A stretch of 43,038 nt of DNA from contig JAAXUF010000013.1 in the NCBI GenBank assembly GCA_013336165.1, forward strand, positions 1 through 43,038. The letters run 5' to 3'. The notes under the pieces are model-generated. The model worked only from the letters and a program-made list of their open reading frames with translations. It was not told the origin of the DNA and did no database searches. Source of the DNA: Coriobacteriia bacterium (GTDB taxonomy: Bacteria > Actinomycetota > Coriobacteriia > Anaerosomatales > JAAXUF01). The position numbers and the translations under genes are program-made. Below are positions 1 to 43,038 of this stretch, in pieces. The stretch's first letter is position 1. Each line of letters opens with the position of its first letter.

Positions 1-894
1 CAGCGTGACCGCGGCGCCGGCGGTCGTCACCAGAATCGCCGACGCTAGAAAATCGGTATCAAGCCCAAACCGCTCGCCGACCACCAGCGTGAGCATCATC
101 GTCGGCATCCCGGCCTCAAGCACCGTCACCCGCGCGGGACCGTCGGCGGCAAACACGAGTGCCCCGATGCCGAGCGCGATCGCAGGAGCTACAAGCAGCC
201 GCATCACAGCCAGCACTGATAACGGCCTCAGCATGCGCCCGAATACGTGTGCCGAAAGCGACAGCCCCACAGACAACATCACGAGCGGCGCAACCATTGT
301 GCCGAGCAGTTCTAAACCGTTGCTTACCGGCGTCGGAATCCAGACCCCTCTCATCACCAGTCCAACGGCGAGCGCGATCACGGCGGGGAAGCTCAGGAAC
401 TCACGCAGCACGTTGATGCGTCCGCGCTTACCTTCTTCCTGACCGAACCGTTGAGCGACCAGGAATCCCACCAGCACGAGCGCCGCGACGGTGCCGAACA
501 CATCGTAGAACACCGCCTCAGGAAGCTGATCCTTGCCGAGAAGTGCCTCGGTCAACGGGTACCCTATGTAGCCCGTGTTACCCAGGGCGGCTGCGATCAT
601 GAAGGCTCCGGCCTGCTTTCGAGGCAGCCGCAGCAGCCGGGAGGCAAGCCATGCCAGTGCGAGCATCACCGCGAACACAGCCCAAGCGACGGCAACGACA
701 ATCCACAGGTCGGAGTTGAGGGAGACGCCGTGGATCGCGCGGAAGATGAACGCAGGTAGACATACGTAGACGATGATCGCATTGATCGGCCGCGTGTCTT
801 CGGCCTTCAGCACGCGAAACGCCCGCAGGAGCGCCCCGAGCAGCACGATGCCTACGAACACCAGCACTGTCGACATGACGGTGCCGCTGGTCAT
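1..894 (-). CDS. AEC-family (auxin efflux carrier type) permease, partial
   Basis: Reading the minus strand from an ATG at 894 gives an open frame of 298 codons that runs off the left edge, so the C-terminus is missing. The product is a chain of hydrophobic helices. It starts with a helix at about residues 7-22, then the polar segment AEDTRPINAIIVYVCLPAFI, and later has the glycine-asparagine motif AALGNTGYIGYP that is typical of AEC carriers. A second repeat near the end has EAGMPTMMLTLVVGERFG, again characteristic. The family exports or imports organic acids and similar anions; the substrate cannot be told from sequence. Its ATG overlaps the mtnA stop by one base (TGATG), so it is probably the last or a late gene of the polysaccharide/methyl-salvage operon. 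A methylthio- or purine-related substrate is only a guess from context. Confidence 0.85.
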   Translation of the reverse strand, partial: MTSGTVMSTVLVFVGIVLLGALLRAFRVLKAEDTRPINAIIVYVCLPAFIFRAIHGVSLNSDLWIVVAVAWAVFAVMLALAWLASRLLRLPRKQAGAFMIAAALGNTGYIGYPLTEALLGKDQLPEAVFYDVFGTVAALVLVGFLVAQRFGQEEGKRGRINVLREFLSFPAVIALAVGLVMRGVWIPTPVSNGLELLGTMVAPLVMLSVGLSLSAHVFGRMLRPLSVLAVMRLLVAPAIALGIGALVFAADGPARVTVLEAGMPTMMLTLVVGERFGLDTDFLASAILVTTAGAAVTL

Positions 895-2162
895 CAGGAC
901 TCCGCGCTCTCCCCGCCGAGTTCATGCATCGCGCCGGAACCCTCACACGTGGCACAGAGGGCCGCCGCATAATCCGGCTCGGGGCGCACAACACCGCGCT
1001 CGGTCACGAAGGCGGTTATGTACTCAGCCGGAGTGACGTCGAATGCCGGGTTGTACACCTCTGCGCCGGGAGGGGTCATCCGGAACCATGCGTCGAACGC
1101 GTACGCTCCCCCTTTGCGCTGAATCACCATCTGGTGTCCCCGCAGGAGAGATAACTCGTAGGGGCCCTCTTCGGTCAGAGCGTCGAAGGCTCGATTGGCG
1201 GTCGTCGTATCGGCCTCGAAGGTGCCCGAGACGGTGAACCCGGTGACTTCACGGGGATCGCGCTGCTCGATGACGATTTCGTCGCCGGACTCCAGCGTGA
1301 GATCGATGGTCGATGTGGGCGCCGCAACGTAGAAAGGAATCCCATGCGCACGTGCGGCCACGGCAAGACCGTAGGTGCCGATCTTGTTCGCCGTATCGCC
1401 GTTGGCCGCGATGCGGTCGGCGCCAACGATGACAGCGTCCACGAGTCCCTGCTTCATCACCATCGCCGCGGCGCTATCTACTATCAGCGCCGAGGGAATA
1501 CCCGCAAGACGCAACTCCCACAGCGTCAGTCGTCCTCCTTGGTTCACCGGACGGGTCTCATCGACCCAGACGTGCGCAATCTTGCCCTGCTCGTGAGCCG
1601 CGAACACCACGCCGAGCGCAGTGCCGAAGTACGCGGTTGCCAGCGAACCGGCGTTGCAGTGCGTCAGCACTCGGCATCCCAGCGGCAGAAGCTCGGCGCC
1701 ACATGCTCCGATGCTGCGATTGCGCTCCTCGTCCTCGGCGGCCATGTTGAGGGCTTCCTGGACCACTAGGGCTTTCAGCGCCTCAAGGCCGAGGTCCGCG
1801 TTGTCGCGCGCGACCTTCAGGATGCGCTGCCCGCCCCACGCAAGGTTGACTGCCGTCGGGCGAGTTGCCGCCACTTGGCAAGCGGCGGCCTCGAGGCCCG
1901 CGAGATACGCTTCGACCGTGTCGGCAGCTTCGGACTCATTTTCGGTCCACAGCGCAAGTGCCAGTGCGGCGGCCACGCCGAGCGCAGGCGCACCTCGGAC
2001 GGCCATCGACCCGATCGCGAGGCAGACACCCTCCACCGTCGCACAGGAAAGAATGTCTCCCTGCAAGGGCAGGCGCGTCTGGTCGATCAGCTGGACAGCA
2101 ACGTGGCCCGATGCCTCATCGCGGGTCCACCAGATTGTACGCGGGATACTCTCGGCTCCCAT
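894..2162 (-). CDS. mtnA: S-methyl-5-thioribose-1-phosphate isomerase
   Basis: Converts methylthioribose-1-phosphate to methylthioribulose-1-phosphate in methionine salvage. Family motifs are clear: AVRGAPALGVAAALALAL near residues 54-71, the catalytic cysteine in THCNAGSLATAYFG (Cys169), DETRP at 201-205, and the catalytic aspartate in VGADRIAANGD (Asp249). The ATG at 2162 lies two bases after the ahcY stop, and the frame upstream of it is only an overlap with ahcY. The protein is 422 residues, longer than the usual 345-360. The extra length is an insertion at about 308-365, just before the conserved NPAFDVTPAEYIT block, and a tail after residue 395 with a CATC pair. The neighbours ahcY and purine nucleoside phosphorylase fit a role in recycling S-adenosylmethionine products. 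The related ribose-1,5-bisphosphate isomerases and eIF2B-like proteins are less likely. Confidence 0.93.
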   Translation of the reverse strand: MGAESIPRTIWWTRDEASGHVAVQLIDQTRLPLQGDILSCATVEGVCLAIGSMAVRGAPALGVAAALALALWTENESEAADTVEAYLAGLEAAACQVAATRPTAVNLAWGGQRILKVARDNADLGLEALKALVVQEALNMAAEDEERNRSIGACGAELLPLGCRVLTHCNAGSLATAYFGTALGVVFAAHEQGKIAHVWVDETRPVNQGGRLTLWELRLAGIPSALIVDSAAAMVMKQGLVDAVIVGADRIAANGDTANKIGTYGLAVAARAHGIPFYVAAPTSTIDLTLESGDEIVIEQRDPREVTGFTVSGTFEADTTTANRAFDALTEEGPYELSLLRGHQMVIQRKGGAYAFDAWFRMTPPGAEVYNPAFDVTPAEYITAFVTERGVVRPEPDYAAALCATCEGSGAMHELGGESAES

Positions 2163-2164
2163 TG

Positions 2165-3436
<1,272 letters not shown>

Positions 3437-3448
3437 CTAGATCCGTAT

Positions 3449-4246
3449 TCACAGCGTGCCGGATAGCCGCTGCAGTATAGCAAGGACGAGCGTCTCGGCT
3501 CGCACAGCGTTCGCGCGGCCCATCTCAAGTACGTCGGCGTGCGAAAGTCCCTCCCCTGCCGCCGCGTTGGTGACAAGCGACAAGCCGAGAACCCGCAGCC
3601 CATGCGCACGTGCCGCGATGACCTCATGCACCGTGGACATGCCGACGACATCGGCACCCAAAGTCCGCAGCATGCGGACCTCAGCGGCCGTCTCGTAACT
3701 GGGGCCGAGAAGCCCGGCGTAGACGCCCTCGGACCGCATCGCCACGTCGGCGTCGACTGCGGACTGCAAGGCGATCGTGCGCAGTTCCGGATCGAACGCT
3801 TCGCGCATCGAGACGAACTGCGGCGTGAGCGATAGGGCCTCTTGGTCGACGAGCGGATTGCCGCACGTCAAATTGAGCTGGTCGCTCAGGAGCACGATCT
3901 CTCCCGGCGCGATATCGGCAGACACCGCACCAGCTGCGTTGGTGACCAGCAGAACCTTCGCGCCCAGACTTGCGGCGACGCGCACGGGCGCGGCCACCTC
4001 GAACGCCGAGTAGCCCTGGTATCCGTGCAGCCGACCCTGGAACGCAGCGACCCGCCGTCCGCCGAGAGTCCCCACGACCAGACGTCCCGCATGACCAAGC
4101 ACCGAGCGCCGCAGCGAAGGGAAGTCCTCGATGTCCTCAAACGGAATGACTGCGGGCGAGCCGATCCGCTCGGCTATACGGGAGAATCCCGAGCCGAGGA
4201 TTATCGCAACCTCAACCGGTTCAAGTTCATCCGCTGCGCTGCTCAT
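3449..4246 (-). CDS. Purine nucleoside phosphorylase (trimeric type)
   Basis: Phosphorolysis of purine (deoxy)nucleosides to the base and (deoxy)ribose-1-phosphate. The 265-residue product has the phosphate-binding GSGFS near residue 18, GRLHGYQGYS (71-80), the TNAAGAV block (102-108) and GPSYETAAEVRMLRTLGAD (181-199). Glu185 and Asn227 (in LVTNAAAG) stand where 6-oxopurine-specific trimeric phosphorylases carry their base-recognition residues, which argues for inosine/guanosine rather than methylthioadenosine as substrate. The ATG at 4246 overlaps the upstream glycosyltransferase stop as ATGA; a longer upstream frame is only overlap. With ahcY and mtnA it could channel nucleosides from S-adenosylmethionine use. 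A specific methylthioadenosine or methylthioinosine role remains possible. Confidence 0.92.
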   Translation of the reverse strand: MSSAADELEPVEVAIILGSGFSRIAERIGSPAVIPFEDIEDFPSLRRSVLGHAGRLVVGTLGGRRVAAFQGRLHGYQGYSAFEVAAPVRVAASLGAKVLLVTNAAGAVSADIAPGEIVLLSDQLNLTCGNPLVDQEALSLTPQFVSMREAFDPELRTIALQSAVDADVAMRSEGVYAGLLGPSYETAAEVRMLRTLGADVVGMSTVHEVIAARAHGLRVLGLSLVTNAAAGEGLSHADVLEMGRANAVRAETLVLAILQRLSGTL

Positions 4247-5325
4247 CGTGCGGCCTCCAGATATGCGTCTTGCGTCTCCTCTACCCACTTCGAGACTGCA
4301 AACCGCCTCTGCGCCTCGTCTTTGCCGGCCTGCGCAAGCTCGCAAGCCATCTCAGGGTTGTGAATGAGCCGCTCCAGAGCTACCGCAATCGCCTCTGGCG
4401 CCGTGCTCTTCGCCACTACGCCGGTCCGCCCGTCTGCCACGAGTTCCGGCAGGCTGCCGACCGGGGTGATTACCACCGGCTTGCCGGCAAGCATCGCCTC
4501 AACGACCGTCAGGCCGAAACCCTCCATGACCGATGGCTGAACGTAGATGTCCCACTGGACGAACAACTCCGAGATTTCGTCAACGTGGCCAAGCAACTTG
4601 ATCTTGTCCGAGAGGCCCAGCTCGGCGATCTCCCTCTCAAGAACGCCTCTTTCGTCCCCTTCGCCGGCGATCTCCAGCCTCCAGCGAGCCTCTCCCAGCA
4701 GGCTGACCGCGCGAATCAGGTTGCTGTAGCCCTTCGTGGTGTGGAGCCGGCCGATCGATCCGATGACAACTTCCCCACCCTCGCCAAATTGCCGACGAAC
4801 GGCGGCACCCGTCTCCGGCTGAAAGCCGACACCGTTGTATATGACTTTGATTCGCGCTGAATCGATCCCTGCGTCGATCAGATATCCACGCACATGGTTC
4901 GAGACTGCAATGTAGGTTCGGGTCGGAAACCTCGAAATCTGATCGATCAAGGCATACAGTCCCGAGACGATCGGGCTGGAGTAGTCGGATTCGCGGATGC
5001 TGTGTACCGTCACCAAGCTGGGGATACCACTTAGCCAAGCAGCCGCGCGTGCATAGGCGTTGGCCACAGTTCCCTGCGAGACGACCAGATCGGAACCGTT
5101 GTCGACGAGGTACTTCCGGAGTTCGACTACCGTCTTGGGACGGAGACGGGACTCCGAGAAAAGCACCGCCCTGTCTTTGAGCCTGTCGCTGAGCGGCCAA
5201 CGACCGAGAGAGAGCAGCATCACATCGACCCTGGATGCGTCGACGTTCTTGAACAGAGACTCAAGATACGTTTCGACGCCCCCCCAGTGCCTTGCCCCGG
5301 AATAGACAATCGCTATGCGTTTCAT
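4243..5325 (-). CDS. GT4-family glycosyltransferase
   Basis: A 360-residue GT-B transferase of family GT4. The N-terminal half starts MKRIAIVYSGARHWGGVETY, with the glycine-rich GGVE loop usual at the acceptor site. The C-terminal half has GSIGRLHTTKGYSNLIRAV and the nucleotide-sugar EX7E motif in PSVMEGFGLTVVEAMLAGKPVV. No signal peptide or membrane segment is seen, so it is cytoplasmic or peripheral. Its ATG overlaps the stop of the WecG/TagA-type gene (ATGA), and its own stop overlaps the phosphorylase start the same way. Context points to extension of an undecaprenyl-linked glycan. The donor sugar cannot be read from sequence. Confidence 0.9.
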   Translation of the reverse strand: MKRIAIVYSGARHWGGVETYLESLFKNVDASRVDVMLLSLGRWPLSDRLKDRAVLFSESRLRPKTVVELRKYLVDNGSDLVVSQGTVANAYARAAAWLSGIPSLVTVHSIRESDYSSPIVSGLYALIDQISRFPTRTYIAVSNHVRGYLIDAGIDSARIKVIYNGVGFQPETGAAVRRQFGEGGEVVIGSIGRLHTTKGYSNLIRAVSLLGEARWRLEIAGEGDERGVLEREIAELGLSDKIKLLGHVDEISELFVQWDIYVQPSVMEGFGLTVVEAMLAGKPVVITPVGSLPELVADGRTGVVAKSTAPEAIAVALERLIHNPEMACELAQAGKDEAQRRFAVSKWVEETQDAYLEAAR

Positions 5326-6206
5326 GCGTCCGCTTCGACTCTGATCGCCCCGTGAACTGCCTTCCACCTTACCATTTCGCACATGAAGACCGGCACTGCA
5401 TTCCATACACGCCCGACCCTGCTGCCGGTCTGGTGAGTGAGCGACTTGTTGGCCAGCGTCCGCCATAGCCACTCCAAGCCGGCATCTTGCATCCATTTCG
5501 GTGCCCGCTTCTGGGTGCCTGCAAGAAACGCCAGCGACCCGCCTTCTCCGACGGCAACACGGATGCCTTTCAGACCGGCAAGATTGTCTCGGATCCAATA
5601 TTCCTGGAGTGGAGATCCCAAGGCGACAATCAGCAACTTGGCGTCAGTTCCGTTGATAATCTCAACAGGATCGACGGACGGATCCGACTGGAATCCGTAT
5701 CCATCCAGTGCGCCGGAGATCCTCAGATCCGGCATTTCGCTCCGGATGCTGCTGACGGCCGCATCGAGATCGCTCTGGTGCGCCCCGAAGAAGAATACTC
5801 CCGAATCGGCCTGCTCGGCAGACCGCAGCATCAGCTTCAGCGCATCGACGCCCGGGATGTTCTCGGCGATGGGCTCGGCGATGAAGCTTGAGTTCGATAC
5901 GATGGCCACACTGCAACGTGCCATCTGCCACACGGCCTGGAGGCATCGTAAGACCTGGCTGGCCGAGACCGGCAAAGACAGGTATCTGGCCGCCAGGAGA
6001 ACGCCGCGCCCGTCTGCAATGTTGAGATCCGAGTCACCCAACGAATCGCGGAAACGCTCGTTGTGCATCGCTCGATGCAACATCTCTGTGTTGATCTTCG
6101 ATATCTGAATGGCACTTACACCCTTGAGACGCTCATGCATCAACCTCGCCAGCTCTTGGCTACTGACGACGTCTACCCGAGACTCCATGATCTCAATATG
6201 CTTCAT
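5322..6206 (-). CDS. WecG/TagA/CpsF-family (GT26) glycosyltransferase
   Basis: Members of this family add N-acetylmannosamine or a related sugar to undecaprenyl-diphosphate-GlcNAc, the second step of teichoic-acid linkage units and similar polymers. Seen here: the INTEMLHRA segment, the DLNIADGRGVLLAAR block that matches the family's D-G acceptor loop, GSPLQEYWI, and the C-terminal RAPKWMQDAGLEWLWRTLANK hallmark. Its 294 residues are slightly longer than TagA because of the tail after this hallmark. It lies 12 bases after the LCP gene and overlaps the GT4 gene. The WecA-type enzyme at 17453-18553 could supply its lipid-linked acceptor. Exact sugar specificity is unknown. Confidence 0.9.
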   Translation of the reverse strand: MKHIEIMESRVDVVSSQELARLMHERLKGVSAIQISKINTEMLHRAMHNERFRDSLGDSDLNIADGRGVLLAARYLSLPVSASQVLRCLQAVWQMARCSVAIVSNSSFIAEPIAENIPGVDALKLMLRSAEQADSGVFFFGAHQSDLDAAVSSIRSEMPDLRISGALDGYGFQSDPSVDPVEIINGTDAKLLIVALGSPLQEYWIRDNLAGLKGIRVAVGEGGSLAFLAGTQKRAPKWMQDAGLEWLWRTLANKSLTHQTGSRVGRVWNAVPVFMCEMVRWKAVHGAIRVEADA

Positions 6207-6218
6207 GGCCTGTTATGC

Positions 6219-7712
6219 CTAGTTTGTATTCACGGGCACAGTCGGAACCTTGCTCAGGTTCCAGTCCTTACCCACAACCACAAGCACATCCGACGAGAAC
6301 GTGTACATCCCCCTGCTTTCCACTAGCTTCGTTCCGGGCTGAAGGTACGAAGCCACCAGTGCTGCCAGGCTGGAGTCGGTCTTATAGATCACCAGTGTCT
6401 GCGTGTATACGTTCTGACTTGCGTTGCCGACACTCGCGATTGGGAATCCTTGAGCTCTCAGTATCGCGGACGCCTGTCCGGCAACACCGGCGATTCCCGC
6501 GCCATTGAGCACGGTCACCGATACGTCAGCCGGCTGCTTTGCCGGCGCGGCAGTCGTTGAGGCGCCTGCTGTAGAGGTGGAGGTGGAATCGAAGCTTCTT
6601 CCCGCCTTTATGTCCCCCATCAGCTTGTTCAGTACCGTAAGGTCGGGAATGATGTACGGTGAGCTCCAGGAACCGGTGACAGTCGCCGTGTAGACGTTCT
6701 GGCTCCCCGCACTCTTGAGCGCCTGCGCCGTCTTGACCATATCGACCAAGGACATGTTCGTGGTCACATAGGGCGCCACAGCCGAGACAATCGACGGGAT
6801 CTTGCTGATGTTTTGCGCCTTTGTCATCTGATCGGCCAGCGCCTTGAGGAACAGCTGTTGGTTCCTCATGCGAGCGAAGTCCTGATCGACGAACTGATGT
6901 CTCGCTCGAACGAAGGTAAGCGCATGTGCGCCGTCAAGCAGCTGATAGCCTGCGGCAACCTTTGATGCGGTCTTGTTGGTGGTGCCATCGGCCTCTGAAT
7001 CGTTGATGGCGACCGGGACGTCAACCCAAACCCCGCCGAGGGCGTCAACCGCCTTCTGGAACGCTTCGAAGTTGACTTCCATGTAGTAGTTGATGGGCAG
7101 TCCGGTGAACTCCTTCACCGTCTGGATAGTCAACGCCGCCCCTCCATAAGTGTGAGCCGCGTTGATCTTGTCCTGCCCATGGCCGGGAATCGCCACTTTC
7201 GTATCGCGGGGTATCGAGACAATCCAGACCTTTTTCGCCACCGGGTCGATATGCGCGAGCATGACCGTGTCTGAACGATAAGACGTTTCGCCTTTGCGGC
7301 CATCGGTGCCCAGCAACAGCACATTGAATGGTTCCGTCGGTGTGGCAGCCGTCAGCTGAGCATCTATCTCCTTTTGCTGAACAGCCATGCCCTGTTGCAT
7401 GGTCGACTCAATGCGTTTCATGTAGACCCAAACGCCGCCGGCTCCCACCAGAAGAAGCGCGAGGACAGAGAGTGAGACAATCAACAGCGTTCGCTTCTTG
7501 CGAGTGCGCCTACGGTCGCGTTCAGCGCGCAGGCGAGGAGGTGCACTCTCAAGCGAAGCGTGCCGAGCTTGGGGGGAATCGACTCGCAATGCCTGCCGGC
7601 GAGCCCGATCGGAAGTCAGGCGCTCCAGAGAACCTCGCTGAGCCGCTGCTCCACGACGAGGCGGCTTCTTGGCCCCTTCATCCGAACCACGCCCTGCAGT
7701 ATGCCTTCCCAT
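6219..7712 (-). CDS. LytR-CpsA-Psr (LCP) family wall-polymer ligase
   Basis: LCP enzymes move undecaprenyl-linked glycopolymers onto peptidoglycan outside the membrane. The 497-residue protein has an Arg-rich cytoplasmic tail of about 72 residues and one membrane helix at about 75-97. The LCP domain runs from about 128 to 290: VLLLGTDGRKG with Asp137, SYRSDTV with Arg146 and Asp148, and VSIPRDTKV with Arg169 and Asp170, the residues that bind the polyprenyl pyrophosphate and metal. A Ser/Thr/Ala-rich linker follows, then a LytR_C domain (about 395-490, VSVTVLNGAGIAGVAG). The start at 7712 is the first ATG; a shorter cytoplasmic tail is possible. It is the first gene of a run that continues with WecG/TagA and GT4 enzymes. 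Confidence 0.93.
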   Translation of the reverse strand: MGRHTAGRGSDEGAKKPPRRGAAAQRGSLERLTSDRARRQALRVDSPQARHASLESAPPRLRAERDRRRTRKKRTLLIVSLSVLALLLVGAGGVWVYMKRIESTMQQGMAVQQKEIDAQLTAATPTEPFNVLLLGTDGRKGETSYRSDTVMLAHIDPVAKKVWIVSIPRDTKVAIPGHGQDKINAAHTYGGAALTIQTVKEFTGLPINYYMEVNFEAFQKAVDALGGVWVDVPVAINDSEADGTTNKTASKVAAGYQLLDGAHALTFVRARHQFVDQDFARMRNQQLFLKALADQMTKAQNISKIPSIVSAVAPYVTTNMSLVDMVKTAQALKSAGSQNVYTATVTGSWSSPYIIPDLTVLNKLMGDIKAGRSFDSTSTSTAGASTTAAPAKQPADVSVTVLNGAGIAGVAGQASAILRAQGFPIASVGNASQNVYTQTLVIYKTDSSLAALVASYLQPGTKLVESRGMYTFSSDVLVVVGKDWNLSKVPTVPVNTN

Positions 7713-7734
7713 GCCACTCCTCGCTGTATTGGCC

Positions 7735-7766
7735 GAAGCTTTGCGTCAAGACGCTAGCCAAGCTTC
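7735..7766 (-). promoter_or_regulatory. Nested inverted repeat upstream of the LCP gene
   Basis: Twenty-two bases upstream of the LCP start there is an outer 7-bp inverted repeat, GAAGCTT (7735-7741) with AAGCTTC (7760-7766). It encloses a second one, GCGTC (7743-7747) with GACGC (7750-7754). As RNA this would fold into a two-part hairpin in the leader; as DNA it could be an operator. No clear -35/-10 pair with good spacing could be assigned nearby. The rest of the 7713-7845 gap has only a weak AGCCG/CGGCT hairpin just after the upstream gene's stop. Confidence 0.35.
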
Positions 7767-7845
7767 AGTCCGAGATTGGTCTGTATATTTTCCTCGCACT
7801 TGCCCGCTTCAACTCTTCGTGTGGTCAAGCCGTTACCGGCTGTCT

Positions 7846-8352
7846 TCACGCAGAAGCGGCATCCTTCTCAGCGATGCCTGTGCCACCCTGAATGGCAGTG
7901 TCGCTTTCAATGTGTGCATCGGGCCCGACTACGACCCCGGCCGCGATCACCACCCGGTCCCCCAAGCGGCAGCGCTGACCCAGAATCACCCCGTCGCCGA
8001 TCACACATTCAGTGCCGATTTCGCTTCCCGCCAGCACGATAGTGTGGCTACCGATCAGGGTTCCTTCGCCGACTATGAGCCCCGCCAGCGGCTCGCCGTC
8101 CGCAATTTCGGGATACCTGCCGACCGCTGCGAAATCGGCGACAACGCAGCCGGCGCCCAGATCGGCGTTCTCGAACACCGTGACATGATCGCCGAGCACG
8201 CAGCCTTCTCTGAGCTTCGCTCCGGCGCGTATCCGGACGAAAGAGCCTGTCACAACGCCTTTGAACAGGGCGACCCCTTCATCCACGATTGTGAAAGGCG
8301 CGGGAGAGTATGAGGGATTCTTCAAAACGGTGGGATGGATGTATGCGGACAT
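7846..8352 (-). CDS. Left-handed beta-helix (hexapeptide repeat) protein
   Basis: A 168-residue protein built almost wholly of hexapeptide turns with an I/V/L or A at every sixth place, for example FVRIRAGAKLREGCVLGDHVTVFENADLGAGCVV and VIGDGVILGQRCRLGDRVVIAAGVVVGPDAHI. This is the left-handed beta-helix fold of acyl- and acetyltransferases that modify sugars, and of some non-catalytic scaffold proteins. There is no additional catalytic domain and no membrane segment. A histidine suited to catalysis (SHTIV, about residue 103) is present, but I cannot assign a substrate. Its neighbours fabZ and murA and the downstream LCP gene suggest an envelope role; that is inference. Confidence 0.8.
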   Translation of the reverse strand: MSAYIHPTVLKNPSYSPAPFTIVDEGVALFKGVVTGSFVRIRAGAKLREGCVLGDHVTVFENADLGAGCVVADFAAVGRYPEIADGEPLAGLIVGEGTLIGSHTIVLAGSEIGTECVIGDGVILGQRCRLGDRVVIAAGVVVGPDAHIESDTAIQGGTGIAEKDAASA

Positions 8353-8496
8353 GGCGTCAGACCTCCATGATCAGACGATAGCGAACCGCTTCCGCGAGCC
8401 TTGGGCAGGCGATTCACGATCCGTGTGTCAACAGTGCTAAGAACCAGCCTCGACATCATAGCCGACAAGCCGACGAGCGGTCACGGTCACTACGCT

Positions 8497-8919
8497 CTAC
8501 TGTATTGCGAACATGAGCTCACCCGAGCACGCCAAGGCGCCGTCCACCAGAGCTTTCGCTTCACCGAAGCCGATGCTGCCACGCATCTTGGTAATACGGC
8601 ACTCAAGTCGCACAACGTCGCCTGGGACTACCTGTTTCTTGAAGCGAACTTTGTCGATTCCCGCGAAGAAGCCGATCTTTCCTGCGTTTTCCGGCAGCGA
8701 CAAAAGCGCTACCGCCCCGGCCTGAGCGAGGGCCTCGACTATCAGGACTCCCGGCATGACTGCGTAGTCTGGGAAGTGCCCGGGAACCCAGAACGCCGAG
8801 GTGGTGACGTCAAGTTCTCCGATCGCATAAACACCCGGTTCGAATTCCAGGATGCGATCCACCAAGAGCATCGGATCGCGATGAGGGATAATCGTCTGAA
8901 TCTGCGAACGGTCAAGCAT
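8497..8919 (-). CDS. fabZ: 3-hydroxyacyl-ACP dehydratase FabZ
   Basis: Dehydrates 3-hydroxyacyl-ACP in type II fatty acid synthesis. The 140-residue hot-dog protein has the family start [14 protein letters not shown], the catalytic histidine in [23 protein letters not shown] (His48, with Glu62 as partner), and the [18 protein letters not shown] strand that follows in true FabZ. Length is normal. It lies 14 bases downstream of murA and is probably co-transcribed with it. The 8353-8496 gap that follows holds no gene that I can recognise. Confidence 0.95.
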
Positions 8920-8933
8920 CAGTACACCCTTCT

Positions 8934-10199
8934 CTACGCGATCAGATCCCGGCGCTCAATGTCGGCGCCAAGTGCGGCAAGCTTCTCAACGAACCGCTCG
9001 TATCCCCTGTCGATGTGATACACGTCGCCAACCAGCGTCTCCCCGTCAGCGACGAGAGCTGCTAGGACCAGAGCAGCGCCCCCTCGCAGATCCGGGCTCT
9101 TGACGGGCGCCCCCGACAACTGGGCGACCCCTCTGACGAGGGCATGATGTCCCTCGATGCGGATGTCGGCGCCCATGCGGCCAAGCTCATCGGCAAACAT
9201 GAAGCGGTTCTCGAAGACATTTTCGGTGATGATGCTGTTGCCCTCGGCAATTGACATGAGCGCCATGAACTGAGCTTGCATGTCCGTTGGGAATCCGGGA
9301 TGCGGCAGCGTTTGTGCATCGACCGGCCGGACAGGACCCGTGCGTTGGACGCAGACTCCGTCGGGCAGAACGTCCACCGAGCAACCGGACTGCTGGAGCT
9401 TGGTGAGGAAGAGTTCGATGTGCGTAGGATCGAATCCGCTAACGGTCACGGGTCCGCCGGACAGCGCCGCCGCCACGATGAAGGTGCCCGCCTCAATCCG
9501 ATCGCCGACGACATGATGGGTAACAGGATGCAGCGCCGTAACGCCATCAACCGTTATCGTCGACGTACCTCCACCGTGGATTCTGGCTCCCATGGCGTTG
9601 AGAAAATCAACGAGATCGACGATTTCGGGCTCACGCGCAGCGTTTTCGATCACCGTCCTGCCATGCGCGACGGAAGACGCGGTGAGGAGGTTCTCCGTTG
9701 CGCCGACGCTCGGAAAATCCAAGGCGACATGCGCACCGCGCAACCCGCCACTTGGCGCCACGGCATCGATGTACCCATGGCCGGCGGTTATTTCGACGCC
9801 AAGAGTCTCCAATCCGCGCACGTGGATGTCGATCTTGCGCGACCCGATGTTGCATCCGCCCGGCATCGCCACACGCGCGCGCCCACATCGGGCAACGAGC
9901 GGACCCAGTACTGAGATCGACGCGCGCATTCGCGCTACCATCTCGTAGGGGGCCTCGTAACCGGAAACCTCGGTCGCATCGACCTCAATGGCATGATCGG
10001 TGCGGGTCACACGCGCCCCAAGCCCCGACAGTACTTCGGCCATGACGTCGACGTCTGCAATCTGAGGAACATTTGTGATCCTCGACATGCCCGGCGCCAA
10101 CAGCGCGGCGGCCATAAGCTTGAGCGCGGAGTTCTTGGCTCCTTCGACGCGGACTTCTCCGCGCAAGGGTCTACCCCCGCGAATGATGATGGATTCCAT
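8934..10199 (-). CDS. murA: UDP-N-acetylglucosamine 1-carboxyvinyltransferase
   Basis: First committed step of peptidoglycan synthesis: transfers enolpyruvate from phosphoenolpyruvate to UDP-GlcNAc. Motifs: [16 protein letters not shown] (19-34), the active-site loop [20 protein letters not shown], and [12 protein letters not shown]. The catalytic residue in the loop is a cysteine (Cys116 counted from MESIII), the fosfomycin-sensitive form; mycobacteria have aspartate here. I chose the ATG at 10199 because the [16 protein letters not shown] start matches the family; an in-frame start 27 bases earlier adds a non-conserved extension. It follows the atp operon terminator, as murA follows the atp genes in other actinobacteria. 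Confidence 0.96.
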
Positions 10200-10293
10200 G
10201 CCGATCAGGATACCGTACTCGCCCACTGTTCGCCGACTGCGTCACGCTTTCGTGACCAAAACACATGCGAGACCTTGGTCAGGCAGAAGAGAG

Positions 10294-10327
10294 ACGGGGC
10301 AGATGCGCTTTCGCGTATCCGCCCCGT
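10294..10327 (-). terminator. Intrinsic terminator of the ATP synthase operon
   Basis: The transcript of the minus strand can form a 15-position stem between 10294-10308 and 10313-10327. ACGGGGC pairs with GCCCCGT, then after one mismatch GATGCGC pairs with GCGTATC with one G-U, closed by a four-base loop. It is followed by a pyrimidine-rich CUCUCUUCU tract. It lies 25 bases after the atpC stop and 95 bases before murA. Confidence 0.75.
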
Positions 10328-10351
10328 GAAGTTCGAAGACATGTGAACCCT

Positions 10352-10777
10352 TTAGCCGCGATTGTGTTTCTCGGCAAGCCTGACCTGGGTCTCGGCCCAA
10401 TTCAGGTCCCGAATCATCTCGGCACGCTCCCGTTCAGCTTCGCTGGGCAAAGCCTCCAAGCGCGCCTTGATGAGCTCAACCGACTCGCGGGCACGCGCCC
10501 CATCGATCGCAGAGACGTGAATTGCATCATCCGCCAGAATGATGACCCGATCCTCTTGGACTTGCAGATAGCCGCCCGAGACAGAGAAGAACTCCCAGTC
10601 GGATGCCGAGTCGCCAAAACGGAGTCGGACTTCGCCCGGAGCGAGCACAGCGACAAACGGGACGTGCATCGGCAGGATGCCGACCTCGCCACCGGTAGTC
10701 ATTGCCACCACCATCTGCACCTCATTGGTATAGAGGATGGACTCCGGGGTCACGATTTCGCAGAGAAGCGTTGCCAT
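10352..10777 (-). CDS. atpC: F1Fo ATP synthase epsilon subunit
   Basis: Central-stalk subunit that couples rotation and inhibits ATP hydrolysis. The 141-residue product has the N-terminal beta-sandwich (MATLLCEIVTPESILYTNEV, MTTGGEVGILPMHVPFVAVLAPGEVRL with the typical GILP-H-P motif, and SVSGGYLQVQEDRVIILAD). A two-helix C-terminal domain follows (AIDGARARESVELIKARLEAL onward). It lies nine bases after atpD, as usual, and is the last gene of the operon before the intrinsic terminator. Confidence 0.96.
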   Translation of the reverse strand: MATLLCEIVTPESILYTNEVQMVVAMTTGGEVGILPMHVPFVAVLAPGEVRLRFGDSASDWEFFSVSGGYLQVQEDRVIILADDAIHVSAIDGARARESVELIKARLEALPSEAERERAEMIRDLNWAETQVRLAEKHNRG

Positions 10778-10786
10778 GTGTGCTCC

Positions 10787-12217
<1,431 letters not shown>

Positions 12218-13114
12218 CTAACTCTGGTCTCCTTGCGCTGCGGCCCCGCCGACGATCTCGGCGATCTCCGTCGAAATCGCATCCTGCCGCGCCCGGTTGT
12301 AGCTGCGCGTCAGCGTAGTGATCATGTCAGACGCGTTGTCGGTCGCTGACTTCATCGCCGTGCGGCGCGCACCCTGCTCGGCCGCAGCGGATTCGAGCAT
12401 CGCACGGTAGATCAGCGCCTCTACGTACGCAGGAAGCAATTCGTTGAGAACCTCAGAACTCGAAGGCTCAAAGACATACTCCCGATAACCGCCCGCCGCC
12501 TCGACGTCCGCCTCGGCCTTCTGGAGCGCTTTGTACTCCACGGGAAGAAGCTGATGCGTCTCAGGCACCTGATCAGCGACGTTCTTGAAGCGATTGAACA
12601 GGACATAGACGGCGTCGATCGCGCCTGCCTCGTATTCCGAAATCACGTGATCGGCAATCATACGCGCGTCTGTGATGCCGGGCTGACCGGATACCCCCAC
12701 CTGCGAAATAGCCGGCTCCACGCCTCTGTAACGAAAATAGGCCAGTGCCTTCTTCCCACTCGTGATCAGCTCCGCCTCGATGCCCTGCTCCGCGCAGTCC
12801 TTCAGAAGCCTCTCCGTCATGCGAATGATGTTGCTGTTGAAAGCTCCGGCGAACCCTCTATCGGACACGATCGAGACGACGCAGATGCGGCGACGATCGT
12901 CGCGAACCTCAAGCAGCGGGTGGCTGGCGTCACTCACGTATCGAACGAGGTTTCCCAACACCTCGGCCATCGCAAGGGCATAGGGCCTCGCGCTTTCGAT
13001 CCGGTTCTGCGCTCTTTTCAATTTGGCAGTCGCCACCATTTCCATGGTGCGCGTGATCTGCCGCGTCGATTGGACGCTCGTTATCCGGTTCTTGATGTCC
13101 CGCAGAGTCGCCAT
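12218..13114 (-). CDS. atpG: F1Fo ATP synthase gamma subunit
   Basis: Rotor shaft of F1. The 298-residue protein begins MATLRDIKNRITSVQSTRQITRTMEMVATAKLKRAQ, the classic N-terminal coiled-coil helix. The central Rossmann-like part has VVSIVSDRGFAGAFNSNIIR. It ends with the second coiled-coil helix MKSATDNASDMITTLTRSYNRARQDAISTEIAEIVGGAAA. The gene starts 11 bases after atpA and abuts atpD with no gap. Length is normal for a bacterial gamma subunit with a modest insert near the middle (about residues 205-225). Confidence 0.96.
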   Translation of the reverse strand: MATLRDIKNRITSVQSTRQITRTMEMVATAKLKRAQNRIESARPYALAMAEVLGNLVRYVSDASHPLLEVRDDRRRICVVSIVSDRGFAGAFNSNIIRMTERLLKDCAEQGIEAELITSGKKALAYFRYRGVEPAISQVGVSGQPGITDARMIADHVISEYEAGAIDAVYVLFNRFKNVADQVPETHQLLPVEYKALQKAEADVEAAGGYREYVFEPSSSEVLNELLPAYVEALIYRAMLESAAAEQGARRTAMKSATDNASDMITTLTRSYNRARQDAISTEIAEIVGGAAAQGDQS

Positions 13115-13125
13115 AGCATGCGCCC

Positions 13126-14729
<1,604 letters not shown>

Positions 14730-14730
<1 letters not shown>

Positions 14731-15299
14731 TACGCTTCACCTCCAGTGTGTGCGGTCGAGAGCACCTGACGGGCACTCTCCAGTTGTGATGCAATGCTGG
14801 CATCGATCCGCTGCCCGTGAGCATCGAAGATGATCCCGCCGATGATCGCCGGATCCACCTTCTCCCGCAGGACGACGCCCTTGCCGAGATCGGCAGCGAA
14901 CTTGTTGATGATCGACTCACGAAGTGCTTCAGAGAGGGCGACCGCCGTTGTCACGTCGACTGCGACAATGCCGCGCTTCTCCTCGGCCACTCGGCCGTAC
15001 TCTTCCGTGACCCGCGAAAGCAGGTCGAAGTTCCCACGCTCGGCCATGATGACGAGCGTGTCGACAACGGCCGACTTCAGGCCGGAGAACACTCCGCGAA
15101 CGGTTGCGGCGCGCTTGGCCGCCGGAACGGCGGCATCGAGCACGGCGTCGCGCAAAGGCGCGCTGCTGCGCACCAGCCTCACGACCGCATCGAGCTGCAT
15201 GTGCACCTCGTCGACGACGCCCTCACTGGCGGCCGCGTCAAACAGCGCGTTCGCATAGGTTCCTACGATTTGTTTACCGAGCGTCCTGCTAATTCGCAT
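14730..15299 (-). CDS. atpH: F1Fo ATP synthase delta subunit
   Basis: Peripheral-stalk subunit joining the b dimer to the top of F1. The 189-residue product starts [23 protein letters not shown], the usual Y-A-AL motif. The C-terminal block [37 protein letters not shown] is diagnostic for OSCP/delta. The ATG at 15299 overlaps the atpF stop by 11 bases; upstream in-frame starts lie further inside atpF and add nothing conserved. Confidence 0.95.
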
Positions 15300-15789
15300 T
15301 GAGGCTCCCCGCCTCCGCAAGGTACTTCTCGACAACCTTCAGGTGGTCTTCCTTGCTCAGCTCGGAGCCGATCAGCTTGCCGGCCACAGCCACCGTCAGA
15401 TCCGCAACGGAACTCTGCAGTTCAGCGATCGCGGCGCGCTTCTCGCCCTCGATGGCCTCCCGTGCCTTCACCAGCAGCGCATCGTACTCGGCCTGGGCCT
15501 TGGTCGACGCTTCGACGCGAGTGACTTCGGCAGACTGCTTCGCCTGCTGCAGAATCGCACCAGCCTCTTTGCGAGCCTCGGCCATCGTGAGCCTGTATTC
15601 CTCGAGAAGGCGCTCGGCCTCAATCCTTGCGGACTCGGCACGCTCCAAACCTTCGCGAATCGTCTCGGCGCGCTTGTCGAGCATGCCGAGCAAAGCCGGC
15701 CACGCAAACTTGTTGAGCAGCAGGTAAATCAGGGCAAACGCAATCAGAGCCGGTATGAACTCTGCTATGTTCGGGATGATCGCTTTCAC
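15289..15789 (-). CDS. atpF: F1Fo ATP synthase b subunit
   Basis: Membrane-anchored peripheral stalk. A single N-terminal membrane helix (about residues 9-27, AEFIPALIAFALIYLLLNKFAWPAL) is followed by a long Ala/Glu/Arg-rich coiled coil to about residue 140. A short C-terminal delta-binding part follows (VADLTVAVAGKLIGSELSKEDH). Its 166 residues are standard. Translation starts at a GTG. Unlike mycobacteria, where b and delta are partly fused, the two are separate genes here. Confidence 0.95.
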   Translation of the reverse strand: MKAIIPNIAEFIPALIAFALIYLLLNKFAWPALLGMLDKRAETIREGLERAESARIEAERLLEEYRLTMAEARKEAGAILQQAKQSAEVTRVEASTKAQAEYDALLVKAREAIEGEKRAAIAELQSSVADLTVAVAGKLIGSELSKEDHLKVVEKYLAEAGSLNAN

Positions 15790-15827
15790 GGCACACTACC
15801 TCCAGTGCACGAAGGAAAGATGCCGGA

Positions 15828-16028
15828 CTAGGCGGCCTTCACGATGAGGGCAAGCACGAATCCGAGTAGCGCCAGCGCCTCAGAGAAGGCGGCAGACAGG
15901 ATGAACAGGGTGAAGACACGACCTGCCATTTCAGGCTGGCGAGCGGTTGCCGACGCAGCCTGTCCGCCCGCGAGACCGATGGCCAGACCAGCGCCGATGA
16001 CGGCGAGACCGTAACCGATTACGTTCAC
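15828..16028 (-). CDS. atpE: F1Fo ATP synthase c subunit (rotor ring)
   Basis: A 66-residue hairpin of two membrane helices, short for this family (usually 70-89). The polar loop is ARQPE (29-33). The ion-carrying acidic residue is Glu50 in AFSEALALLGFVLALIV. The residue after the glutamate is alanine, not the serine/threonine of the sodium-binding motif, so proton coupling is the better guess. Glycine repeats in helix 1 (GAGLAIGLAGG) fit ring packing. The start is a GTG four bases after a strong AGGAGG, and two hairpins precede it in the atpB-atpE gap. Confidence 0.95.
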   Translation of the reverse strand: MNVIGYGLAVIGAGLAIGLAGGQAASATARQPEMAGRVFTLFILSAAFSEALALLGFVLALIVKAA

Positions 16029-16046
16029 AATTCCTCCTCGTTACCG

Positions 16047-16109
16047 GTCCAGATCCTTCTTGATCTGGACTACTTTCCAACTATTCATGACGCCGGCAGC
16101 CTTGCCGGC
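16047..16109 (-). promoter_or_regulatory. Two intercistronic hairpins upstream of atpE
   Basis: The 94-base gap between atpB and atpE is the longest inside the ATP synthase operon. It holds two perfect inverted repeats: GCCGGC (16092-16097) with GCCGGC (16104-16109), and GTCCAGATC (16047-16055) with GATCTGGAC (16062-16070). In the RNA the second hairpin sits just before the AGGAGG ribosome-binding site of atpE. Neither is followed by a U-tract, so they are unlikely to be full terminators. A role in RNA stability or in raising c-subunit output is inferred, because c is needed at about ten copies per complex. Confidence 0.55.
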
Positions 16110-16122
16110 GATCGTGCCGATG

Positions 16123-16968
16123 CTAGTGCTCGTGCGCGGCCATGCCGATGTAGACGGCGCTCAAGAGCGTGAACACGTAAGCCTGCAATACCGCGACGAG
16201 GACTTCCATCGCGTAGAGCGCGGTCATCAGGACGATCCAGAGAATCGTCGGAACCGCACCGACTGTCGCGCCTCCCAGCCCGCTGCCCGTCTCGATCGCC
16301 AGGATGAGCGGCTCGGTGAACAGCGCCGTCAGAATCGCGAAGATGCCGAGGATGATATGCCCAGCATACATGTTCGCGTAAAGACGGACTGAGAGCGTGA
16401 GCACCCTGAGGAACGCGGAGAGAACCTCAATCGCCCAGACCAGGATGTTGATCGGAAAGAAGACGCCCTTGGGGGCAAAGCTCTTCATGTAGCCGATGAA
16501 GCCCTGCTCCTTGACCCCGACTGTGTTGAAGACGCCGAAGACCACCGTGGACAGAGCCACAGTGACACCCATGGTGCCGGTGCCGGGCTTGAAGCCAGGT
16601 ATGAGACCCAGAATGTTGTTGAAGAGGATGAAGAAGAAGACCGTTGCCAGGAACGGGAAGTACTTGTCGCTTCCGTGGCCAATCTGCGAGGCGGCGATGT
16701 CGTTGCGGATGAACTCCGTGAGCGCCTCGACACCGTTTGACAGCCTGCTCTTTGGTACGAGCGAAAGCTTCTTCACGGCGAAGAAGACGACAACCCCCAT
16801 CAGGATCAACGCCAAGATCATGAAGAAGATGTAGTTGGTGAGCACGAACTGGGTCGACCCGTAGGCCTCACCATTCACGTTCAGAGTGCTCAGAGAATGG
16901 AGTAGCTCCTCGACTTTGCCAGGCAAGAGATCAAACGGGCTATGCCCAGCCGATGCTGTACCCTCCAC
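16123..16968 (-). CDS. atpB: F1Fo ATP synthase a subunit
   Basis: Membrane stator that forms the ion half-channels. The 281-residue, multi-helix protein has the essential arginine in LTLSVRLYANMYAGH (Arg195), the preceding IEVLSAFLRVLTL helix and the FPFLATVFFFILFNNILGLIPGF segment typical of subunit a. The start is a GTG, three bases after the upstream AtpI-like gene. Confidence 0.95.
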   Translation of the reverse strand: MEGTASAGHSPFDLLPGKVEELLHSLSTLNVNGEAYGSTQFVLTNYIFFMILALILMGVVVFFAVKKLSLVPKSRLSNGVEALTEFIRNDIAASQIGHGSDKYFPFLATVFFFILFNNILGLIPGFKPGTGTMGVTVALSTVVFGVFNTVGVKEQGFIGYMKSFAPKGVFFPINILVWAIEVLSAFLRVLTLSVRLYANMYAGHIILGIFAILTALFTEPLILAIETGSGLGGATVGAVPTILWIVLMTALYAMEVLVAVLQAYVFTLLSAVYIGMAAHEH

Positions 16969-16971
16969 GCG

Positions 16972-17307
16972 CTATCTCCTCGTCTCTTTCGGCAACTCGT
17001 TGCCCGGCTTGGCATACCTCATGATGCTGATAACCGTGTACACCCCGGTTGCCAGCACATACGCACCGACCAGAGAGAGCCCGAAGTATGCGGACCCTGC
17101 TGGCGCTATCATGCGGTAGCCAAGCAGCAGTATAAAGGCGATGATCATGCCGCCAAAAACGGCGCCCATGACCACAATGAACCCAATGTCAGATTTCCCC
17201 CGCGCGGGCAGTCGAGTAGACCAGATGAGTGGAGCCAGCAAACCAAGACCGATCGCAAGTCCAAACGGCACAGCAAACCATGGCGTCGTGAGAAGTTGCA
17301 CTAGCAC
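16972..17307 (-). CDS. AtpI-like small membrane protein at the head of the atp operon
   Basis: A 111-residue protein with about four hydrophobic segments (residues 8-30, 42-65, 69-92 and a weaker one), and a charged C-terminus ending ELPKETRR. The position directly before atpB is that of atpI, whose product assists c-ring assembly or Mg transport in other bacteria. Sequence similarity to AtpI is not obvious by eye, so the name rests on position and membrane topology. It starts at a GTG with GGAG seven bases upstream. Confidence 0.6.
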   Translation of the reverse strand: MLVQLLTTPWFAVPFGLAIGLGLLAPLIWSTRLPARGKSDIGFIVVMGAVFGGMIIAFILLLGYRMIAPAGSAYFGLSLVGAYVLATGVYTVISIMRYAKPGNELPKETRR

Positions 17308-17385
17308 TTACCAGCTCCGGTTTCGACCCTTACCCATACCCACGCTTCCGGGAGTCGCCAGCCTGCAACGGCCGACGGCACGGCT

Positions 17386-17414
17386 ATAGTAACCGAACCA
17401 CTGCGCTGCCACAA
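17386..17414 (-). promoter_or_regulatory. Candidate promoter of the ATP synthase operon
   Basis: In the 145-base gap between the wecA-type gene and the AtpI-like gene, the minus strand has TTGTGG (17409-17414) and TACTAT (17386-17391) separated by 17 bases. Each hexamer matches the sigma-70-type consensus at four positions. It is placed about 80 bases before the first atp gene. A second promoter further upstream is not excluded. Confidence 0.4.
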
Positions 17415-17452
17415 CACATTCTCGACTTCTTCACCGAATGAAGAAGACATAT

Positions 17453-18553
17453 TTACTCGTCGCTTCGCGTATCGCCGTCTGAATGCTGCGCGATCTCGAA
17501 GAGGCCCAGCCAATAGGCCATGAAACCTGTGATGCCGAACAGCGCCACAACCGCAGCCACTTTGAGCGACGTCGTCGCATACCTGACGGCCCAGCCCCCA
17601 ACAGCCAGCGCGGCAGACCACACATAGATGATGAGAACGGTCTGCCGCTGGTTGAACCCACGGCCGAGTAGACGGTGATGGATGTGGCCCTTGTCGGCTT
17701 CGTGAATCGGGCGGCGGTGCACAAGCCGGCGTACGATGGCCGACGCCGTATCAAAGATCGGTACACCGACGATCAACAGCGGTACCGCCAAGGCGATGGC
17801 GGCCGTCGACTTGAGAACGCCCATCAGCGATATGCTGGCGAGCGCAAACCCGAGAAACAGCGCCCCCGAGTCGCCCATGATGATCGACGCCGGATTGAAG
17901 TTGTAGCGAAGGAACGCGACCGACGCGCCGATCACAGCCGCAGCCACAGCCGCGGCCTCAAGGCGGTTGCCTTGAGCAGCAATAACGAGCAGGCTCATGG
18001 CGGCGATCGCAGTGATGCCCGCAGCCAGACCATCAAGACCATCAATCAGGTTGATGATGTTGGAGAAGGCCGCGACATAGACGATCGTTATCGGCACCGC
18101 AAGGATCCCAAGCGCGACCAGACCGCCGCCGAACGGATTGCCGATGTATTCAATCTTCAGGCCCGATACGACCAGCACCGTCGCGGCCACAAGCGTGCCA
18201 AGGAACTTCCAGCCCGGCGACAGCGATTTGAGGTCGTCGATCAGTCCAACCATGAAGATGACTGCAAAACCGAGGAGTACCCCCACCATCTTCGTTTGAA
18301 CGGTGCCTCCACCCGTGATGGTGCCACCCCAGCCGAGATATATCTCGCCAAGGGCCTGGACGGCGATAGCAGCTAGAACTCCGACGAAAATCGCGACTCC
18401 GCCAAGTCTGGGTACCGGCTTGGTGTGCACGTCTCGGCGACCAGGGTAGTGCACCAATCCCCGCTTGAGCGCGAGCCATCGCACGAGGGGCGTCACAAGC
18501 AGTGTGACGACAGCTGCTACGAGCGCCAGGAATGCATAGTGGCGGATGCTCAC
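17453..18553 (-). CDS. wecA: WecA/TagO-type undecaprenyl-phosphate GlcNAc-1-phosphate transferase
   Basis: Transfers a sugar-1-phosphate (usually GlcNAc) from UDP-sugar to undecaprenyl phosphate, starting wall polymers or O-antigen. A 366-residue polytopic protein with the family's cytoplasmic loops: KPVPRLGG (45-52), [11 protein letters not shown] with Asp106/Asp107, NLIDGLDG (168-175), [18 protein letters not shown] (219-236) and the WecA/TagO-specific HIHH (290-293). It ends in a short acidic tail. The chosen start is a GTG overlapping the dCMP deaminase stop (GTGA). The same neighbour relation (sua5 ... rfe-atp) holds in mycobacteria. Its product could feed the WecG/TagA-type enzyme at 5322-6206. 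Confidence 0.92.
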
Positions 18554-19011
18554 AACTCGGCGTCCTCGGCGGCGAAGCGACGGGGTATCACGCCGGCCTC
18601 GGCAAGCAGGGCCTCCGAGAGCGGATCGGGATACGGCTCGCGGAACACGATGTCGACCACACCGGCGTTCAGCAAGATCTTCGCGCATAGGACGCAGGGT
18701 TGGTGCGTGCAGTAGGCGGTCGCACCATCCATCGCGATACCGTACTTGGCCGACTGGATCACGGCGTTCTGCTCGGCATGGATGCCGCGACAGAGCTCAT
18801 GATGGCTGCCGGAAGGGATCGCGCGCTGTTCCCGGATGCAGCCGACGTCCTCGCAGTGCGCGAGACCGACCGGAACGCCGTTGTAGCCGGTGGCCAGGAT
18901 GCGCTTGTCTTTGACCAGCACCGCGCCGGTACTGCGGCGCAGACAGGTCGAGCGGCCGGAGACCTGCTCGGCTATGGCCATGAAGTATGCGTCCCAGGAA
19001 GGTCTCGGCAT
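18550..19011 (-). CDS. Deoxycytidylate (dCMP) deaminase
   Basis: Deaminates dCMP to dUMP, supplying thymidylate synthase. The 153-residue zinc enzyme has the motif [11 protein letters not shown] (His78, Glu80) and [14 protein letters not shown] (Cys106, Cys109). The extra CEDVGCIR segment is typical of ComEB/dCMP deaminases. The ATG at 19011 has AGGGGAG seven bases upstream and [11 protein letters not shown] is the usual start. It lies between upp and the wecA-type gene; with thyX nearby this gives a dCMP-dUMP-dTMP route. Confidence 0.92.
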
Positions 19012-19030
19012 GATGTGGCTCCCCTGCCGG

Positions 19031-19681
19031 TTACTTGGTGCCGAATAGGCGGTCGCCCGCATCGCCGAGACCGGGCACGATGTAGCCGTGGTCGTTCAGG
19101 TGGTCGTCAATAGCGCACGTGTAGATGTGAACGTTGCTGTCGCAGTGCTTCATGACTTCCTCGATACCTTCGGGCGCGGCGATGATCACGAGCAGGTTGA
19201 TCTCACGGGCGCCTTTCCTGCGGAGAAACTCGATGGCGGCGCATGCCGAGCCGCCGGTTGCAAGCATCGGGTCGACGATCAGCACGTCGCGCTCGGCGAT
19301 GTCCTCAGGCAGCTTGCAGTAGTACTCGACCGGCTGGAGCGTCACGGGATCGCGGTACAGGCCGATATGACCGACGCGCGCCGCCGGGATGAGCTCGAGG
19401 ATGCCCTCGACCATGCCGAGTCCCGCCCGGAGCACCGGGATGACGGCGACCTTCTTGCCGGCAAGGACATACGATGTCGTCTCGGCAACCGGAGTGGTCA
19501 CGGAGGTCTCGGCGAGCTGGAAGCCGCGAGTCGCCTCGTAGGCTTCCAACATCGCGAGCTCTTTCACGAGCTCGCGGAACTGCTTCGAACCCGTCTTCGC
19601 ATCGCGCAGGATGGTCAGCTTGTGCTGAACCAGCGGGTGGTCGACGACGGTGACGTTGGCATAGTCGGCGAACTGGGCCAT
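19031..19681 (-). CDS. upp: Uracil phosphoribosyltransferase
   Basis: Salvages uracil to UMP with phosphoribosyl diphosphate. The 216-residue protein has the PRPP-binding block [13 protein letters not shown] (133-145), the [28 protein letters not shown] segment and the uracil-binding end [29 protein letters not shown], all characteristic. Length is normal. It lies 57 bases downstream of glyA. Confidence 0.96.
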
Positions 19682-19738
19682 TGCTGCTCCTCGTGCTCCT
19701 TGTCAGGTATGGCAGACGGTGATCGCAAGCAGGTGCGC

Positions 19739-20986
19739 CTAGAGTTCCGGGTACAGCGGGTGCTTCTCGAGCAGTGAGGCGACCTGCGCGCGCACGTCAT
19801 CGAGCGCCGAGGCGTTTTCGCGGTTGAACACAGTCTGAGCGACGAGGCATCCGATCGTGTGTGCCTCGCCTTCGGTGAACCCGCGGGTTGTGATCGCAGG
19901 TGAGCCGACGCGGATGCCGCTTGTCACGAACGGGCTTGCGGGATCGTTGGGGATCGCGTTCTTGTTTGTGGTTATGCCGACTTCCTCGAGGAGCTTCTCG
20001 GCGTCCTTGCCGGTGATGTCAGCCGGCCGAAGGTCCACCAGGAGGAGGTGATTGTCGGTACCGCCCGAGATCAGGCGCAGGCCACACTCCGCCATCGCAT
20101 TGCCCATGGCTTTCGCGTTGACGACCACTTGGTGGATATATGCCGAGAACTCCGGCTTCATCGCCTCGCCAAACGCAACAGCTTTCGCAGCGATGACGTG
20201 CTCGAGCGGTCCGCCCTGCAGCCCCGGGAAGACGGCCTTGTCCAGCGCAGCCTGATGCTCGGCCTTGCAGAGCACGAAACCGCTTCGCGGACCGCGCAAC
20301 GTCTTATGTGATGTCGAAGTCACGAAGTCGGCGTACGGCACGGGCGACGGATGTGCGCCCGTGGCGACAAGGCCGGCGATGTGAGCCATGTCGACCATGA
20401 GTACGGCGCCGACCTCGCCCGCAATTGCGCCGAACCTCTCGAAATCGATGATGCGCGGATACGCCGATGCGCCGGCGATGATCATCTTGGGACGGTGCTC
20501 CTTGGCCAGACGCTCGACCTCTTCGTAGTCGATGGTCTCGGTCTCGGGATTCAGGCCATAGGGCACGATATTGAACCACTTGCCGGAGAAGTTGACCGGC
20601 GAGCCGTGCGTGAGGTGCCCGCCTTGAGCCAGGTTCATGCCGAGGACGGTATCGCCCGGCATCAGCGCGGCGAAGTAGACGGCCATGTTGGCCTGCGCGC
20701 CGGCGTGCGGCTGCACATTAGCGTGATCGGCGCCGAAGAGCTGCTTGGCTCGGTCGCGGGCGATGTTCTCGACGATGTCGACCTTCTCGCAGCCGCCGTA
20801 GTAGCGCTTGCCGGGAAGGCCCTCGGCGTACTTGTTGGTGAGCACGGTGCCGGCAGCCTCAAGGACGGCCATGGACACGAAGTTCTCGGAAGCGATGAGC
20901 TCGATGGTCCCGCGCTGGCGAGCCAGTTCCGCGTCGATTGCGGCGGCGACTTCCGCGTCCTGTGCCGGAATGTACTTCAAAGCCAT
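19739..20986 (-). CDS. glyA: Serine hydroxymethyltransferase
   Basis: Interconverts serine and glycine with tetrahydrofolate, a main source of one-carbon units. The 415-residue protein has IELIASENF (28-36), [13 protein letters not shown] (53-65), the [23 protein letters not shown] strand and the pyridoxal-phosphate lysine in [14 protein letters not shown] (Lys228). Length and motifs are those of the bacterial enzyme. It is followed by upp and preceded by rpiB in the same direction. Confidence 0.97.
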
Positions 20987-21028
20987 GCTCGTTGCTTCCT
21001 CTCTAAGAAGACGCTTGATGTCCGCGGA

Positions 21029-21466
21029 TTATTCCGCGGCGGTTATCTTGTCCACGCGTTGCTGGTGCCTGCCGCCGGCGAAGTCTGTGCCGAGGAACGC
21101 ATCGACGATCTCGGCGTTGGTCGCTTCTGACACGAAACGGGCCGATACCGCGATCACGTTGGCGTCGTTGTGCTCACGAGCGAGCCGAGCGAACTCCGGA
21201 ACGGTCGCGTTGGCGGCCCGTACTCCTCGCACTTTGTTCGCCGCGATCGCCATGCCTATGCCCGTGCCGCACACCAGCACGCCGCGGTCGGCGTCGCCGT
21301 TCGCGACAGCTGTCCCCACCGCGATGGCGAAATCGGGGTAGTCGACCGATACGTCGGAGGCATCCGTGCCGACGTCAGCGACCTCGTATCCCCCGGCAAT
21401 CAGATGGGCCTTGATGAGTTCCTTCTGGTCAAACCCTGCATGATCGCTACCTATGACAACGCGCAT
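21029..21466 (-). CDS. rpiB: Ribose-5-phosphate isomerase B
   Basis: Interconverts ribose-5-phosphate and ribulose-5-phosphate. The 145-residue protein starts MRVVIGSDHAGFDQKE, has VDVGTD-type strands, and the catalytic cysteine in GVLVCGTGIGMAIAANK (Cys66), then REHNDANVIAVSAR. The family also includes sugar-phosphate isomerases such as LacAB, but the single-gene, RpiB-like context before glyA matches Gram-positive genomes. The in-frame extension upstream of 21466 is non-conserved and was dropped. Confidence 0.93.
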   Translation of the reverse strand: MRVVIGSDHAGFDQKELIKAHLIAGGYEVADVGTDASDVSVDYPDFAIAVGTAVANGDADRGVLVCGTGIGMAIAANKVRGVRAANATVPEFARLAREHNDANVIAVSARFVSEATNAEIVDAFLGTDFAGGRHQQRVDKITAAE

Positions 21467-21536
21467 AAGAAAAGACCTGTCCTCATCTCGCGGGCAGTGA
21501 ATGTGCCGATTGTACCGCAGGATACTGCTCGGCGGG

Positions 21537-22178
21537 CTAGTTGCCGCCCGATGCCGTCGCGAGAATTTCCTCGGCAGGAATCGCACCTTCGCGCAGGACC
21601 TTGGGCTCCGAACCCGTGCAGTCGACTACGGTGCTGGCGAGTTGGTGCCTCGTCTCTCCCCCGTCCAGCACGACGTCGGCGGCTTGGATGATCCGGAGTT
21701 CGATATCGGCAAAGGAGCCGGGCGCCGGGTTGCCGTGAGTGTTCGCGCTTGTCGCGATGATCGGGCCACCAGCCATGCGAATCAGATCAACGACAACCTC
21801 ATGGTCCGGCGAACGCAGCGCGATGGTGCCGTCGGGCGCGCGGAAATCGCGACCGACACGCTCGGATGCCTTCACAACCAGGGTGATCGGTCCGGGCCAG
21901 AACGCCTTCGCGAGCCGGTGGGCGTACTCAGGGACGTCGACCCCATAAATGTCCAGTGCATCTTCGTTCTCTACAAGCCAGGGCAGAGGCTGGTCAAACG
22001 GCCGTACTTTGACTTCAAAGATCTCCTGCGCGCCAAATTTTGAATCCGAAAGCGCACCGAGACCGTATACGGTCTCGGTGGGAAAAACCACGAGTCCGCC
22101 GTCACGGAGCACCGTGGCGGCAAGGTTTATCACTTCTGCGTTGGGGTTCTCCGAATCGATGTGGTAGGTCTTTGACAT
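21537..22178 (-). CDS. Threonylcarbamoyl-AMP synthase (Sua5/YrdC/TsaC)
   Basis: Makes threonylcarbamoyl-AMP for the t6A modification of tRNAs that read ANN codons. Motifs: VVFPTETVYGLGALS, the KVRPFDQPLPWLV loop (the KxR motif), PGPITLVVKAS and GPIIATSANTHGNPAPGSF. At 213 residues it is the single-domain form, without the C-terminal Sua5 domain. The ATG at 22178 has AAGGAGG nine bases upstream. It follows prmC, the conserved actinobacterial order. Confidence 0.94.
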   Translation of the reverse strand: MSKTYHIDSENPNAEVINLAATVLRDGGLVVFPTETVYGLGALSDSKFGAQEIFEVKVRPFDQPLPWLVENEDALDIYGVDVPEYAHRLAKAFWPGPITLVVKASERVGRDFRAPDGTIALRSPDHEVVVDLIRMAGGPIIATSANTHGNPAPGSFADIELRIIQAADVVLDGGETRHQLASTVVDCTGSEPKVLREGAIPAEEILATASGGN

Positions 22179-22216
22179 CTTGAAGCGCCTCCTTGAGTCT
22201 GCCCTGACCGAGACGT

Positions 22217-23107
22217 TCAGGTTGTCTTGCCCCACCGTGCGGTGACGATGCGCCCGCGGCCGGTCAGGTCAGAAACAACCCTTACCTCTTCATACCACTC
22301 TTGAGCCTCGAGCGCTGCAGTTTTCACACGACTTACATCAAGCTCTACCGCAAGAATCCCGCCCACCCTAAGCCATGCCCTCGCATCTGAGAGAATCCGA
22401 CGGTAGATCGCCAGCCCGTCGGCACCCCCGTCCAACGCCAGATGCGGCTCGAAACCGGCCACTTCGGCCGGCAACTCGGCCATGTCGGATGTGGGGATGT
22501 ACGGCGGGTTCGCGATCACAAGATCGAGGCCGCCGAGAAGTTCCTGCGGCAGCGGCGCGAAAAGGTCCCCCTCAAAGACGGTCACACGGTTCCCGAGGCC
22601 GAGCCTCTCGGCGTTGGAGATGGCGACCTCAACGGCGGTCGGCGACAGATCGGTCGCAAACACGCGAGCCCCTTCGACTTCCGAGGCCAGCGAAAGCGCG
22701 ATGCAGCCGGATCCTGTGCACAGATCGGCCACAAGCGCCTCACCCCGGGCGGCAACCGCCTCGCGTGCAGCGGGCAGTCCGGCGTCCACCAGCACCTCAG
22801 TCTCCGGCCTGGGGATCAGCACCCCGGGACGGACTTTGAGAACGATGTGGCGAAACGCGACCTCTCCGGTCACGTACTGCAGCGGCTCCCCTGCCGCGCG
22901 GCGCCGAACTCCCTCGCGAAGGCTGGTGCGCTCGTCTGCCGAAAGCGGGCGATCATAGTAGGCGTACAGCTCTACGCGGGACAGGCCGGTCGCGGCGGAC
23001 AGAAGCCACTCAGCGCTGCGGCGGGGAGACACGTCGCCTTTCTCGGCGAGGTAGGTCTGCGTCCAGCCGAGAGCGGCCTTGACGCTCCAAACCTGCTCGG
23101 GAGACAT
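22217..23107 (-). CDS. prmC: Release factor glutamine methyltransferase
   Basis: N5-methylates the glutamine of the GGQ motif in release factors. The 296-residue protein has an N-terminal helical substrate domain (WLLSAATGLSRVELYAYYDRPL) and AAGEPLQYVTGEVAFRH. The SAM-binding VADLCTGSGCIALSL and the catalytic NPPY (200-203) in DLVIANPPYIPTSD follow. It starts 11 bases after prfA, its substrate's gene, which is the standard arrangement. Confidence 0.95.
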   Translation of the reverse strand: MSPEQVWSVKAALGWTQTYLAEKGDVSPRRSAEWLLSAATGLSRVELYAYYDRPLSADERTSLREGVRRRAAGEPLQYVTGEVAFRHIVLKVRPGVLIPRPETEVLVDAGLPAAREAVAARGEALVADLCTGSGCIALSLASEVEGARVFATDLSPTAVEVAISNAERLGLGNRVTVFEGDLFAPLPQELLGGLDLVIANPPYIPTSDMAELPAEVAGFEPHLALDGGADGLAIYRRILSDARAWLRVGGILAVELDVSRVKTAALEAQEWYEEVRVVSDLTGRGRIVTARWGKTT

Positions 23108-23118
23108 CGGCCGATTCC

Positions 23119-24186
23119 CTATACCGCTGCGGAGAGCCGCTCGGCCCGATCGGCTGCGATGAGACCTTCGACAAGCGCGTCGATCTCGCCGGCCATGATC
23201 CCGGGCATGTTGTGCACGGTCAGCCCGATGCGATGATCGGTCACGCGATCCTGAGGATAGTTGTACGTGCGGATCTTCTCGCTGCGGTCGCCCGAGCCGA
23301 TCTGACTGCGACGCTGAGCGCCGAGCTCGCTCTGTTGCTTCTCAAGCTCCACTTCGTAGAGGCGGGCGCGCAAGACGCGCATGGCCGCTTCCTTGTTCTG
23401 GAGCTGCGACTTCTGATTCTGCGACTGCACGACTGTGCCCGTGGGCAGATGGGTGATGCGCACCGCCGAGTCGGTCGTGTTGACCGACTGGCCGCCCGGG
23501 CCGCTGGCCCGGTACACGTCGATGCGCAGGTCGCCCTGATTGATCTCGATCTCGACGTCCTCGACTTCGGGCAGGACGGCGACAGTCGCGGTTGATGTGT
23601 GGATGCGCCCTTGTGATTCGGTCGCCGGTACGCGCTGAACGCGGTGCACGCCGGACTCGAACTTCATCTTCGAGTACACCTTGTCGCCGCGCACGCGGAA
23701 GGAGACTTCCTTGAAGCCGCCGGATTCACTCTCGCTCGAGTCGATCTCCTCGGTCTTCCACTTCTGGAGCTCGGCGTAGCGCAGGTACATGCGGTAGAGG
23801 TCGCCGGCAAATATCGCCGCCTCGTCGCCGCCGGCGCCTGCCCTGATCTCGACGATGATGTCCTTGCCGTCGTTGGGGTCCCCGGGGAGGAGCATGACTT
23901 TGAGCTCTTCCTCAAGCTGAGGGATACGCGGCTCGAGTTCCTTGATCTCCTCGGCGGCGAACTCCTTCATCTCGGGATCGGTCTCGTTGCGCTGAACCTC
24001 CTTGGCCTGCTCAAGCTCATCGCATACGGCGATGTACTCGCGGGCCTTCTCGGCAAGCGGCTCTTGCGCACGGTGCGCCTTGGCAAGGCGACCGTACTCC
24101 TTCTGGTCCGACATCACCGCCGGGTCGGCGAGCCGAGACGTCAGCTCTTCGTAGGCGGCTAGGATCTGCTCAAGTTTCTCGCGCAT
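23119..24186 (-). CDS. prfA: Peptide chain release factor 1
   Basis: Recognises UAA and UAG and triggers peptide release. The 355-residue protein has the GGQ motif in [16 protein letters not shown] (231-233) and the stop-codon reading PxT loop in [18 protein letters not shown] (PAT at 187-189), which marks RF1 rather than RF2. The N-terminal helical bundle and [16 protein letters not shown] are normal. In the 74-base gap to the YgbA-like gene upstream I see no convincing promoter pair. Confidence 0.96.
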
Positions 24187-24260
24187 AGGGTTTCAAGTCC
24201 TTGGATGTTTGAGGAGGTTCTACAGCCGTGAATCGTAACACGAACCGAGGAGAGCGCCTC

Positions 24261-24689
24261 TCAAGACTCCTCGCGACGACGCCTCTCTGTGTGTCTCCCG
24301 GCAATCCACCCCTCAAACATGTGACGGATCGCCTCGAGCGCATGGCCCCTGAAGATCGAACGTGGCCCCGCGTAGCGCATCATCGCGCGTTGCCACTCTC
24401 GCTCGGTCGCGCTGTAGCAGTGGATATCGCAGTGGGAGCAGAAAGGCTTTGGATCCTTGGGGCAGTGCACGAGGCGCTGCTCGGCGTACGCGAGGTGCGC
24501 TTGGCACTCGGAGCACAGCACCGGCGTCCGGCGTCCGTATACGCCAAGCAGCGCGGTGGGCGTCCGGACCGTGTCGCGAGAGCGCTCGGCATGATGAGCG
24601 TCGCACCAGATGCGCATGAGACCGGCCACCGTCGCGGCATCGCGCGCAACGCCGACCTCGCCCATCCGTCTCTCGAACCGCTCGCTCAA
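24261..24689 (-). CDS. YgbA-like nitrous-oxide/nitrosative-stress associated protein (YgbA_NO family)
   Basis: A 142-residue cysteine-rich protein that matches the YgbA_NO pattern: VAGLMRIWCDAHH, then LCSECQAHLAYAEQRLVHCP, KPFCSHCDIHCYSATERE and MRYAGPRSIFRGHALEAIRHMF. Seven cysteines (29, 59, 62, 76, 84, 87, 91) are likely metal or Fe-S ligands. E. coli ygbA belongs to the NO-responsive regulon and helps recovery from NO stress; the biochemical activity is not settled. I favour the TTG at 24689, which has GGGAGG five bases upstream; the first in-frame ATG is 24665 with no clear site. It is divergent from the Crp/Fnr gene. The C-terminus is Arg-rich. Confidence 0.8.
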   Translation of the reverse strand: MSERFERRMGEVGVARDAATVAGLMRIWCDAHHAERSRDTVRTPTALLGVYGRRTPVLCSECQAHLAYAEQRLVHCPKDPKPFCSHCDIHCYSATEREWQRAMMRYAGPRSIFRGHALEAIRHMFEGWIAGRHTERRRREES

Positions 24690-24749
24690 TCCAGCCTCCC
24701 GATGATTGTCGCCCTGAAGGCACGGTACATGAAGAAGCGCGCTCGCGCT

Positions 24750-24763
24750 TTGACGCGCATCAA
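24750..24763. promoter_or_regulatory. FNR/HcpR-type palindrome between ygbA-like and crp-like genes
   Basis: The 14-base sequence TTGACGCGCATCAA is one change from the FNR consensus TTGAT-N4-ATCAA; its left half TTGAC is also the half-site of HcpR-type regulators. It lies 60 bases before the TTG start of the YgbA-like gene and 68 bases before the ATG of the Crp/Fnr gene. A -10-like TAGACT at 24783-24788 on the plus strand would put the site's centre near -40, the position for class II activation of the regulator's own gene. Binding by the neighbouring regulator is inferred. Confidence 0.6.
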
Positions 24764-24831
24764 GGCGTGCCGAAGAATGCGGTAGACTCGACCCCGCAAG
24801 ACCATCGCCACGCCCGCCGAGAGGATCCATC

Positions 24832-25557
24832 ATGACCGCCCCGGCCACTGTCCGTCCTGATGTCTGGTCCGCCTTTCGGGCGTGCCGGCTGTGGCGTAGC
24901 GCCTCCGACGATGCCGTCGCCCGCCTGGCGACCACCGCTACAGTGCGTGACGTCGCACGCGGCGAAGTCCTCGCGAGCGAAGGCGAGGCTGCCGAACGCT
25001 TCTTCCTGGTGGTCGCCGGACGCGTACGCATCTATCACCTGAATGCCAGCGGCCGCCAGATCACCTTCGAGACCGCCGAGACCGGCGATCCGGTGGCTGC
25101 CGTCGCGGCACTGGCGCAAAGTCGCTTCCCCGCCAACATAGAAACCGCAACGTCGGGCACTATCGCGTCCGTACCCGCCAAATCGTTGTACACACTGCTC
25201 GACGAGGAGCCCGCCATCGCGCGAACGCTCATCACCGACCTCGCAAACCGGGTGGTCAACTTCACGTCTGTGGTCTCCACGCTGACCCTCGATGTGCCGA
25301 GCCGTGTGGCCGGCTATCTCTTCCAGCGAGCTCTGCAAACGGGCAAGCCCGTTCGCGGCGGGCTCGATGTCGATCTGGGCATCAAGAAGGGTGAACTCGC
25401 AACGGCCCTCGGCACGACCGCAGAGTCGCTCTCGCGAGCATTCGCCAAGCTGCGTGATGACGGCGTGCTCGAGGTGCAGGGTCAGCGCGTCACCGTGTTC
25501 GACGTGCACGCCCTGGCGGAACTCGCGAGCGGCTACACCGAGGGCGAAGGCGCCTAG
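24832..25557 (+). CDS. Crp/Fnr-family transcription regulator
   Basis: A 241-residue activator-type regulator. Residues about 20-130 form the cyclic-nucleotide-binding-like sensor (GEVLASEGEAAERFFLVVAGRVRIYHLNASGRQITFETAETGDP). A long dimer helix (to about 150) and a C-terminal winged helix follow. The recognition helix has E198, S201 and R202 (in AESLSRAFAKLRDDGVL), the E--SR pattern by which FNR reads TTGA. There is only one cysteine (Cys18), so it cannot hold an FNR iron-sulfur cluster; a heme-NO sensor of the DNR/HcpR kind is more likely. The match of helix, promoter palindrome and YgbA neighbour supports a nitrosative-stress role. Its stop overlaps that of the convergent DUF1385 gene within CTAG. 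Confidence 0.9.
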   Translation: MTAPATVRPDVWSAFRACRLWRSASDDAVARLATTATVRDVARGEVLASEGEAAERFFLVVAGRVRIYHLNASGRQITFETAETGDPVAAVAALAQSRFPANIETATSGTIASVPAKSLYTLLDEEPAIARTLITDLANRVVNFTSVVSTLTLDVPSRVAGYLFQRALQTGKPVRGGLDVDLGIKKGELATALGTTAESLSRAFAKLRDDGVLEVQGQRVTVFDVHALAELASGYTEGEGA

Positions 25558-26561
25558 GTCAGGTCTGCTTGCTGTGCAGGATCCTCCGCGGACGCCGCCT
25601 TCTCGCGCTCTTCGCGCGCTATGATCGGCTGCATGGCGGCGACGGCGATCTCGATCATGTCGTCAGAAGGCTCGTTGGTGGTCATTCGCTGAAGCTTCAG
25701 CCCTGGCCACAGGAGCACTTTGACCAGTGGGTTGTCGGGACGCTTCCCGGCCCACTTCACGGTGATCTCATACGCAAGGCCGGCAACAACGGGCAGCAGG
25801 ACAAGACGGGCTAGGATGGCGATACCCAGCGATCCGAGGCTGCCATGTACGCCGAGAGCCGCCGCAATCGCCTTGACCGGTGTAAGCGAGAACACGATGA
25901 TCGCGACGATCATCACCATCAACAGGAACGACGTGCCGCAGCGCACATGCAGGGTGTCATAGTGCTGGATGATCTTGGTCTCCAGCGGCAGATTGTGCTC
26001 GTAGGCGTGAATCGTCTTGTGCTCGGCGCCGTGGTAGGCGTAGACGCGCTGGATGTCTTTCATGCGGCCGATGGCCCACAGATAGGCGAAGAACGCCACA
26101 ACGCGCAGCACTCCGTCCACGATGCTCCACAGGAACGGCTTCTCGGCTGCCGATCCGACCGCAAGGTTCGTGAGTCCCGCCGGAAGCAGGATGAAGATCA
26201 CCACTGCGAGGCCGACCCCCAGAAGCAGGGTGATATTGATCTCCTTCGTGGAGAGAGGCTCCTCGTCCGGATCGCCCGCGAGGCTGGCCGAGATCGAGAA
26301 CGCGCGCATCGCGAGCGCGAATGTCTCCACCATCGCCACGACTCCGCGCACTACCGGCCAGCGCATCCAAGCGCGCTTCGCCGAGCCGCTCGGCAGATCG
26401 TGTTCCTCGACATGGACCGCACCGTCGCCTCCGCGTACGGCGACCGCCCAGTTGTAGCGGCCGCGCATCATGATGCCCTCGAGCACCGCCTGTCCGCCGA
26501 TGTGGGTATGGGTGATCGGGCCGTCAAAGTCGAGAGCCGAGTCTTGCGTCGTGTCAGTCAC
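25554..26561 (-). CDS. DUF1385-family membrane protein
   Basis: A 335-residue protein with the family start GGQAVLEGIMMRGRYNWAVAVR, then about four to five membrane segments (for example ITLLLGVGLAVVIFILLPAGL and TSFLLMVMIVAIIVFSL). The hallmark YAYHGAEHKTIHAYEH lies in a cytoplasmic loop, with histidines and glutamates that could bind metal. DUF1385 genes often sit near prfA/rpmE in Gram-positive bacteria, as here. The biochemical function is not known. The start is a GTG that overlaps the thyX end by eight bases. The Arg/Glu-rich C-terminus is cytoplasmic. Confidence 0.88.
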   Translation of the reverse strand: MTDTTQDSALDFDGPITHTHIGGQAVLEGIMMRGRYNWAVAVRGGDGAVHVEEHDLPSGSAKRAWMRWPVVRGVVAMVETFALAMRAFSISASLAGDPDEEPLSTKEINITLLLGVGLAVVIFILLPAGLTNLAVGSAAEKPFLWSIVDGVLRVVAFFAYLWAIGRMKDIQRVYAYHGAEHKTIHAYEHNLPLETKIIQHYDTLHVRCGTSFLLMVMIVAIIVFSLTPVKAIAAALGVHGSLGSLGIAILARLVLLPVVAGLAYEITVKWAGKRPDNPLVKVLLWPGLKLQRMTTNEPSDDMIEIAVAAMQPIIAREEREKAASAEDPAQQADLT

Positions 26562-27237
26562 GTTTGAGTGCTTTCGGGTAGGGGTCGCCGCACGTCATCT
26601 TGCCTTCGGGACACGCTGTGCGCCGACATGCCGCGCCGGCATCCAGAAAGATGTAGGGAGCGGTTGGCTCGGCGAGTTCGAGCATCGCAAGCGCGAGCTC
26701 GCGGATCTCCCATTGGGCGCGCTTGCAGCAGCGCAGCGTCAGGAAGTGCAGCAACTCGCGTATGTTCATGGTGACGACGATCTTGGTCTCCATGGCGTTT
26801 GGCAGAAGGTAGCGCGCGTCCTCGGGAGCCACACCAGAATCGATGAGCTCGCGGTACGCCGAGAACGCCGAGGAGGTCGCAGCTTCGAACCGGGAGAGCG
26901 CCTCGGGGTCGCCGGCAACGCTCGGCGGCACGACGAAGACCGGCTTCTCGGCGTAGGAGACGTAGCGCTGCGACTGCTGGTTGAAGCTTGCGATCCGGTG
27001 GCGTACCAGCTGGTGGGTCAACGCGCGGGACACGCCGTCGATGGCGAACGTGTAGCTGGCATGCTCGAGAGCCGAGGTGTGGCCGCTCGCGATGATGGTC
27101 TTGAGGACTCTGCGAACAGCGTCATCGCTCATGTTCTCGAGCAGTTCCGCCGCGCCGACAGGCGCGTAGCACAGCCGCGCGGCCGCGGCGATGGCGCGCT
27201 GCGGATCGGGCGTGTGCGAGAGCAGGCGAACATCCAT
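26554..27237 (-). CDS. thyX: Flavin-dependent thymidylate synthase
   Basis: Makes dTMP from dUMP with methylene-tetrahydrofolate and FAD/NADPH. The signature RHRIASFNQQSQR (79-91) is the ThyX motif RHRxxSxNxxSxR; SGHTSALEHASYTFAI and MNIRELLHFLTLRCCKRAQWEIRELA also match. The 227-residue protein has a C-terminal cysteine-rich stretch (ACRRTACPEGKMTCGDPYP) longer than in many ThyX proteins. The ATG at 27237 was chosen because MDVRLLSHTPDP is the conserved start. No thyA is seen in this window. Confidence 0.95.
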   Translation of the reverse strand: MDVRLLSHTPDPQRAIAAAARLCYAPVGAAELLENMSDDAVRRVLKTIIASGHTSALEHASYTFAIDGVSRALTHQLVRHRIASFNQQSQRYVSYAEKPVFVVPPSVAGDPEALSRFEAATSSAFSAYRELIDSGVAPEDARYLLPNAMETKIVVTMNIRELLHFLTLRCCKRAQWEIRELALAMLELAEPTAPYIFLDAGAACRRTACPEGKMTCGDPYPKALKRD

Positions 27238-27301
27238 GCGCAAGACTCCCAAGTCTTCCGGTCGATACGACTGCGTCGGTCAAGCCGAGAGCGGACAAAA
27301 C

Positions 27302-27331
27302 AATGGGAGGCGGGTCTCCCCACCTCCCATT
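27302..27331 (-). terminator. Intrinsic terminator after rpmE
   Basis: The minus-strand transcript can form a 13-base-pair stem: AAUGGGAGG pairs with CCUCCCAUU, then a U-G wobble, then GGG pairs with CCC, closed by a GAGA tetraloop. It is followed directly by GUUUUGU. It is placed 31 bases after the rpmE stop and before thyX, so rpmE is probably a single-gene transcript. Confidence 0.8.
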
Positions 27332-27361
27332 CTATACAGCGTATGCGCGGCGCGCCACGAA

Positions 27362-27781
27362 CTACTCGGCAGCGGTCTCTGCGTCGACGACCTCGGCGGT
27401 CTCGGCGACCTCGAACTTGTCGACACGGGTCTCGCGCTGAGCGGCCTTGTCGACCTTCGCAGCGGCGACGGCTTTCTCGGCTTCTTTGGCCTCGCGGATC
27501 TTCTTGGCAGCGACTGCAGCCTCGTCGGCAGCGGCCTGGCGCGCCTTCTTGTCGGCGGCCTCCTTCTGCAGGACTGAGGCAGCGGCATTACCGAACTTGT
27601 CGGAGAAGCGCTGAACACGTCCGCCGGTGTCGACGAACTTCTGCTTGCCGGTGTAGAACGGATGGCACTCTGAGCACAGTTCGACGGAGAGCTTGGACTT
27701 CGTCGAGCGAGTCGTAAACGTGTTGCCGCAAGAACAATGGACGATTGCTTCATCGTACTGCGGGTGGATTCCTGACTTCAT
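27362..27781 (-). CDS. rpmE: 50S ribosomal protein L31 with long C-terminal extension
   Basis: Residues 1-66 are a normal L31 of the zinc-binding (C+) type: HCSCGNTF (Cys16, Cys18) and [26 protein letters not shown] (Cys36, Cys39). After this the protein continues for about 73 residues of Ala/Lys/Glu-rich, probably helical or coiled sequence ending VVDAETAAE, so it is about twice the family length of 65-90. The tail keeps the high-GC coding pattern and one frame, so it is not an annotation artefact. Its role is unknown. The ATG at 27781 was chosen because MKSGIHP is the family start. It has its own promoter, leader hairpin and terminator. Confidence 0.93.
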
Positions 27782-27801
27782 CTGGTAACTCCTCATACGT
27801 G

Positions 27802-27822
27802 AGCTTGGTTTCCGACCAAGCT
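27802..27822 (-). promoter_or_regulatory. Leader hairpin of rpmE mRNA
   Basis: A perfect 8-bp inverted repeat, AGCTTGGT (27802-27809) and ACCAAGCT (27815-27822), with a five-base loop. It lies between the predicted transcription start and the GAGGAG ribosome-binding site of rpmE. No U-tract follows, so it is not a plain terminator. A leader bound by a ribosomal protein is one possible reading. Confidence 0.5.
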
Positions 27823-27838
27823 TGGGGACAACCGCGCT

Positions 27839-27867
27839 AGTGTAACACCGGGTATTCGGGCAGGCAA
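27839..27867 (-). promoter_or_regulatory. Candidate promoter of rpmE
   Basis: The minus strand has TTGCCT (27862-27867) and TACACT (27839-27844), with exactly 17 bases between them, about 60 bases before the rpmE ATG. Each hexamer matches consensus at four positions. The predicted start site is near 27832, giving a leader of about 50 bases that contains the hairpin at 27802-27822. Confidence 0.5.
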
Positions 27868-27880
27868 TGCGCAGATCGAC

Positions 27881-29398
27881 TCAAAGAGTGTCCTGACGGA
27901 TCCAGATCTCCACATCAACCCCATCACCGAGACTCGTGTCCTTTTGGTAGTGCGTCTCAAGCAGATTCCGTGCCTCGTCCGCTTCCGTAGAGCTCCCCGG
28001 CCACCATCTGAATCGCGATATCACGATCACGTCGGGGTCGAGCGCAAACATGCGGCGAATCGACTCTGCTGCCGTCACGGGTTCCCCATAGTAAACAGCA
28101 AGAGCGGGTTCGGAAGTCAGAAGGCATGGGTGGGCCGCAATCGGGCTGATCGGGAGTTTGCCCAAGCGGTAGTAGAGATAGTGGCTGTCCATTGCCCAGA
28201 CACTCTTGTCGCCTATGCCGGGGATACTGCCCACGGCATTGACGATCACCTCTTCCGAGGCAGCTGCGGCAGAGATGCTGGGAGAGCGCCATGTCGCGAC
28301 GTACGTTGGGATTGCCACCGCACACACAACGAGCAGGGTCACGGCCGTCATCTGCAGCCCGAACTTGAAGCGCGAAGTCCGCTCGTCCAGGAGGGCCGCC
28401 GTCAATCGCCCGGCGCCGAGCAGGACAAACGGCACCATCTGCAGAGACTGATGGGCGTAGTCAGGGCTTTGGAACAGGGCACCCAAGGCGACCGCTGCGG
28501 CCAAGGCGACCAGAAGCAGGTCGCGCCCAGCGCCGCCGCGTTCCCTCCGGCGCAACCGCACCAGCCAGCTCATCGCCAACAGGATGACGGCGACGGCGAG
28601 GAGTCCTCCCATGTAGGCCGGCAGCCCGATGGGATCACTTGACGTTGCCAGAGCCGCCGGCAGCCGGACGGCGCCCGCAATCAACGCCGGGAGCTGCCCC
28701 GCTGCTGCGTAGAGAACGACCACGACAAGCGTCGGAGTAGCCGCACCGAAGATCAATCTGAAAGCTCCGCCGGTCTTCCATACCCTCACCAGTACGGCAA
28801 TCAGCATGACGAGTGCGACAACGGCCCAGTTAGTCCGAATCAAAGGCAGCAGCCCAATCACAACACCAAACAGCACTGGGGGGACATGCCGCCCATCAAG
28901 ATGTCGGGATGCCAAGAGCCACGCAACCGAGAACCCGAATATGATGTTCAGCTCGGTCATCCAGCCGAACCCTCCGGGAATCGCGACGTACAGAACGCTC
29001 GCCGCCAACGCCAGAGACAGTTGCCAGATGGTCGGAGCATCTGGCAAACATGATGTCACCAACATGAACAGTGCCAGACCGAGCGCGAGCGCAGCACACA
29101 GGCGCAGCAGATGGGGATCGGTGATGCCAAACAGCATCGGAGTAGCCTGTAGTACCATGGTCAGAGGTGACTTGTTCTCAAACGTGGTGGTATACGGAAG
29201 CTCTCCGCGAACGATTCGACTGGCAATGAGATAGAACGTGCTCTCGTCCCAGTCAACAGTCGCAGGCCACACGATATACGGCAATCTCACGAGAACTGAG
29301 CCAGCCAACGTGCCGAGCAGAAGCGCGACTGATCGTTTTTTCGCCAGAAGCAAAAAGAAACCGGCAGCAAAGAACTGTCCGATTCGTTTGATTCTCAC
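27881..29398 (-). CDS. GT-C-type membrane glycosyltransferase (GT39/ArnT-like)
   Basis: A 505-residue protein with about 11 membrane helices and a soluble C-terminal part from about residue 400. The first extracytoplasmic loop has the acidic pair VDWDESTFYLIASRIVRGELPY, the usual catalytic D-E site of polyprenyl-phosphate-sugar-dependent GT-C enzymes. Such enzymes add sugars from a lipid carrier to proteins, lipids or wall glycans outside the membrane. The C-terminal VWAMDSHYLYYRLG and DPDVIVISRFRWWPG fit the periplasmic domain of this group. The start is a GTG. Neighbours (flavoprotein mutase-like, GtrA-like) suggest a surface-glycan locus; donor and acceptor are unknown. Confidence 0.8.
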   Translation of the reverse strand: MRIKRIGQFFAAGFFLLLAKKRSVALLLGTLAGSVLVRLPYIVWPATVDWDESTFYLIASRIVRGELPYTTTFENKSPLTMVLQATPMLFGITDPHLLRLCAALALGLALFMLVTSCLPDAPTIWQLSLALAASVLYVAIPGGFGWMTELNIIFGFSVAWLLASRHLDGRHVPPVLFGVVIGLLPLIRTNWAVVALVMLIAVLVRVWKTGGAFRLIFGAATPTLVVVVLYAAAGQLPALIAGAVRLPAALATSSDPIGLPAYMGGLLAVAVILLAMSWLVRLRRRERGGAGRDLLLVALAAAVALGALFQSPDYAHQSLQMVPFVLLGAGRLTAALLDERTSRFKFGLQMTAVTLLVVCAVAIPTYVATWRSPSISAAAASEEVIVNAVGSIPGIGDKSVWAMDSHYLYYRLGKLPISPIAAHPCLLTSEPALAVYYGEPVTAAESIRRMFALDPDVIVISRFRWWPGSSTEADEARNLLETHYQKDTSLGDGVDVEIWIRQDTL

Positions 29399-29449
29399 GA
29401 CGCGGCTCCTCCGAGACCCACGGTACAGGGGCTGCTCGAAGTCCCCAAG

Positions 29450-31036
29450 CTACTTCTCCTCGTGATACTCCTGCTCAAGGTTGATGTTCCATATGTTCTC
29501 TTTGTCTCGTCGGCCGGTGACGACATTTGTAACGGCTTCCTTTGCGGTGAGCATCGAGTGATCCTGGTTGTTGTAACGATGCTGTCCATTACGCCCGATC
29601 AGAAAGAGGTTCTCAAAAGAATCGGCGAATTCTCGCACTTTGTCGAAGTGCACATAGGTGCCGAAGTAGGCCGGATAGGTCTTCCTCACCCGAATGACGG
29701 TGGCGTCGAGCACCTTGTCCGGATCGAGGATCCCGATTTCGGCCAACTCCGCGATGCCGAAGCTGCTCATCTCCTCATCGGACTTCGACCACATGGCATC
29801 GTCTTCGTCGCAGAAGTATTCCATGCCAACCCAGGTGCTCGTTTCGTCTGCAACCATATACGGGCTCCAGTTGTTAAAGATCTGGAGTCGTCCGACCTTG
29901 ACCTGTGGCTCTTGGATATAGATCCAGTTGTCCTGAACGATATCACTGCCCTGGCCGACCTGGCCCCTGATCCGCAACTCTGTGGCTAGTATTCCGATTG
30001 TTATGAAATCGCGATACGGAAGTCCTTCCGCAATTGCGCATACCTCGTCCGGGATCTCAACTCCCTCAAAGGCGGCGATCAGATCTTTGATCGACATGGT
30101 TGAGAAGAAATGGTCCGCCTCCACGCGGCTGGTCACGCCTGCTTCGGTGTCAAGCACATCCACCGCCAAGATTCGCCCCGGCTCGGCGTGAACCTTGGTG
30201 ACAACATGGTTCATCCACACCTCGCCACCCGACTGCTGCACCAAGTTGGTGACCTGTTCCCACATCTGACCGGGCCCCAGCTTCGGGTAGAGGAAATACT
30301 CAATCAGGCTCGTCTCCACGCCCTTCTGCCCGATGTCATCGCGCTTGAGGCCGAGCTGCGTCTTGATCGCATGCATCACGGCTCCGCGAATCGACAGTCC
30401 TTTCACGCGCTGGACACCCCAGTTCGCGGCAATGTCCCTGACAGGCACGCCCCACACCTTCTCCGTATAGTCACGAAAAAACGTGTCGTACAGCTCGCGG
30501 CCGAACCTGTTGATGTAGAAGTCTTCGAGGTTCTCCTCACGGCGAGGCTTCAGCTTGATCGCACCGTAACTCAGGCCCATTTTCGCCAGGCGCATGAATC
30601 CGAGATTCCTGATGGTCTGCGCATCAAGCGTGACCGGGTAGTTGTAGAACTTGCCACCATAGTAGATCCGACTCAAGCGACTGCGCACCAGCAACACCAG
30701 ATCGGTCTCGTCAGGGTCGGGGCCTTCCTCGCCCGTCCGCTTCTGCTCACTGCCTTGATACTGTGCGAACGTATTTGATACCGGTGAACCCTGAATCGGC
30801 AAGATGTTGGCCCACCACCGCATGACCCAATCCGACTTCGAGAAGAAACGATGTCCACCGATATCAATGCGGTTTCCCTTGAACTCCACCGTTTTTGAGA
30901 TGCCGCCGATCTCCCCACTGCCTTCGAAGATGATCGGTTTGATCCCTACCTGACGCTGCAGCTCATACGCGGCCGTAAGTCCTGCGGGGCCCGCCCCGAT
31001 GATTACCGCCGTTTGCCTGTCCTTCACTACATCCAC
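29450..31036 (-). CDS. FAD-dependent oxidoreductase, UDP-galactopyranose-mutase/protoporphyrinogen-oxidase-like
   Basis: A 528-residue flavoprotein. The N-terminal Rossmann motif is [18 protein letters not shown], followed by [29 protein letters not shown]. The central part has [28 protein letters not shown], shared by mutase-like amine-oxidase proteins of surface-polysaccharide loci. Near the end is [27 protein letters not shown], the FAD-closing segment. The family includes UDP-galactopyranose mutases and related proteins of uncertain reaction; at over 500 residues it is longer than classical Glf (about 370-390), so I do not use that name. The start is a GTG, seven bases after the GtrA-like gene. 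Confidence 0.8.
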
Positions 31037-31042
31037 TCCCGA

Positions 31043-31477
31043 CTATGAGCTGTAGATAAGGTACTTTCGGAGAAAGAAGTTCCAGAAGAACACAACACCC
31101 GTTGCTACCAGCTTCGAATAGAAATAGAAGAGGTGGCCGAATGCCGTAAGAAGCCAAATGATCAGATTGTTCAGACCCAGACCCGTCACACCGACCAACA
31201 GGAAGATCGCGAACTCAATCCATTGTCTGGAGTGCTTGCTGGGCTGGAACACCCAAGTGCGACTGCACGCGTAGTTGACCGCAATTCCAAGGCAAAATGC
31301 CAACGTCGCCGAAATCAAATAGTGGACATGCATAATCTCCGTGAAAAACAGGAGCGAACCCAGATCGGCCGCCAACGCCAGAACCGAAACCAGCGCGTAG
31401 CGCATCATCTCGCCTCGCACTGTGCTTTTCTTAGCAGTCAGTGTGTGGGTCAAATCTTCAACTTCTGCATACTTCAT
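31043..31477 (-). CDS. GtrA-like membrane protein
   Basis: A 144-residue protein with four membrane helices: YALVSVLALAADLGSLLFF, YLISATLAFCLGIAVNYACS, FAIFLLVGVTGLGLNNLIIWLL and KLVATGVVFFWNFFLRKYLIY. The NYACSRTWVF and FFWNFFLRKY motifs are typical of GtrA/DPMS-type proteins, thought to help flip or present polyprenyl-phosphate sugars. It would suit the GT-C enzyme two genes downstream. The start at 31477 has a poor ribosome-binding site. The tandem ATGs near 31408 follow a GAGG and would give 121 residues that begin just before helix 1. Confidence 0.8.
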   Translation of the reverse strand: MKYAEVEDLTHTLTAKKSTVRGEMMRYALVSVLALAADLGSLLFFTEIMHVHYLISATLAFCLGIAVNYACSRTWVFQPSKHSRQWIEFAIFLLVGVTGLGLNNLIIWLLTAFGHLFYFYSKLVATGVVFFWNFFLRKYLIYSS

Positions 31478-31700
31478 GGCTTTTCTACAGCTCAGTCGCG
31501 GTGAAACCGCATTATCTCCATGCCCGCCGCCGAGACCACCTAGCCTCGCATGCCGGGCAGCCATCGAAGCTCTCTCGCTCCATATACTCCCCCAACCTCT
31601 CTAGGATCACACTCCGCACCCGAGAATGCGTCAGCCCACCGGCGCAAAGCTGCCTACATCACGGGGAGTACGACCCCTAAGCAAACGCCCCCAGAAACAA
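31478..31700. other. Intergenic region, no gene recognised
   Basis: Between the GtrA-like gene and the rho terminator. Short frames here have poor composition and no ribosome-binding sites. A TATATG on the minus strand near 31583 could be a -10 element for the glycan genes but has no good partner at -35. The GC content dips relative to the flanking genes. Confidence 0.4.
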
Positions 31701-31724
31701 GTAACGCCCGTCTCCGGGCGTTAC
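31701..31724 (-). terminator. Intrinsic terminator after rho
   Basis: A perfect 10-bp inverted repeat, GTAACGCCCG (31701-31710) and CGGGCGTTAC (31715-31724), with a four-base loop. In the minus-strand transcript it is followed by UUGUUUCU. It lies 32 bases after the rho stop, so the operon that contains the termination factor itself ends at a factor-independent site. Confidence 0.85.
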
Positions 31725-31756
31725 AGGAACACTGGTTTCCGCTTGTCGAGTGTGAC

Positions 31757-33121
31757 CTAGAAGTCCATTCCGTTGCCCTTGGTTTGCGCCTGCTTGGCCA
31801 TGCGGGTGAGGAACTCCTGGTTGCTCTCGGTCTGCTTAAGCCCCTTGATGAGCATGTCGATGGCGCGCTCCGGGTTGTCGATGCCGTGGAGAATGCGGCG
31901 CACACCCCACACGAACGGCGCCTCTGTCGGCTCGAGCAGCAGTTCCTCCTTGCGGGTACCCGACGTGATGACGTCGATGGCCGGGAAGATGCGCTTGTCG
32001 GCAAGGCCGCGGTCGAGGCGCAACTCCATGTTGCCGGTGCCCTTGAACTCCTCGAAGATGACCTCGTCCATCTTGGATCCGGTGTCGACGAGCGCGGTCG
32101 CAAGGATCGTGAGCGAGCCGCCGAATTCAATGTTGCGCGCCGCGCCGAAGAACTTCTTGGGCGGATAGAGTGCCTGGGAGTCGACACCTCCGGAGAGGAT
32201 GCGCCCGCTTGCAGGAGTGGCGAGGTTGTACGCACGAGCCAGACGCGTGATCGAGTCGAGCAGGATCACGACGTCACGACCGCTTTCGACGAGGCGCTTT
32301 GCGCGCTCCATGACGAGCTCGGCGACCGCGATGTGCTGCTCGCTGGGCATGTCGAACGTCGAGGAGACGACCTCTCCGTGGATCGAGCGCTCCATGTCGG
32401 TGACTTCCTCGGGCCGCTCGTCAACGAGCAGGCACATAAGGAACACCTCGGGGTTATTCGCCGAGATTGACGCGGCGATGTCTTTGAGCACGGTCGTCTT
32501 GCCGGCCTTGGGAGGCGAGACAATGAGCCCGCGCTGACCCTTGCCGATCGGAGCCACCATGTCGATGGTGCGTGCGGTCAGGAACTCCCTGCCGTGCTCC
32601 ATGCGCAGGCGCTCATCCGGATAGACCGGCGTGAGATCGGCGAATCGTGGGCGACCCTTCAGGGTGGCGGGCTCGCGCTCGTTGATGAAGTCGATGCGCT
32701 GGAGCGCCGGATACTTCTCGTTGTCCTTGGGCGGCCGGACCTGGCCCAGGATGTAGTCACCTCGGCGCAGTTCGTTTCGACGGATGATCGACATCGAGAC
32801 GTAGACGTCGTGGTCACCCGGCAGGTAGCCATCCGTGCGGATGAAGCCGTAGCCTTCCGGCAGAACATCAAGGATGCCGGTGATCTCGATGAAGCCCTCA
32901 GACTTGACCTTGACCTCGAGAGCTGAGAAGACGGCGTTGATGACGTCGTTCTTGAGCTTCATCGGCTTGGTGTCGATGCCCAACTCGGCAGCCATGGCGC
33001 GAAGCTCGGGCACCGTCTTGGCTTCGAGTTCTTCACGCTTGATCGCCGGTTGCTGAGTGGGGGCCGCTTCCTGCGGTGTCCCGGTGCCCCGGCGGCTTCT
33101 CTTGCGAGGACGTGCGCTCAT
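31757..33121 (-). CDS. rho: Transcription termination factor Rho
   Basis: Hexameric RNA-dependent ATPase that ends transcription. The 454-residue protein has the Rho_N helix domain (EAKTVPELRAMAAELGIDTKPMKLKNDVINAVF, about 33-65) and the cold-shock-like RNA-binding domain with GYGFIRTDGYLPGDHDVYVS (90-109). Walker A is PPKAGKTT (203-210), with the Q-loop and R-loop region GVDSQALYPPKKFFGAARNIEFGGSLT following. It lacks the long Arg-rich N-terminal insertion known from mycobacterial and streptomycete Rho. Its ATG overlaps the stop of the aldolase gene (ATGA), so it is translated with the carbon-metabolism genes upstream. Confidence 0.96.
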   Translation of the reverse strand: MSARPRKRSRRGTGTPQEAAPTQQPAIKREELEAKTVPELRAMAAELGIDTKPMKLKNDVINAVFSALEVKVKSEGFIEITGILDVLPEGYGFIRTDGYLPGDHDVYVSMSIIRRNELRRGDYILGQVRPPKDNEKYPALQRIDFINEREPATLKGRPRFADLTPVYPDERLRMEHGREFLTARTIDMVAPIGKGQRGLIVSPPKAGKTTVLKDIAASISANNPEVFLMCLLVDERPEEVTDMERSIHGEVVSSTFDMPSEQHIAVAELVMERAKRLVESGRDVVILLDSITRLARAYNLATPASGRILSGGVDSQALYPPKKFFGAARNIEFGGSLTILATALVDTGSKMDEVIFEEFKGTGNMELRLDRGLADKRIFPAIDVITSGTRKEELLLEPTEAPFVWGVRRILHGIDNPERAIDMLIKGLKQTESNQEFLTRMAKQAQTKGNGMDF

Positions 33122-33780
33122 GCGTTCTTCACTTTCTCCCAGTCGGCCAGGAATGATTCGAGGCCGCGATCGGTGAGCGGATGCTTCACCAGATTCTTCA
33201 GAACTGCAAAGGGAACCGTCGCGATGTCGGCGCCTACGAGGGCCGCTTGCGTCACATGGTTGGCGCTGCGGATGGACGCGGCGATGACTTCGACCTGGTG
33301 GCCGAAATCGTAGTTGTTCAAGGCGCCCACGACATCCGCGAGCTGCGCGATACCGTCTTCACTGATGTCGTCAAACCTGCCCACGAACGGCGAAACGTAC
33401 GAGGCTCCGGACCGCGCGGCAAGAAGAGCCTGCGGCACTGTGAAGCACAGGGTCATGTTGACCTTGATACCGCGCTGGGACAGTTCACGAGTCGCGGCGA
33501 GACCCTCCGGCATCGTCGGAACCTTCACCACCACGTTGGGAGCGATCTCGGCCAGCTGGAGGCCCTCACGCACGATCTCGTGACGCTCCAGCCCAACCGT
33601 CTCGGCAGAAACGGGCCCATCGATGATCGAGCAGATGCGCGCGATGTGAGCCGGGAAGTCGGAAAGCTTTCCCCCGACGCGGGAGTAGAGTGTGGGGTTG
33701 GTGGTGATACCGGAAAGCACGCCCCAGCTGGCTGCTTCCTCGATTTCGGCGATGTCCGCCGTATCCAGGAAAAACTTCAC
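33118..33780 (-). CDS. Transaldolase / fructose-6-phosphate aldolase-like (TalC type)
   Basis: A 220-residue TIM-barrel aldolase of the short transaldolase group. It starts KFFLDTADIAEIEEAASWGVLSGITTNPTL; the Schiff-base lysine is in VVVKVPTMPEGL (Lys86); CFTVPQALLAARSGASYVSPFVGRFDD follows. Enzymes of this group act as transaldolase or as fructose-6-phosphate aldolase; sequence alone does not decide. The start is a GTG, 13 bases after the 2-phosphoglycerate kinase-like gene, and the stop overlaps the rho start. It may serve pentose-phosphate interconversion along with rpiB. Confidence 0.92.
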   Translation of the reverse strand: MKFFLDTADIAEIEEAASWGVLSGITTNPTLYSRVGGKLSDFPAHIARICSIIDGPVSAETVGLERHEIVREGLQLAEIAPNVVVKVPTMPEGLAATRELSQRGIKVNMTLCFTVPQALLAARSGASYVSPFVGRFDDISEDGIAQLADVVGALNNYDFGHQVEVIAASIRSANHVTQAALVGADIATVPFAVLKNLVKHPLTDRGLESFLADWEKVKNA

Positions 33781-33793
33781 GTTTCAGATCCTC

Positions 33794-34729
33794 CTAAAGT
33801 TGTGTGAGGCCGAGTCCCGGCCCTTTGTCGTTCTCCGCCGCAGAAAGCACGTACTCCAGCACGTCTTCCACTGTGCTGTCGAGCTCATGACTGCAGATCA
33901 CCGGTATGCCCCGCTCGCGTGCAAGTTCCTCGATGTACGTTCCAAGCAGACGTATGTTGCCGAACTCCGAGCGATATCGCTCCTGCGGCCTACTCCCCTT
34001 GCTTTGGGTTTCCCGGATGAAGAAGTGGCTCAAGTGTGCTTCTTCGTCTTCGACGGCCACGACAAGCTGAATCACCCGCGTGCCCTCGAATTGTTTGGGG
34101 TCAAGGTAGCCTGGAACGAGATGAACGCCCTCGATGACCATTGAGATTCCCTCAAGCACCGCCCGCTCTATCAGTGCTTTCACGCCGGTCGTGACGACAG
34201 AGGTCTGTTCGCGAAAACCGACGATCACGGGATTGGCACCCTCCGGCACCGGAACTCTCAGACCCCGCCACGCCGAGAACGCGCTTTCGTAGATGGTGGG
34301 CATGAGGTCTTGAGTAAATATACCACGCATTACCTGTCGAATGGAATCTGTTGAGGAAATCCTTGTGATACCGAGCCGGTGCGCGATTTCCGTTGCGATT
34401 GTCGATTTGCCAACCCCCGTGGTACCGCCGATCAGGATTATCAGCGGACGATCAAGCCGCGCGATGCTGCCAAGACGCCGATATCGCCGCGCATATTGCG
34501 CTGGAGCGAGGCGTTCCAGGTACTCCGCCGCAATCTCGCGAACCCGCTCGAGGGAGACTCTTGTTTCGTGATCGGCCCGCAACTGGTCCTGGATGGACTG
34601 GGCGATCGCATACGCCTCAGCCGGCGGCAATCCGGTGGCCGTCAGCGACTGAGCCAACAGGCCCTTCGAGAACGGCAGCGAGTGAGTCGTTCCGGAGATG
34701 CTGATGGGCGCGGGATGGGATTCGTCCAC
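33794..34729 (-). CDS. 2-phosphoglycerate kinase-like protein (ATP-cone plus P-loop kinase)
   Basis: In methanogens this family phosphorylates 2-phosphoglycerate to 2,3-diphosphoglycerate, the precursor of cyclic 2,3-diphosphoglycerate. The 311-residue protein has an ATP-cone-like N-terminal domain (LPFSKGLLAQSLTATGLPPAEAYAIA, about 18-75). The kinase domain starts PLIILIGGTTGVGKSTIATEIAHRLG (P-loop 101-109, Lys108), continues ISSTDSIRQVMR and has IVGFREQTSVVTTGVKALIERAVLEGISMVIEGVHLVPG. These features and the length agree with archaeal 2-phosphoglycerate kinase. The start is a GTG five bases after the cyclic-diphosphoglycerate synthetase-like gene, whose presence strongly supports the assignment. 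Confidence 0.85.
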   Translation of the reverse strand: MDESHPAPISISGTTHSLPFSKGLLAQSLTATGLPPAEAYAIAQSIQDQLRADHETRVSLERVREIAAEYLERLAPAQYARRYRRLGSIARLDRPLIILIGGTTGVGKSTIATEIAHRLGITRISSTDSIRQVMRGIFTQDLMPTIYESAFSAWRGLRVPVPEGANPVIVGFREQTSVVTTGVKALIERAVLEGISMVIEGVHLVPGYLDPKQFEGTRVIQLVVAVEDEEAHLSHFFIRETQSKGSRPQERYRSEFGNIRLLGTYIEELARERGIPVICSHELDSTVEDVLEYVLSAAENDKGPGLGLTQL

Positions 34730-34734
34730 GTCTG

Positions 34735-36078
34735 CTACCCCCTCCTCCGAAGTCCACGGGCGATAGCGAGTTGAGCCACGCTCGCCGTACGTGCGTCCAG
34801 GTCCGAGCCGTCCACCGCGACCGGAACGTTGTCGCAGAGCACCGTCGGCACACCCAAGCGTGCTCCCGCCTCGGCGACCACGTCTATGGCAGCGGCCTTA
34901 AGCTCCGTGAGCAGAACGTCGAACGTGCCCGCGGCCAGATCGAGTTCAGCACGAAGGCGTCTCCGGTCCGAAAGGGCCGTGCTCACCGCGACCACCTGGC
35001 AGCCGTACTCGGCTTCGAGGTGCGAGACGAGCCCGCCGATCACCCGGCGGGGTGCGGTCGTTGCGAAGAAGACGCGCCGGCCGGCGACAGGTTCGATCGG
35101 GGCAGGGCGAAACGTGGTCGCGACGACCGGCAGATCGGGGCGCTGCTCGACGATTGCCGCGCGCAGGCGCTGCAGAGCCGCGGCGTCGACCAGCGGCTCC
35201 TCGGCGGAAGCGAGCACGACGAGGTCGGCGCGCGCGAGGCGGTATGGGCCGAAGTAGTCGCGCACGTATGTCTCACCTCGGTCGGCGCCGATCACCAGGA
35301 TCGTCGCGTCCGCGTGCACCGGCGGTATCGCAGCGCCTGAGCCTTCCAGCAGCAGCAGTTCCTTGCCGAGAGAATCGGCTAGTACCGCACCCTGCGGCAC
35401 GTTGCTGAAGAACGTCTCCCCCGCCATGCCACCCCCGCACCGACGGCAGCCGATGGTAGTGACCCGCGCCATGACGGCGTCTTCGTAGTTGTCGCTCGCG
35501 GCATGCACACCCGTATGCGCCAGCGCCAGCAAGTCAGTGGTGGTCAGGCGTACGCGCTCGCCGTGGATCAGCTCCGGCTCGGCGGGACCTCCCCGGCCCA
35601 TCGCGAGGACGGCGAGGTCCGTGCCCGCGGCGGTCAGCTGCCGGGCGATGTAGGCCGAGATTGCGGTCTTGCCGACTCTCTTGCCGGTACCGATCACCGC
35701 CAGCGTGGGTGTGTGCGTCACGGCCTGTTCACGCGGGGCGGTGAAGGCGAAATCGGCGCCGCGGTACGACGCGCCGTGCTCGAGGGCGACCGACGCGAAC
35801 CGGAACCTGTCGGCAGACGTGAGCACCGGCTCATCGGACAGGTCGACGACCTCGTCGGCGCCGGTGCTCGCGAGCGCGGCAGCCAGAGCCTCCAGCGCGC
35901 TGCCCCCTCCGATGACCGGCACGCCGTACGCGGCTGCCGCGCCTTGCGTGTCGATCTTCTCCGTGCCGCCAACGAACACCGCCGCGACCACCTCGCCTTC
36001 TCGGCGAAGCTCGTCGAGCGCGAACCGGACGACCGGCGGGTAGTGCTCGCCATCGATGAGCGCGATCGCGCGGCTCAT
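34735..36078 (-). CDS. Cyclic 2,3-diphosphoglycerate synthetase-like protein
   Basis: The archaeal enzyme closes 2,3-diphosphoglycerate to its cyclic anhydride with ATP. The 447-residue protein starts MSRAIALIDGEHYPPVVRFALDEL and has a first alpha/beta domain. It then has a nucleotide-binding segment TLAVIGTGKRVGKTAISAYIARQL (GTGKRVGKT at 130-138) and VLAMGRGGPAEPELI. LLLEGSGAAIPPVHADATILVIGADRG follows, the layout known for cyclic 2,3-diphosphoglycerate synthetase (about 460 residues). A CRRCGGG pair near residue 220 is extra. The ATG at 36078 overlaps the upstream phosphoesterase stop (ATGA). In archaea the product is a potassium-paired thermoprotectant and phosphate or carbon store; the bacterial role is unproven. 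Confidence 0.85.
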   Translation of the reverse strand: MSRAIALIDGEHYPPVVRFALDELRREGEVVAAVFVGGTEKIDTQGAAAAYGVPVIGGGSALEALAAALASTGADEVVDLSDEPVLTSADRFRFASVALEHGASYRGADFAFTAPREQAVTHTPTLAVIGTGKRVGKTAISAYIARQLTAAGTDLAVLAMGRGGPAEPELIHGERVRLTTTDLLALAHTGVHAASDNYEDAVMARVTTIGCRRCGGGMAGETFFSNVPQGAVLADSLGKELLLLEGSGAAIPPVHADATILVIGADRGETYVRDYFGPYRLARADLVVLASAEEPLVDAAALQRLRAAIVEQRPDLPVVATTFRPAPIEPVAGRRVFFATTAPRRVIGGLVSHLEAEYGCQVVAVSTALSDRRRLRAELDLAAGTFDVLLTELKAAAIDVVAEAGARLGVPTVLCDNVPVAVDGSDLDARTASVAQLAIARGLRRRG

Positions 36079-36875
36079 GCGTCCTCCCCCGGCTCGTCGA
36101 ACTCCTCCATGCGCCACCCGCACGCACGCGCATGCATGCCGCCATACTCGCCCACGATCTCGGCGTCGACGAACGGCTCCTTCTGAAAGACGCGTACTTG
36201 GCTGCGGCCGACAACCTCGATGATCTGGTAGCAGGGCCGCACCCGCCCCCGCAGCCGATGCGTGCAGCAGGTTCCCGCGTTGACGATGAGCATGTCCTCA
36301 AGACGCCAGACATTGGGCACATGTTTGTGCCCGCACAGAACGAGATCGGCGCCACTTTCTGAAAGGACCCGGAGCAAATCGCCTGCATCGTTTACCACGT
36401 TGCGTTCGCGCCCGGTCCCCGGAACCGGCAGCGGATGATGATGCATGGCGACCACCTTGAACTCGTTCTCGGCAATGCCGAGACGTTCCTCGATCCAGTG
36501 GTAGGCGTCACGGCCGACCCGCCCGGTGTCAAGATCGGGCTCGCTCGAGTCCAAGCCGATGATGCGCATCTGCGGCAGCGTGAGTTCGGCGCGCCTCGCC
36601 CCGAACAGTTCCTCGAAATGGACGTCTCCCACATTGCGGGCATCGTGGTTGCCGATGAGTACCATCTTGTTCTCGCACTCGATACGATCGATAAGACGGT
36701 GCGCCCGCTCGAACTCGGCGCGAAAGCCCATCTCCGTCAGATCGCCGGTAACCACGACCACGTCCGGATCGAGTTCGTTGAGCTCGTCGACCACTCGAGA
36801 CGCAAGCGAGGGGATATGGTACACCGACCCGCAGTGCAGATCGGAGATGTGCGCGATTATCGTTGAATCTCCCAT
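36075..36875 (-). CDS. Calcineurin-like metallophosphoesterase
   Basis: A 266-residue two-metal phosphoesterase of the class III cyclic-nucleotide phosphodiesterase/Icc type. All metal ligands are present: SDLHCG (Asp12, His14), GDLTE (Asp45), GNHD (Asn76, His77), HHHP (His145-147) and GHKH (His183, His185). No signal peptide is seen, so it acts in the cytoplasm. It is the first gene of the operon and overlaps the cyclic-diphosphoglycerate synthetase-like gene. Hydrolysis of cyclic 2,3-diphosphoglycerate is therefore a tempting but untested role; a cyclic-nucleotide or other phosphodiester substrate is the alternative. In the 100-base gap upstream the minus strand has TTGACC but no well-spaced -10. 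Confidence 0.88.
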   Translation of the reverse strand: MGDSTIIAHISDLHCGSVYHIPSLASRVVDELNELDPDVVVVTGDLTEMGFRAEFERAHRLIDRIECENKMVLIGNHDARNVGDVHFEELFGARRAELTLPQMRIIGLDSSEPDLDTGRVGRDAYHWIEERLGIAENEFKVVAMHHHPLPVPGTGRERNVVNDAGDLLRVLSESGADLVLCGHKHVPNVWRLEDMLIVNAGTCCTHRLRGRVRPCYQIIEVVGRSQVRVFQKEPFVDAEIVGEYGGMHARACGWRMEEFDEPGEDA

Positions 36876-36975
36876 GGCGCCTTGTGTTCGCCTCCAAATG
36901 AGGTCGAAAGGGTCATGCAGCCGGACTTGGGATCAGGAGGTATGTTCCCCTTGTGAAGGCAAAACGGTCAACGGC

Positions 36976-37893
36976 CTACAGCACGCGTGCGCCGGTCCGG
37001 TCGATGCGCAGCGCAACAGGTGCTCGGCGCGTCCCCAGCTCCGCGATGCGCGACGAGGCGCGGTCTGCGACCTCCTCGGCGATTCTGTGCGCTTCCTCGT
37101 CGGTACCGGCCGCGACCAGGCCGATCACCGTCGGCCCCGAACCCGAGAGCGCGACTCCCGCGGCACCCGAGTCGCGAAGGATGTCGTGCACGGCCTGCAG
37201 GTCCGCAACCGCTGCCGCGCGATACGGCTCGTGCAGGCGGTCCGCAAGCGCCGAGCCGAGCAGCTCCGGGCGTCCGGTCGCGATCGAGGCCGCGAGCAGC
37301 CCGGCGTGGGCGACGTTGAAGGCGGCGTCGGCGTGCGAGACGGCGTCCGGCAGCATCGCGCGGGCGTCGCGCGTCGCGAGCTCGCCGCGGCCCACGATCA
37401 CGACGGCCGCCAGGCCGCGCGCCGGTTCGAAGCGGGCGAAACGGTGTGCGCCCGAGTCGGTCCAGCACACCGTGAACCCGCCGACGAATGCGGCGGCAAC
37501 GTTGTCGGGATGTCCCTCAAGCTCGGTCGCGATGTCGAGCAGCCGCTGCTGCCCGAGCTCCTCGCCCACGAGTTCCTGAGCCAGGAGCAACCCGCCCACC
37601 ACGGCCGCCGACGACGACCCCAGCCCACTTCCGGTCGGGATGCGGTTCAGGCAGCCGATCGACGCCTTCAGGCCCGGCCGACCCACCGCCTCGAACACGA
37701 GGCGCATCGCAACAGCGATGCGGTTCTCGCTGTCTTGGCGCAGCACGCCCTTGCCCTCGCCCTCGATCTCAACGCTCCACGCATCTGCCAGTTCGGCCTC
37801 GAACCGGTTCGACAGGTCCAGCGCCAGGCCGAACGAGTCAAACCCCGGGCCGAGGTTGGCGGAAGTGGCGGGGACGAGGACGGCGGCTCCCAT
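36976..37893 (-). CDS. thrB: Homoserine kinase (GHMP family)
   Basis: Phosphorylates homoserine on the way to threonine. The 305-residue protein starts with PATSANLGPGFDSFGLALDL, has the GHMP ATP loop IPTGSGLGSSSAAVVG (85-100), GHPDNVAAAFVGGFTV and the C-terminal ALSGSGPTVIGLV. It starts three bases after hom. The usual actinobacterial partner thrC (threonine synthase) is not between them. Confidence 0.95.
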   Translation of the reverse strand: MGAAVLVPATSANLGPGFDSFGLALDLSNRFEAELADAWSVEIEGEGKGVLRQDSENRIAVAMRLVFEAVGRPGLKASIGCLNRIPTGSGLGSSSAAVVGGLLLAQELVGEELGQQRLLDIATELEGHPDNVAAAFVGGFTVCWTDSGAHRFARFEPARGLAAVVIVGRGELATRDARAMLPDAVSHADAAFNVAHAGLLAASIATGRPELLGSALADRLHEPYRAAAVADLQAVHDILRDSGAAGVALSGSGPTVIGLVAAGTDEEAHRIAEEVADRASSRIAELGTRRAPVALRIDRTGARVL

Positions 37894-37896
37894 GGC

Positions 37897-39183
37897 CTAG
37901 AGTTCCTCGACCCTGATCACGGAAGCGATGTTGCTCACGATGTCGAGTGCGGTGATCTCGGCCAGCGAGGCGCGCAGATCCGCCTCAAGAGCCAGGTGCG
38001 TCACGTAGACGATCTCGGCGACGCCGTTCTCGGCACGCTTCTGGAGAACCGAGCCGATGGAGACTTCGTGGTCCCCGAACACCTTGGCGACTGCGGCGAG
38101 CACGCCGGGCTTGTCGGCGACTTCGAGGCGGACGTAGTATTCGGTCGCGATCTCGGAGATGTCGCGCACAGGCAGGTGCTCGGTACAGGTGCAACCCACG
38201 AGCGGTGCACAGCCGCTCTGGAGGCGGCGCGCTTCCTCGATGAGGTCGCCGACAACCGCCGAGGCGGCGGGAAGCGAACCGGCGCCTTCGCCGAAGAACA
38301 TCGTCTCGCCCACTGCGTCGCCCACGACATAGATGGCGTTGTAGACACCGTTAACCGCGGCCAGAGGGTGATCCGAGCGGATCATGGTCGGGTGCACGCG
38401 CACGTCGATGCCCTCGGCGGTGCGCCGCGCGATGGCGAGCAGCTTGATGGTGTAACCCATCTCCTTGGCGTATGCGATGTCCTGAGGGGCCAGCGTGCGG
38501 ATGCCCTCGGCCGAAACCTGACTCAGGACGACCCTGCTGTTGAATGCGATGGAGGCGAGGATCGCGATCTTGGCCGCGGCGTCCAGGCCGTCGACGTCGG
38601 CGCTGGGATCGGCCTCGGCGAAGCCTTTTGCCTGAGCCTCAGCCAGTGCCGCCTCATAGTCGAGCCCGTTTTGCGCCATGCGGGTGAGCATGTAGTTGGT
38701 GGTACCGTTGACGATCCCCATGACCGTATGGATCTCGTTTGAGGTGAGCGAGTGCTTGAGCGGCGCGATGATCGGGATGCCCCCGCCGACGGAAGCCTCG
38801 AAGAGGATCTCGACGCCGTTGGCCTCGGCGGCATGCATGACTTCCTCGCCGTGGCTCGCAAGCAGCGCCTTATTCGCGGTGACGACGCTCTTGCCGGCAG
38901 CAAGCGCGGCCAGCACGATCTCGCGGGCAACACCCGTTCCGCCGATGAGCTCGATCACGATGTCGACTTCCGGGTCGTTGATCACGTCCGTCGCATCAGT
39001 CGTGCAAGCGCCCTCAGCCAAGCCGAGACCTTCGAAACGCGCCGTGTTGCGATCCGCACAGCGAACAAGTTCGATGTCGACGCCTGCGCGACGTCCAAAA
39101 TCTGCTCTGTGGCGCCGCAGGATCTCAACGACCCCCGAGCCTACGGTACCCAGTCCGATGAGGCCGACTTTGATGGTGCGCAT
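37897..39183 (-). CDS. hom: Homoserine dehydrogenase with ACT domain
   Basis: Reduces aspartate semialdehyde to homoserine with NAD(P)H. The 428-residue protein has the nucleotide loop GLIGLGTVGSG (7-17) and the catalytic block GIVNGTTNYMLTRM. GFAEADPSADVDGLDAAAKIAILA follows. The C-terminal ACT domain (EYYVRLEVADKPGVLAAVAKVFGDHEVSIGSV onward) is usually a threonine feedback site. The ATG at 39183 has AGGAGG seven bases upstream; the longer in-frame extension runs through a palindrome and is non-coding. Confidence 0.96.
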   Translation of the reverse strand: MRTIKVGLIGLGTVGSGVVEILRRHRADFGRRAGVDIELVRCADRNTARFEGLGLAEGACTTDATDVINDPEVDIVIELIGGTGVAREIVLAALAAGKSVVTANKALLASHGEEVMHAAEANGVEILFEASVGGGIPIIAPLKHSLTSNEIHTVMGIVNGTTNYMLTRMAQNGLDYEAALAEAQAKGFAEADPSADVDGLDAAAKIAILASIAFNSRVVLSQVSAEGIRTLAPQDIAYAKEMGYTIKLLAIARRTAEGIDVRVHPTMIRSDHPLAAVNGVYNAIYVVGDAVGETMFFGEGAGSLPAASAVVGDLIEEARRLQSGCAPLVGCTCTEHLPVRDISEIATEYYVRLEVADKPGVLAAVAKVFGDHEVSIGSVLQKRAENGVAEIVYVTHLALEADLRASLAEITALDIVSNIASVIRVEEL

Positions 39184-39204
39184 GGAACTGCCTCCTAGAA
39201 AACG

Positions 39205-39245
39205 CAATGAACGTCGCAGGCCCTTCTGACCTGCGACGTTCATTG
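39205..39245 (-). promoter_or_regulatory. Perfect 16-bp inverted repeat in the hom leader
   Basis: CAATGAACGTCGCAGG (39205-39220) and its exact reverse complement (39230-39245) flank a nine-base loop, 22 bases before the hom ATG. In the minus-strand RNA the stem is followed by CGUUUUC and then the AGGAGG site, so it could act as a terminator for the small upstream gene or as an attenuator. A -10-like TACAAT (39242-39247, with weak GCGACC at 39266-39271) overlaps its upstream arm, so an operator is the other reading. Confidence 0.6.
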
Positions 39246-39312
39246 TAGCGAAGCTACAGGATCTGGGTCGCGTTGTCTCCCCCGCGACTTCAAGCAAACC
39301 TTCACTCGTACT

Positions 39313-39537
39313 CTAGGATGCCGTCCGCATGGGAACGAGGCGCACCTGTTCGTAGCGCGGCGGATACGCGTTGGGATTGCGGGTCACATACTCTCCGCCG
39401 AACAGTGTCGACGCGATGCGAAGGGCAAGCTGCCTGCTGTCCGCCTTGACGATATATGGACCGTACTCCTCGCCACGCTCGAAGAAGAAAACGTTGTAGG
39501 TCTCCTGACGCTCCTTCAAGCTCTCTGTTGTCCTCAT
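39313..39537 (-). CDS. Small protein of unknown function
   Basis: A 74-residue frame starting MRTTESLKERQETYNVFFFE and continuing with RGEEYGPYIVKADSRQLALR, then IASTLFGGEYVTRNPNAYPPRYEQVRLVP. Its composition is balanced, with aromatic and charged residues alternating as in a small alpha/beta domain, and no membrane helix. I do not recognise a family. GGGGAG lies two bases before the ATG, rather close. A second frame on the same strand (ATG at 39628) overlaps its start and has coding-like codon use for its first 30 codons (MTRRYKESERDWSAYDN), so a frameshift or a second tiny gene is possible. Confidence 0.55.
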   Translation of the reverse strand: MRTTESLKERQETYNVFFFERGEEYGPYIVKADSRQLALRIASTLFGGEYVTRNPNAYPPRYEQVRLVPMRTAS

Positions 39538-39758
39538 GGCTCCCCACGCCTTTCATGACGCTCTGGCGGTGCGACGCGTTGTCGTACGCGCTCCAATCAC
39601 GTTCGCTCTCCTTGTATCGGCGAGTCATGAAGGAGACTTGAGAGGGAAAATATGGGCAGCTGCCGTTTTCGAAAGCGCGCACGCCCGCTCCAGCGGCGAG
39701 TTCGTACTGCTATGCTTTGCGGAACTGATGCCAGGATCTCCACTGATGGGACTACTCT
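39538..39758. other. Divergent intergenic region before the tandem MarR gene
   Basis: It holds the start of an alternative minus-strand frame (ATG 39628) and, on the plus strand, an extended -10-like TGCTATGCT (39708-39716) about 40 bases before the GTG of the MarR-like gene. No clear -35 element is seen. A 42-codon Arg-rich plus frame from 39652 is probably not real. Confidence 0.35.
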
Positions 39759-40628
39759 GTGGAAGCCTCAGAACGACTGATCCGATCCACAATCTTCGCC
39801 GGCATGCTCACGGTGCATCGTGCGCTGGACTACGAAACGCGTGGAGTGGGCGATATGAGCCTTGCCGACTATCTGATCCTGTCAAGGGCGACCCTGACTC
39901 CTGCAGGCGCGCCGATGCGCCACATGTCAGGTGAGTTTGATCTGCCGGTCGATGTGGTGGCCGCGAAATGCAGTCAATTCGAACGTTCCGGCCTTGCGGT
40001 GCGAACCCGCGATCGAAGTGATCGCCGTGCATTTTCCCTGTCTCCTACCGACCGAGGAATCGAACGGTACGACCTGATCGCTGGGTCACTTCACCTTCGG
40101 CTGCGAGCGCTGTGGTCAACTCTGCCGGAATCGACGTTCGAAGGAATCATCCACACGCTAGCCAACCTTGCGGCGGTTCCAGACAGTCTGGCTTCAGCCG
40201 CCGAAGAGCATCGGTTCTACCGCACAGTCTGCGCTGTTCACCTCTTCGCCAGCTCTTGTTTTCACGCTGCAATGAGCCTTGACCTCACGGTCGCCGAAGT
40301 CGCCATCCTTCTACTGCTCGATGATGCCAATGACCAACAAGCGGATTTCGCCGAAATACCATCGAATCTTGGCGTGTCGCAGACAATCGCCTTGCCGACC
40401 CTTGAATTGCTGGAGAAGCATGATCTTGTCGCCCACGAGGACGCTAGCCCTGAAAGTCGCTCACTTCTGCTGATATTGACCTCTCGCGGGATGCCGCTGT
40501 GTGCAGAACTCAAAGCGCGCCTTGCGGAGGCGTTGCTCGAGAGGGGCATTCACCTTGACGAGGAGTCGGCTGCGGCCCTCACAAGCATCTGTTCATTGCT
40601 GCGCCGCGGTACACGACACTTCAGCTAG
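39759..40628 (+). CDS. Tandem MarR-like transcription regulator (two fused winged-helix units)
   Basis: A 289-residue protein with no membrane or catalytic motif. Residues about 5-135 and 150-289 each follow the MarR layout: an N-terminal dimer helix, a winged helix, and a C-terminal helix. The wings are visible as VRTRDRSDRRAFSLSPTDRG (81-100) and AHEDASPESRSLLLILTSRG (225-244). In ordinary MarR proteins two separate chains make the DNA-binding dimer, so this may be a single-chain pseudo-dimer. The start is a GTG at 39759; an in-frame TGA 15 bases upstream rules out a longer form. It ends directly against the convergent torD-like gene and may control the respiratory genes there. Confidence 0.75.
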   Translation: MEASERLIRSTIFAGMLTVHRALDYETRGVGDMSLADYLILSRATLTPAGAPMRHMSGEFDLPVDVVAAKCSQFERSGLAVRTRDRSDRRAFSLSPTDRGIERYDLIAGSLHLRLRALWSTLPESTFEGIIHTLANLAAVPDSLASAAEEHRFYRTVCAVHLFASSCFHAAMSLDLTVAEVAILLLLDDANDQQADFAEIPSNLGVSQTIALPTLELLEKHDLVAHEDASPESRSLLLILTSRGMPLCAELKARLAEALLERGIHLDEESAAALTSICSLLRRGTRHFS

Positions 40629-41300
40629 TCACAAGAAGAACGGGTCGGCAATTGCGGCGCGGATGAGATGTGCAACAAAGACGTAGTAGTCAACCGACGT
40701 CGCACACTCGAGGGCATCGGAGAAACTCGCTGCAAACTCTCCCAAATGGCTTGAATGGAAATCACGTTCGAGGTTCTGCCACTCGCGTGCCTCTTCGTGG
40801 TCGCCTTGTCCCCAAGCAAGTGCCTCAGCGTGCGCAAGATAGAAGAGAAAGTCGAACTCGGAAGCAATATGGTCAGCACGCTCCCGAAAATCAGAGCGGC
40901 TGACGAGACCTAGCTGTTTGTAGCAGCGTTGTACTGCAAGCTCTTCACCCTGATACTCCGCGTAGTCGGCACCGTAGGGGCTGACTACAAGAGGGGTCTG
41001 GCAAAACAGCCGGGTGTATTCGACACGCAGCTCATGAAAGCGCCGGTCTTCGCTCGAAATATCCTCGACGTCTCCCGCACGAAAGACATATGAAGCAAGA
41101 GACTCATCACTCGACTCTTGGGCCGTAAGCACACACTGCTCCCGAAGCGAGCCTTCGACGAACGAGCGCCTAATGACGTCGTCCGGATAGACCAACATGT
41201 TTGCCAATTGGTGGTAGCTCCTGGCACGTTCCACGGCCTGCTGCGAGAAATAGAGAGCGAGCTCGCTGCTTTGTATGTCGTGGCCCTGCTTATCGTTCAC
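40629..41300 (-). CDS. TorD/DmsD-family molybdoenzyme chaperone
   Basis: Cytoplasmic chaperone that holds a molybdopterin oxidoreductase during cofactor insertion and Tat export. The 223-residue, all-helical protein has the family motif EYTRLFCQTPLVVSPYGADY (94-113) and DHIASEFDFLFYLAHAEALA (143-162). It starts at a GTG that overlaps the ferredoxin gene's end by 11 bases; another GTG 24 bases earlier is possible. The client enzyme is not in the window and probably lies beyond the right edge. Confidence 0.88.
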   Translation of the reverse strand: MNDKQGHDIQSSELALYFSQQAVERARSYHQLANMLVYPDDVIRRSFVEGSLREQCVLTAQESSDESLASYVFRAGDVEDISSEDRRFHELRVEYTRLFCQTPLVVSPYGADYAEYQGEELAVQRCYKQLGLVSRSDFRERADHIASEFDFLFYLAHAEALAWGQGDHEEAREWQNLERDFHSSHLGEFAASFSDALECATSVDYYVFVAHLIRAAIADPFFL

Positions 41301-42495
41301 AACTCTTCTTCTCTTTGCTCTCACGCATTATCTGTTTGACCGACTCCATCAGTTCGCCGATCCTAGGCTCACTGGCACACCAATGGCAAAGGCTTCCATC
41401 GCGTGCAAAGGTGGGGGCTCCACACCGTTCGCACACGATTGCGGGTTCGCTCAGGATGGCCCGCTCCTCAAATGGATCCGCCGTTATGCCATATTCACGC
41501 ACGATTGCCTGTCCCGTACAGGACATCGCACAGAGGCCGCAATCCGCGCACAACCCTGGCGTATAGAAGGTCTTGAATTCTCCGTCCTCAATACGTTGTT
41601 CAATCGCTCCGGTGGGACAAAACTGGCGGCAGACCCCGCAAGCGAGACACGCAGATGTATTGACCTTGAGCGCAGGCCAGACTGTGCTAACCCCTGCGGT
41701 TCTCCTGTCGCCCAGCCATGTCGTGCGCAAACGCTGTTTCCATTTCGGTACATGCTGTGCCGTAAGGCGCTGCCTGACCGACCGGTTCGCCGTGTGCGAC
41801 CGACGCTCAACCTCACGAAATGCCGAAAACAGAAGTGATCCCTGCCGAGCAAATCCTACGCGGAAATCGCGACCATGGGCACGCAGATCCACAGGTGGTT
41901 CTTGCGCGGAATCTGAGCCCCCCACGTTGAGGGAATCCGCTGCCGTTCCTTCACTGCACGAGATACGTCCCCTGCGACTTGTCAACGCCTCAATCCAAGT
42001 ATCCGCCAAGCGGACATTGGTTTTCAGAAGAGACCTTCCTTTTACGCAATCGCAAATCTTGCAGGCATCAACTCTGAGTATGACGCTATAGTTAAGCGCG
42101 GCCTCAAAGAGGGCGCCCGGAGAGTATGCACGCAGACAGACCGTGGTTCTTTCCGCCCCCGGAAGCGGTCCGTACTCAGCCTCAAACCTAGGACAGGTTA
42201 TCTCTACGGATATACCGGAACGCTTTCTGACCGCTTCCACCAGCTCATGTTCGGACCAACTTCGAGAGGAAAAGGCCTCCATCGGACAAGCAGCGATACA
42301 TACGCCACAACCTATGCACTTCGAACGCTGGAGAACGACATCCTGTCCTACGAAACGGATTGCCCCATTTGGGCATACGTGTTGACAATAACGACAACTT
42401 GAATCGGCTCTGCGCTGATTCAAGCAGCGGGACGGGTTTAGCACGAGATCTTGCACTCCCATTGGGGCGAATACACTACTCAAGCCGCAGCTCAT
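41290..42495 (-). CDS. Multi-cluster ferredoxin-type protein (four [4Fe-4S] motifs plus zinc ribbon)
   Basis: A 401-residue soluble electron-transfer protein. Two N-terminal cluster motifs (SSCRYCQHVCPNGAI with an upstream Cys24; KCIGCGVCIAACPMEAF, Cys60-70) are followed by a middle part with extra cysteines (VDACKICDC). Two C-terminal cluster motifs (ACLACGVCRQFCPTGAI, Cys283-293; LCADCGLCAMSCTGQAI, Cys316-326) and a zinc-ribbon CERCG ... CHWC (355-373) follow. No signal peptide or membrane helix is seen. I prefer the ATG at 42495 (GAGG five bases upstream); a GTG at 42558 would add 21 residues. Overlap with torD suggests it serves electron flow to, or assembly of, a molybdoenzyme. The exact partner is unknown. 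Confidence 0.8.
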   Translation of the reverse strand: MSCGLSSVFAPMGVQDLVLNPSRCLNQRRADSSCRYCQHVCPNGAIRFVGQDVVLQRSKCIGCGVCIAACPMEAFSSRSWSEHELVEAVRKRSGISVEITCPRFEAEYGPLPGAERTTVCLRAYSPGALFEAALNYSVILRVDACKICDCVKGRSLLKTNVRLADTWIEALTSRRGRISCSEGTAADSLNVGGSDSAQEPPVDLRAHGRDFRVGFARQGSLLFSAFREVERRSHTANRSVRQRLTAQHVPKWKQRLRTTWLGDRRTAGVSTVWPALKVNTSACLACGVCRQFCPTGAIEQRIEDGEFKTFYTPGLCADCGLCAMSCTGQAIVREYGITADPFEERAILSEPAIVCERCGAPTFARDGSLCHWCASEPRIGELMESVKQIMRESKEKKSCER

Positions 42496-42630
42496 CCCTT
42501 CCTCGAAGTCAGAGGTCCTGTCACCAGTATGAGCGGGTTCACGAAATTCGCATATCACGCCACTCTATTTAGTACCGGATCAGCGAATAACACTCCAACT
42601 TGACGCGCCATGGGGAGGAAAATGATACGG

Positions 42631-43038
42631 TCACGACGCCTCGCGCACCGTATCCTCGCTCGCCTCCCCCGCATCCGTCCCGACTCTTCCCCGGATCGGA
42701 TCGATCACCCGGCTCCTCACCGCCACAGCGATCCACTTCCAGTGCATAGCGAGGTGCACGATCACTGCCGCCAGCAGAACCGTCGCCGAGATGGAATGCA
42801 GAGGGTTCCACACGAAGTAGCCCGGTGCGAAGAGGCCGAAGGCGATGAGCACATGCCGAGACACCATGATCCCGGAGAGCATGCAGACCATGAGCGAGAC
42901 GAAGAGGACGCCGTCGATGACCAGGTTCCAGCGGGAGGCCACCGAGAGCCTGCCGGCGAAGCGTCTGAGGGTATCTGTCGTCCAGTCCCAGTGAAGGATC
43001 GTGTGCACGAGCGCCACGAGGAGCACGCCGAGGCTCAC
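42631..43038 (-). CDS. DUF4405-type membrane cytochrome b-like protein, 5' partial
   Basis: 135 residues are visible and the frame continues past the right edge. The piece starts at the end of one DUF4405-like unit (LLVALVHTILHWDW). It then has a complete second one: RWNLVIDGVLFVSLMVCMLSGIM, WNPLHSISATVLLAAVIVHLAMHWKWI. The histidines in LHSISA and HLAMHW suit heme binding inside the membrane. Such proteins act as membrane electron carriers with Fe-S or molybdo-enzymes. The C-terminal tail is cytoplasmic and charged. The GTG at 43038 is probably not the real start. Confidence 0.75.
   Translation of the reverse strand: MSLGVLLVALVHTILHWDWTTDTLRRFAGRLSVASRWNLVIDGVLFVSLMVCMLSGIMVSRHVLIAFGLFAPGYFVWNPLHSISATVLLAAVIVHLAMHWKWIAVAVRSRVIDPIRGRVGTDAGEASEDTVREAS

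Follow-up and report, generated by a model that had tools for sequence, protein, structure and literature searches.

A conserved gene cluster for the probable synthesis and turnover of cyclic 2,3-diphosphoglycerate in Actinomycetota

Results

Gene content of the locus

The DNA analyzed here is a 43,038-nucleotide stretch (the window) of contig JAAXUF010000013.1 from a Coriobacteriia bacterium. Its minus strand carries, in order of transcription, hom, thrB, mpe, cdpgs, a gene for a 2-phosphoglycerate kinase homolog, fsa, and rho. The cdpgs gene (34735-36078, ATG start) encodes P0002, a 447-residue homolog of cyclic 2,3-diphosphoglycerate (cDPG) synthetase, and the kinase gene downstream of it (33794-34729, GTG start) encodes the 311-residue P0001. 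Upstream lies mpe (36075-36875), whose 266-residue product, P0003, is a metallophosphoesterase (PF00149, E = 2.6e-17, 64.4 bits against a gathering cut-off of 21.5). The original prediction, made from the letters of the DNA, held that two adjacent genes at 33794-36078 encode cDPG synthesis. Both genes do lie there, on the minus strand, but the cluster extends to 36875, the conserved third gene, mpe, having been overlooked.

Beyond the kinase gene lie fsa/talC (33118-33780), of the fructose-6-phosphate aldolase/transaldolase family (TIGR00875, 250.6 bits against a cut-off of 245.95), and a housekeeping neighbor, the transcription termination factor gene rho (31757-33121; TIGR00767, 627.8 bits, over the cut-off). 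Among relatives, fsa is often, but not always, the next gene in line. Because mpe and cdpgs overlap by 4 nt, cdpgs and the kinase gene are 5 nt apart, the kinase gene and fsa are 13 nt apart, and fsa and rho again overlap by 4 nt, the genes from mpe through rho probably form a single transcript. The homoserine kinase gene thrB (36976-37893; TIGR00191, over the cut-off), 100 nt from mpe, is probably not part of the cDPG pathway. No promoter was found by sigma-70 consensus. A terminator-like hairpin of 10 pairs on the minus strand 3' of rho (31701-31724) is a possible end of the transcription unit; it comes from a consensus scan in which the number of sites was not above the shuffled expectation. 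Codon composition, predicted to be uniform, is not quite so, with a GC3 of 0.68 in the kinase gene versus 0.77-0.87 in neighboring genes. Farther upstream, a minus-strand hairpin of 18 pairs with a T-rich tail (39205-39245) lies inside the 5' end of the longest hom open reading frame (37897-39297, upstream of thrB). It precedes the likely true hom start near 39180, and is perhaps the terminator of the gene upstream or a leader attenuator.

P0002 is a cDPG synthetase homolog

P0002 resembles the Methanothermus fervidus cDPG synthetase over its full length (phmmer E = 1.5e-120 to structures 8oru and 8ork, approximately 43% identity), with residues 3-439 aligning to 5-452 of 8oru, including the unique N-terminal domain. 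A second solved cDPG synthetase, 9sxb, whose sequence groups among Thermococcaceae in the synthetase tree, matches at E = 1.6e-104. From the published complex (PMC10690619) we took the residues in contact with ADP, Mg, and 2,3-diphosphoglycerate (2,3-DPG) and mapped them onto P0002. E45, K46, K145, R146, K149, T150, D208, T353, E404, and K406 are identical in P0002 and in all 32 aligned sequences, and the E305 site, which is E or D across those 32, is kept in P0002; the published ligand residue P335 did not map to a proline in this numbering. Nearly all contact residues for ATP/Mg and 2,3-DPG are shared by the two proteins.

An AlphaFold2 model of P0002 built with 51 homologs (mean pLDDT 93.9) superimposes on 2,3-DPG/ADP-bound 8oru with a TM score of 0.94 at 2.1 Å, while the next-best folds, LpxK and UreG, reach query TM scores of about 0.4 or below. 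P0002 has no family match in Pfam or NCBIfam; in our tree, archaeal and bacterial synthetase sequences form one family. We conclude that P0002 is a cDPG synthetase homolog and that the name is right. The predicted P-loop, GTGKRVGKT, is present, and the best matches of P0002 lie with the archaeal enzyme, not with other P-loop families. One difference is in context, as the P0002 operon includes the kinase and phosphoesterase genes, whereas the synthetase stands by itself in the Methanobacteria loci examined.

P0001 is a 2-phosphoglycerate kinase homolog

Like the NCBIfam 2-phosphoglycerate kinases, P0001 combines an ATP-cone (PF03477, 27.5 bits, over the cut-off) with a P-loop kinase domain that follows it, both as originally predicted. 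The P-loop, GGTTGVGKS, occupies residues 101-109, and G101, G102, G107, S109, and T110 are invariant in 81 homologs. P0001 spans nearly the entire NF003259 model (E = 3.3e-90) but does not cover the N-terminal portion of NF008994, a model of 492 positions (E = 1.1e-94). Its scores, 302.6 bits and 317.7 bits, fall below the respective curated equivalog cut-offs of 343 and 603, and the superfamily that holds these models also includes mevalonate-3-phosphate 5-kinase. For these reasons we call P0001, by its sequence, a 2-phosphoglycerate kinase homolog rather than an equivalog member, so the predicted kinase identity stands at the level of homology and not of the curated family. Its substrate would be 2-phosphoglycerate, an assignment that draws in part on the genomic link to the synthetase.

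P0003 belongs to a metallophosphoesterase family with a distinctive motif

The DxH, GD, GNHD, HHH, and GHxH motifs are invariant across 40 relatives of P0003, and R156-E157-R158 is a conserved stretch of the protein. The predicted structure (pLDDT 89.9) is closest in the PDB to GpdQ and Rv0805 (TM 0.66-0.75, approximately 20% identity), class III phosphodiesterases that share with P0003 the metallophosphoesterase fold and metal-site motifs. These two enzymes cleave glycerophosphodiesters and cyclic nucleotides. P0003 differs from them in an extra motif, HHHxxPxPxxGRER, shared by the family linked to cDPG synthetase. In the form HHHxxPxPxxGxER it is common to linked and unlinked orthologs, with two loci deviating (L042, from Archaeoglobi, and L148), and is absent from generic relatives, from second phosphoesterase domains, and from the aligned stretch of Rv0805. 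P0003 has no obvious membrane segment.

At eight loci the linked phosphoesterase is approximately 500 residues long and consists of two domains in tandem, of which the second forms its own clade and lacks HHHxxPxPxxGxER.

The three genes co-occur across Actinomycetota

The cluster is truly bacterial but, contrary to how it first appeared, is no isolated oddity: of the 296 genomes sampled from the phylum, 162 have the synthetase. Fisher tests were applied to co-occurrence in this sample. The kinase accompanies the synthetase in 159/162 genomes, compared to 4/134 genomes without synthetase, and a phosphoesterase match is present in 158/162 versus 13/134. Because some of these genome-level phosphoesterase matches are relatives located elsewhere in the genome, adjacency is the firmer count. 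Where actinobacterial loci have sufficient flanking sequence, mpe is the gene directly preceding the synthetase in 72 of 80; the kinase gene directly follows the synthetase in 64 of 74. The order phosphoesterase-synthetase-kinase is kept across many actinobacterial families, and one actinobacterial group has no phosphoesterase beside the synthetase.

Four Rubrobacter loci have the synthetase and phosphoesterase together with no kinase nearby. In one family of the phylum sample, which we take to be that of Rubrobacter, the sole kinase relative is approximately 37% identical and located elsewhere in the genome. cDPG synthesis is less certain in Rubrobacter, since the kinase is not nearby and its probable relative is only this similar.

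Within the class, three order-mates of the host carry the cluster (61-64% synthetase identity), at least 20 genomes do not, and the nearest named synthetase sequences are from Coriobacteriia. A record titled Slackia heliotrinireducens has the full cluster, although sampled genomes of the class outside the host order lack it; this organism label is probably a misassignment.

Linkage recurs in archaea and other bacterial phyla

We scanned GTDB genomes for the two-motif pattern HAASD-x13-GCRRCGGG, recovering at least 116 loci. Among the matches listed were Actinomycetota, Methanobacteriales, Thermococcaceae, Archaeoglobi, Thermoplasmata, Theionarchaea, Methanolliviera, and haloarchaea, as well as at least one or two members each of Poribacteria, Cloacimonadota, Calditrichota, Bipolaricaulota, Neomarinimicrobiota, and Mcinerneyibacterium. 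A phosphoesterase gene lies near the synthetase also in Thermococcus, Archaeoglobi, Theionarchaea, Thermoplasmata, Cloacimonadota, Bipolaricaulota, and Mcinerneyibacterium, in differing layouts. Loci from Theionarchaea, Thermoplasmata, and Cloacimonadota encode, in this order, the synthetase, the kinase, a CBS-domain-like protein, and a two-domain phosphoesterase; in Thermococcus, the genes for the CBS-like protein and the phosphoesterase point toward the synthetase-kinase pair; in Archaeoglobi, the kinase adjoins the phosphoesterase. That linkage recurs in such varied arrangements is our strongest indication that the phosphoesterase would belong to the cDPG pathway.

In Methanobacteriaceae, orthologs of the phosphoesterase occur in 45/60 genomes and are unlinked in the loci checked; they are present in 40/49 genomes with the synthetase versus 5/11 without, a weak association (p = 0.02). 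No ortholog was found in the haloarchaeal and Methanobrevibacter genomes tested, even though these bear the synthetase.

Reading the loci by eye, we noted at four of them (those of Theionarchaea, Thermoplasmata, and Cloacimonadota above, and L149) that the CBS-domain-like protein is small, 135-144 residues, and encoded between the kinase and phosphoesterase or beside the phosphoesterase. It is a possible nucleotide-sensing regulator of the cDPG pathway. Also by eye, the unlinked phosphoesterase gene of a Methanolliviera locus is flanked on both sides by phosphate-binding-protein-like genes and has a PstC-like gene farther downstream, a neighborhood hinting at a link to phosphate metabolism.

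Evolution of the cluster and nature of the host

The synthetase tree falls roughly into two parts, one actinobacterial and the other archaeal plus other bacterial. With archaeal sequences included, a single actinobacterial clade was not rejected (p-AU = 0.446), though the tree is unrooted and from a quick search, and for that reason the direction and date of any transfer lie beyond it. The breadth of distribution and the conserved gene order argue for an old, widespread presence of the cluster that includes mesophiles, in agreement with the original prediction of old rather than recent presence. A plasmid collection held no synthetase homolog, and so gives no sign of plasmid spread.

Judged roughly by its amino-acid composition, the window would come from a moderate thermophile (IVYWREL 0.414, about 53 °C). 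A full reverse gyrase was not found in the host, which gave only a topoisomerase-domain match; we therefore reject host hyperthermophily, and the host of P0002 is in this respect unlike that of the M. fervidus enzyme. For phosphoglycerate mutase, the host gave a strong match of the cofactor-independent type and none above the cut-off for the cofactor-dependent type; 2,3-DPG is therefore not required as a mutase cofactor, and a role for the cluster as the source of that cofactor was rejected. Cultured Anaerosomatales include a mesophile and a thermophile, both with a cofactor-independent mutase (PMC9686372).

Discussion

The mpe-cdpgs-kinase cluster very probably carries out cDPG synthesis, with substrates and product assigned by homology, and we consider it probable that the cluster both makes and turns over this compound. 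The kinase would convert 2-phosphoglycerate from glycolysis or gluconeogenesis to 2,3-DPG, a step that supports the predicted connection of the pathway to glycolysis. The synthetase, which by analogy with M. fervidus may be a dimer, would then close the cDPG ring at the cost of ATP. On genomic context, the metallophosphoesterase may hydrolyze the ring anhydride of cDPG, or the resulting 2,3-DPG, returning phosphate and C3 carbon. cDPG would thus be a phosphate and carbon reserve and a charged solute, and not solely a thermoprotectant. Such a store is consistent with the reversibility of the M. fervidus synthetase, which can regenerate ATP (reviewed in PMC1224877), and with a cDPG hydrolase activity in Methanothermobacter that is membrane-bound and that K and Pi inhibit (van Alebeek 1994 and Sastry 1992, as relayed in PMC1224877). 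The reaction we propose for P0003 is the same as that of this hydrolase as relayed there, though the archaeal activity is membrane-bound and P0003 looks soluble. Our search of the open-access literature found no gene named for that activity and no measurement of cDPG in a bacterium. Among solutes found in Rubrobacter are trehalose, mannosylglycerate, and DIP; cDPG is not listed, by a method not aimed at it (PMC3505630). The divergent, unlinked kinase of Rubrobacter qualifies this list as counter-evidence.

For P0003 itself, we lean slightly toward action on cDPG or 2,3-DPG, a reaction suggested by context. It is conceivable, if somewhat doubtful, that the kinase and synthetase make cDPG while the phosphoesterase merely shares their operon and acts as a phosphodiesterase of another metabolite, as its nearest characterized folds, GpdQ and Rv0805, and its absence or lack of linkage in some synthetase-bearing lineages might indicate. 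Against such chance company stand the near-complete co-occurrence with the synthetase in Actinomycetota, the recurrence of linkage, in varied layouts and with a two-domain form, across archaea and a number of bacterial phyla, and a motif common to linked and unlinked orthologs yet absent from generic relatives. Another possibility is that the synthetase homolog has drifted to a different reaction and the cluster yields open-chain 2,3-DPG, for example as a mutase cofactor. The kinase alone would give that product. Among Class I methanogens, 2-phosphoglycerate kinase is universal, even in mesophiles, and only some also have the synthetase; a different function in mesophiles has been suggested (PMC2686161). 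We regard this possibility as very unlikely, since every mappable substrate-contacting residue is kept in the synthetase and the mutases of the host and of cultured Anaerosomatales are cofactor-independent (PMC9686372).

That the cDPG names are mistaken, P0001 and P0002 being members of other P-loop families, is highly improbable. P-loops are common motifs and the synthetase is without a Pfam or NCBIfam match, but its full-length homology takes in the unique N-terminal domain, its fold matches at a TM score of 0.94 against about 0.4 or below for the next folds, and archaeal and bacterial synthetases fall in a single family. Nor do we give much credence, only slightly more than to a naming error, to a recent gain of the cluster from an archaeon as a thermoprotection trait. 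Host-gut Methanobrevibacter and Gaiella, which are mesophiles, are among the carriers; half of the sampled phylum has the cluster in largely the same gene order; a single actinobacterial clade is not rejected (p-AU = 0.446); and the host lacks a full reverse gyrase. These observations outweigh the moderately thermophilic composition of the window and the fact that cDPG has been reported solely from archaea (PMC10690619).

Returning to synthesis and turnover of cDPG by the three genes together, we put forward a broader proposal more tentatively, as one that may well prove wrong: that the metallophosphoesterase family linked to cDPG synthetase is the missing cDPG hydrolase, that a three-gene cDPG cycle of kinase, synthetase, and hydrolase is common to bacteria and archaea, joined in some archaea and candidate bacterial phyla by a CBS-domain regulator, and that cDPG is a widespread reserve metabolite of deep-branching actinobacteria, not a speciality of hyperthermophilic methanogens. 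Since database auto-annotations may already bear the synthetase name, the novelty lies not in the gene name but in the pathway, in how widely it is distributed, and in the third gene.

cDPG was stated as recently as 2023 to be exclusive to hyperthermophilic methanogens (PMC10690619). The linked phosphoesterase is a directly testable candidate for the hydrolase activity reported in the 1990s for which no gene was found. If cDPG is made by half of the actinobacteria sampled, among them lineages from soil, groundwater, and sediment, its role would be wider than heat protection, and there may be an unmeasured pool of organic phosphate in soil and subsurface bacteria.
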